A DNA stretch of 64,000 nt, from NCBI GenBank assembly GCA_016286165.1, contig JAEESE010000011.1, forward strand, positions 1-64,000. The letters are read 5' to 3'. Shown piece after piece: positions 1 through 64,000 of the stretch (positions within the stretch are counted from its first letter, which is position 1; each line of letters starts with the position of its first letter). The notes under the pieces are model-generated. The model saw nothing but the letters and a program-made list of their open reading frames with translations. It was not told the origin of the DNA and did not search any database. This DNA comes from Bacteroidaceae bacterium. GTDB taxonomy: Bacteria > Bacteroidota > Bacteroidia > Bacteroidales > Bacteroidaceae. Made by a program: the position numbers and the translations under genes.

Positions 1-78
1 CCATCCCGAACAGAGAAGTTAAGCCCGCTTGCGCCGATGGTACTGCACACCCGTGGGAGAGTAGGTAGCCGCCACTTT
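1..78 (+). rRNA. rrf: 5S ribosomal RNA, 3' portion (truncated by window start)
   Basis: ccatcccgaacagagaagttaagcccgcttgcgccgatggtactgcacacccgtgggagagtaggtagccgcc matches 5S rRNA 3' half. Confidence 0.9.
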
Positions 79-85
79 CAACCAA

Positions 86-124
86 GAAGCCCCGAGCATC
101 AGCAATGATACTCGGGGCTTTGTT
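86..124 (+). terminator. Rho-independent terminator after rRNA operon
   Basis: GCCCCGAG...CTCGGGGC stem followed by TTTG. Confidence 0.75.
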
Positions 125-359
125 CGTCTGGAGTTTTCATGTTCTCGCTTTTATTTAGTAATGTTCGTTTACTGTCAGAAATTACACTTTATCTTTATTT
201 TGTACAACGTATCCAAAGTTCATCTTTTTATATTATTCCCTAAATAAGGACTTTGACAAATTTTTTGCTCTTTTGGTCAATTATTATCGGTGTTTTAGCA
301 TTTAAAACGCTATCTTTGCTGCCAGATAAACGCTAATAATTTTAATTTACAAGATAATA

Positions 360-3300
360 ATGACTAATTCAAAGAGAATTGTTGCGAGTGTATTTTTGGT
401 TCTTGCTAACTACGTTTGCGCTTTTGCATTAATCGTTGACAATCTTCGCGTTCAATCATTACGAAACCCAAGTGGCATAGATCAGCCTAATTTGCAGTTT
501 ACTTGGCAGTTGCAGTCAGCTGAGCGTGGCGTTGTGCAGACTTCTTATCAATTGGTGATAACTTCCGATGAAGGAGGTGATAATGTTGTTTTCGACTCGG
601 GTGTTGTACAAAGCGAGCAGTCCGTTGGTGTATGCGTCAACAATCTGTCCCTACAACCAGCCTCGCGTTATTACTGGCATGTTACCGTACAAGATAATAA
701 AGGTCAGACAGCTGTTTCTAATGAGATTGCATTCTTTGAAACAGGCCTGATGGGCAATGGTTGGAGCGGCGCAAAATGGATTAAGGCCACTGACGTGTCA
801 GCTGGACAGGCGGCAGATGATATTACAGACTACATCGTCGAGGGCAAGGTTCGTATAGAGCACACGGCAGCAGGTCTATGTTTTGCTATGCAGGACAACT
901 CGAATTTCTATTTCTGGCAATTGAATACCGAGGGTGACTATCCACGACTTCGACCTCACGTGTGGAATAACGGTAATCCAGCCTGTTTGGACAACGTGAA
1001 TCTAAGTGGCAAGGTGGCGCTTAACAATACTGACGAGTTCACGCTGCGCATTGAGGTAACAGGAGCTACGCGCGCCCGTACATATATAAATGATGTTCTT
1101 GTGGATGATCGTACAGGCAATTTTAAGTTTGGTAGAGTAGGTATGCGCGAAGACCACGGTGAGCGTGACGGCCGTGCTGAAATCGGTGTTTACGATGATA
1201 TACGTGTGACGACGGTTGATGGTAAGGTGCTCTTTGCCGAAGATTTCGAACAAGGTAATGGTTTCACGGGTGGTACGTTGAGGAACGGTAAACTGCGTAT
1301 CGTCGGTTCCACAAACGGTCATGTTCTTGTTTGGCAGAAGCAAACCGATGGTGCACCTGTACACTACGCCCTTGACTATGATATGTGTTTAGTTAAGGCC
1401 AGCGCAGCAGTCATCTTCGCCTGTACTTCATCGAATACTTATCATATGTGGCAAATCAATGCCAACGACAACGCCAATCCTGCAGTACGTCATCATACGT
1501 ACATCAATGGCAACCTCACATGGAATGATGCCCAGTTCACACAATTTAAGAAGAGCGATATCGTGGGGCGCAAGCATCACTACCGCGTTGAAGTGGAGGA
1601 CATGGTTATTCGTACTTTCGTTGACGATATTCTTGTTGATACCTATACCGACAATTCTGGTACCGCCGTTATGGGCGACATCGGAATGCGTGTTGACAAC
1701 AATACAGGTGAAGAAGCGTATTACGACAACCTTGTCCTAACGGAATATGATGCTGATGGAACGGCTCATATTCGCCTCTCTGAGGACTTCGAAGGCCCCT
1801 CCTCGGAATTTTTCTATGATGCTGTGGTTGAGGAGTTTCAAGGTAGTAGAATGTGCCATGTGAAGTCTGCCTCCGGCGAGAAGAAGGTGATGCAGACTAC
1901 CAGTGAAGGTATGCCTCAATTCCGTAAGACCTTTGCTGTCAGTAAGCGAGTTGCCTCAGCTATGCTCTTTACCAGCGGTCTGGGTGTTTACGACGTTTTT
2001 ATGAACGGACAACGTGTAGGCCACGCACATCCCGACGGCAGTATCATATATGAGGAACTGAAACCTGGATGGACAGATTTTCGTTACCGTGTTTTTTACA
2101 GCACACATGATGTAACCTCCTTGCTTACTGAGGGCAAGAACGCTATAGGCGCAGTTGTCACTCCCGGTTGGTGGGCAGGAGCTGTGATGCACGGGGCCTA
2201 TGGGTCGCCCAGTCTGGGCTTTCTTGCCAAATTGCTTATCCGCTATACCGATGGCACTGAGGATGTCATAGTCAGCGACCTCAGTTGGCTCTCATCTAAG
2301 GGCGGAGCTCTGAAGCTGGGCGACATCTACGATGGTGAAATCTACGATGCTCGGTTGGCTGCCAACTGGACTGCCGCGGACTATGATGACAGTCGATGGA
2401 ATGCCGTGAGCGAGAATATGGAGTTCAAGGGCGAGATTGACGCCTTCACTGGAGGCTACGTCAAGACTTTGCCTGAGCTGGTGCAGAAGGTGAAAACCGC
2501 CACCATACATGAAGGTGTTAAGAGCACCGGAACAGACTTTGGTATGGCTAATGTCGTCAGCACGAGCGAAGGTACAAATACCGTGACCGTCAAAAAAGGT
2601 CAGTCCGTGGTTTTCGATTTTGGACAAAACGTAGTTGGTTGGGTGAACTTCAAGGTGAAAGGCCGTGCCGGCAATCGCCTTAAGATGCGCTTTGTTGAGA
2701 TGTTGAACGACACCGGCTCCCGCAGCCGCGGCAACGATGGCCCTGGCGGTACACCTTATCTCGCTAATCTTCGTTCTGCCAAGGCTTCGCTTTACTATAC
2801 CTTATGCGGTGCCGATGAGGGTGAGAGCTACCACTCGTCCACAACCTTCTTCGGATTTCGCTATTGCGAGGTGACGCCTTCAGATGATGTCGAAATCCTT
2901 TCTATAGAAGCGCAGCCCGTCAGTTCCTCTACCGAAGCCCGCGGTTTCGTGGAAACCAGCAACGCATTGGTCAACCAACTCTTCTCGAATATCACTTGGG
3001 GACAGCGCGGCAATTTGCTCAGCGTACCAACAGACTGTCCGCAACGTGATGAGCGTCTGGGCTGGATGGCTGATACACAGGTGTTTACGTGCACTGGACT
3101 TTACAACGCTTTCATGGAATCATTCTACCGTAAATGGATGCAGGACGTGCGTGACGGACAGAACTCTCAGGGTGCCTATCCCGGTGTAGCTCCTGAGTGC
3201 TGGGGCACTCCATTCGGTCAGACTGTATGGGCCGATGCAGGAATTGTCGTTCCTTGGACTCTGTACGTTATGACCGGCAACAAAGATGTCATCAGTGAGA

Positions 3301-4481
3301 GCTATGACTCTATGGAGCGCTACATGAACTTCCTTTCCAAGCAGGCTTTCGACGGTTATCAGTACAACGGCGGTGGCCTTGAATGGGGAGATTGGCTCTC
3401 CTTTGTGAACACTGACACGCGCTATATTGCAGTGGCTTATTACGCTTACGTCACACAATTAATGGCAAAAATGAGCCGGGCACTTAGTGAGGGTGATGTC
3501 GATGCTTACGCTCAGAAAGCAGCGAAATATGACGAACTTTTCGAGAACATCAAAGCCGAGTTCCGCAAGCGATATATCACTCCATCAGTGCGCCAAACGA
3601 CGCAGACTGCATTGCTTATGGCTCTTCAATTCAACTTGCTTGATGGCGACACGGAAATTGAAAATTTCAAGACACGTCTTACACGCAATATTCGTAGTAA
3701 CGGCTACAAACTGAATACAGGTTTTGCAGGCACCCCTCTTTTAGGGCCTACTCTTTCTCGATATGGGCTCACCGACTACGCCTACGACCTGCTCCTTCAG
3801 CGCAACTGCCCGTCGTGGCTTTACAGTGTCGATCAGGGTGCTACCACTATTTGGGAACGCTGGAATAGCTACACCAAGGAGAGTGGATTCGGTGATCCTG
3901 GCATGAACAGCTTCAACCACTATGCTTATGGTGCCGTTGGCGAGTGGATGTATCGTTATATGTGTGGTATTCAATATGATGAGGAGCAGCCAGGCTTCAA
4001 ACATATCATCCTGCAACCGCAGCCAGACCGCCGCGAGACGCTTCCTACCGGACAGGAACTCATCACCTCAGCCAGCGCTCGTCATCAGAGTTATTATGGT
4101 GATATTCTTTCAACTTGGCAGACCACAGATCATGATGGACTGACCTACGAATGCACGGTCCCTGCTAATACTACCGCTACGCTTTACCTGCCTGTAGGCA
4201 GTGAGCAGACGGCCGTGTATGAGAGCAACCGCGTGGCAGCCGATTCCGAGGGTGTGGAATATGTGGGTTATGAGGTTGGGTACCAGATATACCGCCTCGG
4301 CTCTGGCAACTACCGCTTCACTACTAGCCTGAAAGATGCCATCTCGCATGTCCCTGCCGATAACACTGCGCTTCCAGTCTACGACCTTTATGGCCGTCTA
4401 ATCCGCAACGATAATGCATCAGTTCAAGGCTTGCGCGCTGGAATTTACATTTCCGGCGGCAAGAAAGTGATAACACATTAA
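360..4481 (+). CDS. alpha-L-rhamnosidase (GH78-like), secreted, T9SS-type C-terminal tail
   Basis: Signal peptide; VDNLRVQSLRNPSGIDQPNLQFTWQL N-term; TDCPQRDERLGWMADTQVF catalytic region; C-term VYDLYGRLI..GLRAGIYISGGKKVI resembles a T9SS sorting domain. Confidence 0.88.
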   Translation: MTNSKRIVASVFLVLANYVCAFALIVDNLRVQSLRNPSGIDQPNLQFTWQLQSAERGVVQTSYQLVITSDEGGDNVVFDSGVVQSEQSVGVCVNNLSLQPASRYYWHVTVQDNKGQTAVSNEIAFFETGLMGNGWSGAKWIKATDVSAGQAADDITDYIVEGKVRIEHTAAGLCFAMQDNSNFYFWQLNTEGDYPRLRPHVWNNGNPACLDNVNLSGKVALNNTDEFTLRIEVTGATRARTYINDVLVDDRTGNFKFGRVGMREDHGERDGRAEIGVYDDIRVTTVDGKVLFAEDFEQGNGFTGGTLRNGKLRIVGSTNGHVLVWQKQTDGAPVHYALDYDMCLVKASAAVIFACTSSNTYHMWQINANDNANPAVRHHTYINGNLTWNDAQFTQFKKSDIVGRKHHYRVEVEDMVIRTFVDDILVDTYTDNSGTAVMGDIGMRVDNNTGEEAYYDNLVLTEYDADGTAHIRLSEDFEGPSSEFFYDAVVEEFQGSRMCHVKSASGEKKVMQTTSEGMPQFRKTFAVSKRVASAMLFTSGLGVYDVFMNGQRVGHAHPDGSIIYEELKPGWTDFRYRVFYSTHDVTSLLTEGKNAIGAVVTPGWWAGAVMHGAYGSPSLGFLAKLLIRYTDGTEDVIVSDLSWLSSKGGALKLGDIYDGEIYDARLAANWTAADYDDSRWNAVSENMEFKGEIDAFTGGYVKTLPELVQKVKTATIHEGVKSTGTDFGMANVVSTSEGTNTVTVKKGQSVVFDFGQNVVGWVNFKVKGRAGNRLKMRFVEMLNDTGSRSRGNDGPGGTPYLANLRSAKASLYYTLCGADEGESYHSSTTFFGFRYCEVTPSDDVEILSIEAQPVSSSTEARGFVETSNALVNQLFSNITWGQRGNLLSVPTDCPQRDERLGWMADTQVFTCTGLYNAFMESFYRKWMQDVRDGQNSQGAYPGVAPECWGTPFGQTVWADAGIVVPWTLYVMTGNKDVISESYDSMERYMNFLSKQAFDGYQYNGGGLEWGDWLSFVNTDTRYIAVAYYAYVTQLMAKMSRALSEGDVDAYAQKAAKYDELFENIKAEFRKRYITPSVRQTTQTALLMALQFNLLDGDTEIENFKTRLTRNIRSNGYKLNTGFAGTPLLGPTLSRYGLTDYAYDLLLQRNCPSWLYSVDQGATTIWERWNSYTKESGFGDPGMNSFNHYAYGAVGEWMYRYMCGIQYDEEQPGFKHIILQPQPDRRETLPTGQELITSASARHQSYYGDILSTWQTTDHDGLTYECTVPANTTATLYLPVGSEQTAVYESNRVAADSEGVEYVGYEVGYQIYRLGSGNYRFTTSLKDAISHVPADNTALPVYDLYGRLIRNDNASVQGLRAGIYISGGKKVITH

Positions 4482-4491
4482 TACGTTCAAG

Positions 4492-5112
4492 ATGCTGAAA
4501 AGTTTTCATACAGCAGGAGTCATAGAGGCCGGTTGCGATGAAGCCGGGCGTGGTTGCCTGGCAGGTCCTGTATTTGCCGCGGCCGTTGTGCTACCGCCAG
4601 ATTTCCATAATGAGTTGCTCAATGATTCCAAACAGCTCTCGGAGAATCGTCGGTATGAGTTACGTGAAGTAATAGAACGCGAGGCTGTTGCTTGGGCTGT
4701 GGCCGAGTGCTCGGCTGAGGAGATAGACAAATGGAATATTTTGCGATGCTCTATTACAGCCATGCAGAGAGCTTTGGACCAGTTGATTTTGCGCCCGGAA
4801 CATATTATTGTCGACGGCAACCGTTGGATACCTTACAAACATGATGGGCATGTCGTTCCGGCCGACACTGTCGTTAAAGGTGACGCCACTTTCATGTCTA
4901 TTGCCGCAGCTTCTATTCTGGCAAAGACCTACCGTGACGACCGAATGAAGGTTCTTGCACAGGAGTTCCCTCAATATGGTTGGGACAAGAATATGGGTTA
5001 CCCTTCCAAGGCTCACAGACAAGCCATCCGGCAGTATGGCCCTTCGCCTTACCACCGGATGACTTTCCGATTGCTGCCTGAGGAACAGCTTACTCTTTCA
5101 TTTAACGATTAG
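4492..5112 (+). CDS. rnhB: ribonuclease HII
   Basis: GCDEAGRGCLAGPVFAAAV and DSKQLSENRR motifs. Confidence 0.95.
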   Translation: MLKSFHTAGVIEAGCDEAGRGCLAGPVFAAAVVLPPDFHNELLNDSKQLSENRRYELREVIEREAVAWAVAECSAEEIDKWNILRCSITAMQRALDQLILRPEHIIVDGNRWIPYKHDGHVVPADTVVKGDATFMSIAAASILAKTYRDDRMKVLAQEFPQYGWDKNMGYPSKAHRQAIRQYGPSPYHRMTFRLLPEEQLTLSFND

Positions 5113-5140
5113 CGTAAACGTTTTATTTAAAGAGACCATC

Positions 5141-7234
5141 TTACTTATAGTCTGCCCAGTCATCTGTGCGGAAGGGACCGACTGGAAGGCCTGAGACAGT
5201 CTTTAAGTCGCATGTCGGGTTGTCGGCCCAGGCATAGCGCACAGCAACGGGGTAGGGCACCTCAGGGCATTCAACAATGACGCGTTGCATGAATCGCTCG
5301 CCTTCAACATGCGCTTTGGCTACGTGCCAAACATGGTCTGGACCTGCTATGGTAAAGCCTTTGATATCAGCATTCTCTGCAAGTGCGTCACTACCTTGAA
5401 CCGGACGGAATGAGAGCGTAGCCTTGCCGTCGCTAACTCGCATTTGGTAGTATTCAGGTGCTGCGCATGCCTCGTCGCGGCCGTAGGTGCGGTTTAGTGC
5501 AAGCAATGCCAATCTACGTCCCACCTCTTGTTTGTTCTTGGGGTGGATATCCATTGCCATACCAATGTCGATATTTACCATCATACCGACGCCGTCGAGT
5601 TGTGTCGCTTTGCGCTGGGCCTCACGAATGGCAGCCCATTCTGATTCAGGCTGAATATCCTTTTCCCATCTGTAATTGGCAATCTGGACAAAGTAGAAGG
5701 GTAGGGCCTTGGATTCCTGCTGTCCGAAGAACCCACGGCGACGCTCGCCCTGCTGAGGAGCGGGTTTGGGATAGGTTGCCACTTCAGCATTCTTGTTGAA
5801 ACGTGCCTGCCAGTCAAGAATCATTCTCTGGAAGAGACTTTCGTATTGCACTGCACGGCCGACATTCGAGCAGCCTTGATACCAGATGAAACCACGAACA
5901 GGCATCGTAAGGAAGGGGGCAACCATAGCGTTATAGAGGTTGGCCGGGAACCATGCGTCATCGGGCCTCTTAGGTTCAACTTTGTCGGATAGGTTCTTCA
6001 CGTTTTGTGCGTCAAGGCTCTTCTTCCATTTCCAGTCGCCGGCGAGCGGAATAGTGGTCTTGTCAGCTTCGATATTGAAGGCTGCCGCTTCAGCTGCAAA
6101 GCCTCCGTCGCCGCTGGTGTCGTAAATGCGCACTGTGATTACGTTGCGGCCGGCCTTTACGAGTTCTGCGGGCACGGTGTAGGAACGTTCACGGCTCCAG
6201 CCGGCAGTCATGCCTACCCGCTTGCCATTCCAATATGTTATGTCTTCATCATCGATAGGTCCAAGCTTCAGTTTGATAGCATGTCCAGCCATGTTAGACG
6301 GTATATCCACCACGCGGCGCATCCACACAATGCCATCGAAACTCTTGAGTGCATCTACATTATCCCAGTGGGCGGGCTGTGCCATTGTCAGCCAAGCGCT
6401 GTCGTCGAAGTCGGCAGCTCCCCAGGGAGCGTTGTCAATGTTTCCTTCGTTGAGTCCTTTGTCGTTGCCGTAGACCTCTTTCATCCATTCGGCACGTTCC
6501 TCATCGTATAATTTGTTGAATTTAGTTTCATCGAAGCCAGTGGCGAATACACGTTTCTCATGCTCCTCGAAACCAGTTACCTCTGCCAATGCTTCGTGGC
6601 TTGTCCAACTTTCAGCCGGTGTACCGCCCCACGAGCTGTTGACGACACCAACGGCAATACCAAGTTTCTGCGACACTTCGCGAGCGAAGAAATAAGCAGC
6701 AGCCGAGAATTCCTCTACCATCTTAGGCGAGCAAACGGCCCAACCCTGAGTGTGACCCCGGGGAACGTTGGTCTGTGGCGTGTGAGCAACTGCGCGATCC
6801 ACTTGGAAAAGTCGCACGAGAGGGTGATTGGCATTGGCCACTTCTTGTTCCCAATTGTTGACCATACCCCAGCCCTTTACCGGCATTTCCATGTTCGATT
6901 GTCCGCTGCAGAACCAAACCTCACCGGCCATAACGTTGTCGAGCACCAGTTTCTTGCCATCGTCGAAGGTCAGTGTGTAAGGTCCTCCGGCGGCAGGCAC
7001 ACTGAGGTCGAAGGCAAAAGTGCCGTCCTGTTTGTCGGCTATGACCTTCATGGTTTGTTTGTCCCACGAGGTTGTTATTTTCACTGTCGCGCCTTTCTTG
7101 GCTTTAGCCGTCAGGTGCATGGTCGTGCGCTGCTGCAGAACCATATTACTTGACATCCACCCTGGCAGTGTCACTTCTGCGTTCATAGCAACAGCAGTGA
7201 CCATAGTAGCCATTGTCATTAATAGCTTTTTCAT
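5141..7234 (-). CDS. sialate O-acetylesterase family esterase
   Basis: Signal peptide; VMAGEVWFCSGQSNMEMPV, NSSWGGTPAESW, IWYQGCSNV motifs; GH2-like jelly-roll insert. Confidence 0.88.
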   Translation of the reverse strand: MKKLLMTMATMVTAVAMNAEVTLPGWMSSNMVLQQRTTMHLTAKAKKGATVKITTSWDKQTMKVIADKQDGTFAFDLSVPAAGGPYTLTFDDGKKLVLDNVMAGEVWFCSGQSNMEMPVKGWGMVNNWEQEVANANHPLVRLFQVDRAVAHTPQTNVPRGHTQGWAVCSPKMVEEFSAAAYFFAREVSQKLGIAVGVVNSSWGGTPAESWTSHEALAEVTGFEEHEKRVFATGFDETKFNKLYDEERAEWMKEVYGNDKGLNEGNIDNAPWGAADFDDSAWLTMAQPAHWDNVDALKSFDGIVWMRRVVDIPSNMAGHAIKLKLGPIDDEDITYWNGKRVGMTAGWSRERSYTVPAELVKAGRNVITVRIYDTSGDGGFAAEAAAFNIEADKTTIPLAGDWKWKKSLDAQNVKNLSDKVEPKRPDDAWFPANLYNAMVAPFLTMPVRGFIWYQGCSNVGRAVQYESLFQRMILDWQARFNKNAEVATYPKPAPQQGERRRGFFGQQESKALPFYFVQIANYRWEKDIQPESEWAAIREAQRKATQLDGVGMMVNIDIGMAMDIHPKNKQEVGRRLALLALNRTYGRDEACAAPEYYQMRVSDGKATLSFRPVQGSDALAENADIKGFTIAGPDHVWHVAKAHVEGERFMQRVIVECPEVPYPVAVRYAWADNPTCDLKTVSGLPVGPFRTDDWADYK

Positions 7235-7279
7235 TGGAAATATAGTTTGGTTAGTTTATAGTGTGTTATAGAAATAGGT

Positions 7280-7307
7280 AAGCCCCATCCCGTGTGGGAA
7301 GGGGCTT
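7280..7307 (-). terminator. Terminator downstream of recA
   Basis: AAGCCCC-atcccgtgtgggaa-GGGGCTT inverted repeat. Confidence 0.6.
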
Positions 7308-7312
7308 GCTGG

Positions 7313-8344
7313 TTATGCGCTTTTCTCTTCGTTCAGTTTAGCGATGATGGCAGCTTCAAGTTCTTCGGCCAGTTCGGGATTATCTTGAATCACCTTCTTC
7401 ACAGCCTCGCGTCCTTGTCCTATTTTGGAGTCGTTGTAGCTGAACCAAGAACCGGATTTCTTAATGATTTCGTATTCCACACCGAGGTCCACAATCTCTC
7501 CACTCCTTGAAATACCTTCGCCGAACGATATTTCGAACTCGGCCTTGCGGAATGGCGGTGCCACTTTATTCTTCACTACTTTCACGCGAACTTGGTTGCC
7601 AACGATTTCGTCGCCGTCCTTAACGCTTGTCACACGTCGTATGTCAAGTCGTACGCTTGAGTAGAACTTGAGTGCGTTACCACCGGTTGTGGTCTCAGGG
7701 TTGCCGAACATTACGCCAATCTTCTCGCGCAACTGGTTGATGAAAATGCAACAGGTCTTCGTCTTGGAGATTGTGGCGGTAAGTTTGCGCAGGGCCTGGC
7801 TCATGAGTCGAGCCTGCAGGCCTACCTTATTGTCGCCCATATCCCCTTCTATTTCAGCCTTTGGGGTGAGCGCTGCCACAGAGTCAATGACCACAAGGTC
7901 CACGGCTGCCGAACTTATGAGCTGATCGGCAATGGCCAGAGCCTGTTCGCCATTGTCGGGTTGCGAGATCCACAAATCTTGCAGCTTAACACCAAGCTTC
8001 TGAGCGTAGGTGGGGTCGAATGCGTGCTCTGCATCAATGAAGGCAGCAATGCCTCCTGCTTTCTGCACCTCAGCTATGGCGTGAATGGTGAGCGTGGTCT
8101 TACCTGATGATTCGGGGCCGTAGATCTCAATGATGCGTCCGCGTGGGTAACCGCCTACGCCGAGTGCATAGTTGAGACCGATGCTGCCGGTAGGTATTAC
8201 GTCGATTTTATCTGTCACTTGTTCTCCGAGGCGCATAATGCTGCCTTTGCCGAAGTCCTTCTCTATTTTAGCCATTGCCACCTGCAATGCTTGCAAGCGT
8301 GCCGCCCGTTCGTCTGCGGGCTTCTGTTCTTCTTTCTTTGCCAT
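7313..8344 (-). CDS. recA: recombinase RecA
   Basis: [19 protein letters not shown] Walker [27 protein letters not shown]. Confidence 0.98.
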
Positions 8345-8381
8345 ATAATTGTGATTAAGTTTAATGTTTAATGTAAAGCGC

Positions 8382-9620
8382 TTACAGCTCTAAATCCACA
8401 TCGTGGAGTTCGTGCCAAGGCAACCCCTGTTTGTTAAGCTGTTCCATGAAGGGATCCGGGTCGAACTCCTCTACGTTGTGCACGCCCGGTTTCACCCATT
8501 TGCCGGTAAGGAACATCATGGCTCCTATCATGGCTGGCACACCGGTGGTATAGCTTACCCCCTGCATACCAGTCTCTTCGTAGGCTGCTCGGTGCGAGCA
8601 GTTGTTGTAGACGTAGTAAGTATGCTCTTTGCCGTCCTTGCCTATACCGCGTATGCGGCAACCGATTGATGTCTGGCCCTCATAGTTCTCGCCCAGGTCT
8701 TGGGGATTGGGCAGCACGGCCTTTAGGAACTGCAGAGGCACAATCTTCACTTTTGCTGTGCCGGTGCCGTCGGCCAGCGGAGCTTCATATTCAATCTCGT
8801 CGATACGGCTCATACCGATATTCTGAATGACCTCGAGATGCTTGAGGTACTGCTGTCCGAAAGTCATCCAGAAACGAGCACGTTTAATGGTCGGATAGTT
8901 GATGACGAGCGACTCTATCTCCTCGTGGTGCAACAGGTAGCTGTCGCGCGGACCTATTTCGGGATAAGTGAGGTCTTTGTGAATCTCCAGCGGCTCGGTC
9001 TCAACCCATTTGCCGTCCTCCCAATACAATCCCTTCTGCGTTATCTCGCGAATGTTGATTTCCGGGTTGAAGTTAGTGGCAAAGGCCTTGTGGTGGTCGC
9101 CGGCATTGCAGTCCACGATGTCCAGGTATTGTATCTCGTTGAAATGATGCTTGGCAGCATACGCCGTGTAAATGCTCGTCACGCCCGGGTCGAAGCCGCA
9201 ACCAAGAATGGCTGTCAGGCCTGCCTGCTCAAATCTCTCGCGGTAAGCCCATTGCCATGAGTATTCGAAATGAGCCTCGTCCTTGGGCTCGTAGTTGGCG
9301 GTGTCGAGGTAGTTGCAGCCTGTAGCAAGGCAAGCCTCCATGATGGTGAGGTCCTGATAGGGTAGTGCCAGGTTTACGACGATGTCGGGCTTGTAGCTGT
9401 TTAGCAGCTCCACGAGTTCAGGCACGTTGTCGGCATCAACGCGCGCTGTTTTTATGCCTTTGTAGCCGGTTGCGCGCTCCACGTCGGCAGCCAGCTTATC
9501 GCATTTGGCCTTAGTGCGCGAAGCTATCATGATGTCGGTGAACACTTCGGGGTTTTGTGCAATCTTGTGTGCGGCTACGGTGGCAACGCCTCCTGCGCCG
9601 ATGATAAGTACTTTTCCCAT
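8382..9620 (-). CDS. carboxynorspermidine synthase (saccharopine dehydrogenase family)
   Basis: [41 protein letters not shown]. Confidence 0.85.
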
Positions 9621-9843
9621 AATATTATAAGTTTGTCTTTTTGGTATATCAGTGCGTTTGCGGTGCGAAGTTACTAAAAATGCTTAGCCGTGACAAGAAA
9701 AAGAGGTTATTTTTTTAAAAATGATATTATCAAGCAGTCAAAAAGGCAGTAATTACGACTTTTTGGCTGCACATAATGAGCTTGCATAGCTTTTGCTGCA
9801 TCACAAGTAAAGGCATTAATAATAAACTTAAAACACAATAATT

Positions 9844-12483
9844 ATGACGTTTGAAAAATTTACAATTAAGGCCCAGGAGGCCATTCAGGAGGCTGTGCGT
9901 CAGGCTGAGAGCCGACGGCAGCAGGCCATAGAGCCAGAGCATCTGCTCGCGGCTCTGTTGAAGACTGGCGAACAGGTTGTGCAGTTCTTGCTGCGTAAGT
10001 TGGCTGTCAACGAACAGGCTGTTAGTCAGGCACTTGAGGCTCAACTGCAGAGCCTGCCGCGCGTTGAGGGTGGCGAACCCTACCTCGCGCGTGAAACAAA
10101 TAATGTACTCGTGCGTGCGGAAGAACTTGCGGGCAAGCAGGGCGATGAGTTCGTAAGCTTGGAGATACTGCTGCTCGCCCTCGTGGGCGTCAACAGCACT
10201 GCCGCCAAGATTCTAAAGGATGCAGGCGTCACGGAGAAAGAACTGGCAGCTGCCATCCGTGAGTTGCGCGGTGGACAGCAGGTGAAGTCGCAGTCGAGCG
10301 AGGAGACTTACCAAAGCCTCTCGAAATATGCGCGCAATTTGATAGAGGAAGCGCGCGCAGGCAAGCTCGACCCTGTCATAGGGCGTGACGACGAGATACG
10401 TCGCGTGCTGCAAATCCTTTCGCGCCGTACTAAAAACAATCCTATCCTCATCGGCGAGCCGGGTACCGGTAAAACCGCTATTGTCGAGGGACTGGCTCAT
10501 CGAATCCTGCGTGGCGACGTGCCTGAGAACCTGCGCGAGAAACAACTGTTCTCGCTCGACATGGGTGCGTTGATAGCCGGCGCTAAGTACAAGGGCGAGT
10601 TCGAGGAGCGACTGAAGAGCGTCATCAACGAGGTGGTCAAGGCCGATGGGCGTATCATCCTCTTTATCGATGAAATTCACACGCTCGTCGGGGCCGGCAA
10701 GAGCGAAGGCGCTATGGACGCTGCAAACATCCTTAAGCCTGCCTTGGCGCGTGGCGAGCTGCGTGCCATCGGTGCCACCACATTGGATGAGTACCAGAAA
10801 TACTTCGAGAAGGACAAGGCCTTGGAGCGCCGCTTCCAAAGCGTGATGGTAGATGAGCCCGGCACGTTGGAAAGTATCTCCATCCTTCGTGGCCTGAAGG
10901 AGCGCTACGAGAATCATCACCGTGTGCGTATTCAGGACGATGCCATCATCGCCGCCGTGGAGCTCTCGCATCGTTACATCACAGACCGTTTCCTCCCAGA
11001 CAAGGCCATTGACCTGATGGACGAGGCCGCCGCCAAGCTGCGTATGGAGCGCGATAGCGTGCCTGAGGAACTGGACGAGAAGTCGCGTCGTCTGAAGCAG
11101 TTGGAGATTGAGCGCGAGGCTATCAAGCGTGAAGGCGACAGCGCTAAACTGGATAAGCTCAACAAGGAGATTAGCGATTTGCAGGAGGAGGTGAACGCCT
11201 TCAACGCTAAGTGGGAAGGCGAGAAGGCCCTGCTCTCCAAGATTCAGCAGAATAAGCAGCAGATTGAACAGCTGAAGTTCGAGGCCGACCGTGCTGAACG
11301 CGAGGGCGACTATGGCCGAGTAGCCGAGATACGCTACGGCAGCCTGCAGGCACTTGAAGCTGAGATTCAGAAGATACAGGAGCAATTGCGCTCTGCCCAA
11401 GGCACCGAGGCGATGGTCAAGGAAGAAGTCACTGCCGACGACATCGCCGAGGTCGTCAGCCGCTGGACTGGCATTCCTGTGGCTAAGATGCTGACCTCCG
11501 AGCGTGAGAAACTGCTGCACCTCGAGGAGGAATTGCACAAGCGTGTGATCGGGCAGGACGAAGCCATTCGCGCAGTGGCTGATGCCGTACGCCGCTCGCG
11601 TGCAGGTCTGCAAGACCCGAAACGGCCTATCGGTTCGTTCATATTCCTTGGCACCACAGGCGTCGGCAAGACCGAACTGGCAAAAGCCCTGGCAGAGTTC
11701 CTCTTCGATGATGAGAGCATGATGACGCGTATAGATATGAGTGAGTATCAGGAGAAACACACCGTCAGCCGACTCATAGGCGCACCTCCGGGATATATCG
11801 GTTATGAGGAAGGCGGTCAGCTCACCGAAGCCGTGCGGCGCAAGCCATACTCCGTGGTACTCTTCGACGAGATTGAGAAGGCGCACCCCGATGTGTTCAA
11901 CACCCTTCTGCAGGTCCTCGACGACGGCCGTCTCACCGACAACAAGGGCCGCACCGTCAACTTCAAGAACACCATCATCATCCTCACGTCAAACTTGGGC
12001 AGCGATTACATTAGGGAGAAACTGGCCCCCCTTAGCCCCCCGGAGAGGGGCGATGAGAGGACTGCAATTCCCCCCACCGGTGGTCTGCGAGAGAAGGTAC
12101 TTGAAGAGGTGAAAGCCCATGTCCTCGACATGCTCAAGCGCACCATACGCCCTGAGTTCCTCAACCGTATTGACGAGACCATTATGTTTGAGCCGCTCAC
12201 ACAGAGCGAGATACGACAAGTGGTGCAGCTGCAGGTGACGGGCGTGCAGAAGATGCTTGGCGAGAATGGTATCACCCTCTCGCTTACCGATGCCGCCATC
12301 GACCTGCTCACTCGCGAGGGCTACGACCCCGAGTTCGGAGCACGGCCTGTGAAGCGCGCCATCCAGCGTCTGCTTTTGAACGACCTCTCGAAGGCCATCC
12401 TCGCTGGCACCGTCAGTCGCGACCACGAGATTCTCGTCGATGTCGAAGGCGACCATCTCACCTTTGGCACCTCGAAATCGTAA
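9844..12483 (+). CDS. clpB: ATP-dependent chaperone ClpB
   Basis: Two AAA modules ([31 protein letters not shown]), middle domain; contains unusual [20 protein letters not shown] insert. Confidence 0.97.
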
Positions 12484-12525
12484 CGTCTCAACATCGTAGC
12501 TCTTTAGTTCCGTAACCACATAATT

Positions 12526-12600
12526 CCGCGAAATCCATCGTTGCAAAGACAAGGATAACAGTCCTTTCTCATAAAACAACGATGGATTTTGCGGTTTTTG
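12526..12600 (+). terminator. Long-stem hairpin after clpB
   Basis: CCGCGAAATCCATCGTTG ... CAACGATGGATTTTGCGG followed by TTTTTG. Confidence 0.6.
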
Positions 12601-12634
12601 CGGTTTAATATGTCGATGTGTCGAGAATAATGAT

Positions 12635-12642
12635 TATCTTTG
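12635..12642 (+). promoter_or_regulatory. Bacteroidetes -7 box (TATCTTTG) upstream of holB
   Basis: Matches TAnnTTTG, ~45 bp before the start codon. Confidence 0.55.
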
Positions 12643-12686
12643 CAGGCAAATATCTAATGAAACAAGGAAACTAAACCTCACGATTC

Positions 12687-13733
12687 ATGTTGCGCGATGC
12701 ACTCATAGGACAGACTGCCGTATGGCAACGATTGCTTGCCGACCTCGAGGCCAATCGTGTGCCGCACGCCCTTATGTTCTGTGGCCCTGCCGGTTCCGGC
12801 AAGTTGGCTTTGGCCTTGGCTTTTGCCGAGGCGCTGCTTTGCCAGCACCCTAACGAGGGCGGCGAGGCTTGCGGCCAGTGCGTATCGTGCAAGATGGCGG
12901 CCAAGCTCGAGCATCCCGACCTCCATTTCACGTTCCCCTTTGTGAAAGGTCAGCGCATCAAGAATGCCGAGGATTCCATTTCAGACCATTATATCAAGGA
13001 ATGGCGCTCGCGCCTGCTGCAAAGCCCGTACTTCGACATCAACGACTGGCTCGAGGATATCGATGCCGGCAACTCGCAGGCTACCTACTATGTTGCTGAG
13101 GCGGACAACATTCAGCGCAAGCTGGCGCTCAAGAGCAACCAGGGCGGGCGCAAGGTGATGATAGTGTGGCTGCCCGAGAAGATGAACCAGGAGACCGCCA
13201 ACAAACTGCTGAAGATATTCGAGGAGCCGCCTGCCGGCACACATTTCCTGATGGTGTCCGAAGAACCCGACTTGGTGCTGGGCACCATCTTGAGCCGCAC
13301 CCAGCGCATCCTGCTGCCGCCGCTCAGCCGCGAGGAGTACAATCTGGCTCATCCTCAGCGCGACGAGCGTCTGTTCCTCGACATGTTCATCAAGCTCATG
13401 CGCCTCGGCTATCAGCGCAAGGTGAAGGACCTGCGCGAATGGGCTGACCAGCTTGCCGGCATGGGGCGCGAACAGCAGAAGAGCTTCCTGCAGTTCTGCC
13501 AGCGGCAGGTGCGCGAGAACTTCGTATATAATTTCCGTCTCAGCCAGCTCAACGACCAAACCGCCGACGAGGCAGCCTTTAGCCACAACTTCGCCCGCTT
13601 CGTCAATGAGCGCAATGTCATAGCACTTACCGACGAGCTTGCCAAAGCCGAAGAGGACATATCCCGCAACGTCAGCGCACGAATGGTGTTCTTCGACTTG
13701 GCCCTGAAGGTCATAGTGCTTTTGATTCAGTGA
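12687..13733 (+). CDS. holB: DNA polymerase III delta' subunit
   Basis: GQTAVWQRLLADLEANRVPHALMFCGPAGSGKLALALAFAEALLC, Cys-rich Zn module, NKLLKIFEEPPAGTHFLMV. Confidence 0.88.
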   Translation: MLRDALIGQTAVWQRLLADLEANRVPHALMFCGPAGSGKLALALAFAEALLCQHPNEGGEACGQCVSCKMAAKLEHPDLHFTFPFVKGQRIKNAEDSISDHYIKEWRSRLLQSPYFDINDWLEDIDAGNSQATYYVAEADNIQRKLALKSNQGGRKVMIVWLPEKMNQETANKLLKIFEEPPAGTHFLMVSEEPDLVLGTILSRTQRILLPPLSREEYNLAHPQRDERLFLDMFIKLMRLGYQRKVKDLREWADQLAGMGREQQKSFLQFCQRQVRENFVYNFRLSQLNDQTADEAAFSHNFARFVNERNVIALTDELAKAEEDISRNVSARMVFFDLALKVIVLLIQ

Positions 13734-13758
13734 TTACCCCCCCATCATACCTCGTTTA

Positions 13759-14910
13759 ATGAATATGGACGAACAGCAAAATAAAACCACCACCGCTCCC
13801 GCACCCTCCTTCGAAGAGAAGAAGGGCGGGGTAGAGTCGGTCTTCTTCACCGACCGCGGCCTCTCGTACCTCGGCTGTCCGCGACAGAGCTGTCAGCTCA
13901 ACGTGTACGACTACCTTGCCGATATCCCGGGCAACACCGACGTCACCGACCTCGTGGAAGTACAGTTCAAAAATACCCGCAAAGGTTTCTACCACAATTC
14001 CAACCACCTGCCCCTCGAGAAAGGCGACATCGTAGCCGTCGAGGCTTCGCCCGGCCACGATATCGGCACCGTCACGCTCACCGGCAAGCTCGTGTTGCTG
14101 CAGATGAAGCGCACGCCGCCCAAGAGCATGGACGATATAAAGCACGTCTATCGCAAGGCACGCCCGGTGGATATGGAGAAATTCCACGAGGCCAAAGCCC
14201 GCGAGCACGACACCATGATACGTTCGCGTCAGATAGCCAAGGAACTCGGGCTGGAGATGAAAATTGGCGACGTGGAATATCAGGGCGACGGCAATAAAGC
14301 CATCTTCTATTATATCGCCGACGGCCGCGTGGACTTCCGCCAACTCATCAAAGTGCTGGCAGACGTCTTCCATGTGCGCATAGAGATGAAGCAGATAGGT
14401 GCACGTCAGGAGGCAGGCCGCATAGGCGGTTTCGGTCCCTGCGGACGTGAGCTGTGCTGCACCACCTGGATGAAGAACTTCATCAGCGTCAGCACTACCG
14501 CTGCCCGCTTTCAGGACCTCAGCCTTAACCCGCAGAAGCTGGCAGGTCAGTGTGCCAAGCTCAAATGCTGCATGAACTACGAAGCCGACCAGTATGTCGA
14601 AGCCTCACAGCGCCTGCCCAGTCGCGAGGTACAACTCGAGACGCTCGACGGCACCTACTATTTCTTCAAGGCCGACATCCTCAGCGGACTCATCACCTAT
14701 TCCACCGACCGGCGCATGGCGGCTAATCTGGAGACCATCACCGCAGCGCGCGCTCTTCAGGTGATAGCCATGAACAAGGAAGGCCGCAAGCCCGATTCAC
14801 TCAGCGACCAAGCCCCGAAGGTGGAAACCAAGCCCCTCGACCTGGCCACTCAGGACGACCTCACGCGTTTCGACACCGCGCGTCGCAAGAAGAAAAAGAA
14901 AAAGCACTGA
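13759..14910 (+). CDS. ricT: PSP1-domain protein, RicT/YaaT-like
   Basis: GGFGPCGRELCCTTWMKNF and CAKLKCCMNYE motifs; Lys-rich C-terminus. Confidence 0.85.
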   Translation: MNMDEQQNKTTTAPAPSFEEKKGGVESVFFTDRGLSYLGCPRQSCQLNVYDYLADIPGNTDVTDLVEVQFKNTRKGFYHNSNHLPLEKGDIVAVEASPGHDIGTVTLTGKLVLLQMKRTPPKSMDDIKHVYRKARPVDMEKFHEAKAREHDTMIRSRQIAKELGLEMKIGDVEYQGDGNKAIFYYIADGRVDFRQLIKVLADVFHVRIEMKQIGARQEAGRIGGFGPCGRELCCTTWMKNFISVSTTAARFQDLSLNPQKLAGQCAKLKCCMNYEADQYVEASQRLPSREVQLETLDGTYYFFKADILSGLITYSTDRRMAANLETITAARALQVIAMNKEGRKPDSLSDQAPKVETKPLDLATQDDLTRFDTARRKKKKKKH

Positions 14911-14921
14911 TTCCCCCACGC

Positions 14922-15422
14922 ATGCGTGTCCGTAGTATTCAAGTCCTGTCAGCGGCCCTTGCCCTCGTGGCAACCGTCGCCTGTGGTGGCCGCAAGCCCA
15001 TGCCTGCGCTCACCTATTATCAGTTTCAGCCTGTCGACCCGCATGCATGGCGGCTGACCGACACCCTGCGTTTTCGTCCCGACACCGCCACCCTTGCCCC
15101 TAATGCCCAGCTCAGCCTGAGCCTCCGCCTCGGGCAGCAGTTTGCCTATCGCGACCTGTGGCTGGTGTGCGAGCAGCGCAGCGACAGCCTTCAACGTCCC
15201 CACCGCGACACCGTTCATTTCATCGTTGCCAATGCCCGCGGTCGTTGGCACACAACCGGCGTCGTACTTCACGAAGCCGAGAAACCCGTTCGCACCGTTA
15301 ATCTCCAAGAACAAGAATCCCCCGAATTCCTCGTCTATCACATTATGAACGAGCAAGAGATAAAAGGGGTTTATGACATAGGACTTCGGCTGGAGCCATC
15401 AGCGTCCAAGGGCAACGAATAG
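14922..15422 (+). CDS. gldH: gliding motility lipoprotein GldH-like
   Basis: Lipobox VATVACGG; YYQFQPVDPHAWRLTDTLRF; follows ricT. Confidence 0.75.
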   Translation: MRVRSIQVLSAALALVATVACGGRKPMPALTYYQFQPVDPHAWRLTDTLRFRPDTATLAPNAQLSLSLRLGQQFAYRDLWLVCEQRSDSLQRPHRDTVHFIVANARGRWHTTGVVLHEAEKPVRTVNLQEQESPEFLVYHIMNEQEIKGVYDIGLRLEPSASKGNE

Positions 15423-15551
15423 GTATTATCCCACTCGCTTCGCGAGCTAACACATTTACAAATTAACACATTAACGTTAAGGTTAAGGTCAACGTCAAAA
15501 ATTGGGCGTAATATAGCATTTGGCACAAAGCCCCAGAGGGGCGTGGGAGTT

Positions 15552-15721
15552 TAGGCAGGGTGTGGAGTGAGCGAAGCGAACGGAACCCCTGTATCATTTC
15601 AGGAGGTATATAAAGTGCCGTAGGTACGCAGGAGCAAACTCAATTATTCCGTCGTACCTACGGCACTCTATATACTATGCTATAGGAACAGGGGTTCCGC
15701 TACGCTCCACACCCTGTCTAA
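15552..15721. repeat. ~170-bp imperfect inverted repeat (REP/MITE-like)
   Basis: TTAGgCAGGGTGTGGAG..CGGAACCCCTG..TATATAaAGTGCCGTAGGTACG / CGTACCTACGGCACTcTATATA..CAGGGGTTCCG..CTCCACACCCTGtCTAA. Confidence 0.85.
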
Positions 15722-15754
15722 GTTCCAACCACCCCTACGGGGTTTGCATGTCAA

Positions 15755-15835
15755 CTTCTATATCGAAAAAAATGGCAATAATATAGGAATTGGCCCCAAC
15801 GCCGGGGCACTGCTTGCTGCCCCGTTGGGGCACTT
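15755..15835. repeat. Dispersed repeat: AT-rich leader plus GGGGCACTGCTTGCTGCCCC hairpin
   Basis: 28-bp core GGGGCACTGCTTGCTGCCCCGTTGGGGC is the exact reverse complement of the core near 20489. Confidence 0.85.
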
Positions 15836-15841
15836 TAACCC

Positions 15842-18800
15842 TTATTTCCCAAGTATCACATTCACTAGCGCCGTTACGTCGGCAATGGTGATGCTGCCGT
15901 CTGTGTTGACGTCGGCAGCTTCATGATCATACTGATAAGGTTCGGTGTTGTCCTTGCCCAAGATGATATTCACGAGGGCAGTGACGTCGGCAATGGTGAT
16001 AGAACCATCCTTATTCACATCGCCTGTGACGGTGATAATGGGCGTTACGACCTTGCGGTAGATAGAGGGGTAGGTTGTACCGCTTGTGGTTGAAGGACCT
16101 GTATAACAGGAGAAGAGGGGTGAGCTGTTGCTCTTATTTGGGTTGTAGAGCAGCATGTTGTGATTGAAAGAACCCTGGAACGTGATGGTTGCCGCTCCGT
16201 CGGCTATCTCTATTGTCGCCTCGGCATTGTCGTCGGCAGTTTCCTCTGTCCTTAAATAGTTTTTTTCGCTGCTGGCGGCATAAAGATAGCCGTTGCCTAC
16301 GTTGAAGAGGAAGTTGGTGCCGTTCTGTTCGAGCGTAATTATCTGAACATCGGCACCCGGTGTCAGCGTGCCGTCGGCGTTGACTGTTACCTCGGCTGCC
16401 GCGCGGTTGTTGGTGTTCTGTGCGGTGCCTAAGGCCAACTGCACCTCATCGTTGACGTAAGCTATCAGCACCTCATCGCCATCGGCGAGGGTGGCGGCGT
16501 CTGCAACGAGCTCGTAGCGGTCGCTGTCAACGATGGGCGTTGTGCCTTCGGGGCGGCTGAGGCTGATGAGGTAGTTGTTCGACGAGAACTCGCGGGTGGT
16601 TTGATGATAGAGTGTGAGAATGCCGTAAACGACCACCGTGTCTCCAACCTGCAGCTGATCTGTTGCCGTGAACGAAGCATGATTCAGATACTTGCCGCGA
16701 TAAACGTAGAGTTGTTCGTCGGCGGTGCCATCGTCGGAGATATGATACGTGGCGTTGCCGTATTCTGTGCTAATCTCGGTGATGTTGGAAACGATGCCCT
16801 TGACATATACTGAGTCGGAAGGCAGCTCATCGTTGTCGAACAGTTCCAACGCCTCTGCCACGGTGTAGGGATTGTCGGCAGAGTTCTCGTCGCCGGTGGC
16901 TTCGGCCTTCACGGTGAGGGTATATGCAGCGGAACCGCTGTTGTATTCGTCGTTGCCGGCGAAGGTGGCTGTGATGGTGGTGGTGCCGGTAGCTGCTATC
17001 GTCACCTCACCTGTTGCGGCGTCAACAGTAGCCACCGAGGGCTTGCTGCTGGTATAGGTCACTGCGAGACCTTCGGGTGTTGTGGTGAGCGTGGGCTCCG
17101 TGAACTCCTCGCCCAGAGTCACCGTTGCCGTTGCAGGGCTGAATGCAAGGGTGACGTCCTGCTTCACTACGCCGTCGGTCTTGCGGTAGATTTGCGGAAG
17201 AGTTTTGACGGGAGAGCCCTCAGCATAGCATGAGAAGATGGGGTCTTGACTATTGACATTATAACGGAGATGATTGCGAGAGTTTGAGCCTTGGAATACT
17301 ATGGTGGCATCACCATTGCTGGCTATAGTAATATTTGCCTCGGCATTGGCGTCGGCTTCGTTTTCTACTTTTAAATGGTTGGCAGTACTGCTGGCCGCAT
17401 AGAGATAGCCGTTGCTGATTTTGAGCAGGAAGTAGTTGCCGCTTTCTTCCAGAGTGACGACTTTGGCATCGTCGCCGGGAGTGAGGGTGCCGTCGCTGTT
17501 GAGCGTAACCTCAACGGCCGAACGGTTATTCCCTGCTGATCCGTGTGCAGCACCTAACGCCCTGTGTACATCTCCATTAACGTAAGCAATCAGCACCTCG
17601 TCGCCAGCAGCCAGCGTAGAGGCATCGGTTACCATTTCATATCGGTCGCCCTCGCCGCCCGTTTCGCCGCCATCCTCGGTGGCTGTGGCTGTGAGAGTCA
17701 CCGTAGCCGTTTCGGCGCCAGTGCTTGTCAGCGTCACGGTGCCGGTGAAGGTGCCGGCGGCCGTCGGGGTGAAGGTCACCTGCACGGTGGCTTCCTGATG
17801 CGATTTGTCGATTGTTGTTGCAGACAGGCTGAATACGTCGTCGGCATCGGTCAGCGTCAGGGTGATATCCTCGGTCAGGTTCTCGCTCAGCACGTTCAGG
17901 TCCACGGTCTGCTGGGCTCCCACCTTGGCGGTGAAGTTCAATGTCTCGTCTGCCACGATGACGGGTGTGGGCTGCGAAGGTGTGGCGCTGCTGTCCTCGA
18001 TGTAGAGGTTGGCCTGTATCATCGCTGTCGTGGGGTTGCTGGTATATGTGGTGAAACGCGGACTGCTGACATTGTAGAGTATGGTGCCGTAGTCGCCGAA
18101 GGTCATCGTGACGCCGGCAGTGCCGTCGTTGAGCGACCACGCCTGCTCTTCGCTGTCGTAGGCCACTTTCTTGGCTGCCGTGGCATAGAGATATTCTTCG
18201 GTATCCTCGTTCATGAAGGTCCAACCGTCGTCGGTCTGCTCCAGCACAAACACCGCTACGCCGCTGCCTATGGTGATGACATCGTTGTCGACGACGACCG
18301 TCTCTGAACTCATGATATTCTTGCTGATGGAACCCGCTGCCCTCGCCTTGCTGCCGCAGGCAATGATATAGCGCATGCCGGGCTCAAGGTCGTCTGTCGA
18401 CTCCACGAGCCTGAATGTCGTAGTGTTCGGGTCGCTCGTGCTGGCGCCGATGGTATACTTGGCGCTGGCTACCTTGCTCTCCTCACCGTCGGCCACGGCC
18501 ATGGCCTTCACCACGGTTGTCTCGCTGATGGTGATGGGGGCTGTGAAAACGGTGCTTGATGTTGAGGGCGCTGAGCCGTCGGTGGTGTAGTATATCGTAG
18601 CACCTTCTGTTGCGCAACTGATGCTCACCGTCTGCGCCTCGGCATAGCGGCCGGCCTTGGGCGAGAACGTAGGTGTTGCCACATTACTTGCCGCGCGGAA
18701 CTTGAATGACACGGTGCCGTCGGCATTCTGCGTGATGTTTTCGACTGACGATTCTAAGTAGTTGGTGCCGCCTGCGTTCTTGTTGAAGAGCTTGGCGGCG

Positions 18801-20242
18801 GGTGTGGTGGATTCACCAAAAGCATTTACCGAGCCGTAGGGGAAGGGGTCGTTGGCCATGCCCTCTTCGGTGTAGTACTTTACCCCATCGTAGGTGGTGT
18901 ACTGGTATTTATTGTCGGCCGCTATCCATGTCATGCGCTGGTGCGACGGGGTGTCGTTGGGCGTGTTGCTGCTCCAGGCGGAAGCGCTGTAGTCCACGTG
19001 CAGAATCAGCAGACCTTCGCCTGGCAGGCTCTGGTCCCATCCTTTCTTCTGACGGTTCTCGAGCAAGAAGTATTCGTTGCTGTTGCCGCTGTTGTAAATA
19101 ATATATGTGTTGCTGCCGTTGTCTTGCAGTGCCTTCATGTTGTCGACCTGCGTGGTGGACGTCAGCTCTATGGGTTCCTTCCATCCTGCCACCCATCGTT
19201 CGTAGCTGGTGAAGCCTGCCGGCTGGTAGCCGTCGTCGTTGTAGGAACCGCTGTCCATGAGGTCCCAGTAGCCCATGCCCTGACCGCCGGAGTAGTCGGT
19301 GTCGTAGAAATCAGGATAGCCCAGGCAGTGGCTGAACTCATGGCACATGGTGCCGATGCCTGCCACGGAGCCCGTTGAGCCGTTGAGCTCGCCGCCGCAG
19401 GCGTAGGTGTTTATTGTCACGCCGTCCAGCGTCTGTGCTCCGCTGCCGTCGCCATAAGTGGCAGCCGACGACAATTCCCATTCGTGCGGCCATATAGTGT
19501 TGGCGGCGCCGCCGTCGGCTTCGCCCTTGCCGGCATACACTACATACACCTGTTCCACCTCGCCGTCGCCGTCCCAGTCGTAGTTGGCATAGTTCACCTG
19601 ACTGTCAGCCAGTTTCAATGCCTCAATAACCATCGTGGCCGGATATTTGTCGTTGCCGCTGCTGTCGTTGCTGCCGTAGTAGGAACTGCTGTTCGCCACC
19701 TCTACGGGGCCTACTACGTCGAATGTCAGTTCAAACTGGCCTTCGCTCTGCGCATAGAAATAGTCGCGCATGGAGCCCTTGAAGTCGCCGCTGCTGAAAT
19801 TCTCCTCGTTGGCAATGCGCTGAAACAAAGCATTGTCATTGCCTGCTGCAAATGACTGGCCTTTGAAGTTCACCAGAATTATCAATCCCTTCTTCTTACC
19901 GGTGATGCTGCCTACGCCCCCTATGCGGCGGGGAACCATGCGACGCATGCGGCGCTCGTTGGACGCAGCCCTCTTAGCTTGGGCTTTCTCCTTAACCTCG
20001 TCGGCATTGATGCTTTGGTAAGTTGTAGCGCCATCGATGGCCTGATAGGCTTTGCCGTCGGCCGCCAACCAGAAGTGTCCGTGTTCGTCGCCCACGAGTG
20101 TGGCTGTCACGCGCGAGCCGTCGGTAAGTACCAGTTCCTTCGTCACTCCACGCTTGGCAGGCACAGCCATGGCGCTCATCGTCATGCCAAAGAGTGCAAT
20201 CAGACACGTAAAAGAATAGATAAAAAGTTTCTTGCAGTTCAT
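15842..20242 (-). CDS. secreted M6-family metalloprotease with repeated accessory domains, Ig-like and OB-like domains and two C-terminal dockerin-like repeats
   Basis: Signal peptide; GIGTMCHEFSHCLGYPDFYD (HExxH); C-term GDVNKDGSITIADVTALVNIILGK..ADVNTDGSITIADVTALVNVILGK. Confidence 0.88.
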   Translation of the reverse strand: MNCKKLFIYSFTCLIALFGMTMSAMAVPAKRGVTKELVLTDGSRVTATLVGDEHGHFWLAADGKAYQAIDGATTYQSINADEVKEKAQAKRAASNERRMRRMVPRRIGGVGSITGKKKGLIILVNFKGQSFAAGNDNALFQRIANEENFSSGDFKGSMRDYFYAQSEGQFELTFDVVGPVEVANSSSYYGSNDSSGNDKYPATMVIEALKLADSQVNYANYDWDGDGEVEQVYVVYAGKGEADGGAANTIWPHEWELSSAATYGDGSGAQTLDGVTINTYACGGELNGSTGSVAGIGTMCHEFSHCLGYPDFYDTDYSGGQGMGYWDLMDSGSYNDDGYQPAGFTSYERWVAGWKEPIELTSTTQVDNMKALQDNGSNTYIIYNSGNSNEYFLLENRQKKGWDQSLPGEGLLILHVDYSASAWSSNTPNDTPSHQRMTWIAADNKYQYTTYDGVKYYTEEGMANDPFPYGSVNAFGESTTPAAKLFNKNAGGTNYLESSVENITQNADGTVSFKFRAASNVATPTFSPKAGRYAEAQTVSISCATEGATIYYTTDGSAPSTSSTVFTAPITISETTVVKAMAVADGEESKVASAKYTIGASTSDPNTTTFRLVESTDDLEPGMRYIIACGSKARAAGSISKNIMSSETVVVDNDVITIGSGVAVFVLEQTDDGWTFMNEDTEEYLYATAAKKVAYDSEEQAWSLNDGTAGVTMTFGDYGTILYNVSSPRFTTYTSNPTTAMIQANLYIEDSSATPSQPTPVIVADETLNFTAKVGAQQTVDLNVLSENLTEDITLTLTDADDVFSLSATTIDKSHQEATVQVTFTPTAAGTFTGTVTLTSTGAETATVTLTATATEDGGETGGEGDRYEMVTDASTLAAGDEVLIAYVNGDVHRALGAAHGSAGNNRSAVEVTLNSDGTLTPGDDAKVVTLEESGNYFLLKISNGYLYAASSTANHLKVENEADANAEANITIASNGDATIVFQGSNSRNHLRYNVNSQDPIFSCYAEGSPVKTLPQIYRKTDGVVKQDVTLAFSPATATVTLGEEFTEPTLTTTPEGLAVTYTSSKPSVATVDAATGEVTIAATGTTTITATFAGNDEYNSGSAAYTLTVKAEATGDENSADNPYTVAEALELFDNDELPSDSVYVKGIVSNITEISTEYGNATYHISDDGTADEQLYVYRGKYLNHASFTATDQLQVGDTVVVYGILTLYHQTTREFSSNNYLISLSRPEGTTPIVDSDRYELVADAATLADGDEVLIAYVNDEVQLALGTAQNTNNRAAAEVTVNADGTLTPGADVQIITLEQNGTNFLFNVGNGYLYAASSEKNYLRTEETADDNAEATIEIADGAATITFQGSFNHNMLLYNPNKSNSSPLFSCYTGPSTTSGTTYPSIYRKVVTPIITVTGDVNKDGSITIADVTALVNIILGKDNTEPYQYDHEAADVNTDGSITIADVTALVNVILGK

Positions 20243-20315
20243 AAGGTTTATGTTACGGGTTGCGCCCGCAGATATTATTGATTGTTTTTGTTCCAGTTTA
20301 TTGGCAAAGCGGCTG

Positions 20316-20323
20316 CAAAGTTA
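20316..20323 (-). promoter_or_regulatory. -7 box (TAACTTTG) upstream of the M6 protease
   Basis: CAAAGTTA on + strand. Confidence 0.45.
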
Positions 20324-20447
20324 ATAAAAAGATTGTTGTGGAAAGCCCGTTGTCAAAAGTTTTTTCACACATCGAGAGAAAAGAGTCCTTAAGTGCTACA
20401 ATAAAATCATTATCTTACTATTCCTGTCATGAAAAAGGTTTCTAACT

Positions 20448-20516
20448 GCTATATCAAAAAAATGGTGATTATATACTATTTGACCCCAGCGCCCCAACGG
20501 GGCAGCAAGCAGTGCC
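20448..20516. repeat. Second copy of the dispersed leader + hairpin repeat (hairpin core inverted)
   Basis: TATATCaAAAAAATGG..TTGaCCCCAgCGCC leader then GCCCCAACGGGGCAGCAAGCAGTGCCCC. Confidence 0.8.
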
Positions 20517-20746
20517 CCTCCGTCGCCAGAACTCCTTTGGCAACGGAGAGACACTGCTCATTGGCCTTTCTTCAAGTGTGAAGCGTCCCTTTGGGCCGAG
20601 CGCAGGCCGCTCAATCCTTTACTCGCCTTGATGGTGACCACTCCCTCCCTAAAAGGTAGCGAAGGAACCAGGCGATTGACTAAATGTCAATCGACCATGA
20701 GCGGCCGAAGCAGACCTCTTATGAGGAGGGTGGACAGCGGGGGGCT

Positions 20747-23272
20747 TTACTTCCCCAGTATCACATTCACCAACGCCGTCACGTCAGCTATGGTGATGCT
20801 GCCGTCCTGGTTCACGTCGGCAGCCAGGTGATCGTACTGATATGGTTCGGTGTTGTCCTTGCCCAAGATGATGTTCACGAGGGCTGTGACGTCGGCAATG
20901 GTGATGCTGCCGTCGCGGTTCACGTCGCCAATGAGGCCGCCGGACTTCATGACTTTGAAGGTGACCACTACCGGACGGTGGTCGCCGAGGGGCTTGGTGT
21001 TGCCGTCGTGGTCTACGCTGTCGTAGGTGTAGTCCTGCTCGATGCGGAAACTCTGGGGCACGAGTTGAAGGGTGTTGCCTACCCATGGGTTCACGTAAAT
21101 GACCTTGTCCACTACCTCGTAGTTAGCGTAGTTGCCTGGGTCGCTCTGGTCGGTCAGGTCGCCCATGTCGGTGGTGGGCTGCTTGCCGTCGCGGCAGAGC
21201 TCCACCCATACGTCGGTGGCGGTGAGGCTCTTGCTGAGTCGTGCGGAGAAGTTGGAGGCGATGTCCTCGCGTGTCCAACGGCTGTTGGTGTCGCCCAGGA
21301 TGAGCTTGGGGCGCGAGGAGTCGGTGGCGTTGACGGCCTCGGCGAGCTGTCGCCACTGCGCCTCGCGCGAGGCTGTGGCATCGCCGGCGTCCATGTGGAG
21401 TATGAAGACGTCGATGACGGTGCCGTCGGCGAGTGTCAGGTCGTAATGGCGGTAGCCCTTCTTGACGTATTGGTTGCCTTCGGTGGCTTCCATGCTCTCC
21501 CACTGAGTCCAACTCTCCTTCGTGGCATCGCAGGTGCTGTTCTTCCACAGAAGGTTAAGGCCGTCGGTGTCGAAGCGGAAACCGTTTATCAGCATCTCAA
21601 GACTCAGACCATCGGCACTCAGCGTGGTGCGTATGGTGCCGCAGGAGTAGTTGTCCTTGAGCGATTCCATGAGCGAACCGTTGTAGTTGAAGTCCTCGCT
21701 GCAGCCTATGATGTCGTAACCCTTGGCGGCGAGGTACTGACTAATCTTCTTGGTGCCGTCGCTGCCGGGGCCGTCCTCGTTGAGGGTATACGTCAGAATC
21801 TTGTTGGGCAACCCGTCTACGTTCAGCGCCGCAGCTGTGAACTCGCTCTCCTGCATGGTGCGCGTCTTGCTGATGACGAGTGTGGCATCGTTGCGTGAGG
21901 TCTTGAAATAGCAGCGGCCGCGGGCGAGCGTCATCTCACGCTCTACGGGAGAGCTTACGACATCGCTGAGCGACTTGTCGCCTTCGGTGCTGTAGACCAT
22001 GTCGGTGATATTGCCCGTTAGGCGGTACTCGGTGCGATAGTCGGCATCGTAGTAATACCACTGTTCGGGCTGGAGAATAGCCGTGGCGGTGTTTGGCAGA
22101 GGCAGTGCGGCGCCGTTGAGGGTGATGCCGTGGCAGATGAGGTGTAGGTCGTCGACCTTGAAGAAGGTCTGCGTCTCACCACCGTGCCCTTCCACCCACC
22201 ACAAACCGGTGCTGCCAGCGGTTATCGTAAGCCGCCCGCCCTCGCCTACGGTGACGTCAACGGCTACAGGAATGCCTGTGGCGTCGTTCTGTCCGTCCAC
22301 GGTGACCGTGGTGCCGTTGGCTGTGAGCGTCACGGTGCGTCCTTCCCATGTGCAGATCTGAGCACTGAGCGTGTAGTCGCCGCTGGGAAGGTCGATGGTC
22401 TGCGTGACGCCTAAATCGGGCGACCACCACTGATAAGCGTTGAGGAGGTAGCCGCCCTCCTTGCCCGTCATGCCATAGTCGCGGGCCTTGAACTCATCGT
22501 TGCCGTTCGGTTCTTTGTTCAAGAGCGTCCATCCTGTTTCATCACCAGTTTCGAACGAGGGATTGGTGATGAGCCACGTGGCATCAACGGGGTTGGTGGG
22601 TGAAGCCGCCAGCAGCTCACCGCGATGTGCTGAAATGTACATGGCCATGAGGTCGGCCTTGGCTATGCGGAACAGGCGGTAGTGGCCTGCGAGGTCGTCG
22701 TCGGTGTTCTTACGGTTGAGCGCCATAGGCTCGCCGTCCTCTACGCGGTTGTTCCATGGTCCGAGATATCCGCTTGCCCAGTTGCCGCTGGACATGGGAT
22801 ACTTGCCGCTCTCGAAAATCCAGTAGCCGTCGGCGAAGGAGGGGGTGAGGAAACTCCATTCGTCGATGCTCTTGTCCGTAAAAGTATTTACGAACATATA
22901 GCCGGCGTTGTCGTGCGTCTGGAATAGGTCGGCACTATAAACCGCGTTGCGCAGCCCTACGTACTGTCCGCTCTTCTCGATAGTGAAAAAGTTTGTGAGG
23001 TCGAGCGCAGGATCGTTGTCTGCCGATTTATAGCGCAACGCTTTCGACTCTACACTTGCCCAGTCCGGCTTGCTTTCATAGCTGCCAATGCCTACGATGA
23101 GGCTTGTGCTCTCTGCCGGAACGAGGATGTAAAAATCGTCGGCATTGCCTGTTATCCCGCTTAAAGCGGTTACCTCGGTGAAACCGCGGTCGGTGGTTAG
23201 GAACGTGGTGTAGTCCTGGGCGGCAGCCAAGGTGGCGCACAGGATGAAAGCGGTAAGGATAGATTTACGCAT
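20747..23272 (-). CDS. secreted endonuclease/exonuclease/phosphatase-fold protein with C-terminal dockerin-like repeats
   Basis: Start set at MRKSILTAFILCATLAAAQ; FILHMDAGD, LILGDTNSRW, LGDHRPVVVTF motifs; dockerin-like C-term. Confidence 0.8.
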   Translation of the reverse strand: MRKSILTAFILCATLAAAQDYTTFLTTDRGFTEVTALSGITGNADDFYILVPAESTSLIVGIGSYESKPDWASVESKALRYKSADNDPALDLTNFFTIEKSGQYVGLRNAVYSADLFQTHDNAGYMFVNTFTDKSIDEWSFLTPSFADGYWIFESGKYPMSSGNWASGYLGPWNNRVEDGEPMALNRKNTDDDLAGHYRLFRIAKADLMAMYISAHRGELLAASPTNPVDATWLITNPSFETGDETGWTLLNKEPNGNDEFKARDYGMTGKEGGYLLNAYQWWSPDLGVTQTIDLPSGDYTLSAQICTWEGRTVTLTANGTTVTVDGQNDATGIPVAVDVTVGEGGRLTITAGSTGLWWVEGHGGETQTFFKVDDLHLICHGITLNGAALPLPNTATAILQPEQWYYYDADYRTEYRLTGNITDMVYSTEGDKSLSDVVSSPVEREMTLARGRCYFKTSRNDATLVISKTRTMQESEFTAAALNVDGLPNKILTYTLNEDGPGSDGTKKISQYLAAKGYDIIGCSEDFNYNGSLMESLKDNYSCGTIRTTLSADGLSLEMLINGFRFDTDGLNLLWKNSTCDATKESWTQWESMEATEGNQYVKKGYRHYDLTLADGTVIDVFILHMDAGDATASREAQWRQLAEAVNATDSSRPKLILGDTNSRWTREDIASNFSARLSKSLTATDVWVELCRDGKQPTTDMGDLTDQSDPGNYANYEVVDKVIYVNPWVGNTLQLVPQSFRIEQDYTYDSVDHDGNTKPLGDHRPVVVTFKVMKSGGLIGDVNRDGSITIADVTALVNIILGKDNTEPYQYDHLAADVNQDGSITIADVTALVNVILGK

Positions 23273-23305
23273 GAGGGGAACTGATAGTTTGAAAAATCTT
23301 GTCCG

Positions 23306-23313
23306 CAAATATA
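23306..23313 (-). promoter_or_regulatory. -7 box (TATATTTG) upstream of the EEP-fold gene
   Basis: CAAATATA on + strand, ~34 bp upstream of start. Confidence 0.4.
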
Positions 23314-23410
23314 GTGTTTCCTTCCATATCTGCTGCTCACTACAATCATTTTTTTTACCATGACAGGTGTTTTTGCATTGGTGAGCATGGTTAAAACTTA
23401 AAAAACAACA

Positions 23411-23444
23411 CAAGAGGGTGAACCAATGCGGCTCACCCTCTTGT
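23411..23444 (-). terminator. Terminator in the region downstream of pnp
   Basis: CAAGAGGGTGA..TCACCCTCTTG followed on the minus strand by gttgtttttt. Confidence 0.6.
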
Positions 23445-23447
23445 TAT

Positions 23448-23580
23448 CAATTTACTATTTAAGAATTTACAATTTACTATTTATGTACAATTTAATTATT
23501 TGGCAATTTAGCTTGAAGGATTTGCAAATAAATCCCATCATAAATAAATTGTAAATAGTAAATTGCTAAATTGTAAATAA
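23448..23580. repeat. AT-rich array with 22-bp-spaced direct copies and an inverted arm
   Basis: CAATTTACTATTTA at 23448 and 23470 (22 bp apart), inverted copy 23552-23565; AAATTGT at 23546 and 23568 (22 bp apart). Confidence 0.75.
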
Positions 23581-23604
23581 ATATCCGAAACTTGAGTCGT
23601 AGGA

Positions 23605-25860
23605 TTATTCCTCGCGGCGTGGACGGTGCTCGCCACGTTCTCCACGTTCTCCGCGTTCGGGGCGTTCGCGACGCTCGCCACGCTCACCACGCTCGGGACG
23701 CTGGCGGGGCGGACGCTCGACATAACCTTCGGGCTTCGGGATGAGCACGCGGTGCGAGAGCTTGAACTTACCTGTCTTCGGGTCGATGTCCAGGAGCTTA
23801 ACGGTCAGCTTGTCGCCTTCCTTAAGACCGGCTTCCTCGACGGTCTCGAGGCGCTTCCAGTCGATCTCGGAGATGTGGAGCAGACCGTCCTTGCCCGGCA
23901 TGAACTCTACGAAGCAGCCGTAAGGCATGATGGAGCGGATGGTGCCTTCGTAGACCTCGCCCACTTCGGGCACGGCGACGATGGCACGGATCTTGGCCAA
24001 TGCGGCGTTGATGCTCTCGGCATTGGGGCCGCTGACCTGCACCTTGCCCACACCGTCCTCTTCGTCGATGGTGATGGTGGCACCGGTATCTTCCTGCATG
24101 CCTTGGATAATCTTTCCGCCAGGGCCGATTACGGCACCGATGAACTCCTTCGGGATGATGAGCTGCTCGATGCGGGGGACGTGAGGCTTGAGCTCGGGAC
24201 GCGGTTCGGGCATGCACTCGAGAATCTTGCCGAGGATGTGCTCGCGAGCCTGCTTGGCCTGCATGAGGGCCTTCTCAAGAATCTCGTAGCTGAGGCCGTC
24301 GCACTTGATATCCATCTGCGTTGCGGTGAGACCGTCCTTCGTACCAGTGGTCTTGAAGTCCATGTCACCGAGGTGGTCCTCGTCGCCGAGGATATCTGAG
24401 AGCACTGCATATTTCTCTTCACCGGGGTTCTTGATAAGACCCATAGCAATGCCGCTGACGGGCTTCTTGATGGGCACACCGGCGTCCATGAGGGCGAGGG
24501 TACCTGCGCAGACGGTAGCCATGGAGCTGGAACCGTTCGACTCGAGAATGTCGCTGACGACGCGGACGGTGTAGGGATAGTCTGCAGGAATCTGACCCTT
24601 CAAGGCGCGCCATGCAAGGTGGCCGTGACCAATCTCGCGACGGCCTACGCCGCGCTGTGCCTTAGCCTCGCCAGTGGAGAAGGGCGGGAAGTTGTAGTGG
24701 AGCAGGAAGCGCTGGTAGGAGCGGTCGAGGACATCGTCCACGAGCTTCTCGTCGAGCTTGGTGCCGAGGGTGACGGTGGAGAGAGACTGAGTCTCGCCAC
24801 GCGTGAAGATGGAGCTTCCGTGAGGACCGGGCAGGGGACTGACCTCGCACCAGATGGGGCGAATGTCGGTGGTGCCGCGACCGTCGAGACGGATTCCTTC
24901 GTCGAGAATGCAACGGCGCATGGCGTCGCGCTCCACGTCGTGGTAGTAGCGGTCCACGAGGGCGTTCTTCTCTTCGAGCTCGGCAGCCTCCATGTCGGCA
25001 TGAGCCTCAGCGTAGCGCACCTTGAAGTCCTCGCGAACTTTCTCGAAGGCTTCGGCACGGGCGTGCTTCTCGAGAGCCTGCTTGGTGATGTCGTAAGCGG
25101 GCTGGTAGCACTCCTTGTTGACCTGCTCGCGCAGCTCCTCGTCGTTGACCTCGTGGCAGTATTCGCGCTTGACGTCCTTGCCGAGTTCCTTGCTGAGCTC
25201 CTTCTGCAGGCGGCACATGGGCTTGATGGCTTCGTGGGCGACCTTGAGGGCCTGGAGCAGATCCTGCTCGCTGACCTCCTTCATCTCGCCTTCCACCATC
25301 ATGATATTCTCTTCGGTGGCACCGACCATGATGTCCATGTCGGCGTCCTTCATCTGTTCGAAGGTGGGATCAACGATGTATTCGCCGTTGAGACGGATTA
25401 CGCGCACTTCGGAGATAGGACCCTCGAAGGGGATGTCGGAGCAGCTGAGGGCTGCTGATGCGGCGAAGCCGGCCAATGCGTCGGGCATGTCCACGCCGTC
25501 GGCAGAATACAGATTGACATTTACATACACCTCAGCGTGGTAGTTGCTGGGGAAGAGGGGACGGAGCGCACGGTCGACGAGGCGACAGGTGAGGATTTCG
25601 TCGTCATTAGCCTTGCCTTCGCGCTTCGTGAAGCCGCCGGGAAAACGGCCGGCAGCCGAATATTTCTCGCGATACTCTACTTGAAGGGGCATGAAATCAG
25701 TTCCGGGGACGGCATCCTGGGCGGCACAAACTGTGGCCAGAAGCATCGTGTTCCCCATGCGGAGCATAACGGCTCCGTCAGCTTGCTTGGCAAGCTTGCC
25801 AGTCTCGATGGAAATCTCGCGGCCATCGGGCAACTGGACTGTCTTGGTGATTACGTTCAT
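23605..25860 (-). CDS. pnp: polyribonucleotide nucleotidyltransferase
   Basis: Start set at [26 protein letters not shown] and S1 domains; RGE-rich C-terminus. Confidence 0.96.
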
Positions 25861-25980
25861 CTTTAAGATTTTACTGTTTTGACTTAAACATCTATTTTTT
25901 CGGTATAACGATATTGCATGATAGCGGTATAACGAGCTTTGCTTTGAGCGTTTTCGGCGCATGCTTGCCCAAAATCCGCG

Positions 25981-25988
25981 CAAAGGTA
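25981..25988 (-). promoter_or_regulatory. -7 box (TACCTTTG) upstream of pnp
   Basis: CAAAGGTA on + strand. Confidence 0.5.
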
Positions 25989-25992
25989 CGAA

Positions 25993-26030
25993 TTAAAGTT
26001 TAAAGTTTAAAGTTTAAGGTTTAAAGATTT
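25993..26030. repeat. 7-bp tandem repeat AAAGTTT x ~4
   Basis: aattaaagtttaaagtttaaagtttaaggtttaaag. Confidence 0.8.
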
Positions 26031-26081
26031 TCCCTTAGGGCTGAAAAAGGCCCGTTTTTATGTTTTTTTAAGTATTCGGCC

Positions 26082-28883
26082 CTACTTTATCACCGGCTTC
26101 AACTCGTCGGGCGAATCGTTGGTGAACATATTCACAGCCGGGGCATCGTGGATGAAGAGGTTGCGGAGGGCATCGGCCGTGAGGTCGAGTTCGGGCTGGA
26201 AATCTGACGAGAGCATATAGCTGATGATGCTGGAGCGAAGCTGGCGCGCTACGATGCGGTGGTCGAGGTCCGATGTGAGGTCGAAGGTGGTCAGTATGAG
26301 TCGTCCGCTTAGAACACGCGCCTCAAGTAGCATTGCCAGTCGGCGGCTGAGGTGCCACGTGTCGATAGGTTGCACGATAGGCATATAACTGGCTGGGAAT
26401 TCAGCGAGGTTTATGCATTGTGCGCGGTTGGTGAGCTCCCACCATTGCAAGTCCTGCCATTCATCGGTGGGGAAAAGGCGGAAGATGGGATGATTCTTTT
26501 GAATGTAAGCTCCGGTGGTGTGAGGGGGTTTCATCTTGAACCAAGAGGTGTTCCAGAACACAGGCAGGAACCGATGCACTACGTCGGCGCCGTAGCGGAT
26601 ACGGCCACCTGCACACAGTAGGACGTCGTGACCGCCCTTCAACTGCTCTAATGCAGAATCAACGGAGGCCGTTATGAACAACCCCTCATCTTCAACCTTT
26701 TCTCTTTTCCCTTTATTCTTTAACCTCTGCTCTCCATTCTTTAACCTCTGCTCTCCAATAGCCTTTTCTCTCCCGTCATGCGGATAAACCCAGAAGTTCC
26801 AGTGGTTTCGGCCTTTGTCGGCCGCGGTTATCGTCAGTGAGAGTTTTGCAGCCTGTGATACAGAACTGGGCATGAAGGTGATGTCGCTGCCTGGCGTCAC
26901 AGAGCCTTCCTGCAGCACTGCATCGTCGAGGGAAATGGTGTAATGCAGCGTGGTGATAGGGTAGGCAAGTGGGTTGTAGAGCTGCGTACCTATGGTTATA
27001 GTGTCGCACTGCTCGAAGGTGAACCGTGGGAAGCGCGCTAATGGCACCACCTCTGAGCAGAACTCACGCCAGTCGGCGGCGGTGCAGTAGCCTTTCTCGC
27101 GCCAGTGCACGTTGAGCACGCCCACGAGAGCCGTGCCTTGGCCACTGTAGTCGTTGAGGCTTAGCAGTTGAAAACCAGCGTAGTGCGGTGTTCGCAGATG
27201 ACGCTCTATTTCGTATTTGTAAGCCAATGTCTGAAGGCGCCCGCTGGCATAGAGGAAACGTTGTGCCATCTCCGCCATGCCGTTCTTGGCCAATAGGTCA
27301 TGGAATATCTCGAAGTTCTTTGCCTTGTAGGCGCCGGTGTATTGCGGAATCTCACGGAAATCAGGGAAGGCGCACCACTGACCTTGTTCATGACTGATTA
27401 ACGGACCGGTTCCTTCACCGTCCCTGGCGGCGAGATAGTTTCTTGGGTTGGCTATTTGTTGGCTGAAATCATCGTCGCTCGAGGGCCGCCGTTGGTTCCA
27501 TTCCAGACCGCGTGCTCCGCCTTTTACATGGTATTCGGAACCTTTGTCCCATTGCCAGCCTCCGCCCACACTGGCTGTGCAGTATAGACGCGAAGGGTCG
27601 TAAGCGCGCATCTCTTTGACGAATGCCTCGCCCCATTCCACCCAGCGGCCGGCAGGCTCGTTGCCTGCAGCAAGCATCACCAGCGATGGGTGAGCGCCGT
27701 AAGCGTCGATGATGCGTTTGCATTCGTTCACGAGGAACGTGTCGATGGGCATGCCGGCGCCCAGTTTTACGCCGTGGTTAGGCCATGAGGGACCTTCGGG
27801 TTGTAGGTAGAAGCCCAACCTGTCGGCTGCCACAAAGGCGGCCTCGGGCGGGCAGTAGCTATGGAAGCGCATATGGTTGAGGCCGTATTCCTTGCATTTG
27901 CTGAATATTCGCTCCCACGAAGCGGTGTCGGTAGGCGGAAAGCCCGTTTCGGGGAAACAGCAGTTCTCCACTGTGCCGCGTAGGTGCAAGGGCCGTCCGT
28001 TGAGCATAATCTCGCGTCCGCTGATGCTTGCCTGTCGGAAACCGAACGTCAGTTTCACCGGTGTGCCGTGGTAACTGACGGTGGCGGTATAGAGCTGTGG
28101 CCTCTGCTCATTCCATGGCTTGGCGTTAGGCACGTGAACATCGTAGGTCTGTTCGTTCACCATTATATGTACCATGCCTGAAGCGAGGTCGGTGGTCACG
28201 CGGCGACGCCAGATGAGAGGCTCTGCGCGCAGCTCTATGCGCCCGGCCAGTCCGTTCCAGTTGCCTTGTGTCTGGTCTGTCACACTGTGTGAGTCCTGAC
28301 CTACGCACACGTTTTCAATGCCGTTGTACACGGCTATGGCTAATGTGTTCTCCTTGCCGGCTTTGATGAAGGCAGAGATATCGTACTGATGCGGAGCGCT
28401 GAGCGACATCTGATGTCCCACACGATGGCCGTTGACGTATACGGTCGTCTCGATATGTGGTCGTTCAAGATAAAGCGTCACGGGCCGTCCGCGCCACGAG
28501 CGTGGCAGGTTTACAGAACGCACATACCATGCCATGCCCACGTAGTGCTTCCCTGGCGTGAGGAAGAACGGCAGTTTCACCTGGCCGGCGCGACGGTAGG
28601 GCTCCATAAACGGGTTGTGGTAGTAGCTCGAGTCGTAGAGCGAGCCCGTCCAAGGCGTACGTACGTCTATATCGTTGCCAAGGCCGTTGGTGAGCATGGA
28701 GCCGGGCAATGTTATCTTGCCCGTGATAATATCAGGGTTTCGCCACCAGCCTTCGGTGGCGCCGACGTTGGCTGGGTCTATGGTAAACCGCCACTCCCCA
28801 GCAAGCGAGATAATATCAGATGCAGAAGCAAGAACGGACGAAAAGAAGATGTAAAGGATAAATAACGACGACAAACGTTTCAT
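26082..28883 (-). CDS. glycoside hydrolase family 2 protein (beta-galactosidase/glucuronidase-like)
   Basis: Signal peptide MKRLSSLFILYIFFSSVLASA; GH2 sugar-binding domain; LHLRGTVENCCFPETGFPP, NHMRFHSYCPPEAAFVAAD, AAGNEP. Confidence 0.85.
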   Translation of the reverse strand: MKRLSSLFILYIFFSSVLASASDIISLAGEWRFTIDPANVGATEGWWRNPDIITGKITLPGSMLTNGLGNDIDVRTPWTGSLYDSSYYHNPFMEPYRRAGQVKLPFFLTPGKHYVGMAWYVRSVNLPRSWRGRPVTLYLERPHIETTVYVNGHRVGHQMSLSAPHQYDISAFIKAGKENTLAIAVYNGIENVCVGQDSHSVTDQTQGNWNGLAGRIELRAEPLIWRRRVTTDLASGMVHIMVNEQTYDVHVPNAKPWNEQRPQLYTATVSYHGTPVKLTFGFRQASISGREIMLNGRPLHLRGTVENCCFPETGFPPTDTASWERIFSKCKEYGLNHMRFHSYCPPEAAFVAADRLGFYLQPEGPSWPNHGVKLGAGMPIDTFLVNECKRIIDAYGAHPSLVMLAAGNEPAGRWVEWGEAFVKEMRAYDPSRLYCTASVGGGWQWDKGSEYHVKGGARGLEWNQRRPSSDDDFSQQIANPRNYLAARDGEGTGPLISHEQGQWCAFPDFREIPQYTGAYKAKNFEIFHDLLAKNGMAEMAQRFLYASGRLQTLAYKYEIERHLRTPHYAGFQLLSLNDYSGQGTALVGVLNVHWREKGYCTAADWREFCSEVVPLARFPRFTFEQCDTITIGTQLYNPLAYPITTLHYTISLDDAVLQEGSVTPGSDITFMPSSVSQAAKLSLTITAADKGRNHWNFWVYPHDGREKAIGEQRLKNGEQRLKNKGKREKVEDEGLFITASVDSALEQLKGGHDVLLCAGGRIRYGADVVHRFLPVFWNTSWFKMKPPHTTGAYIQKNHPIFRLFPTDEWQDLQWWELTNRAQCINLAEFPASYMPIVQPIDTWHLSRRLAMLLEARVLSGRLILTTFDLTSDLDHRIVARQLRSSIISYMLSSDFQPELDLTADALRNLFIHDAPAVNMFTNDSPDELKPVIK

Positions 28884-28918
28884 AACCATAGGCCTTAACA
28901 ATGAAATAATACTTGCAA

Positions 28919-28926
28919 CAAAGGTA
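28919..28926 (-). promoter_or_regulatory. -7 box (TACCTTTG) upstream of the GH2 gene
   Basis: CAAAGGTA on + strand. Confidence 0.45.
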
Positions 28927-29020
28927 ATTGTTTTTGCACACGTTGGGCTTAACAATGAAGAAAAATAAGGCTTGAGAAAACTTTTTTGGGAAAAACGCTT
29001 GTCGGAACGCAAAAAAGCAT

Positions 29021-29028
29021 TACCTTTG
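29021..29028 (+). promoter_or_regulatory. -7 box (TACCTTTG) with TTG 19 bp upstream, driving the tRNA
   Basis: cgcTTG-N19-TACCTTTG. Confidence 0.6.
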
Positions 29029-29063
29029 CACCCGCGTTCGAGAAAAACGGACGAGAAAACGAT

Positions 29064-29137
29064 GGCGGGATAGCTCAGCTGGTTAGAGCGCATGATTCAT
29101 AATCATGAGGTCCTCGGTTCAATCCCGAGTCCCGCTA
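29064..29137 (+). tRNA. tRNA-Met (CAT anticodon)
   Basis: GGCGGGATAGCTCAGCTGGTTAGAGCGCATGATTCATAATCATGAGGTCCTCGGTTCAATCCCGAGTCCCGCTA; cloverleaf, anticodon CAT (tRNA-Ile2 with lysidine not formally excluded). Confidence 0.93.
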
Positions 29138-29154
29138 CGTAAAAGGGCTAAGAA

Positions 29155-29202
29155 AAAACGCGGAGGCGCAGAGAGATATCTCAGCACTTCCGCGTTTTTG
29201 AC
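29155..29202 (+). terminator. Terminator after tRNA
   Basis: aaaaaaCGCGGAggcgcagagagatatctcagcactTCCGCGttttt. Confidence 0.65.
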
Positions 29203-29243
29203 TTTATATGTATTTAGAATTCATTTACCAAATACTAACTAAT

Positions 29244-31679
29244 ATGACACGTCACAGGCACAGTTTCCAAACATCTGCCTCCTTGCTGCGACAGCTTTTC
29301 ACAATAGCACTGCTGGCAGTGGCTGGCGTCGCTTACAGTCAGGCGCGTACCAGCCAACTCTTTAACTTCGACTGGCGATTCCACGCCGGCGACATAGAAG
29401 GAGCCGAAGCCGTGGACTTCGACGACAGCGGCTGGCGCCACGTTGACCTGCCGCACGATTTCCAGATAGAGCAACCATGGGTATCGCCGTCGGCCAACGA
29501 ACGGCCCGACAACTCTGACCCCGGAGCCAACATTCGCAGTCTGCTATCGTCGCGTGGCTTCAAGGAGATGGGCATAGGCTGGTATCGCAAGACCTTCAAG
29601 CCAGATGAGTCTTGGCGCGGCCGCCGCGTACTCATCGACTTCGAGGGCATTCTCTACGTGGGTGATGCATACCTCAACGGGCAGTTTATTGGCAAGACAG
29701 ACTACGGCTACCTCGGTTTCGAGGCCGACGTGACGCGCCTCCTGCGGTGGGATGCCGACAATGTGCTGGCAGTACGTGCCGACACGCGTGCGCCGCTCAA
29801 TAGCCGTTGGTACACCGGCGCCGGTATCTATCGCGACGTACACGTGGTGACTACAAATCCCATCATCTACTTCTCGCGTCATCCGCTGCGCCTGACCACC
29901 AACGGCCGCGACAGCGTGTTCATCAGTGCCGAAATGATGCTGTTCACACGAGACATTAGTAATTTACGCGTACGCACACGCGTTATGGACCGTCAAGGTA
30001 AGGTCGTGGCCGAGCAGACATCTGCCTCGCCTCTCAAGTCAAGCGGCAGGGCTGGCGAATACGAGCTTGAGCCGATACGTATCAATGACTGCCATCTGTG
30101 GAACGTTGATGATCCTTATCTCTACACGGCAGAAGTGGCAATAGTTGATGGCGACGGCAACGTAGTAGACGATGTCCGCCAGCGATTCGGCGTGCGCAAA
30201 CTTGAGTTCTCGCCTGAGTTCGGCATGAAGCTCAATGGTAACAAGGTGATTCTCAAGGGTATTGCCAACCACCACACGCTAGGTGCTCTCGGTGCTGCAG
30301 CCTATCCCCGTGCTATAGAGAAACGCTTGCGTTTGCTGAAGGAATACGGATTCAATCATATACGCACCAGCCATAATCCGTATAGCGAGAGCCTTCTCGA
30401 CCTATGCGACTCATTGGGCATCCTCGTAGTGGACGAGCTCTATGACAAATGGCTGACGCAGTACATAGGAGGACGAGTAGAGTGGACTGAGCAGTGGCAG
30501 CATGATATACCCGAATGGATTCGTCGCGACCGCAACCACCCTTGTGTCGTGTTCTGGAGCCTCGGCAACGAACTGCAGACGTATGCCAACCTGCCTTACG
30601 GCGACTGGGGCGTGACGCCTTATCGCATGCAGAAACCTTTGCTGCTGCGCTACGATGATACCCGACTCGTGACCGTGGCGATGCACCCCCGCGGCCGAAA
30701 CCACCAGACCGATTCGCTGCCCGCACCTCTTGTCATGGAAACGGATATCGCTGCCTACAACTATCGTTATATGTATTTTCCCGGCGACGGCCGCCGCTTC
30801 CCCTGGATGATGTTCTACCAGAGCGAAGCTGCCATGACGGCCCTTGGCCCCAACTACTATGAGATGGACCTCGACAAGGTGATAGGCCTTGCATATTGGG
30901 GCGCTATCGACTACCTCGGCGAGAGCCAGGGCTGGCCCGCCAAAGGCTGGGCGCAAGGTGCTTTCTATATCGACTTGACGCCTAAACCCAACGCCTATCT
31001 GATGAAGAGCATCTTCACCGATGAGCCCACCGTGCACCTCTGCTTCCAGGGGCAGAGCCGCGAAATAGAGTGGAACGGCATCACGCAGCGCATACGGGAA
31101 CTCACCGACCACTGGACGCGCACCGAAGGTGAGAAACTCAATCTCACCGTCTACACCAACGCCGACGAGGTGGAGGTGATTGTCAATGGTCGCTCGCTTG
31201 GGCGTAAGAACAACGACCGCAACAACCCCAAGACGCGCAACCAGATTCGGTGGAACGACGTGATGTATGAGCCTGGGTATATCGAGGCTATTGCCCGCAC
31301 TGACGGGCGCGTTGTGGCACGACACCGCGAGGAAACGGCAGGTCAGGCCGTGGCTCTGCGCCTGACGGCCGACAAGGACTGGCGGGCTGATGGCATGGAC
31401 CTGAACCACGTTGTCGTTGAGGCTGTGGACAAGCGCGGGCGCGTGGTGCCGACGGCTGCCATGGATGTTCATTTCGAGGTGAGCGGACCTGCATGTCTCG
31501 CTGCCGTGTCAAGTGGCGACCACTATAGCGACGAGCTGACCCAAACCGACCACCGCCGCCTCTTCCAAGGCAAGGCATTGGCAATCCTTCGTGCGGGCCA
31601 GCAGGCTGGCACTGTCACCCTTACTGCTACGGCCGATGGGCTGAAGGCTGCTAAACTGAAACTGATGCCCAGACAATAA
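29244..31679 (+). CDS. beta-galactosidase (GH2)
   Basis: FNFDWRFHAGD, HVDLPHDFQIEQPW, GIANHHTLGALG, NHIRTSHNPYSESLLDLCDSLGILVVDELYDKW. Confidence 0.92.
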   Translation: MTRHRHSFQTSASLLRQLFTIALLAVAGVAYSQARTSQLFNFDWRFHAGDIEGAEAVDFDDSGWRHVDLPHDFQIEQPWVSPSANERPDNSDPGANIRSLLSSRGFKEMGIGWYRKTFKPDESWRGRRVLIDFEGILYVGDAYLNGQFIGKTDYGYLGFEADVTRLLRWDADNVLAVRADTRAPLNSRWYTGAGIYRDVHVVTTNPIIYFSRHPLRLTTNGRDSVFISAEMMLFTRDISNLRVRTRVMDRQGKVVAEQTSASPLKSSGRAGEYELEPIRINDCHLWNVDDPYLYTAEVAIVDGDGNVVDDVRQRFGVRKLEFSPEFGMKLNGNKVILKGIANHHTLGALGAAAYPRAIEKRLRLLKEYGFNHIRTSHNPYSESLLDLCDSLGILVVDELYDKWLTQYIGGRVEWTEQWQHDIPEWIRRDRNHPCVVFWSLGNELQTYANLPYGDWGVTPYRMQKPLLLRYDDTRLVTVAMHPRGRNHQTDSLPAPLVMETDIAAYNYRYMYFPGDGRRFPWMMFYQSEAAMTALGPNYYEMDLDKVIGLAYWGAIDYLGESQGWPAKGWAQGAFYIDLTPKPNAYLMKSIFTDEPTVHLCFQGQSREIEWNGITQRIRELTDHWTRTEGEKLNLTVYTNADEVEVIVNGRSLGRKNNDRNNPKTRNQIRWNDVMYEPGYIEAIARTDGRVVARHREETAGQAVALRLTADKDWRADGMDLNHVVVEAVDKRGRVVPTAAMDVHFEVSGPACLAAVSSGDHYSDELTQTDHRRLFQGKALAILRAGQQAGTVTLTATADGLKAAKLKLMPRQ

Positions 31680-31712
31680 ATCGCGGGGCTCATTCGTTAT
31701 TACTGAAGAACG

Positions 31713-32420
31713 ATGAAGCGCGTCTTGTTCATATTGCTTGCTCTCGCGACTGCAACCATTGGGCTGCGGGCGCAGGAGTTACGTATCCAGAACCGACCGT
31801 TCCTCGACCAGCGTTTCCTGCACTACGGATTCTTCGTGGGCGTGAATATGATGGACTTGGAATTGAAGAACAATGGATATCTGGATCCGGAATCAGGCGA
31901 GCAGTGGTACAGTGATGTCGACAACTTCCAACCGGGCTTCACCGTAGGTGTGTTGGGCGAGTTGCGCCTGTCCAAATACCTTGGTCTGCGCATACAGCCT
32001 ACCATCTATTTCGGACAGAAGCATATGTCTATGCACGAGCAGGTGAGCGGCCGCGACACTACGCAGAACCTCAAGTCGACGTATATCTCGGTGCCCGTGC
32101 TGCTTAAGGCGGCAGCTCCGCGCTACAACAATTTCCGTCCTTATGTCGTTGCAGGCGTGGCGCCGTCGGTCGACCTTACTACCAAGAAACACAATGCTTT
32201 CCTGACCGAGCGCTTCGACTGCTTTGTGGAACTGGGCATGGGTTGCGACATCTACCTGCCGTTCTTCAAACTCATTCCCGAGCTACGCTTCAGCTTTGGC
32301 TTGCGCGATATCATAGTGCACGACCGCGGCGACCTTATCGATGAGACGTTGCTGAAGTTCACCAAGGGCATTGACAGAGGCCGGGCCAAGATGGTTTCCC
32401 TCGTCTTCTATTTTGAATAA
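31713..32420 (+). CDS. porT: PorT-like outer-membrane beta-barrel protein (T9SS associated)
   Basis: Signal peptide; QNRPFLDQRFLHYGFFVGVNMMDLELKNNG; VEL..LRFSFGLRDIIVHDR. Confidence 0.75.
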   Translation: MKRVLFILLALATATIGLRAQELRIQNRPFLDQRFLHYGFFVGVNMMDLELKNNGYLDPESGEQWYSDVDNFQPGFTVGVLGELRLSKYLGLRIQPTIYFGQKHMSMHEQVSGRDTTQNLKSTYISVPVLLKAAAPRYNNFRPYVVAGVAPSVDLTTKKHNAFLTERFDCFVELGMGCDIYLPFFKLIPELRFSFGLRDIIVHDRGDLIDETLLKFTKGIDRGRAKMVSLVFYFE

Positions 32421-32494
32421 ATGCATATATTTGGCAGCAAGCGCGGCATCCTCCATGGGTGCCGCGCTTGCTGTAGGTTGTGCAAAACTTGCCT

Positions 32495-34171
32495 TTACTT
32501 TACCATCGTCAGGCTTAGCGTGCCTATGAATCGGCCGTTCTTGCCCATTTGGTTGTCGATTACTGTTCGGCCATCGAGGTTGGTGAGTTGTTCCGGAGCC
32601 TGGAAATAGGTATGAGTGTGACCGCCTATCACTATATCTATATTACGCGTAGCGGGGATAAGTTCCTCGTCGCTGACGCCGGCAGCTTTCCACCCAAGGT
32701 GCGAAAGGCACACAACGAGGTCACAATGTTCTACGTTGCGCAAGTAATCAGCCACAGGTTGCACGGCGGCTATGGGGTCGGTGAAGCGAACGCCTTCGCA
32801 CGTGTGAGCGGCTACCAGCCCTTCGAGCTGTGGCGACACGCCGAGAATACCTATCTTCAAACCGGCACGGCGTACTATGGTGTAAGGCTTGACGAGTCCC
32901 TCCACGGGAGTGCCAGTGAAGTCGTAGTTGCAGCATACTATTGGGAACTGTGCCTGACGGAAGATACGCGCCATATTGTCGAGGCCGAAGTCAAACTCAT
33001 GATTGCCTATCGTGGCGGCATCGTAGCGCATGAGATTCATCAGCCCTACCTCTACGTCGCCATGGTAGAGGCTGTAGTAGGCCGAGCCTTGCGAGAAGTC
33101 GCCGGCATCGACGAGCAGCAGGTTGTCGGGGTTGTACTTCCTCAAGTCGCGAAGGAGTGCTGCACGGCGCAGGTAACCACCCTTGTCGGCATTGGCGGTG
33201 TCGGCCAGTAGCGGGCTGAGCGGCTCTATGCACGAATGGGTGTCATTGCTATGGACGATGAGCAACGTCTTCGTGGCGCTATACGGCTGATTCTGAATCC
33301 TTATCACTTGTTCGCTCTTGACATTGGCATCCTTGCTGCTGGCGGTGCTCTTTGCGTTCTGCGCAGCCGCATCTTCGTCCACTATCGTGATGCGTCCCTC
33401 AATCTTTGAAGTCGCCTTTTGTCCTTGCTGGTCTAGCGCGCGTAGGTGGCTCATCAGCAAGTCACTCATGAGTTCCTTGGAATCGATACGCTCTATGGCA
33501 CGCTTGAAGGAATAGAACTTATCGTTGCCGTCGGCAAGGTAGTCGATAGTGGCAATGGTGTATATGCGCTCTGGTTCAATAGGCTTGCCGCCAAGCGTCG
33601 CGCTGCGCAACTGCCCGTCGTGCGTTATCTCAAGGTGTGCACTGCTCGACACGCCTTCGCCGCGCAGGGCGGCTATGTCATGGAAAAGAGCCGTAATATC
33701 AGAGCCCTTCATCTTCAGTATGGTGAAGAAATTGTCGAAGGGCGAGATGGCGAGGATATCGCCGCGACGGACCGTGCCCTCAGGCATGGCAGCTCTCAGA
33801 CCGCCCATGTTGCATACGCCCAAGTCGGGCTTGTAGCCTTGGCGCTCGCCTACAGCCACCAATGCATCGGCAACCCAGTTGCTGAGCAGGCTCTCAGGAC
33901 GTTTGGCGGCCATATACATAGCGCTCTGACCTATATATGGACTGCGCAGACTGTCAACGCCAGTGCGGAATCGGGTTATGAAAGCCTCTGCCTCTGCCAG
34001 GGGATTCACATCAAGGGCTTTGGTTACTTCCATGCGGTGTGGCTTCACGCTCTGCAGCACGTAGCCGCGACTCTTGCAGCCGAAACAGACAGCAGCGGCC
34101 ACGATGAGTAGCGATGAACGCATTGCCACTGGTAACCATTTGGAAAAAATATTTCTATTCATGATGTGCAT
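32495..34171 (-). CDS. 5'-nucleotidase/metallophosphatase fusion (5_nucleotid_C-like domain first, then metallophosphatase)
   Basis: N-half GVCNMGGLRAAMPEGTVRRGDILAISPFDN, IYTIATIDYLADG; C-half LLIVHSNDTHSCIEP, VDAGDFSQGS, IGNHEFDFG, IGGHTHTYF. Confidence 0.88.
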   Translation of the reverse strand: MHIMNRNIFSKWLPVAMRSSLLIVAAAVCFGCKSRGYVLQSVKPHRMEVTKALDVNPLAEAEAFITRFRTGVDSLRSPYIGQSAMYMAAKRPESLLSNWVADALVAVGERQGYKPDLGVCNMGGLRAAMPEGTVRRGDILAISPFDNFFTILKMKGSDITALFHDIAALRGEGVSSSAHLEITHDGQLRSATLGGKPIEPERIYTIATIDYLADGNDKFYSFKRAIERIDSKELMSDLLMSHLRALDQQGQKATSKIEGRITIVDEDAAAQNAKSTASSKDANVKSEQVIRIQNQPYSATKTLLIVHSNDTHSCIEPLSPLLADTANADKGGYLRRAALLRDLRKYNPDNLLLVDAGDFSQGSAYYSLYHGDVEVGLMNLMRYDAATIGNHEFDFGLDNMARIFRQAQFPIVCCNYDFTGTPVEGLVKPYTIVRRAGLKIGILGVSPQLEGLVAAHTCEGVRFTDPIAAVQPVADYLRNVEHCDLVVCLSHLGWKAAGVSDEELIPATRNIDIVIGGHTHTYFQAPEQLTNLDGRTVIDNQMGKNGRFIGTLSLTMVK

Positions 34172-34274
34172 AAAACGGATCTATTAATTATTGTACAAAC
34201 GTTAATGCCCGGAATTAACCGAGGAGCTATAGCTTTTCTTGTAGAGCGTAGCGGCTCCACGCTTCTTTGCCTGC

Positions 34275-34282
34275 AAAGATAG
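34275..34282 (-). promoter_or_regulatory. -7 box (TATCTTTG) upstream of the 5'-nucleotidase gene
   Basis: CAAAGATA on + strand. Confidence 0.5.
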
Positions 34283-34644
34283 TAATTAAATCGTTTGCGC
34301 GAGAACAATTTGTGGAAAAAATAAAATGTTTTTCAAAATTGACTTCACACTTCACTCTAACTGCCTGAAAATCAATAACGGCTTATTTTTAGGCATGAAA
34401 ACTGACACGAATCTTCATGTTTTCTTGGACACGAATTATTGTAATGAACATAATCTGGATCTGCCATACAAGCTGCTATGGTTCATGGCTCATGGTTCCT
34501 GCTGATTATGACAATTATGGTAATTCGTGTTCATCTCTCGTCGTGAGAGGACTAAAAAGAGGTAAAAACGTGGTTGTGAGCAAAAAAATGCAGCCGAGAG
34601 AAGAGATTTTTCTCGTTTCGTTTTTCTCATTTAACTTTTATGCT

Positions 34645-34652
34645 TACCTTTG
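34645..34652 (+). promoter_or_regulatory. -7 box (TACCTTTG) upstream of rplS
   Basis: gctTACCTTTGcgcc. Confidence 0.55.
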
Positions 34653-34744
34653 CGCCCGCTTTCGGCACGGGTCGCTGTCAGGATGCAGAGTTCCCTGTTA
34701 TGCCCGTGCTCGACCGACAACAACAATTTAACCCATTCATTAAA

Positions 34745-35113
34745 ATGGCAGATTTAATCAAAATTGCTGAAGAAGCTTTTGCTACAGGCAAGACCTTCCC
34801 CAAGTTCAAGGCAGGCGACACCGTGACTGTAGCTTACAAAATTGTCGAGGGTAACAAGGAACGTATCCAGCTTTACCGCGGCGTAGTGATTAAGATTAGC
34901 GGACATCAGGAGCATCGTCGCTTCACCGTTCGCAAGATGAGCGGCACCGTGGGTGTGGAGCGTATCTTCCCCATTTCCAGCCCCAACATTGACAGCATCA
35001 CCATCAACAAGGTTGGTAAGGTGCGTCGTGCAAAGCTTTATTACCTCCGTGGCCTCACGGGTAAGAAGGCCCGCATCGCCGAGAAGCGTACCGCTGTTCA
35101 GGCACAAGACTAA
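34745..35113 (+). CDS. rplS: 50S ribosomal protein L19
   Basis: Start set at [56 protein letters not shown]. Confidence 0.96.
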
Positions 35114-35116
35114 GAC

Positions 35117-35160
35117 AGGTTAACACATTAACAAGTTAACAAGTTAACAAGTCAACAAGG
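35117..35160. repeat. 8-bp tandem repeat TAACAAGT
   Basis: taacaagttaacaagttaacaagtcaacaagg. Confidence 0.75.
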
Positions 35161-35183
35161 GCAAGCCCGAAAGGTAAAACGCA

Positions 35184-35222
35184 GCAGCCCCGCTAAGCAA
35201 TAGCTCAGCGGGGCTGTTTGTT
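35184..35222. terminator. Bidirectional terminator between rplS and ferredoxin
   Basis: CAGCCCCGCTaagcaataGCTCAGCGGGGCTGtttgttt. Confidence 0.7.
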
Positions 35223-35281
35223 TATTAACCTGTTAGCGTTATAACGTAATAACGTGACAACGTGATAACGCGATTACCTGT

Positions 35282-35449
35282 TTAGGGCAGGCTGATAGCG
35301 CCAGAGGGGCAAGCGTCAGCGCAAGTGCCGCATTCTGTGCACTCGTCGGGGTTGATGCTGTAGATGTCGCCTTCAGAGATGGCGCCAACGGGACATTCGT
35401 CGATGCAAGTGCCGCAAGCGACGCAGTCTTCACCAATTACATAAGCCAT
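35282..35449 (-). CDS. 2[4Fe-4S] ferredoxin, 55 aa (absent from supplied ORF track in this frame)
   Basis: Own translation MAYVIGEDCVACGTCIDECPVGAISEGDIYSINPDECTECGTCADACPSGAISLP; two CxxCxxCxxxCP clusters. Confidence 0.96.
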   Translation of the reverse strand: MAYVIGEDCVACGTCIDECPVGAISEGDIYSINPDECTECGTCADACPSGAISLP

Positions 35450-35682
35450 AGTTGTGTAAAGTTTAAAGATTGATGTTTAATGTTTAAAAGTCACTGGTTC
35501 GGGGGTCTACCTGGGCATATCATGCCCTTTCGACGGCGCGAAGGTAATCACTTTCGATGACCCGCGCAAGAAAATTCCTTGTTTTTTGACGTTTTTCTAC
35601 CTAATTTTAGTGATTTGACCCAAGAAATCTCAACCTTTATTAAAAGTTTCACTTTTTCGGACGTTTTCTCAAATAAAAGGTT

Positions 35683-35690
35683 TAACTTTG
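35683..35690 (+). promoter_or_regulatory. -7 box (TAACTTTG) upstream of glyS
   Basis: ggtTTAACTTTGcagcc. Confidence 0.5.
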
Positions 35691-35754
35691 CAGCCGAATT
35701 CTTTAAACATTATACATTAAACACTAAAAACTGCGGCAAAGCCGCGCCAAACAC

Positions 35755-37299
35755 ATGGCACAACAAGAAGACGTTTTCAAGAAGATTGTTTCGCATTGCA
35801 AGGAGTACGGGTTCGTGTTCCCCTCAAGTGATATCTACGATGGCCTCGGAGCCGTTTACGACTATGGTCAGAACGGCGTGGAGCTGAAGAACAATATCAA
35901 GCAGTACTGGTGGCAGTCGATGGTGCTGCTGCACCAAAACATCGTCGGAATCGACGCTGCCATCTTCATGCACCCCACTACATGGAAGGCCAGCGGACAC
36001 GTGGACGCTTTCAACGATCCCCTCATCGACAACCGCGACTCGAAGAAGCGCTACCGCGCCGACGTCCTCATCGAGGATCAGATGGCGAAGTACGATGAGA
36101 AGATTGACAAGGAAGTGGCCAAGGCCAAGAAGCGCTTCGGCGAAGCCTTCGACGAGGCTCAGTTCCGCAGCACCAACGGCCGTGTGCTGGAACTCCAGCA
36201 GAAGCGCGACGCCCTGCATGAGCGTTTCCAGAAGGCCATGAACGCCAACGACCTCGACGAGCTCAAGCAGATCATCATCGACGAGGAAATCGTCTGCCCC
36301 ATCAGCGGCACACGCAACTGGACCGACGTGCGTCAGTTCAACCTCATGTTCAAGACCGAGGTGGGCTCCACAGCCGAAGGCACATCCACTATCTACCTGC
36401 GCCCCGAAACGGCTCAGGGTATCTTCGTCAACTACCTCAACGTGCAGAAGACGGGTCGCATGAAGCTGCCCTTCGGTATCGCACAGATAGGTAAGGCTTT
36501 CCGCAACGAGATCGTAGCCCGTCAGTTCATCTTCCGTATGCGCGAGTTCGAGCAGATGGAAATGCAGTTCTTCGTGAAGCCCGGCACCGAGCTCGACTGG
36601 TTCCAGAAGTGGAAGCAGACGCGCATGGCTTGGCACCAGGCGCTTGGCTTCGGCGCCGAGAACTATCGTTTCCACGACCACGACAAGCTGGCTCACTACG
36701 CCAATGCCGCTACCGACATCGAGTTCCACATGCCTTTCGGTTTCAAGGAGGTGGAGGGTATCCACTCCCGCACCAACTTCGACCTCTCGCAGCATGCCAA
36801 GTACAGCGGCAAGAAGATCGAGTACTTCGACCCCGAGACCAACGAGAGCTACACCCCGTTCGTCATCGAAACCTCCATCGGTGTCGATCGCATGTTCCTC
36901 AGCGTCATGTGTCACAGCTACTGCGAGGAGCAGCTTGAGAATGGCGAGACGCGCGTAGTGCTGCGCCTGCCGGCCGCCCTGGCTCCCGTCAAGCTGGCTG
37001 TGCTGCCACTGGTGAAGAAGGACGGTCTGCCCGAAATCGCTCAGGACATCGTCAACGACCTCCGTTTCCACTTCAACTGCAAGTACGACGAGAAGGACAC
37101 CATCGGCAAGCGCTACCGCCGCATGGACGCCATCGGTTGCCCCTACTGCGTTACCATCGACCACGACACGCTCGAGGACCACTGCGTCACCCTGCGCGAC
37201 CGCGACACCATGGAGCAGCGCCGCGTGCCCATCGCCGATCTCCAGTCCATCATCGAGGACAAGGTCAGCATCACCAGCCTGCTGAAGAAGCTGCTGTAA
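35755..37299 (+). CDS. glyS: glycine--tRNA ligase
   Basis: GFVFPSSDIYDGLGAVYDYGQNG, YLRPETAQGIFVNYLNVQ, EFEQMEMQFFV. Confidence 0.97.
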   Translation: MAQQEDVFKKIVSHCKEYGFVFPSSDIYDGLGAVYDYGQNGVELKNNIKQYWWQSMVLLHQNIVGIDAAIFMHPTTWKASGHVDAFNDPLIDNRDSKKRYRADVLIEDQMAKYDEKIDKEVAKAKKRFGEAFDEAQFRSTNGRVLELQQKRDALHERFQKAMNANDLDELKQIIIDEEIVCPISGTRNWTDVRQFNLMFKTEVGSTAEGTSTIYLRPETAQGIFVNYLNVQKTGRMKLPFGIAQIGKAFRNEIVARQFIFRMREFEQMEMQFFVKPGTELDWFQKWKQTRMAWHQALGFGAENYRFHDHDKLAHYANAATDIEFHMPFGFKEVEGIHSRTNFDLSQHAKYSGKKIEYFDPETNESYTPFVIETSIGVDRMFLSVMCHSYCEEQLENGETRVVLRLPAALAPVKLAVLPLVKKDGLPEIAQDIVNDLRFHFNCKYDEKDTIGKRYRRMDAIGCPYCVTIDHDTLEDHCVTLRDRDTMEQRRVPIADLQSIIEDKVSITSLLKKLL

Positions 37300-37363
37300 A
37301 AAAAGTGAAAAATGAAAGAGTGAAAGTGAAAAATATATTTGACTTATAAATGTACAAAAGACG

Positions 37364-38023
37364 ATGAAGACTCACGATAACATCAAGTTGCATGGTTTAT
37401 CATACAAACCTGGAAAGTTACTTTTATTTTTCACTTTTCACTTATCACTTTTCATTTTATTCTCCTCCTGCTCCTCCGATACTGAGGACTATGATCCATA
37501 CAGCAACTGGAAGAGCCGCAACGAGGCATGGTTCAAGCAGATAGCAGACTCCGCTCGCCACGGCGGCAGCGAATGGCTGAGCTATAAGTCGGTCCTCAAG
37601 AGCCCCAACTATCAGAGCGGCATCATGGCCGACAGCATTTTCGTGCATATCCTGCATCGTGGTGCAGGCACGTTCTCGCCGGCCTCCAGCGACACCGTCC
37701 GTATCAATTTCCGCGGCACGCTCATGCCCACAAAGGATGTCAGCGGCAACCCGCTCACTACGATATTCACGCAGACCTACTATCAGGACTTCGACCCCGC
37801 TACGGCTGCTCCGCAGAAAGCTTGTGTGTCTTCGTTCACAGCGGGCTTCGCCACAGCACTGCAGCACATGGTAGTTGGCGACGACTGGCTCGTGTACATC
37901 CCTGCCGACCTCTTCTATGGCAAGAATGCCAACGGCGTCATTCCTGCCTACAGCGCAGCCTGCTTCCGCATCAATTTGGTGGGCGTCTATCCTCTTGGCA
38001 CACAGGTGCCTGAATGGAAATAG
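37364..38023 (+). CDS. FKBP-type peptidyl-prolyl isomerase-like lipoprotein
   Basis: Lipobox LFSSCSSD; INFRGTLM..., GFATALQHMVVGDDWLVYIPADLFYG..IPAYSAACFRINLVGV. Confidence 0.78.
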   Translation: MKTHDNIKLHGLSYKPGKLLLFFTFHLSLFILFSSCSSDTEDYDPYSNWKSRNEAWFKQIADSARHGGSEWLSYKSVLKSPNYQSGIMADSIFVHILHRGAGTFSPASSDTVRINFRGTLMPTKDVSGNPLTTIFTQTYYQDFDPATAAPQKACVSSFTAGFATALQHMVVGDDWLVYIPADLFYGKNANGVIPAYSAACFRINLVGVYPLGTQVPEWK

Positions 38024-38040
38024 ATAGCTTCCTGTCATAA

Positions 38041-38245
38041 ATGCTTTTCCCACCGGTGACAAAAGCTTTTCCCACCGGTGGGAAACTGTTTTCCCACCAG
38101 TGGGAAACCTTAACACGACTGGTCGTATACTCATTTACGACCAGTCGTGTTTTTATCTTATCCCCAAGCTAATCAGCTTTCATCTCCGGCCTAATCGGCT
38201 TTCATCTCCGGCCTAATAGGCTTTCAACTGCGGCCTAATAGGCCC
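38041..38245. repeat. Compound 22-bp-period palindrome/tandem array
   Basis: TTTTCCCACC at 38045/38067/38089; ACGAC(TG/CA)GTCGT at 38115/38137; CTAAT at 38169/38191/38213/38235; all steps = 22 bp. Confidence 0.95.
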
Positions 38246-38257
38246 GGGGTGGGGCTT

Positions 38258-41200
38258 CTAGTCTTTTCCCAAGATGATATTCACCAGAGCCGTGACGTCG
38301 GCGATTGTTACGCTGCCGTCGTTGTTCACGTCGGCCACACCGCTGGCGGGTGTCTCACTCTTGCCGAGGATGATGTTGACGAGGGCTGTGACGTCGGCGA
38401 TGGTTACGCTGCCGTCGTTGTTCACGTCGCCCACGACGAATTCCTCAAACTCAAACCAGTCAGTGTAGTCGATGGTATAGTAGCACGTCCAGTTCTTACC
38501 CTCCTTCAGATATTTCACCCGTTCCATGGAAATGGTGTTTCCCTCGGATGATGCCTTGCTGATGACGTATATCATGCCAGGTTCCGTCTCTTCGGAGCGG
38601 TCGGGCAGATTCGAGACCATCATCTTCATGGCCGTCTCGTTCAGCCGGTTGTTGTAGCAGGCGAGGAAACGCAACTGGTAGCAGTTGCTGGTTCGCAGGT
38701 CGGTGAGCAGGTTATTGTTGCAGAGGAGCGTCTTCAGATTCGTGTTCTTGGTCAGGCGGAGCTGTGTGAGTCGGTTATACGAGCAGTCCAGCCATTCCAG
38801 TCCGGTGAAGTATTCTATGCCTGTGAGGTCCTCGATGTCCCTCTGGTGGAGGTTCATTTGGGTTTTGTCCTGAGCCTCGGTATAGAGCAGGAAGCCATCG
38901 CCGTCGGGATCATAGTTTTCAGCGACGAAAGAGCGGAAGTTGTCATCGGGGAAGTTGGTGGTGTTGATCTCGATGCCTGCTTCGAATTGGTGGAAGGTGC
39001 CGTCGCCGGCTTGATACATCAGTTTCCATCCCTTCTGATAGGCAGCTGTGATGTGTTGTATGTCAGGCGTTACATTCCCCTCGTTGTTACTTCCCACATG
39101 AAAGATGAGTATGGTGTTTGTCGAGCCATCGCCTTCGGGAAGACTGCTGATCATGTTTGTGATACCCTCCGCAGTGAGTTGGTTTTCCATGATGTCGATG
39201 TTCTGCAGACCAGTCAATCCAGTAAAGTCGGCCGTTTCCAGGGCATTGCCATTGACATAGACCCTCTCCAAGGCGAAGAGGTGCGTGATGCCTGTGAGGT
39301 CGGTAACGCCTTGGTTGTTGAGCGAAAGGTCGGAGATGTCCTCCAACTCATCGTTTGTCAGCCACCAGTCACCGTCCTTGTCAATAGAGCTGCCATGCAG
39401 GTAGTTGCGGACAATCTCGTTAGGGAAGTTGGCAGCGTTGATGGCTATGCCATCACGTGGGCAGGAGATGGTGACTTGGCTGGTTGCAATGGTGTATGTG
39501 GAGCCTGAGCGTGTGCAGACATTGTGGTTGAAGAAGTAGCCGTCAACTAGGCGAGGTCTTGTGCCAGAGTTATCAGTAACCTCGATTGTGGTGTCTTCGG
39601 GTCGGACGAGCGCATGCAGATTGGCAACACTTGCTGTCGGGCCGTTGGCCAGTACCTTGGTATTGCTACCCTCCAGGGTGAGGGAGGCATGGTATGTGGT
39701 TACTTGGCCTACGCGCGGAACATAATCTTCAGTAGAGAGTCCAAAGATGCCGTAGCCCTCTGTTCCTGTATTTTGGGCATTCAAAATGGCGCCGCCGGTG
39801 ACGAAGAGCGTGTCACCATTGAGACGAATGCTGCAGATGTTGGACTTTGCCGTAAGCCTGCCTGACCCCGTGATGGTGGTTTTCTTGCTGAGCAGGATGG
39901 CTTCATTGCCTATCACGTTAATCGTGTTGGTGCCGATGAGATTGATGGTCAGCCCGTCAATCTGACTCTTCAGACCGATGGCATCGACAATTGCGTTGCT
40001 AGTGATGGTGGCCCCGTTTAGCGTAAGTGTGTTGGTCTGTTCGTCGAAGGAGCCTGCACCCGATACGCCAGCAATGGCGGTGAGGTCACCGGCACTGTCA
40101 GAGGTTACTTGTGTGCCACGGAGCCATAGTTTGTAGGCAACGGTGCCGCCAGCATAGTCCTGCCACGAGTTGCCTGTGGTGGTGTACTGGGGGTTCCATC
40201 CCTTCGCCCTCAAGGCGCTGACTGTGGCAGGCGACATCTCGTTGCCCTCGGTGGCAAGGCCCTGATAGTAGGCACGCACGTTGCAGGTTGTGGCCAGCGG
40301 CGGCAGGGCCTGGGCAATGGCGCGCATGGCGTCGTTCTTCAGCTGGTTGCCGTAGATGCACAGACTCTTCAGCAGCTGGTTGTGCGTCAGGTCGAGCGCA
40401 GTGAGCTGGTTCTTCTCCACATACAGATACCTGAGGTTTTCGTTGTGTGTCAGGTCGAGGGTCGTCAGGCTGTTACCGCCGCATCTGAGGTCTGCCAGCA
40501 TGGGGAACATACTGACGTCGAGGGTTGTAAACTGGTTGTTGCTGCAGTCGAAGTTGCGCAGGTTGGTCAGGCTGCCGAGGCCGTAGATCTGGGTCAGCTG
40601 ATTGTCCTGGCACTGCAGTTCGCGCAGTTTGGGGTTCTCGCTGACGTTGAGATTGGTCAGGTGGTTGTCATCGCAGAAGAGACGCTGCAGTTCGGTGCAG
40701 CCGCGCACGTCGATGCTGGTGAGGCCGCAGCTATTGCCATACAACGTTTCCAGATGGGGGAACTGCGAGGCATCAAACCAGGTGACGCCTTCGTTATTGT
40801 AGAATTGAATCTCACGCAGGTTCGACAGGTCCAGCACCACCTCGCTCAGTCCAGCATCGGTCAGGTTGTTTTTGGAGACATCCAAGTAAACCAGGTTCCT
40901 CAGGTACTGTATGCCCTCAAGCGAGGCGATGTTCTTTTCCGACACGTAGAGTTCTGTGATGCCGTCAATCTCCTCCTGCGTCAGCAGGGCATCTGCACCA
41001 TAGCTTTGATCCAACAGGTAGTTGCGGAACTTCTGGTCGGGGAAGTTGTACTCGTTGATGCCTATGCCGAAGTCGCCAGTGGTAATCTCGACCCACATCC
41101 ACGCCCCGTTGCCAGCATGGTATTTGTATCGCACCTTGCTGACATCGCTGGCGCCGCCCTCGTCAACGAGCAGATATTCGCCCAGCATCGTCGGGTTGTT

Positions 41201-42538
41201 GATCGTTGTCATAGTTTGACGCCACACTGTCATGTCGGAAATGGAGTCGCAGTTGACCTCGTTGTTCAGCCGCACGTAGGTCTTCCCGTCTATCTTCGTG
41301 GCCTGGCCCTCAATGTACTGAACAGGTACGCACAGGGTGTGGCATACGGTGCCCGTAACGTCGATGGCAAACAGCAGATTACCGTGTATACTAATAGTTT
41401 TGAGTGCAGGGTTGTGCGACACATTGAGCGTGGTCAGATCGTTGTACTTGCAGCTCAACAATTCCAGATTGGTGAATCTTGATACATCGAGCGTAGTCAG
41501 GTTGCAATCTTCACAACGTAGGGTTGTTGTCTTCTCGGGATTCGGAATGTTGAGGATGAACTCTTCTATAATGTCTGTGTAACTGCAGTCAAAGCTATGA
41601 ACAGCTCCGTTGCCGGCCTGCGACCACTCGATGCCGTTTACAGGAGAATAGGAGCAATCGATATGTTTGTATTCATTGTCGCGCAGGTCGAGCGTGTGAA
41701 TCTGGGTTTTGTAGCAATAAATGGAAGGCTTGTATGATAAATTTGAATCCATGTCCGGCAGGAACAGCGCGCTCAGCAGCGGGTTATCGTTGCAGCGGAG
41801 TACTTCAAGTCGAGGGGTAGTAACATTCAGAGCATCTATCTGATTGCTGGAGCAGTCTAAATCCCGCAGGAGCATGCTGTCGCCTGTATAGAGACTGGTC
41901 AACTGATTCTCGCTGCAGTGCAAGGTGGTCAACGCCGTGCAGCCCCTCACATTGAGGTTGGTGAGCTGGTTCCGCTGGCAAGTCAGAGTCGTCAGTTCCG
42001 TGCAACCTGACACGTTGAGCGAGGTGAGTTTGTTCTCCCTGCAATCCACCGACTCCAGTTTGACACAGCCCGAGAGGTTAAGCGAAGTGAGCTGGCTCTC
42101 CTGACACTCCACCGACTTCAGCTTGGCACAGCCCGAGAGGTTGAGCGATTCAAGTTGTTTGCCCACCGCTTCGACCTCTGTAACATCCATTCCTGAGAGG
42201 TCGAGCGTCGTCAGGTCGTTAGAATAGACCTTTATCTTCAACCCCCAAGTACCAGTCTCGCTCTTGGCGAAGTATCGGATGCCTTCTACGCTTTGGCAAC
42301 CAGTATTGAGGAGGATGGTCACAACTCTCTTGCGCTCATAGTCCGACAGCTTGCCGTCGGCGCCCACTAAGTCCCACCTGCCATCGCTTTTATGATACTC
42401 CATCGTGTTCAGGATGTAGTTGCGGAACACGGGGTCTGGGAAGTGTGCTTCGTCAATGGGAATGGATTCGGCGAAAATGCTTACGTTTGCTGTCAGCCCT
42501 GCGAGGGCGAGCACGAATGCAACAAATCTCTTCTTCAT
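38258..42538 (-). CDS. secreted leucine-rich-repeat protein with C-terminal dockerin-like repeats
   Basis: Signal peptide; many LxxLxCxxNxLTxLxxS repeats; GDVNNDGSVTIADVTALVNIILGK..ADVNNDGSVTIADVTALVNIILGK. Confidence 0.88.
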   Translation of the reverse strand: MKKRFVAFVLALAGLTANVSIFAESIPIDEAHFPDPVFRNYILNTMEYHKSDGRWDLVGADGKLSDYERKRVVTILLNTGCQSVEGIRYFAKSETGTWGLKIKVYSNDLTTLDLSGMDVTEVEAVGKQLESLNLSGCAKLKSVECQESQLTSLNLSGCVKLESVDCRENKLTSLNVSGCTELTTLTCQRNQLTNLNVRGCTALTTLHCSENQLTSLYTGDSMLLRDLDCSSNQIDALNVTTPRLEVLRCNDNPLLSALFLPDMDSNLSYKPSIYCYKTQIHTLDLRDNEYKHIDCSYSPVNGIEWSQAGNGAVHSFDCSYTDIIEEFILNIPNPEKTTTLRCEDCNLTTLDVSRFTNLELLSCKYNDLTTLNVSHNPALKTISIHGNLLFAIDVTGTVCHTLCVPVQYIEGQATKIDGKTYVRLNNEVNCDSISDMTVWRQTMTTINNPTMLGEYLLVDEGGASDVSKVRYKYHAGNGAWMWVEITTGDFGIGINEYNFPDQKFRNYLLDQSYGADALLTQEEIDGITELYVSEKNIASLEGIQYLRNLVYLDVSKNNLTDAGLSEVVLDLSNLREIQFYNNEGVTWFDASQFPHLETLYGNSCGLTSIDVRGCTELQRLFCDDNHLTNLNVSENPKLRELQCQDNQLTQIYGLGSLTNLRNFDCSNNQFTTLDVSMFPMLADLRCGGNSLTTLDLTHNENLRYLYVEKNQLTALDLTHNQLLKSLCIYGNQLKNDAMRAIAQALPPLATTCNVRAYYQGLATEGNEMSPATVSALRAKGWNPQYTTTGNSWQDYAGGTVAYKLWLRGTQVTSDSAGDLTAIAGVSGAGSFDEQTNTLTLNGATITSNAIVDAIGLKSQIDGLTINLIGTNTINVIGNEAILLSKKTTITGSGRLTAKSNICSIRLNGDTLFVTGGAILNAQNTGTEGYGIFGLSTEDYVPRVGQVTTYHASLTLEGSNTKVLANGPTASVANLHALVRPEDTTIEVTDNSGTRPRLVDGYFFNHNVCTRSGSTYTIATSQVTISCPRDGIAINAANFPNEIVRNYLHGSSIDKDGDWWLTNDELEDISDLSLNNQGVTDLTGITHLFALERVYVNGNALETADFTGLTGLQNIDIMENQLTAEGITNMISSLPEGDGSTNTILIFHVGSNNEGNVTPDIQHITAAYQKGWKLMYQAGDGTFHQFEAGIEINTTNFPDDNFRSFVAENYDPDGDGFLLYTEAQDKTQMNLHQRDIEDLTGIEYFTGLEWLDCSYNRLTQLRLTKNTNLKTLLCNNNLLTDLRTSNCYQLRFLACYNNRLNETAMKMMVSNLPDRSEETEPGMIYVISKASSEGNTISMERVKYLKEGKNWTCYYTIDYTDWFEFEEFVVGDVNNDGSVTIADVTALVNIILGKSETPASGVADVNNDGSVTIADVTALVNIILGKD

Positions 42539-42753
42539 TGTTCTTATGTTTTTATGAGTGCTTCGCCCCTACAGATATGGGAGGAAGCAAACTGCCATTG
42601 TTATAATTTGTAATCTTTAATCTCTAATCCCGAATCTTGGATAATCTCAGATTCGTAATCTTTTTTCAGCCGTAAAGGTAGTAATAATTGGATAATTGAA
42701 GATAAAAAATGGAAATAAATTCGTTTTTCAATGCACATTTATTAATTTATTAC

Positions 42754-42761
42754 TATCTTTG
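42754..42761 (+). promoter_or_regulatory. -7 box (TATCTTTG) upstream of pyrK
   Basis: actaTCTTTGctgac. Confidence 0.5.
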
Positions 42762-42823
42762 CTGACAAATAATAGAGAAAACTCTCCTTTCTTTAAACTA
42801 TATAACGTAAACCGTATACTATA

Positions 42824-43642
42824 ATGACGAAATATATTCTGGATCTTGAGCTGATAAGCAAAGAGATATTGAATGAAGGGTATGTGGTGCTGCGCCTCAC
42901 AGACCCGCAGGCTCTGCTGCCAGAGATGAGGCCAGGGCAGTTTGTGGAAGTGCGCGTGGACGGCTCGTCCACTACTTTCCTTCGACGCCCGATAAGCATT
43001 AATCGAGTGGTGCGCGAGTCGAATGAACTATGGTTGCTGGTGCACGCCGTGGGCGACGGCACACGGCGGATGGCCTCGTTGGAGGCGGGCGCTACGGTGA
43101 ACGTGGTGCTGCCGCTGGGCAACGGCTTCACGCTGCCCGAGCCTGTGGCAGAGGGCATAGAGCCGCAAAGCAGACTGCTGGTGGGCGGAGGCGTAGGCAC
43201 GGCACCGTTGCTGGCGCTGGGCGAGGAGCTGGTGGCACGCGGACATAAGCCTGTGTTCCTGCTCGGAGGGCGCTCGGCCAAGGACCTCATGCAGCTTGAC
43301 CTCTTCAGGCAACTGGGCGAGGTGCTGGTGACCACCGAGGACGGCTCGGCCGGCGAGCGCGGTTTCGTAACGCAGCACAGCGTATGGTCCCAACTGTCAA
43401 CGACCCGCTCTCAACTGTCGACTGTCTACACCTGTGGCCCCAAGCCTATGATGATGGCCGTGGCGCAGAAGTGCCGCGAGTTGGGGCTGGCCTGCGAAGC
43501 ATCGTTTGAGAATATGATGGCATGCGGTTTGGGTGCCTGCCTTTGTTGTGTAGAAGAAACGACCGAAGGTAACGTGTGCGTGTGCAAGGAAGGACCTGTG
43601 TTTGCAATGGATGGTCCACTTCCCCGACCTATTCGTCGGTAA
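42824..43642 (+). CDS. pyrK: dihydroorotate dehydrogenase electron transfer subunit
   Basis: TFLRRPISINRV, VGGGVGTAPLLALGEEL, CGLGACLCCVEETTEGNVCVCKEGPVF. Confidence 0.95.
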   Translation: MTKYILDLELISKEILNEGYVVLRLTDPQALLPEMRPGQFVEVRVDGSSTTFLRRPISINRVVRESNELWLLVHAVGDGTRRMASLEAGATVNVVLPLGNGFTLPEPVAEGIEPQSRLLVGGGVGTAPLLALGEELVARGHKPVFLLGGRSAKDLMQLDLFRQLGEVLVTTEDGSAGERGFVTQHSVWSQLSTTRSQLSTVYTCGPKPMMMAVAQKCRELGLACEASFENMMACGLGACLCCVEETTEGNVCVCKEGPVFAMDGPLPRPIRR

Positions 43643-43658
43643 GCATTCAACTTGCAGA

Positions 43659-43695
43659 ACATTCGTCTTTCGCTCGGCCCAACGGGACGCTTCTT
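43659..43695. repeat. Dispersed repeat ACATTCGTCTTTCGCTC-GGCCCAACGGGACGCTTC
   Basis: First 17 bp repeated exactly at 48532-48548; second part repeated inverted near 20590-20612. Confidence 0.7.
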
Positions 43696-43795
43696 CGAGC
43701 GTAGCGAGTCTGAAGAACTTCCGTGGCCGAAGGCCATAACTTCTTTAATTTCTTTAACTCCCAAGCAAGCTGAGCTTGCGAAAGTAAAATAATAT

Positions 43796-44713
43796 ATGAG
43801 TATAGATTTGCAAACTAAGATAGGTCCTCTGGAACTGAAGAACCCGGTGCTGACAGCCTCGGGAACGTTTGGCTACGGCTTGGAGTTCGCTGACTTCGTA
43901 GATTTGAACGCGCTTGGAGGCTTCATAGTGAAAGGCACGACCTTAGACCCCAGGCAGGGCAATCCTTATCCGCGCATGGCCGAGACGGCGCAGGGCATGC
44001 TCAACTGCGTAGGCCTACAGAACAAAGGCGTGGACTACTTTTGCAAGGAGATATATCCTAAGCTGAAGGACTTGGACACCAACGTCATAGTGAACGTAAG
44101 CGGCAACAGTCCAGAGAACTATGCCGAGTGTGCAAGGCGAGTGGCTGAGTTGGACAAGGTGCCCGCCATAGAGCTGAATATCTCGTGTCCAAACGTGAAG
44201 CATGGAGGAATGGCTTTCGGCGTGACTACCGAAGGAGCCGCCAGCGTGGTGAAAGCCGTGCGAAAGGCTTACCCGAAGACGCTGATAGTGAAGCTGTCGC
44301 CAAATGTGACGTCGATAGCTGACATAGCGCGTGCCGTGGAGGCTGAAGGGGCTGATGCCGTGTCGCTGATCAATACGCTGATGGGCATGGCCATAGATGC
44401 CGAGCGGCAGCGGCCTGTGCTGAGCATAGGCACTGGCGGCTTGTCGGGCCCGGCGGTGAAACCTGTGGCGCTGCGCATGGTGTGGCAGGTGTTTGAGGCC
44501 GTGAAGATTCCCGTGGTGGGCCTTGGCGGCATTATGAATGCCACTGATGCCATAGAGTTTATCCTGGCCGGCGCCTCTGCCGTGGAGATAGGCACTGCCA
44601 ACTTCATCGATCCGCAAACCACCGTCAAGGTTATCGCCGGCATCGAAGACTACCTACGCCGCCACGGCATAGGAAGCGTGAAGGAATTGGTGGGCGCTGC
44701 GCATAATTCTTAA
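43796..44713 (+). CDS. pyrD: dihydroorotate dehydrogenase catalytic subunit
   Basis: [61 protein letters not shown]. Confidence 0.96.
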
Positions 44714-44721
44714 ACTTCATC

Positions 44722-45747
44722 ATGAAATCCTCTTCCTCCTCTCTTACACTTTGTCTCTTGGCAGTGGCTGTGGCCGTCTTGGCTATGGCCAACGTCTACT
44801 GTGGCTCGGTGCATATCCCCATGGAAGAGGTGACGAGGATATTGCGAGGAGGTGAGGCAGCACGACAGTCGTGGACGTTTATCATATTTGAGAATCGCAT
44901 ACCGCAAGTGGTCACCGCCATGCTGGCGGGAGCAGGACTGGCAGCGGCCGGTCTGATGTTGCAAACAGCCTTGCGTAATCCTTTGGCCGGACCTAATATT
45001 CTTGGTATAGATGCCGGTGCTAATCTGGGCGTGGCTATAGTGATGTTGCTGCTCGGCGGCTCTCTTACGGCCGGTGCCTTCACGCTCAGCGGCTTCGTGC
45101 TCGTGATAGTGGCTGCAATGCTGGGCGCTTGGGCTGTGATGGCAGTGCTGTTGATGTTCTCAAGAATACTGCGCTCAGACATCATGTTGCTCATCACGGG
45201 TGTGATGATAGGTTATCTGGCCTCGTCGCTCATCTCGCTGCTCAACTACGGCGCTACCGAGGAGGGCGTGCGATCGTTCATGGTGTGGGGGCTGGGCAGT
45301 TTTGCTAATGTCACCCTTGACCGCCTGCCTGCCTTCGTAGGCTCGATGGGCGTGGGCATAGTGCTGTCGCTGTTGCTGGTGAAGCCGCTGAATGCCTTGC
45401 TCCTCGGCGAGAACTACGCTACGAACCTCGGCATCAACGTCGCGCGCACGCGAACATTATTATTATTCACTACGGGGCTGCTCACCGCCACATCAACGGC
45501 CTTCTGCGGTCCCATTGCATTCATAGGATTGGCCGTTCCTCATCTGGCACGCCTCTTTCTGGGAACGTCAAACCATCGCACGCTACTCCCCGCGACGTTG
45601 CTCACAGGCGCCGCCTTGGCCCTCGTCTGCAACCTGCTATCCACCATGCCGTCGCAGTCGGTGATACCAATCAACGTGATAACACCAGTTATCGGCGCAC
45701 CAGTAGTGATATGGGTGATGGTGAGGATGAAGGGTGAAAGACCGTGA
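44722..45747 (+). CDS. FecCD-family iron/siderophore ABC transporter permease
   Basis: RIPQVVTAMLAGAGLAAAGLMLQTALRNPLAGPNILGIDAGANLGV; GPIAFIGLAVPHLARLF. Confidence 0.93.
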   Translation: MKSSSSSLTLCLLAVAVAVLAMANVYCGSVHIPMEEVTRILRGGEAARQSWTFIIFENRIPQVVTAMLAGAGLAAAGLMLQTALRNPLAGPNILGIDAGANLGVAIVMLLLGGSLTAGAFTLSGFVLVIVAAMLGAWAVMAVLLMFSRILRSDIMLLITGVMIGYLASSLISLLNYGATEEGVRSFMVWGLGSFANVTLDRLPAFVGSMGVGIVLSLLLVKPLNALLLGENYATNLGINVARTRTLLLFTTGLLTATSTAFCGPIAFIGLAVPHLARLFLGTSNHRTLLPATLLTGAALALVCNLLSTMPSQSVIPINVITPVIGAPVVIWVMVRMKGERP

Positions 45748-45836
45748 GGTGAGAGAAAAGACGGAGGGATGAAAGAGAGAAGATAAAAGAGAGAAGAAAG
45801 AATAAAGAAAAGAGAAAAGATAATAAATACATAACC

Positions 45837-47414
45837 GTGTTAGCAAAGACAAATAGTGCAACAGTAGCCGGCATAGTGGCAATACCTGTTACTATAGAGG
45901 TAAATGTCGACGTGGCATCGAAAGACCAGTTCGGCATGCACATGACTATCGTGGGACTGCCTGACAACAGCGTCAAGGAGAGCTTCAGCCGTATTGACTC
46001 CGCGCTGAAGAACAGCGGTATGCGCCTTGCGCCACAGAACATAGTAGTGAACCTGGCACCCGGTGATATACGCAAGGAGGGCACAGGCTTCGACCTGCCC
46101 ATAGCTTTGGGCGTGCTGCTGGCCAACGGCCTCGCTATGGACCTCGCACGTGCCTCACGTTTCATGGTGCTTGGCGAATTGAGTTTAGACGGCTCTATAC
46201 AACCTGTCCGAGGTGCCCTGCCCATAGCCATCAAGGCACGCGAGTTGGGCTATGAAGGACTGATAGTGCCGAAGGAGAACGTACACGAGGCCGCCGTGGT
46301 GAACCGCTTGAAGGTGTATGGTGCCGATAGCTTACAGCAAGTGGTGGCGTTCTTCAATGGCATGTCTGATGTGCTCACACCTACAGTGATAGACACACGG
46401 GCAGAATTCTTTGCCCATCAAAACGACTTCGAACTGGACTTCGCCGATGTGCGTGGGCAGGATAATATAAAGAGGGCTTTCGAGGTGGCTGCGGCTGGGT
46501 CACATAACCTGATCATGGTCGGGCCTCCCGGGGCCGGCAAGAGCATGATGGCGCGGCGGTTGCCAAGTATACTGCCGCCCCTGTCGCTGGCCGAAAGCTT
46601 AGAGACGACACAGATCCATTCTGTGGCAGGCAAACTGAAAGGCGGCACAGGACTTATCACACAACGGCCCTTTCAGGCACCACACCATACGGTGTCGCAA
46701 GTAGCACTCGTGGGCGGAGGAACTAATCCTATGCCCGGTGAGATAAGCCTCGCCCATAATGGTGTGCTCTTCCTGGACGAATTACCTGAATTCCAACGAA
46801 CGGCACTGGAAGTACTCCGTCAGCCGTTGGAGGATAGGACTATAACCGTGTCGCGAGCCAAATACAGCATCGACTATCCATGCAACTTCATGTTCGTGGC
46901 GTCGATGAACCCTTGTCCTTGCGGATACTACAGCCATCCCACTAAGCCATGTCAGTGTACGCCAGGACAGATAAATAGGTATCTGAATAAGATAAGCGGT
47001 CCTCTGCTGGACCGTATAGACATACAATGCGAGATTCAGGCAGTGCCTTTCGCGCAGTTAAGCAGGATGGAGCCTGGCGAGAGTTCGGCAACGATTCGTG
47101 AAAGGGTCATCAAAGCGCGGGCTATCCAAGAGGAACGCTTCCAAGGACATAAGGGCATTCATTGCAATGCTCAGATGACTGAGAAGATGTTGCACCAGTT
47201 TGCAGAGCCCGATGCCGCGTCGCTGGAGATGTTGAGGCTGGCTATGGAGCGTCTGAAACTCTCCGCCCGTGCATATTCCCGAATACTGAAGGTGGCAAGA
47301 ACTATAGCCGACCTTGAAGGAACGGAAAAAGTGCAGTCGCATCATATTGCCGAGGCGATAGGATATAGGAATCTGGATAGAGGCGACTGGGCGGAGAGAG
47401 GAGGATTTAGTTGA
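45837..47414 (+). CDS. YifB/ComM-family Mg-chelatase-like AAA ATPase (GTG start)
   Basis: VDVASKDQFGMHMTIVGLPDNSVKES, VGPPGAGKSMMARRLPSILPPL, FVASMNPCPCGYY. Confidence 0.95.
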   Translation: MLAKTNSATVAGIVAIPVTIEVNVDVASKDQFGMHMTIVGLPDNSVKESFSRIDSALKNSGMRLAPQNIVVNLAPGDIRKEGTGFDLPIALGVLLANGLAMDLARASRFMVLGELSLDGSIQPVRGALPIAIKARELGYEGLIVPKENVHEAAVVNRLKVYGADSLQQVVAFFNGMSDVLTPTVIDTRAEFFAHQNDFELDFADVRGQDNIKRAFEVAAAGSHNLIMVGPPGAGKSMMARRLPSILPPLSLAESLETTQIHSVAGKLKGGTGLITQRPFQAPHHTVSQVALVGGGTNPMPGEISLAHNGVLFLDELPEFQRTALEVLRQPLEDRTITVSRAKYSIDYPCNFMFVASMNPCPCGYYSHPTKPCQCTPGQINRYLNKISGPLLDRIDIQCEIQAVPFAQLSRMEPGESSATIRERVIKARAIQEERFQGHKGIHCNAQMTEKMLHQFAEPDAASLEMLRLAMERLKLSARAYSRILKVARTIADLEGTEKVQSHHIAEAIGYRNLDRGDWAERGGFS

Positions 47415-47489
47415 TAGTTGCCAGTTTTTCAGACTCGCTTACGCTTCGTTCATAATGGAGATTAAGGATTAGAGATAAAACAAAAGATA

Positions 47490-48515
47490 TTGGAAACGAA
47501 TAAGGAATCAATAAGGGTTGCATTCGTAGGTCTTGGCGACCGCGGGCGCACGGCACTACGGCTTATGACAGCGATGCCTGAGGTGGAGGTGGCGGCGTTG
47601 TGCGACACGATAGAGGCTAACGTGCAGGCAGCAAAGGCCTTTGCACAGCCTACTACGTGTTGCATGGCAGGTGCCGATAGCTATAAGACAGTATGTCGGC
47701 TGGCGGACGTAGACCTCGTGTATATCTGTTCGGATTGGGAATCGCATGCACAGATAGCCCTTGCCGCCTTGGAAGCAGGCAAGCACGTGGCTGTTGAAGT
47801 GCCGGCGGCATTGACCATTGACGACCTGACGATGTTGGTAGCAACAGCCCGACGTGTGCAAAAGATATGCTTCATGCTCGAAAACTGCTGCTTCGACAGC
47901 CAGTTGGTCAAGGCTATCGACGACATTCGTCAAGGTGCCATAGGCGAGATTGTGCATGCCGAAGGGTCGTACTACCACGAACTGGCTGACCGCTGGACAC
48001 CTTGGCGCCTCGAGATGAACAGACGATTGAAGGGAGACCTCTATCCAACGCATGAGATAGGACCTATATGCAAGGTTCTGAATATAGGCACCGACGACCG
48101 CCTGGCTACACTCGTGAGCATGGACAGTACTGCCGTGGCAGGTCCGCGAGCTTACGAGAGGAGTATGCAAACGGAGGCCGCTGACTTTAGTAACGGCGAC
48201 CATACGACGACGCTGATTCGTACTCAGCGCGGCCGTACAATTATCCTTAAGCATGATGTGCAAACGAAGCAGCCCTACGAGCGGCGCCTCACGTTCATAG
48301 GAACGAAGGGACGCATTACGTTGGACGATGCCGGCAAGACCTCGCACGAGGAGATGTCGGCAGCCATGAACCGGCACCTCGTGGATGTGCTGCTGCATGG
48401 CTGCAAGCCTCAAGTCAGTCTCGAGGAGATGGCTACTTGGTGCTCCATCATCCCCCTCTCGAGCCTCAGCATCGAACGTGGCTATGCTCCAGTGCAGGTG
48501 CCGGAGTTTGGATAA
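47490..48515 (+). CDS. Gfo/Idh/MocA-family oxidoreductase (apparent TTG start)
   Basis: VAFVGLGDRGRTALRLM Rossmann motif; GKHVAVEVPAALTIDDL. Confidence 0.82.
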   Translation: METNKESIRVAFVGLGDRGRTALRLMTAMPEVEVAALCDTIEANVQAAKAFAQPTTCCMAGADSYKTVCRLADVDLVYICSDWESHAQIALAALEAGKHVAVEVPAALTIDDLTMLVATARRVQKICFMLENCCFDSQLVKAIDDIRQGAIGEIVHAEGSYYHELADRWTPWRLEMNRRLKGDLYPTHEIGPICKVLNIGTDDRLATLVSMDSTAVAGPRAYERSMQTEAADFSNGDHTTTLIRTQRGRTIILKHDVQTKQPYERRLTFIGTKGRITLDDAGKTSHEEMSAAMNRHLVDVLLHGCKPQVSLEEMATWCSIIPLSSLSIERGYAPVQVPEFG

Positions 48516-48552
48516 ACCAGACATGCGTCAGACATTCGTCTTTCGCTCCTAA

Positions 48553-50724
48553 AAAGATAATCTTCATAATAAGCAAATAACCATCGACCTCTCAACTCCT
48601 ATAACCTACCTTCCAGGCGTTGGCCCGCAGCGGGCTAAGCTGTTGGAATCGGAACTCGGCATTACGACGTTCCGCGGCTTGCTGTACTACTTCCCATACA
48701 AGCATATCGACCGCTCGCGACTGTACCATATCCATGAACTGACGGCAGATATGCCTTTCGTTCAGATAAAAGGCGAGATACTTAGCTTTGAGGAAGAAGG
48801 GGTAGGGCGTAAGCGCCGCCTTATCGCACATTTCACCGACGGCCATGGCGTAACTGACCTTGTATGGTTTCAAGCCACAACCTTCAAATGGATTAAGAGG
48901 AGTTACCCGGCAGGCAAGCAGTTCATAGTATTCGGGCGTCCCACGCTCTTCAACGGGCGCATCAATATAGCTCATCCCGACATCGACCCGGCAGACGAAC
49001 TGCAGTTAGGGGCAATGGGACTGCAGCCTTATTACAATACTACCGAGAAGATGAAACGCGGCGGCCTCAATAGCCGCAGCATAGAGCGTTTCACTCGTAC
49101 GTTGTTTGAGCGCCTGCAGGGTGAGGTGATGCCTGAGACATTGCCGCAAAGCATAATAGACCGACTGTTGTTGGTGCCGCTGGCACAGTCGTTGCACGAC
49201 CTTCACTATCCAGCCACGGCCGATGCCCTCAGACGTGCAACCTATCGTCAGAAGTTCGAGGAACTCTTCTTCATCCAACTGGGTATACTGCGTTATGCAC
49301 GTCAGCGTCAGCAACAGGTGTTCGGACACGTGTTCAGCCATGTTGGCAATCTGTTCAATACCTTCTATCAGCATAACTTGCCCTTCAGCCTCACCGAGGC
49401 GCAGAAGCGTGTGATACGTGAGATGCGTCATGACATGGGCAGCGGCAAGCAGATGAACCGTTTGCTGCAAGGCGATGTCGGGTCGGGCAAAACGCTTGTT
49501 GCATTGATGACGATGCTTATAGCCCTTGACAACGATTACCAAGCCTGCCTCATGGCTCCTACGGAGATATTGGCAGAACAGCATTATGCCACTTTCTGCG
49601 AGTTCCTGAATGGACTGCCGGTGAAGGTGGCGTTGCTGACAGGTGCCGTAAAGGGTAAGAAGAAACGGACGGCAATACTCGACGGTCTCAGCTCGGGCGA
49701 TATTCAAATACTCATCGGCACTCACGCCGTGTTGGAAGATAACGTGGCTTTCCACCGCCTCGGACTAGTGGTAATAGACGAGCAACACCGCTTTGGCGTG
49801 GCGCAGCGTGCTCGCTTATGGAAGAAAGGGCCGCAGGCACAAGGTGCTCAAACAGGCACGTTTGCCGATATTACACCTCCGCATGTCCTGGTAATGACAG
49901 CTACGCCTATTCCCCGGACCTTGGCCATGACGCTTTATGGCGACCTCGATGTTTCTATTATCGACGAATTGCCGCCAGGCCGTAAGCCCATCGAGACACG
50001 TCATTTTTGGCAAGAGCGTTCGGAAAGTCTGTATCGAGGTATGCGTGCAGAGATAGCCAAGGGCCGGCAGGTATATGTAGTGTATCCACTTATCCAGGAG
50101 AGCGAGAAGATGGATCTTCAGGATCTGGAGAACGGATATCAAGAACTCTGCCATGTCTTCCCCGACCTGACTATATCTAAGGTGCACGGCAAGATGAAGA
50201 GTGCAGAGAAAGATGCCGAGATGGAACGCTTCGTATCGGGAGAGACACAGATACTTGTTGCCACTACTGTTATAGAAGTAGGTGTGAATGTCCCTAATGC
50301 TTCGGTTATGGTGATAATGAATGCCGAGCGGTTCGGACTGGCCCAGCTGCATCAGTTACGCGGGCGCGTAGGCAGAGGTGCTGAGCAGAGCTATTGCATA
50401 TTGGTGACGAAGTACAACCTGTCGCAAGAAACGAAGCAGCGCATACAAATCATGTGCGACACGACCGACGGTTTTGAGATAGCTGAGGCAGACCTTCGCT
50501 TCCGAGGACCGGGCGACCTTGAAGGCACGCAACAAAGCGGTATGGCGTTTGACCTGCATATTGCTAATGTAGCCCGCGACGGGCAACTCGTTCAGCTGGC
50601 TCGAGATATTGCTAATGAAATTCTTGATAACGATCCGGGGCAGAACCTCCCCGAGAACGCTCAGATGTGGAGACATCTGAAAGAACTTGCCCGTGACAAT
50701 GTAGACTGGAGCAATATATCATAA
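48553..50724 (+). CDS. recG: ATP-dependent DNA helicase RecG (true start uncertain; open frame begins after TAA at 48550)
   Basis: ITYLPGVGPQRAKLLESELGITTFRGLLYYFPYKHIDRS; GDVGSGKTLVALM; DEQHRFGV; track start is an internal TTG at 48643. Confidence 0.93.
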   Translation, partial: KDNLHNKQITIDLSTPITYLPGVGPQRAKLLESELGITTFRGLLYYFPYKHIDRSRLYHIHELTADMPFVQIKGEILSFEEEGVGRKRRLIAHFTDGHGVTDLVWFQATTFKWIKRSYPAGKQFIVFGRPTLFNGRINIAHPDIDPADELQLGAMGLQPYYNTTEKMKRGGLNSRSIERFTRTLFERLQGEVMPETLPQSIIDRLLLVPLAQSLHDLHYPATADALRRATYRQKFEELFFIQLGILRYARQRQQQVFGHVFSHVGNLFNTFYQHNLPFSLTEAQKRVIREMRHDMGSGKQMNRLLQGDVGSGKTLVALMTMLIALDNDYQACLMAPTEILAEQHYATFCEFLNGLPVKVALLTGAVKGKKKRTAILDGLSSGDIQILIGTHAVLEDNVAFHRLGLVVIDEQHRFGVAQRARLWKKGPQAQGAQTGTFADITPPHVLVMTATPIPRTLAMTLYGDLDVSIIDELPPGRKPIETRHFWQERSESLYRGMRAEIAKGRQVYVVYPLIQESEKMDLQDLENGYQELCHVFPDLTISKVHGKMKSAEKDAEMERFVSGETQILVATTVIEVGVNVPNASVMVIMNAERFGLAQLHQLRGRVGRGAEQSYCILVTKYNLSQETKQRIQIMCDTTDGFEIAEADLRFRGPGDLEGTQQSGMAFDLHIANVARDGQLVQLARDIANEILDNDPGQNLPENAQMWRHLKELARDNVDWSNIS

Positions 50725-50771
50725 ACCAGTGAGGGCGCTTAATCAATTGGTTAAGCGCCCTCACTGGTTTT
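50724..50771. terminator. Bidirectional terminator between recG and manA
   Basis: AACCAGTGAGGGCGCTTAA-tcaattgg-TTAAGCGCCCTCACTGGTTTT. Confidence 0.85.
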
Positions 50772-50783
50772 GTATACATATAA

Positions 50784-51761
50784 TTATTTAGCCCACGACT
50801 CCAGCAATCGGACCTCGGTGCCATCGGCGCTTGCCACGGTGAAGTCGGCCTGTGAAGCAGGGATAAGGCATGAGAATCCAGCGGCAAGAGTGACCTTGTT
50901 GCCTTCGTGGTCTGTGATTGCGGCCGTGCCCTGTAGACATGAGAGCGTCACGAAACTGTCCTTGGAGAGTAAGTCGCGGCGCAGGCTGCTGTCGGTGGCC
51001 AGTACGTTAACTACGAACTTATCGCAGTCGACAACGCAAGTGGCTGCGTTGGTGGGCATCGTGTAGTGAGTGCGATAGTCGGGATATACGTTGAAATCAA
51101 TGGCGTCGAGCGCCTCAAGGGTGTGCAACTGACGTGGCTTGCCATCGAGCCCGAGGCGATGATAGTCGAAGATGCGGTATGTGATGTCGGAACTCTGCTG
51201 TATCTCGCATACCATGATGCCCTTGCAAATGGCATGGACACGTCCGGCAGGAATGAAGAAGACATCGCCGGCATGCACTTCGTGGCGCGCGAGGACATCA
51301 ACTATTGTGCCGTCGTCAACACGACGCTCGTATTCTTCCTTGCTGATTTCCTGATTGAAACCGCATAGCAATGATGCGCCCGGTTCGGCACGAAGTACGT
51401 ACCACATCTCAGTCTTACCCAGAGAACCGTGACGCTTGTGCGCGAGTTCATCGTCAGGATGCACTTGAATGGATAGGTCACTGGCGGCATCGATGAACTT
51501 CACAAGCAGCGGAAGAGCAGCACCGTAGCGCTCAAGAATCTTGTTGCCAAGCAGCACAGCACCATATTCGCTGACGAGGCTGTGGATACTTCGGCCCGAC
51601 AGCTTGCCGTTGCGAACGTGCGATTCACTTGATGGTACATCGCTTATCTCCCAACTTTCGCCAATGGGCTCTCCGCTAGGCTCAAGTCCTTTGAGGGGTT
51701 GCAGCTGATTGCCACCCCAAACTAATGTGTGAAGATTATTATGAAAGAGAAGGGGATACAC
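50784..51761 (-). CDS. manA: mannose-6-phosphate isomerase, class I
   Basis: LPLLVKFIDAASDLSIQVHPDDELA, GKTEMWYVL, PAGRVHAICKGIMVCEIQQSSDITYRIFDYHR. Confidence 0.92.
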   Translation of the reverse strand: MYPLLFHNNLHTLVWGGNQLQPLKGLEPSGEPIGESWEISDVPSSESHVRNGKLSGRSIHSLVSEYGAVLLGNKILERYGAALPLLVKFIDAASDLSIQVHPDDELAHKRHGSLGKTEMWYVLRAEPGASLLCGFNQEISKEEYERRVDDGTIVDVLARHEVHAGDVFFIPAGRVHAICKGIMVCEIQQSSDITYRIFDYHRLGLDGKPRQLHTLEALDAIDFNVYPDYRTHYTMPTNAATCVVDCDKFVVNVLATDSSLRRDLLSKDSFVTLSCLQGTAAITDHEGNKVTLAAGFSCLIPASQADFTVASADGTEVRLLESWAK

Positions 51762-51793
51762 GATAGTTGAAAGTTAAGAGTTTTGGAAATGAC

Positions 51794-52402
51794 TTATGCC
51801 TCTTCCGGATCTTCGGGGGAAGCATAGCGCACTTCGTTGCGCAGTTGGCTGAGGAATTCGTTGCGGATTTCGGGGTCGTTGAAGGCTCCGATATGGTGCA
51901 TGGTAATGGTCTGAGCATTCTGCTTTGCCACGCCTCGCATTTGCATGCATAGGTGACGGCCTTCGACGACAACCATCACGCCCTGAGGGTGCAGAGCCTC
52001 TTCGATGCACTCGGCAATCTGTTCGGTCATGCGTTCCTGCACTTGCAGGCGGTGGCTGAAGGTGTTTACTATACGTGCGAGTTTGGACAGGCCAGTGATT
52101 TCGCCATCAGGAATGTAGGCTATGTGTGCGTGCCCAAAGAAGGGCAGCATATGGTGTTCGCAAAGTGAATAGAACTCAATGTCTTTCACTACCACCATGT
52201 TGTGATATGTCTCCTTGAAGAGTGCCGAGCGTAAGATGGCTACTGGGTCTTCGTAGTATCCCCGTGTGAGTTCGAGCATAGCGCGTGCTACGCGGATAGG
52301 CGTCTTCACGAGACCTTCTCGCTCAGGATCTTCGCCTAAGAGCGGGAGTATTGCAGCATAATGGGCGGCAAGTTCGTCCTGTCGCTCTTGAAACGATTCC
52401 AT
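51794..52402 (-). CDS. folE: GTP cyclohydrolase I
   Basis: [56 protein letters not shown]. Confidence 0.97.
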
Positions 52403-52406
52403 GGTT

Positions 52407-52997
52407 TTAATAAAGAGCTGTGATTTTAGTTTTTACGATGAAAGCCTCACGGAAAGCTCCTGTCTGCCGAATGTTGGAAAGCATCTGGGCCGCTTCTTCG
52501 CGCGTCTTGAAATCGCCGATGCGGCACACCCATCGTGGACTGATGAAATGTGTGTATACGGAAACATCGTCGAAGTAGTTGCGTATGGCTGCTGCTGCAG
52601 CGTAAGCTTCGGCTTTGGATTTGCGGTTGTCGCCGCCGGCATAAATCTGAATCCTATAGCCGTTCATGCGCACGCGCTTGCCGGTGAGTATGGGCGTGTC
52701 GGCCCATGCACTGCTGTCTGCGACGGAGATGGTGTCGGTTGTGAGAGCTCGAAGTGGCTTTGCGACGCGTTTAGTTGCTGCTGCGCGGCCTGGTGCATAG
52801 GAGATAAGTCCATTGACGAGGGCGTTTATTTCCTCGTCCTGATGGATTGTCACCATGCCCTCACCCGCACGTACACGGGTGAGGTTCTCGGTGAATGTCT
52901 GTGCTCCCAGCAGTGCCGGCATGCATAGCATGTAATAAATAATAAATAATATATGTGTGGCTCCTGTGTGTGAACCGCAATTGAAGAATCTTTTCAT
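52407..52997 (-). CDS. SPOR-domain-containing protein
   Basis: Signal peptide; [50 protein letters not shown]. Confidence 0.82.
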
Positions 52998-53055
52998 TGC
53001 TGATAATGATATATTATTTCTTATTTATTAGTTGATAAAAGCGTCGAAGCGATAT

Positions 53056-53814
53056 TTATTTCCAAGCGTCGATGATGCCGCAGAAGTCGGCACACTTGAG
53101 TGCAGCGCCGCCGATGAGGCCGCCGTCGACGTCGGGCTTTGCAAAGATTTCGCGAGCGTTGGAGGGCTTGCAGCTGCCACCATAGAGGATGCTGATGTTC
53201 TCTGCGGCTGCGTCGCCGAAACGACCGGCGATGACGCCACGGATGAAAGCGTGCATGTCTTCAGCCTGCTCAGCGGTAGCGGTCTTGCCTGTACCGATGG
53301 CCCACACGGGCTCGTAGGCGAGAATGATGTTGGCAAGCTGCTCCTCGGTCAGGTCGAAGAGGCTGTCGGCGAGCTGTGCGCCTACGACTTCGTTCTGACG
53401 ACCGGCTTCGCGCTCCTCGAGAACTTCGCCGATGCAGAAGATAACCTTCAGGCCGTTGGCCAGTGCAAGGTTCACTTTCTCCTTCAGGATCTCAGCGGTC
53501 TCGCCGTAGTACTGACGGCGCTCGCTGTGGCCGAGGATGACGTACTGTGCGCCTGTGCTCTTTACCTGTGCGGCACTTACCTCGCCGGTGTATGCGCCTT
53601 TCTCCTTGTCGGCACAGTTCTCAGCGCCGAGACCGATTACGGTTCCTTCGATTACCTCGGCAGCCTTAGCCAAGTGGATAAAGGGTGTGCAGATGACAAC
53701 GTCGCAGTTGGGCTTGTCGGTTGCGAGAGCTGCCTTCAGTTCATTGGCCAGAGCGAGGCCTTCTTGCAGGGTGAGGTTCATTTTCCAGTTGCCTGCTACA
53801 ATCTTTTTTCTCAT
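53056..53814 (-). CDS. tpiA: triosephosphate isomerase
   Basis: [48 protein letters not shown]. Confidence 0.98.
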
Positions 53815-53897
53815 AATTGTTTGTATGTTAAGTTTATGTTATAGAAATATTTCCTTTGTTGTGATGCTCGGTGAATGCAAAGGTTTAAAACCGGTTG

Positions 53898-53905
53898 CAA
53901 AGATA
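53898..53905 (-). promoter_or_regulatory. -7 box (TATCTTTG) upstream of tpiA
   Basis: CAAAGATA on + strand. Confidence 0.45.
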
Positions 53906-53911
53906 TGAAAA

Positions 53912-53936
53912 GATTAGGGATTAGGGATTAGGGATT
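53912..53936. repeat. 7-bp tandem repeat GATTAGG x3.5
   Basis: gattagggattagggattagggatt. Confidence 0.9.
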
Positions 53937-53961
53937 CGCACTTTTTTCGTCTTTTCATCTC

Positions 53962-55140
53962 TTATTCCTCATTTTGCAATCCTGATTCTTCATTTTTGAT
54001 TATTCCCTCCTCTTTTTTATCTTTTCTTCTTCGCCACCATCTGAAGCTTGCGTAGGCGCGGTCGAGGAAGGTGATTGTGAGCAGAGGCACGATGTACCAT
54101 AGTAGCAGTTTGAGTAGCATGTGTCTGTAGCTTGCCTCATGAGGGTGTGCGAGCGACAGTTGATGGAGCGGGGCATTCAATGCCTCAGCCTTAGGCAGTT
54201 GGCGGTGCCCCCATTTGCCTACGACGGTGCCGTTGTGCAACAACGTGATAGCAGGGTTGTTGCGGGCTATGGTTTTCAGTGTCAGCTCATCGGCGAAATC
54301 GAAGGGGTATTGTGCTCCCGTGAGGTCCTGCCATCTGGTTATGGTTGCGTCTTCGGCAGGCGTGAGGCATACAAAGCGGTAGCCGTACTGTTGAGAGTAG
54401 TCGTATATGGCATTGATGTCCTCGAAGTTGCTGTCGTCGGCTGTCTCAAGGTGGGGGCTGGTGAGTATGAAGACATATCCAGTGTCCTCTATCAGGGTCG
54501 GGTCAACGTCGAAGTCGAGTATCTCGGGCTGTAGCGAAGGATCTTCTGGCCACTCCATCGCCTTAGGGATGTTTTGCCCGATGTGGAAAGGACGGAAGTC
54601 GATGATAGGTTCAGCCCAGATACAAAGGAAAGCTATGAAGAGAGCATAGGCCAGCGAGTAAAGCGATATAATCCACTGAGTGGACTCTGATATGACGCGT
54701 GTGAGCAGGTTGCCGCGCCAAAAGAGTATGATGGCTGCAGCCAGCAGCGCTACATTTTTCCAGAATGTCTGCCAGTTGGTAAGATGTATGGCATCGCCAA
54801 AGCAGCCGCAGTCGGCTACGGCGTTTGTCATGGCGAGCCACAAAGTAAGGGGCGTGTATACGAGCATGAAGGCGAGGATGGTGTATGTGGTGAATCGTCG
54901 CCTTATGCCAAAGAAAAGGTATATGCCGAGTGTGAACTCCAAGAGGGCCATAGCTACAGCCAGCGTCATAGGCAGGGGCGGCTGTGCCAGAAAGTTGGTG
55001 CCGAGGGCTGCGGCATAATCCACAATCTTGTAGGACGTGCCTGCAGGGTCAAGGAGTTTTACAAGTCCTGAAAAAATAAAAGTGGCGGACACGAGCAGTC
55101 GGCAGGTGTTCACCACTATCCATAATATCTTCTTGGTCAT
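53962..55140 (-). CDS. DoxX/MauE-like membrane protein (BT_3928-like)
   Basis: LVSATFIFSGLVKLLDPAGTSYKI; ADCGCFGDAIHLTNWQTFWKN; multiple TM segments. Confidence 0.72.
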   Translation of the reverse strand: MTKKILWIVVNTCRLLVSATFIFSGLVKLLDPAGTSYKIVDYAAALGTNFLAQPPLPMTLAVAMALLEFTLGIYLFFGIRRRFTTYTILAFMLVYTPLTLWLAMTNAVADCGCFGDAIHLTNWQTFWKNVALLAAAIILFWRGNLLTRVISESTQWIISLYSLAYALFIAFLCIWAEPIIDFRPFHIGQNIPKAMEWPEDPSLQPEILDFDVDPTLIEDTGYVFILTSPHLETADDSNFEDINAIYDYSQQYGYRFVCLTPAEDATITRWQDLTGAQYPFDFADELTLKTIARNNPAITLLHNGTVVGKWGHRQLPKAEALNAPLHQLSLAHPHEASYRHMLLKLLLWYIVPLLTITFLDRAYASFRWWRRRKDKKEEGIIKNEESGLQNEE

Positions 55141-55697
55141 TCGTCGAATGTTAGTTTGATGAGGCCGAACACGGCGTAGTTCATCATGTCGGAGTAGTTG
55201 GCATCGATGCCTTCGCTTACGAGCGTTGCTCCGCCAAGTTCCTCGATTTGTTTAGTGCGGAAGATTTTCTGCAGTATGATATCTGTATAGCTGCTCACGC
55301 GCATGCCACGCCAGGCCTCGTCGTAGTCGTGATTCTTGCGAAGCATCAGTTGCAGGGCGTTTTCCGATAGACGGTCGTATTCGGCTATGGCTTCGTCGGC
55401 GCTCATGTCGTCGGGCTTCTCGGCTATACCATGCTCGAGCTGTATGAGCCCTATGATGGAGTAGTTGACGATGGCGATGAACTCGGGGCGTATGCCTTCG
55501 TCGACCTTGGCCTCGCCTTTCATCTCGATGGAGCGTATGCGGTTGGCCTTGATATAGAGCTGGTCGGTGAGCGAGGGAATGCGGAGAATGCGCCAGGCAG
55601 CTCCGTAGTCGTGCAACTTCTTGACGAAGACGTCGCGGCACTCGCTGAGTACGGCCCTGAACTGTTGTTCGGTGTTGTGTGCGCTGTCTGCTGCCAT
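55137..55697 (-). CDS. DUF1599-type protein with internal duplication
   Basis: Two repeats: KKLHDYGAAWRILRIPSLTDQLYIKANRIRSIE / RKNHDYDEAWRGMRVSSYTDIILQKIFRTKQIE; ATGA overlap with downstream gene. Confidence 0.8.
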   Translation of the reverse strand: MAADSAHNTEQQFRAVLSECRDVFVKKLHDYGAAWRILRIPSLTDQLYIKANRIRSIEMKGEAKVDEGIRPEFIAIVNYSIIGLIQLEHGIAEKPDDMSADEAIAEYDRLSENALQLMLRKNHDYDEAWRGMRVSSYTDIILQKIFRTKQIEELGGATLVSEGIDANYSDMMNYAVFGLIKLTFDE

Positions 55698-55701
55698 GCG
55701 C

Positions 55702-56661
55702 TTATGAATATTTCAGTATCTGTCCGGGACGTATCTTGGACTTGTTCTTGAGGCCGTTCATGCGGCGGAGCTTGTCTAAGGAGATGCCGTGCTTACGTGC
55801 TATGCTGCTTAGAGTCTCGCCTTTACGCACCTTATGAATACGTGTGCGGGCAGCTTGACGCGCGTCTTGCTGGGCTTGTGCCTTGGCGGCAGCACTCTCG
55901 CTGCTGGTGTAGCGCACTTCTTCGTCGTTGCCTGCTTCGCCGTTGGTATCGTGCTTACCTATTAAAGTACCGCGCCCGCGCCCACGGAAGACATAAAAGT
56001 CGCCCGTAACATCCTGATTGGCGAAATCAAAGAGCTTGGCTGGGTCGATGTATTCGCCCAAGAGGCGAGTCTCGAAATGCAAGTGTGTGCCAAAACTGAA
56101 GCCTGTGTTTCCGGCCAGTCCGATGGGGTCGCCAGCCTTGAGCGTAGCGCCTTTCTTGGTGAGATGCTTGGAGAGGTGCCCGTAAACGGTTTCAAGACCG
56201 TTGGGGTGACGTATTACTACTACGTTGCCATAGCCGCTCGACTGGAAATCAACGACGCGCACTTTGCCATCGAAGGCTGCGCGTATGGTGTCGCCTTTAT
56301 TGGCATTAATGTCTATGCCTTTGTGCTGACGGCGGAAACGGGGTCGGTAGCCGTAGTTGGATGTTACGATGCGGTTGGTGGTAGGCATGCAGAAGCCACG
56401 GAGATCGATTTTATATTCATCGGGCAGGGTGACGTTGCCGTAGAGGTTTATCTGTTCGTCTTCCCAGTTGGGGTAGAGTTCTGCTGCGGGGTCTTCGAGT
56501 TCTTCAGCTTGGAACAGACGTTGAATTGCGATGCTGTCGACTGCTCGCATTTTCTTGTCCACGGGAGCCTGTCGGGCTAAAAGGTCCTGTGCCCAAGCCG
56601 AGGGCGCTGCGAGTGTCATGCATGCTGCTATGGCAGCTGTCTTTATGAGGTTTTTGAACAT
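55702..56661 (-). CDS. M23 peptidase with LysM domain
   Basis: SNYGYRPRFRRQHKGIDINANKGD, HLHFETRL; HKVRKGETLSSIARKHGISLDKLRRMNGL. Confidence 0.92.
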   Translation of the reverse strand: MFKNLIKTAAIAACMTLAAPSAWAQDLLARQAPVDKKMRAVDSIAIQRLFQAEELEDPAAELYPNWEDEQINLYGNVTLPDEYKIDLRGFCMPTTNRIVTSNYGYRPRFRRQHKGIDINANKGDTIRAAFDGKVRVVDFQSSGYGNVVVIRHPNGLETVYGHLSKHLTKKGATLKAGDPIGLAGNTGFSFGTHLHFETRLLGEYIDPAKLFDFANQDVTGDFYVFRGRGRGTLIGKHDTNGEAGNDEEVRYTSSESAAAKAQAQQDARQAARTRIHKVRKGETLSSIARKHGISLDKLRRMNGLKNKSKIRPGQILKYS

Positions 56662-56715
56662 ATCCTGTTGTTAAGGGTTTCTGTTTGTTCGTTAGTGGTT
56701 TTGATGGTTTAGCGC

Positions 56716-57177
56716 TTAACGCTCGTTGACGGCATAAATGAAGCCTAATGTAGCGCTCTCGTACTCAAATATCTCTTCCGGGCGGAAGAAACGCTTGAGT
56801 TCGATAGCTGCATTCTCTATGGAGTCGGAAGCGTGAACGATGTTTTGCTGGTTACTCATCGAGTAGTCGCCACGGATGGTGCCGGGATCGGCAACACGAC
56901 CGTTGGTATAGCCTGTCATGGCACGAACTACGGACACGGCTTCTACGCCGCAGATGGCCATTGCTACGATGGGCGAAGCCATCATCGAAGCAGCCAGGGC
57001 GGGGAAGAAGGGACGGTCGACGAGGTGAGAGTAATGGTCGCGAAGGATGGCTTCATCGAGCTGCATCATCTTCATACCTGCTATGCGCAGGCCGCGACGT
57101 TCAAAACGGTGTACAATCTCTCCGATGAGCTGTCGCTGCACGCAGCTTGGCTTCAAGAGGACGAGGGTTGTTTCCAT
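56716..57177 (-). CDS. ndk: nucleoside-diphosphate kinase
   Basis: Start set at METTLVLLKPSCVQRQLIGEIVHRFE; VHASDSIENAAIELKRFF. Confidence 0.95.
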   Translation of the reverse strand: METTLVLLKPSCVQRQLIGEIVHRFERRGLRIAGMKMMQLDEAILRDHYSHLVDRPFFPALAASMMASPIVAMAICGVEAVSVVRAMTGYTNGRVADPGTIRGDYSMSNQQNIVHASDSIENAAIELKRFFRPEEIFEYESATLGFIYAVNER

Positions 57178-57244
57178 ATAGATTTTTATGTAAAAGCTTT
57201 GTATGAAATCCGTGATAATGTGCTCGATGCACATATTCTGGCTG

Positions 57245-57252
57245 CAAAGATA
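57245..57252 (-). promoter_or_regulatory. -7 box (TATCTTTG) upstream of ndk
   Basis: CAAAGATA on + strand. Confidence 0.5.
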
Positions 57253-57311
57253 TATAAAAATCTGGAAACGGCGTAATCTGTTAACTCTTTTTATATTTTA
57301 TTTTTGCTTCT

Positions 57312-58541
57312 CTACGGCTCAAGCAGTGAAGAATCGCCATAACTGAGGAAGCGGAAGTCGTGGTTGAGGGCGTATCTATAGATGTCTTTCCAATGGTCGC
57401 CGCCAACGAATGCCGACACGAGCAGCAGGAGCGTCGACTGCGGCTGGTGGAAGTTTGTGACCATTCGGCGAACGTAATGGTAGCAGTAGCCTGGAGCTAT
57501 GATGATCTGCGTAGAAGTGTGCAGAGCATCGGTGTGGCGGCGGTCCATCCAGTCGAGGATGGCCTCAAGGGCGGCCAAGGCATCTGTCGGGTTGGAGGGC
57601 TCCTGCTCGTAAGGTTCCCATTGCGCTACCTTCAACCGCTCTTCTGTAGCATCGGGGTTGACAATGATTTTCTTGCCGATATAATAGAGGGACTCAAGCG
57701 TTCGCACGCTGGTGGTGCCTATGGCAGTGCACTCGCCGTTGTGGCGAAGCAGGGCTTCCACGGCTGAGCGAGGAACGTAGATCCATTCCGAATGCATCTC
57801 ATGACCTTCGATGCGCTCGCTTTTCACGGGCTTGAAGGTGCCTGCACCTACGTGCAAGGTGAGTTCTGCCCGTTCGATGCCGCGTTGCTGAAGAGCTGCA
57901 AGCACGGCGGGTGTGAAATGAAGCCCTGCCGTGGGAGCGGCTACACTGCCTTTGACCTTGGAATATACCGTTTGATAAGTCTGAAGGTCGCTGGCCTCAG
58001 TGGCACGGTTGAGATAGGGTGGAATAGGTAGTTCGCCACAGGCATCGAGCACTTGCGCCCAAGTGACGCTGTCGTCGTCCCAGGAGAAAAAGATGAGGTC
58101 ATCTGCTCTACGTTCAACACTCAATGTCAAATCCTTTCCTTCTACAGTGATGCTTCGTGTCAGTGGTCCCGATTTCCATTTCTTGGCATTGCCTACAAGG
58201 CAGTGCCATGTGCACGAGCGTGTCTGCTGGAACATCAGCACATAGTCCGACGGCTCTGCCGGTTCAAGGCAGAACACTTCTATGCGGGCGCCTGTCTGAC
58301 CTTCGGGTGCAGCCTTATGGAAATGAAGTCGGGCCTGGATTACTCGCGTGTTGTTCATCACCATAAGTGAACCTTCGGGCAGAAGGTCTGGCAGGTCGCG
58401 GAAGTGCTGGTGGGTGATGTTGCCATGCTTGTACACGAGCAGTTGCGACGCATCACGTTCTGCCAGCGGGTATTTGGCAATGCGTTCGTCGGGCAAGTCG
58501 TAAGCGAAGTCGGCTATATGGATATCTTTTGGATTCAACAT
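57312..58541 (-). CDS. queA: tRNA preQ1(34) S-adenosylmethionine ribosyltransferase-isomerase
   Basis: Start set at MLNPKDIHIADFAYDLPDERIAKYP; VMNNTRVIQARL, AAPTAGLHFTPAVL. Confidence 0.96.
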   Translation of the reverse strand: MLNPKDIHIADFAYDLPDERIAKYPLAERDASQLLVYKHGNITHQHFRDLPDLLPEGSLMVMNNTRVIQARLHFHKAAPEGQTGARIEVFCLEPAEPSDYVLMFQQTRSCTWHCLVGNAKKWKSGPLTRSITVEGKDLTLSVERRADDLIFFSWDDDSVTWAQVLDACGELPIPPYLNRATEASDLQTYQTVYSKVKGSVAAPTAGLHFTPAVLAALQQRGIERAELTLHVGAGTFKPVKSERIEGHEMHSEWIYVPRSAVEALLRHNGECTAIGTTSVRTLESLYYIGKKIIVNPDATEERLKVAQWEPYEQEPSNPTDALAALEAILDWMDRRHTDALHTSTQIIIAPGYCYHYVRRMVTNFHQPQSTLLLLVSAFVGGDHWKDIYRYALNHDFRFLSYGDSSLLEP

Positions 58542-58613
58542 ATTATGGAATGTGAAAGAGGCGGCCTCAATCACTGATTAAAAAGGTCTGAAATGTTTAT
58601 TTTCTAAGCCCAG

Positions 58614-58785
58614 CCTAAGAGCCAGATTAGGTTGGCCTAAGAGCCTGATTAGGCTGGCCTAAATTGCTTGTAAACCCGGCCTTGTTTTTTGTGCTACCGT
58701 ACGTGCAGTTTGTTATGACCGTTCGTGAAGGCTTGTATGACCGTTCATGAAGGCTTGTATGACCGTTCGTGTTGATAGATGTGAC
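58614..58785. repeat. Two 22-bp-period arrays in the queA upstream / DUF2027 downstream region
   Basis: CCTAA at 58614/58636/58658; TATGACCGTTCRTG at 58714/58736/58758 plus diverged copy TGCTACCGTACGTG at 58692; all within-array steps = 22 bp. Confidence 0.92.
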
Positions 58786-60093
58786 CTAAAGGATGGTAAC
58801 CATAGTGGCACCGAAGGCATACTTCTGGAAAGGAGCGTCTTCGTAAGTGCAGGTCCGGTAGCGGCGTGTGAGTTCTTTGATTAGGGCTTCGCGCAGGACA
58901 TCGTCGTTCTTATCGTGGATGAAAACGATACGAAGGCCTTTCCTACGAATGTTGCGTTCCATCATGATGCGGAACTCTGTCAACTGCGTGTTGAGCAAAA
59001 CCGTTGGCGAGAGGCCTTCGGTGTTGTCGAGAAGAGCGTTTATGTGTAGGTCTACCTCAATCAGGTCTTTGGGAGGTGCGGCCATCTGTCGCGAGCGTCG
59101 TTGCTGTTCGGCCATGGCTGCCAACTCCTTGGCTTTCAAGGCTTGCTGCTCGGCTTTGGCTGCCATCTCCTTGGCTCGTGCCTGTTGCTCGGCTTTGAGC
59201 TGACGCTTTGCGGCCTTGAGTGCTTCGCGCTCTTCCTCGCGTGTGCGCTGTGGTATTATAGGTGTATCGTTGTCGAACCTGTTGTTGGGGTGGGGGAGGA
59301 CGGGTTCTACGTCATCGTTTGTAGGCCTGTCGTCGGGCTCTTCGGCCGTTAAAGTGTTGCTGCGCAAGGCATCACGCACGCTTTCGGGCTCCACGAAAAT
59401 CTGACGTATGGGACGGTCGTCGCGGACAATGTCGTAGACTAAGGCTGGTTCGCGGAAGAAAGGTGAAGGCTGGAACACATGCAATTTGTAGAACTTCACT
59501 ACGTCAAGCCTTAGTTCAACGCCCACAGCGGGCTTGAGCATGTAGGGCTTGTCCTGTTTCCAAGCGATGAGTTGCACGCTCAGGCGCTCCAGGTCATTGA
59601 GGCTTGAACGCTCGAAAGTGTCGACAAGCTGCTTGGTGTTCGGCTCCAACAGGCCTTGCCAGCGTAGGTGCCAGGCGGCGCCTTCATTGTTGGCAAAGAC
59701 GACGTTGACGTAGTAGTTTGAGTCGTTGACGATGTAAGCCTCAAAGCGCGTTGTGGAAAGCTCACGCGAGTTCTCGGGGACGAAAGCCAGACAAACATTC
59801 AACAGGTCGCCGCCTTTGCGTTCCTGAGGCTTGGGCTGAAAGGTCGTTGGGCGTGCCGAGGGGTCGTCGTCGACATCGTCTTCGAGGAAGCGCACACGAG
59901 GTTTGGGCGCCTCTTCCTTCTTCTTAACTTCGAAATTATTGGCGTTGGTTTCAATCACCACTACCTGCGAACGGAGCATAGGAACGGCGAAGCCGTCCAA
60001 GTCTTCCACGAGCACAATATCCTTGCCCTGGAAACCCTTGACGATACCACCTCCCACTTCATTCAGAAATCTAACTTTATCGCCTATTTTCAT
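58786..60093 (-). CDS. DUF2027/Smr-domain protein
   Basis: Start set at MKIGDKVRFLNEVGGGIVKGFQGKDIVLVEDLDGFAVP; C-term VDLHINALLD...RIVFIHDKNDDVLREALIKEL. Confidence 0.82.
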   Translation of the reverse strand: MKIGDKVRFLNEVGGGIVKGFQGKDIVLVEDLDGFAVPMLRSQVVVIETNANNFEVKKKEEAPKPRVRFLEDDVDDDPSARPTTFQPKPQERKGGDLLNVCLAFVPENSRELSTTRFEAYIVNDSNYYVNVVFANNEGAAWHLRWQGLLEPNTKQLVDTFERSSLNDLERLSVQLIAWKQDKPYMLKPAVGVELRLDVVKFYKLHVFQPSPFFREPALVYDIVRDDRPIRQIFVEPESVRDALRSNTLTAEEPDDRPTNDDVEPVLPHPNNRFDNDTPIIPQRTREEEREALKAAKRQLKAEQQARAKEMAAKAEQQALKAKELAAMAEQQRRSRQMAAPPKDLIEVDLHINALLDNTEGLSPTVLLNTQLTEFRIMMERNIRRKGLRIVFIHDKNDDVLREALIKELTRRYRTCTYEDAPFQKYAFGATMVTIL

Positions 60094-60116
60094 GTCTTTT
60101 GTTATTAATTTGGGTG

Positions 60117-60124
60117 CAAAGGTA
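60117..60124 (-). promoter_or_regulatory. -7 box (TACCTTTG) upstream of DUF2027 gene
   Basis: CAAAGGTA on + strand. Confidence 0.45.
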
Positions 60125-60218
60125 ACAAAAGAAAAGGGATTATGGTTTAGGGATAGGTTTTTTTTTCTTTTTTCCTTTATTTTTCTCATCTTCTTTTTTC
60201 TCTTTCCTACAAAAAGAT

Positions 60219-60226
60219 TATCTTTG
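60219..60226 (+). promoter_or_regulatory. -7 box (TATCTTTG) upstream of the fucose cluster
   Basis: agaTTATCTTTGtcgg. Confidence 0.55.
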
Positions 60227-60255
60227 TCGGCAAATATCGCTAACAAATCTGAATT

Positions 60256-61203
60256 ATGCAGTACAGAGAATTAGGAAAAACGGGCTTGAAGGTGTCGGCC
60301 CTTAGTTTCGGTGCATCGTCGTTAGGCGGTGTGTTCCATGAGATCGACGAAGGCCGGGCCGTGGAAACGGTGGGCGTAGCCCTCGAAGGCGGCATGAACC
60401 TTATTGATGTCTCACCTTACTACGGTCATTATCGTGCCGAGCGTGTGCTGGGCCGTGCTTTGCGCCAGCTGCCTCGCGAGAAGTATATCCTCTCCACTAA
60501 GGTCGGGCGCTACGGCAAGGATGGCGTCAACACCTGGGACTACAGCGGCCGTCGTGCTCAGGAAAGTGTTTATGAGAGCATGGAGCGCCTTGGCGTCGAG
60601 CATATAGATATCATTAATGTTCACGATATCGAGTTCCAGGCTGCGCTGCCGGGCGGTCTGCAATTGGTGGTAGATGAAACATTGCCGGCGCTTGTGGAGA
60701 TGAAAGAGAAAGGATTGGTGAGCCATGTCGGCATCACGGACCTTCAGATTCCTAACCTGCGCTGGGTTATCGACCACAGTCCCGAAGGCACAGTGGAGTC
60801 GGTACTCAACTTCTGTCACTACTGCCTTTGTGATGATGCTTTGGCTGACCACCTTGATTATTTCGAGAGTCACGGCATTGGCGTCATCAATGCTTCGCCG
60901 CTGTCGATGGGCTTGCTTTCCGAACGCGGAGTGCCTGCTTGGCATCCGGCTCCGAAACCATTGGTTGAGGCTTGCCAACGTGCTGCTCAGCACTGCAAGG
61001 CCAAGGGTTATCCCATCGAGAAGCTGGCTATGCAGTACTCCGTAAGCAATCCGCGTGTTACTTCTACCTTGTTCTCCTCGGCTAACCCAGATAATGTGCG
61101 TCGCAACCTTGAATACATCAGCGAGCCTATCGATTGGCAGTTGGTAAAGGAGGTGCAAGATATTATCGGTGATCAAAAACGTGTGACATGGGCAAACTCA
61201 TAA
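60256..61203 (+). CDS. aldo/keto reductase (candidate L-fucose/L-galactose dehydrogenase)
   Basis: MQYRELGKTGLKVSALSFGASSLGGVF, NLIDVSPYYGHYRAERVLGRAL. Confidence 0.88.
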   Translation: MQYRELGKTGLKVSALSFGASSLGGVFHEIDEGRAVETVGVALEGGMNLIDVSPYYGHYRAERVLGRALRQLPREKYILSTKVGRYGKDGVNTWDYSGRRAQESVYESMERLGVEHIDIINVHDIEFQAALPGGLQLVVDETLPALVEMKEKGLVSHVGITDLQIPNLRWVIDHSPEGTVESVLNFCHYCLCDDALADHLDYFESHGIGVINASPLSMGLLSERGVPAWHPAPKPLVEACQRAAQHCKAKGYPIEKLAMQYSVSNPRVTSTLFSSANPDNVRRNLEYISEPIDWQLVKEVQDIIGDQKRVTWANS

Positions 61204-62132
61204 TAGACACTCATAGCCATCTTTGGCTACGTCAAGACACACAGTGGAACGGCTTGGTCATTCGCACGAAGGAAGGCAATGGCAGCCGTTCGGCTTTCCT
61301 CGGCGAGGAGCGGCAGATGCTTCCGCCTTTTATGATTGACGGTCGCAACACGGCAGAGGTGTTCCTTAGTAATATGGATTACGCGCAGGTCGGCGCAGCC
61401 GTGGTTGTGCAGGAGTTTATCGACGGCATCCAGAACGACTATCTGAAGACCGTACAGCAGCAATATCCCGACCGATTTTTCTGCTATGCGATGGTCGATT
61501 ATTTGCACGACGGCTTCTGCGAGCAGGCTGTGCGCCTCATGACAGCCGACGGCTTCAAGGGTATGGCCATTCCTGGTCACAGATTGTTGGGCCGGAAACT
61601 TACTGAACCTGAGATGATGGATATGTTCCGTTGGATGGAAGCTAATGGCAAATACCTGAGCATCACACTTGCCGACGGCGATGAGCAAGTGGCAGAACTG
61701 CGGGAGGTCATTGCTGAATGTCCGAGGTTGAAGGTTGCCATCGGACACCTTGGCATGGCCGACCAACCGCAGACACCGCCTTGGGAAAACGAGAGTTGGC
61801 GCCAGCAGATTCTCTTAGCCCGTCATGAGAATGTGATGGTTGAGAGCGGTGGCATCACATGGCTCTACAACACGGAATTCTATCCTTTCCCTTCGGCCGT
61901 GCGAGCCATTCGTGAAGCTGCCGACCTCGTAGGAATGGAGAAACTGATGTGGGGCAGCGATTATCCACGCACCATCACCGCCATCACCTATCGTATGTCC
62001 TACGACTTCATCTTCCGCAGCGACCTTTTCACCCAAGACGAACAAGCCGCATTCCTCGGCGAGAACGCCAAGCGTTTTTATGGCTTCAAGAACTTGCCTG
62101 AACTACCTTATATAAAGAACATGTCTGAATAA
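61188..62132 (+). CDS. amidohydrolase family protein (candidate fuconolactonase)
   Basis: [43 protein letters not shown]; overlaps upstream gene. Confidence 0.82.
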
Positions 62133-62146
62133 AACCTTATAAGCAT

Positions 62147-63964
62147 ATGAGTACTTACCCAAAGATCGGCATTCGTCCGACCATCGACGGTCGCCAAGGT
62201 GGCGTCCGCGAAAGCCTCGAAGAGAAGACAATGGCACTGGCTAAGGCTGTGGCCGAGTTAATAACCAAGAACCTGCGTAATGGCGACGGTTCGCCTGTGG
62301 AATGTGTCATCGCCGACACGACGATAGGCCGCGTGGCTGAGAGCGCCGCTTGTGCCGAGAAGTTCGAACGTGAAGGCGTAGGTAGCACCATTTCCGTGAC
62401 CTCTTGCTGGTGCTATGGCTCCGAGACAATGGATATGAATCCCCATTATCCGAAGGCTGTCTGGGGCTTCAATGGCACTGAGCGTCCTGGTGCTGTCTAT
62501 CTGGCTGCCGTGCTTGCCGCTCATGCTCAGAAGGGCCTACCCGCTTTCGGCATCTATGGTCATGATGTGCAGGATCTCGACGATAACACTATTCCCGCTG
62601 ACGTGGCAGAGAAGATTCTTCGCTTCGCTCGTGCGGCACAGGCTGTGGCCACGATGAAGGGCAAGAGCTACTTGTCGATGGGCAACACTTGTATGGGTAT
62701 CGCAGGCTCCATCGTTGATGCCGATTTCCTGCAGCACTACCTCGGCATGCGCACAGAGTATGTCTCACTCGTTGAGATCCTGCGTCGCGTGGACTTCAAT
62801 ATCTTCGACCCTGAAGAGTTCAAGAAAGCAATGGCGTGGGTGGAGAAATATTGCAAGCCGCAGGAAGGTCACGACTATAATGAGGACCGTCCACTCTTCC
62901 CCGGCACCCCCATGACCACTTTCAACGGCAAGGGCAAAGGCAAGAACCGTGAAGAGAAAGATGCCGACTGGGAGTTCACCGTCAAGACGATGATGATTAT
63001 CCGCGACCTCATGCACGGCAATCCTCGTCTTCTGGAGATGGGTTACAAGGAAGAAGCGCTTGGTCATAACGCCCTCTTTGGTGGTGTACAAGGCCAGCGC
63101 CAATGGACCGACTATCGTCCCAACTTCGACTTCCCCGAATCTATGCTTTGCACCTCGTTTGACTGGAATGGCGTGCGCGAAGCCGACGTCTTAGCCACAG
63201 AAAACGACTTCCTCAACGGTCTGTCGATGCTCTTCGGTCATCTGCTCACCAACCGCGGCGTCATGTTCTCGGATATCCGCACCTATTGGAGCCCCGAAGC
63301 AGTGGAGCGCGTCACGGGTACTGTGCTGAGCGGTTTGCCTGCCCAGGGTTTCATCCACCTCATCAACAGTGGTGCTACTACCCTCGATGCCACAGGAGCC
63401 ATGACTGCTGCCGATGGCAAGCCCACAATGAAAGAGCCTTGGAACATCACCGATGCTGATGTGGAAGCCTGCCTTAAGGCCACCTCATGGATGCCTGCCG
63501 ACCGTGACTATTTCCGTGGCGGCGGCTACAGCTCGCACTTCGTCACCAAGGGCGGTATGCCTATGACCATGATGCGTGTAAACCGTGTTGCCGGTCTCGG
63601 CCCAGTGCTGCAGTTGGCTGAAGGCTGGACGGTAGAACTTGACCCGAAGACACACGATATCCTCGACAAACGCACCGATCCAACTTGGCCTACGACATGG
63701 TTTGTGCCTCGTCTCGATCCGTCGAAGGACTGCTTCAAGGATGTCTATAGCGTCATGAACTGCTGGGGCGCCAACCATGGTGCCATCGCCTATGGCCATA
63801 TCGGAGCCGACCTCATCACGCTGTGCTCTATTCTCCGCATCCCTGTTTGCATGCATAACGTAGCCGATGCCGACATCTTCCGTCCTGCAGCCTGGAATGC
63901 CTTCGGTATGGACAAGGAGGGCGCTGACTACCGTGCCTGCCAGAATTTCGGACCGTTGTATTAG
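62147..63964 (+). CDS. fucI: L-fucose isomerase
   Basis: [47 protein letters not shown]-like active-site region, GHIGADL. Confidence 0.97.
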
Positions 63965-64000
63965 GCCCCCCTCCCCGCTCTCCCCCCCCCCTTGGGGAGG
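63965..64000. repeat. C-run/G-run spacer repeat (truncated by window end)
   Basis: ggcccccctccccgctctccccccccccttggggagg; resembles the clpB insert ggccccccttagccccccggagagggg. Confidence 0.6.

Follow-up and report, generated by a model that had tools for sequence, protein, structure and literature searches.

Intergenic DNA of an uncultured Prevotellaceae carries arrays of short palindromes on a 22-bp grid, and within these arrays unrelated palindromes share one phase. Judged by their spacing, variation and position, the arrays are probably rows of phased dyad sites, set two helical turns apart at the ends of genes, for putative DNA-binding proteins that act as dimers.

In the window, i.e. 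the whole analysed stretch of 64,000 nucleotides, a compound array (38041–38245) sits between a convergent FKBP-type gene (stop 38023) and an LRR gene (stop 38258). The layout of this array and of a second compound array in the window is given below; sites and repeat units carry no strand.

37364–38023, plus strand: FKBP-type lipoprotein gene; stop codon about 22 bp ahead of the first F1 site
38046–38063, no strand: F1 site 1, TTTCCCACCGGTGACAAA; centre 38054.5, right arm degraded
38068–38085, no strand: F1 site 2, TTTCCCACCGGTGGGAAA; centre 38076.5
38090–38107, no strand: F1 site 3, TTTCCCACCAGTGGGAAA; centre 38098.5
38115–38126, no strand: F2 site 1, ACGACTGGTCGT; centre 38120.5, on the F1 grid
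38137–38148, no strand: F2 site 2, ACGACCAGTCGT; centre 38142.5, on the F1 grid
38160–38246, no strand: four 22-bp F3-like units, CCGGCCTAAT; CTAAT starts at 38169, 38191, 38213 and 38235
38258–42538, minus strand: LRR protein gene; gene end 12 bp past the last array unit
58583–58799, no strand: second compound array; F3 units, GCCTAANNGCCNGATTAGGC, then three F2 sites, ATGACCGTTCGTG

The initial annotation of this DNA had described three unrelated repeats locked to a period of 22 bp; the pattern is real and more extensive than described there. Its coordinates were right, both for TTTT (38045, 38067 and 38089) and for the four CTAAT starts. The two unrelated palindromes F1 and F2 do lie on one 22-bp grid, with centres from 38054.5 to 38142.5, and the second F2 site is the exact reverse complement of the first. 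The third set keeps the period (centres 38165.5, 38187.5, 38209.5 and 38231.5; step 22 bp) but not the common phase, as it lies +1 bp off the grid of F1 and F2. It consists of half-degraded F3 sites (ATTAGGCCGGCCTAAT) in which the right half, GGCCTAAT, is retained. Between 38024 and 38257 the best lag is 22, with 135 matches out of 212 versus 53.7 ± 6.3 for base-shuffled sequence (z = 12.9). Tandem, partly palindromic repeats resemble CRISPR, but here the units abut at 22 bp with neither spacers nor a constant repeat, and the earlier exclusion of CRISPR holds. The second array also steps by 22 bp, except for one step of 65. The same array was sought downstream of the FKBP-type gene in other genomes; in L069, the nearest named relative, a different gene lies directly next. 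At the C-terminus of the LRR protein stand two near-identical DVNNDGSVTIADVTALVNIILGK repeats that resemble a dockerin-type domain. Elsewhere in the window (26715–26757) there is a perfect direct duplication of 21 bp, ATTCTTTAACCTCTGCTCTCC, outside the 22-bp system.

A genome-wide excess at lag 22, which the initial annotation had named as its test, was strong: 1.24 Mb of the 3.45-Mb assembly (G000) contained 67 lag-22 arrays, or 54/Mb, as compared with a mean of 1.6/Mb for the control lags 17, 19, 20, 23, 25, 26 and 29. Extrapolation of this density to the assembly gives a genome total of perhaps 180–190 arrays. In the TRF output, 22 was the most frequent tandem period (79 rows), with 32 rows for period 21 and 5 for period 23. 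The lag scan had its maximum at 22 and harmonics at 44 and 66. Its further peaks at 7, 14, 21 and 28 are due to heptamer repeats, which lie mostly between tandem genes and are depleted between convergent ones. Such heptamer and octamer tandem repeats are a separate intergenic class with these same periods; they were seen in the window at 25993, 35115, 37420 and 53912 as well as genome-wide.

At least five palindrome families build the arrays:

Family F1: TTTCCCACCGGTGGGAAA type
Family F2: ACGACCGGTCGT type
Family F3: ATTAGGCCGGCCTAAT
Family F4: CTCTATAGAG
Family F5: AACCCTTAAGGGTT

We scanned all 1.24 Mb of sampled DNA for the five families, whatever the position. Of the 325 same-family site pairs lying within 140 bp of each other, 313 had a spacing divisible by 22. 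For pairs of different families this was true of 73 out of 112, and a further 27 were off by one base in either direction. Because these pairwise counts are not independent, we also counted neighbouring sites of different families 16–120 bp apart: 20 of these 23 distances deviated by at most 1 bp from a multiple of 22 (binomial p about 6e-15, or about 2e-13 with two set aside for the window). The longest row with three families (F2, F3 and F4) extends over at least 15 slots at C36:123.9 kb (L035:3873–4256). When the gap between F1 palindromes was left free over 2–16 bases, all 15 pairs in the whole genome were spaced exactly 22 bp, with different linkers; the same free-gap pattern gave no hit in 117 genomes of other genera in the order. 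Four slots are the commonest size, for arrays (22/60), for F2 blocks (18/39) and for most arrays of the congener G012. The middle of the linker is G/C-rich (67–75% GC versus 41% for intergenic DNA) and the flanks are A/T-rich in all four families examined, a sign of a common architecture. In G012 and in a further congener, G003, one slot is often vacant, giving a 44-bp step with the phase kept, as if a degraded site still held its place. Three F2 arrays (L066:10681–10812, L031:8291 and L020:8689–8944) are flanked by a recurring GGTGGNNCACC...GGTGGGACACCT element. Another element beside F2 arrays, GGGTGGGACACCT, had few copies, not clearly more than the control.

Two congeners, G012 and G023, share 95% identity across 15.8 kb and have arrays at corresponding places. 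We chose 15 array pairs from the listed matches, pairing them by similarity and about half of them also by synteny. The spacing was unchanged in these orthologous arrays. Differences numbered 0/48 in interior cores, 11/147 in flanking arm bases and 28/147 (19%) in mid-linkers, where core positions fixed by the search pattern were excluded (cores versus linkers, Fisher p = 2e-4). This contrast between core and linker is the least firm of the main results.

The main rival to protein sites is a functionless 22-bp minisatellite that grows by duplication in fixed steps, either through slippage or through a staggered-cut enzyme copying 22 bp. Some direct duplication of 22 bp does take place. Homogeneous runs of three to four exact copies occur, and 15 of 85 adjacent F2 pairs are identical; among the 70 non-identical pairs direct identity is raised (276 versus 243.8 shuffled), as expected from some direct duplication. 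Such identical neighbours in direct orientation show that simple copying of 22 bp contributes to the arrays as well. A length-measuring duplication alone, one of the readings first offered, is nevertheless insufficient: unrelated palindromes share one phase, separate loci have the F1 palindrome at the exact 22-bp step but with differing linkers, the cores are kept in the congeners while the linkers change, and the modal size is four slots rather than two. We consider this explanation unlikely.

With respect to genes, which we called approximately with our own hexamer-trained models, 64 of the 67 arrays are intergenic. Among intergenic regions of at least 150 bp, arrays were present in 18/48 convergent, 23/141 tandem and 4/61 divergent ones (convergent versus divergent p = 8e-5; convergent versus tandem p = 0.004). 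In G012 many arrays begin within 50 bp of a stop codon, and array orientation agrees with transcription at 11 of 13 tandem loci, but at 6 of only 8 with a clear orientation, too few to establish a trend. The preference for 3' ends suggests that the arrays act as boundaries or roadblocks, but a selfish or architectural element that avoids promoters would give the same picture.

A position at gene 3' ends is also what tandem RNA hairpins in 3' UTRs, selected for their structure as terminators or stability elements, would occupy. Some arrays can form strong RNA folds and resemble terminators; the window array has a folding z of -9.6 and four terminator-like sites versus 0.5 expected. Since it folds well and its F2 units, exact reverse complements of each other, are followed by a T-run, this particular array may double as a terminator, but not as a general rule. 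The variation within the arrays speaks against selection on RNA structure. The two arms vary independently across 105 distinct F2 units, with positions 2, 4 and 5 paired in 52, 71 and 56 units versus 55.4, 66.9 and 61.9 expected. The same independence was found in 77 units of the GGTTAACC family of G012, and also for F1 and F3. Compensation between adjacent F2 units was absent (240 versus 240.1 shuffled, 70 non-identical pairs). As arms vary independently and neighbours do not compensate, RNA hairpins do not appear to be under selection. The structured 3' UTR considered in the initial annotation thus agrees with the arrays in position and disagrees in variation. No Rfam family came near its gathering score, the best hits being eukaryotic miRNA models with 34 bits where 80 are needed. 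Terminator-like sites were equally common in intergenic regions with and without arrays, and we rejected the idea that arrays substitute for intrinsic terminators. Overall, we regard the RNA explanation as quite improbable. The base preferences of F2 are equal on both sides (position 4 A/T 80:25; position 6 C in 94 of 105), so that each palindrome consists of two independent half-sites with equal preferences, as in sites of dimeric proteins.

REP/BIME-like selfish palindromes spread by a transposase (RAYT) resemble the arrays in being high-copy, extragenic (64/67 intergenic here, at 54/Mb), palindromic, often clustered at 3' ends and species-specific in sequence, but they are very unlikely to account for them: a PF01797 profile search of G000 (92% complete) gave no match to a Y1 transposase while the controls matched, REPs are single hairpin units without a strict 22-bp grid across unrelated palindromes, the linkers here vary from array to array, and the arms vary independently, without the compensatory changes of a stem-loop.

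Plasmid iterons are phased repeats of 17–22 bp. They hold multiple protein sites in phase with the helix, about two turns from one another, and these are cooperatively bound; the arrays have a 22-bp phase, and proteins would bind them in a similar way. Iterons differ in being direct repeats that adjoin a rep gene or an origin, whereas we observed dyads dispersed over intergenic loci at about 54 per Mb, at gene ends. A phage or plasmid origin was considered and rejected. The only viral contigs with the exact F2 pair pattern were two of high GC content that carry dense, unrelated CGACCGGTCG repeats, GGTTAACC pairs were absent from viral contigs, and BLAST gave no phage match and only short, chance-level matches to plasmids.

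The Porphyromonas repeats of about 22 bp mentioned in the initial annotation are probably BrickBuilt of Porphyromonas gingivalis, a single 23-nt minisatellite sequence within a MITE with leader and tail, present in 19 copies (PMC4596501). It is likewise an intergenic tandem repeat without spacers from the same order, but a different thing: the arrays have a period of 22, many sequences from at least five unrelated families in one genome, and no common ends. The other nearest published repeat is PINSR of Prevotella intermedia/nigrescens, a 188-bp repeat with about 180 intergenic copies per genome that is clade-specific within Prevotella and has neither coding sequence nor terminal inverted repeats (PMC4755523). 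The arrays are similar in all these respects, including the copy number. PINSR was published as a single 188-bp repeat without mention of a 22-bp grid (PMC4755523). Its length is near 8.5 x 22 and, compared by description only, it might be a local Prevotella form of the arrays. We found no published description of 22-bp palindrome arrays in the open-access literature. None of REP/RAYT, CRISPR, BrickBuilt-type minisatellites and known RNA families matches the arrays. That each species has its own palindromes at one constant spacing points to an unrecognised DNA-binding system at gene ends.

The period is shared by relatives, while the palindromes are not. Genomes of the same genus have a lag-22 peak too (15 arrays in 336 kb, or 45/Mb), with different palindromes in each. 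Full F1 sites are found in G000, G005 and G017. In G003 F1 is altered symmetrically in both arms, TTTCCAACCGGTTGGAAA, in 11 copies, some of them 44 bp apart, and arrays of GGTTAACC are restricted to G012 and G023 among 37 genomes. The cultured relatives Segatella maculosa (9 arrays per 100 kb) and Alloprevotella tannerae (6 per 100 kb) have the 22-bp period with other palindromes; Hallella colorans has 2 arrays per 100 kb. At GlyRS-anchored loci we counted 54/Mb in Prevotellaceae plus Bacteroides and 2.5/Mb in other Bacteroidales, and 0 arrays at such loci from other Bacteroidota and other families of the order. Palindromic 22-bp arrays were also present in small samples of three further species, with 3 in 100 kb of Bacteroides finegoldii (GAAACTNNAGTTTC), 1 in 50 kb of Phocaeicola massiliensis (GGACTGTACAGTCC) and 2 in 100 kb of Parabacteroides distasonis. 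The PLSDB "plasmids" of these three species (L257–L261) carry housekeeping genes and look like pieces of chromosome; a glycyl-tRNA ligase is present in related records.

Based on these results we propose the following model. Each array would be an intergenic row of dyad sites, mostly with four 22-bp slots and with a preference for the 3' ends of genes, and each slot would bind one homodimer of a sequence-specific DNA-binding protein. As 22 bp is about two helical turns, neighbouring dimers would sit almost on one side of the DNA and be able to touch. Such contacts would make binding cooperative, and the spacing would then be what selection fixes. A row of dimeric-protein sites would be expected to show arms that vary independently with equal preferences, cores that are conserved, linkers that are free to change and a fixed spacing, and of the readings offered in the initial annotation the phased dimeric sites are the one that fits. 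Different families in one genome could be the sites of different, mutually compatible proteins or of one variable family; compatibility would allow mixed palindromes to share one row and grid. Unrelated palindromes on one grid imply either that different dimers touch each other or that a single scaffold dictates the spacing. Site sequences would shift between species as the specificity of the protein shifts. A survey of 784 predicted proteins, covering a third of the genome, revealed no conspicuously expanded family of DNA-binding proteins. As for the effect, our guess is a nucleoprotein block at gene ends, acting as a transcription boundary or roadblock, or as a nucleoid anchor.

More tentatively, the arrays could belong to a system common to Bacteroidaceae and Prevotellaceae, in which putative, fast-diversifying dimeric proteins form mixed filaments at the ends of genes, on a lattice with a fixed step of 22 bp. 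Geometry and not sequence would be the conserved trait, so that each species would use new words on the same ruler. In that case, many gene ends in a major group of gut and oral bacteria would be tagged with a protein lattice without a described counterpart, the sequence of which turns over between species at constant geometry. It would imply that chromosomal DNA-binding proteins include a class not recognised before, and the lattice may bear on the insulation of convergent genes in this group.
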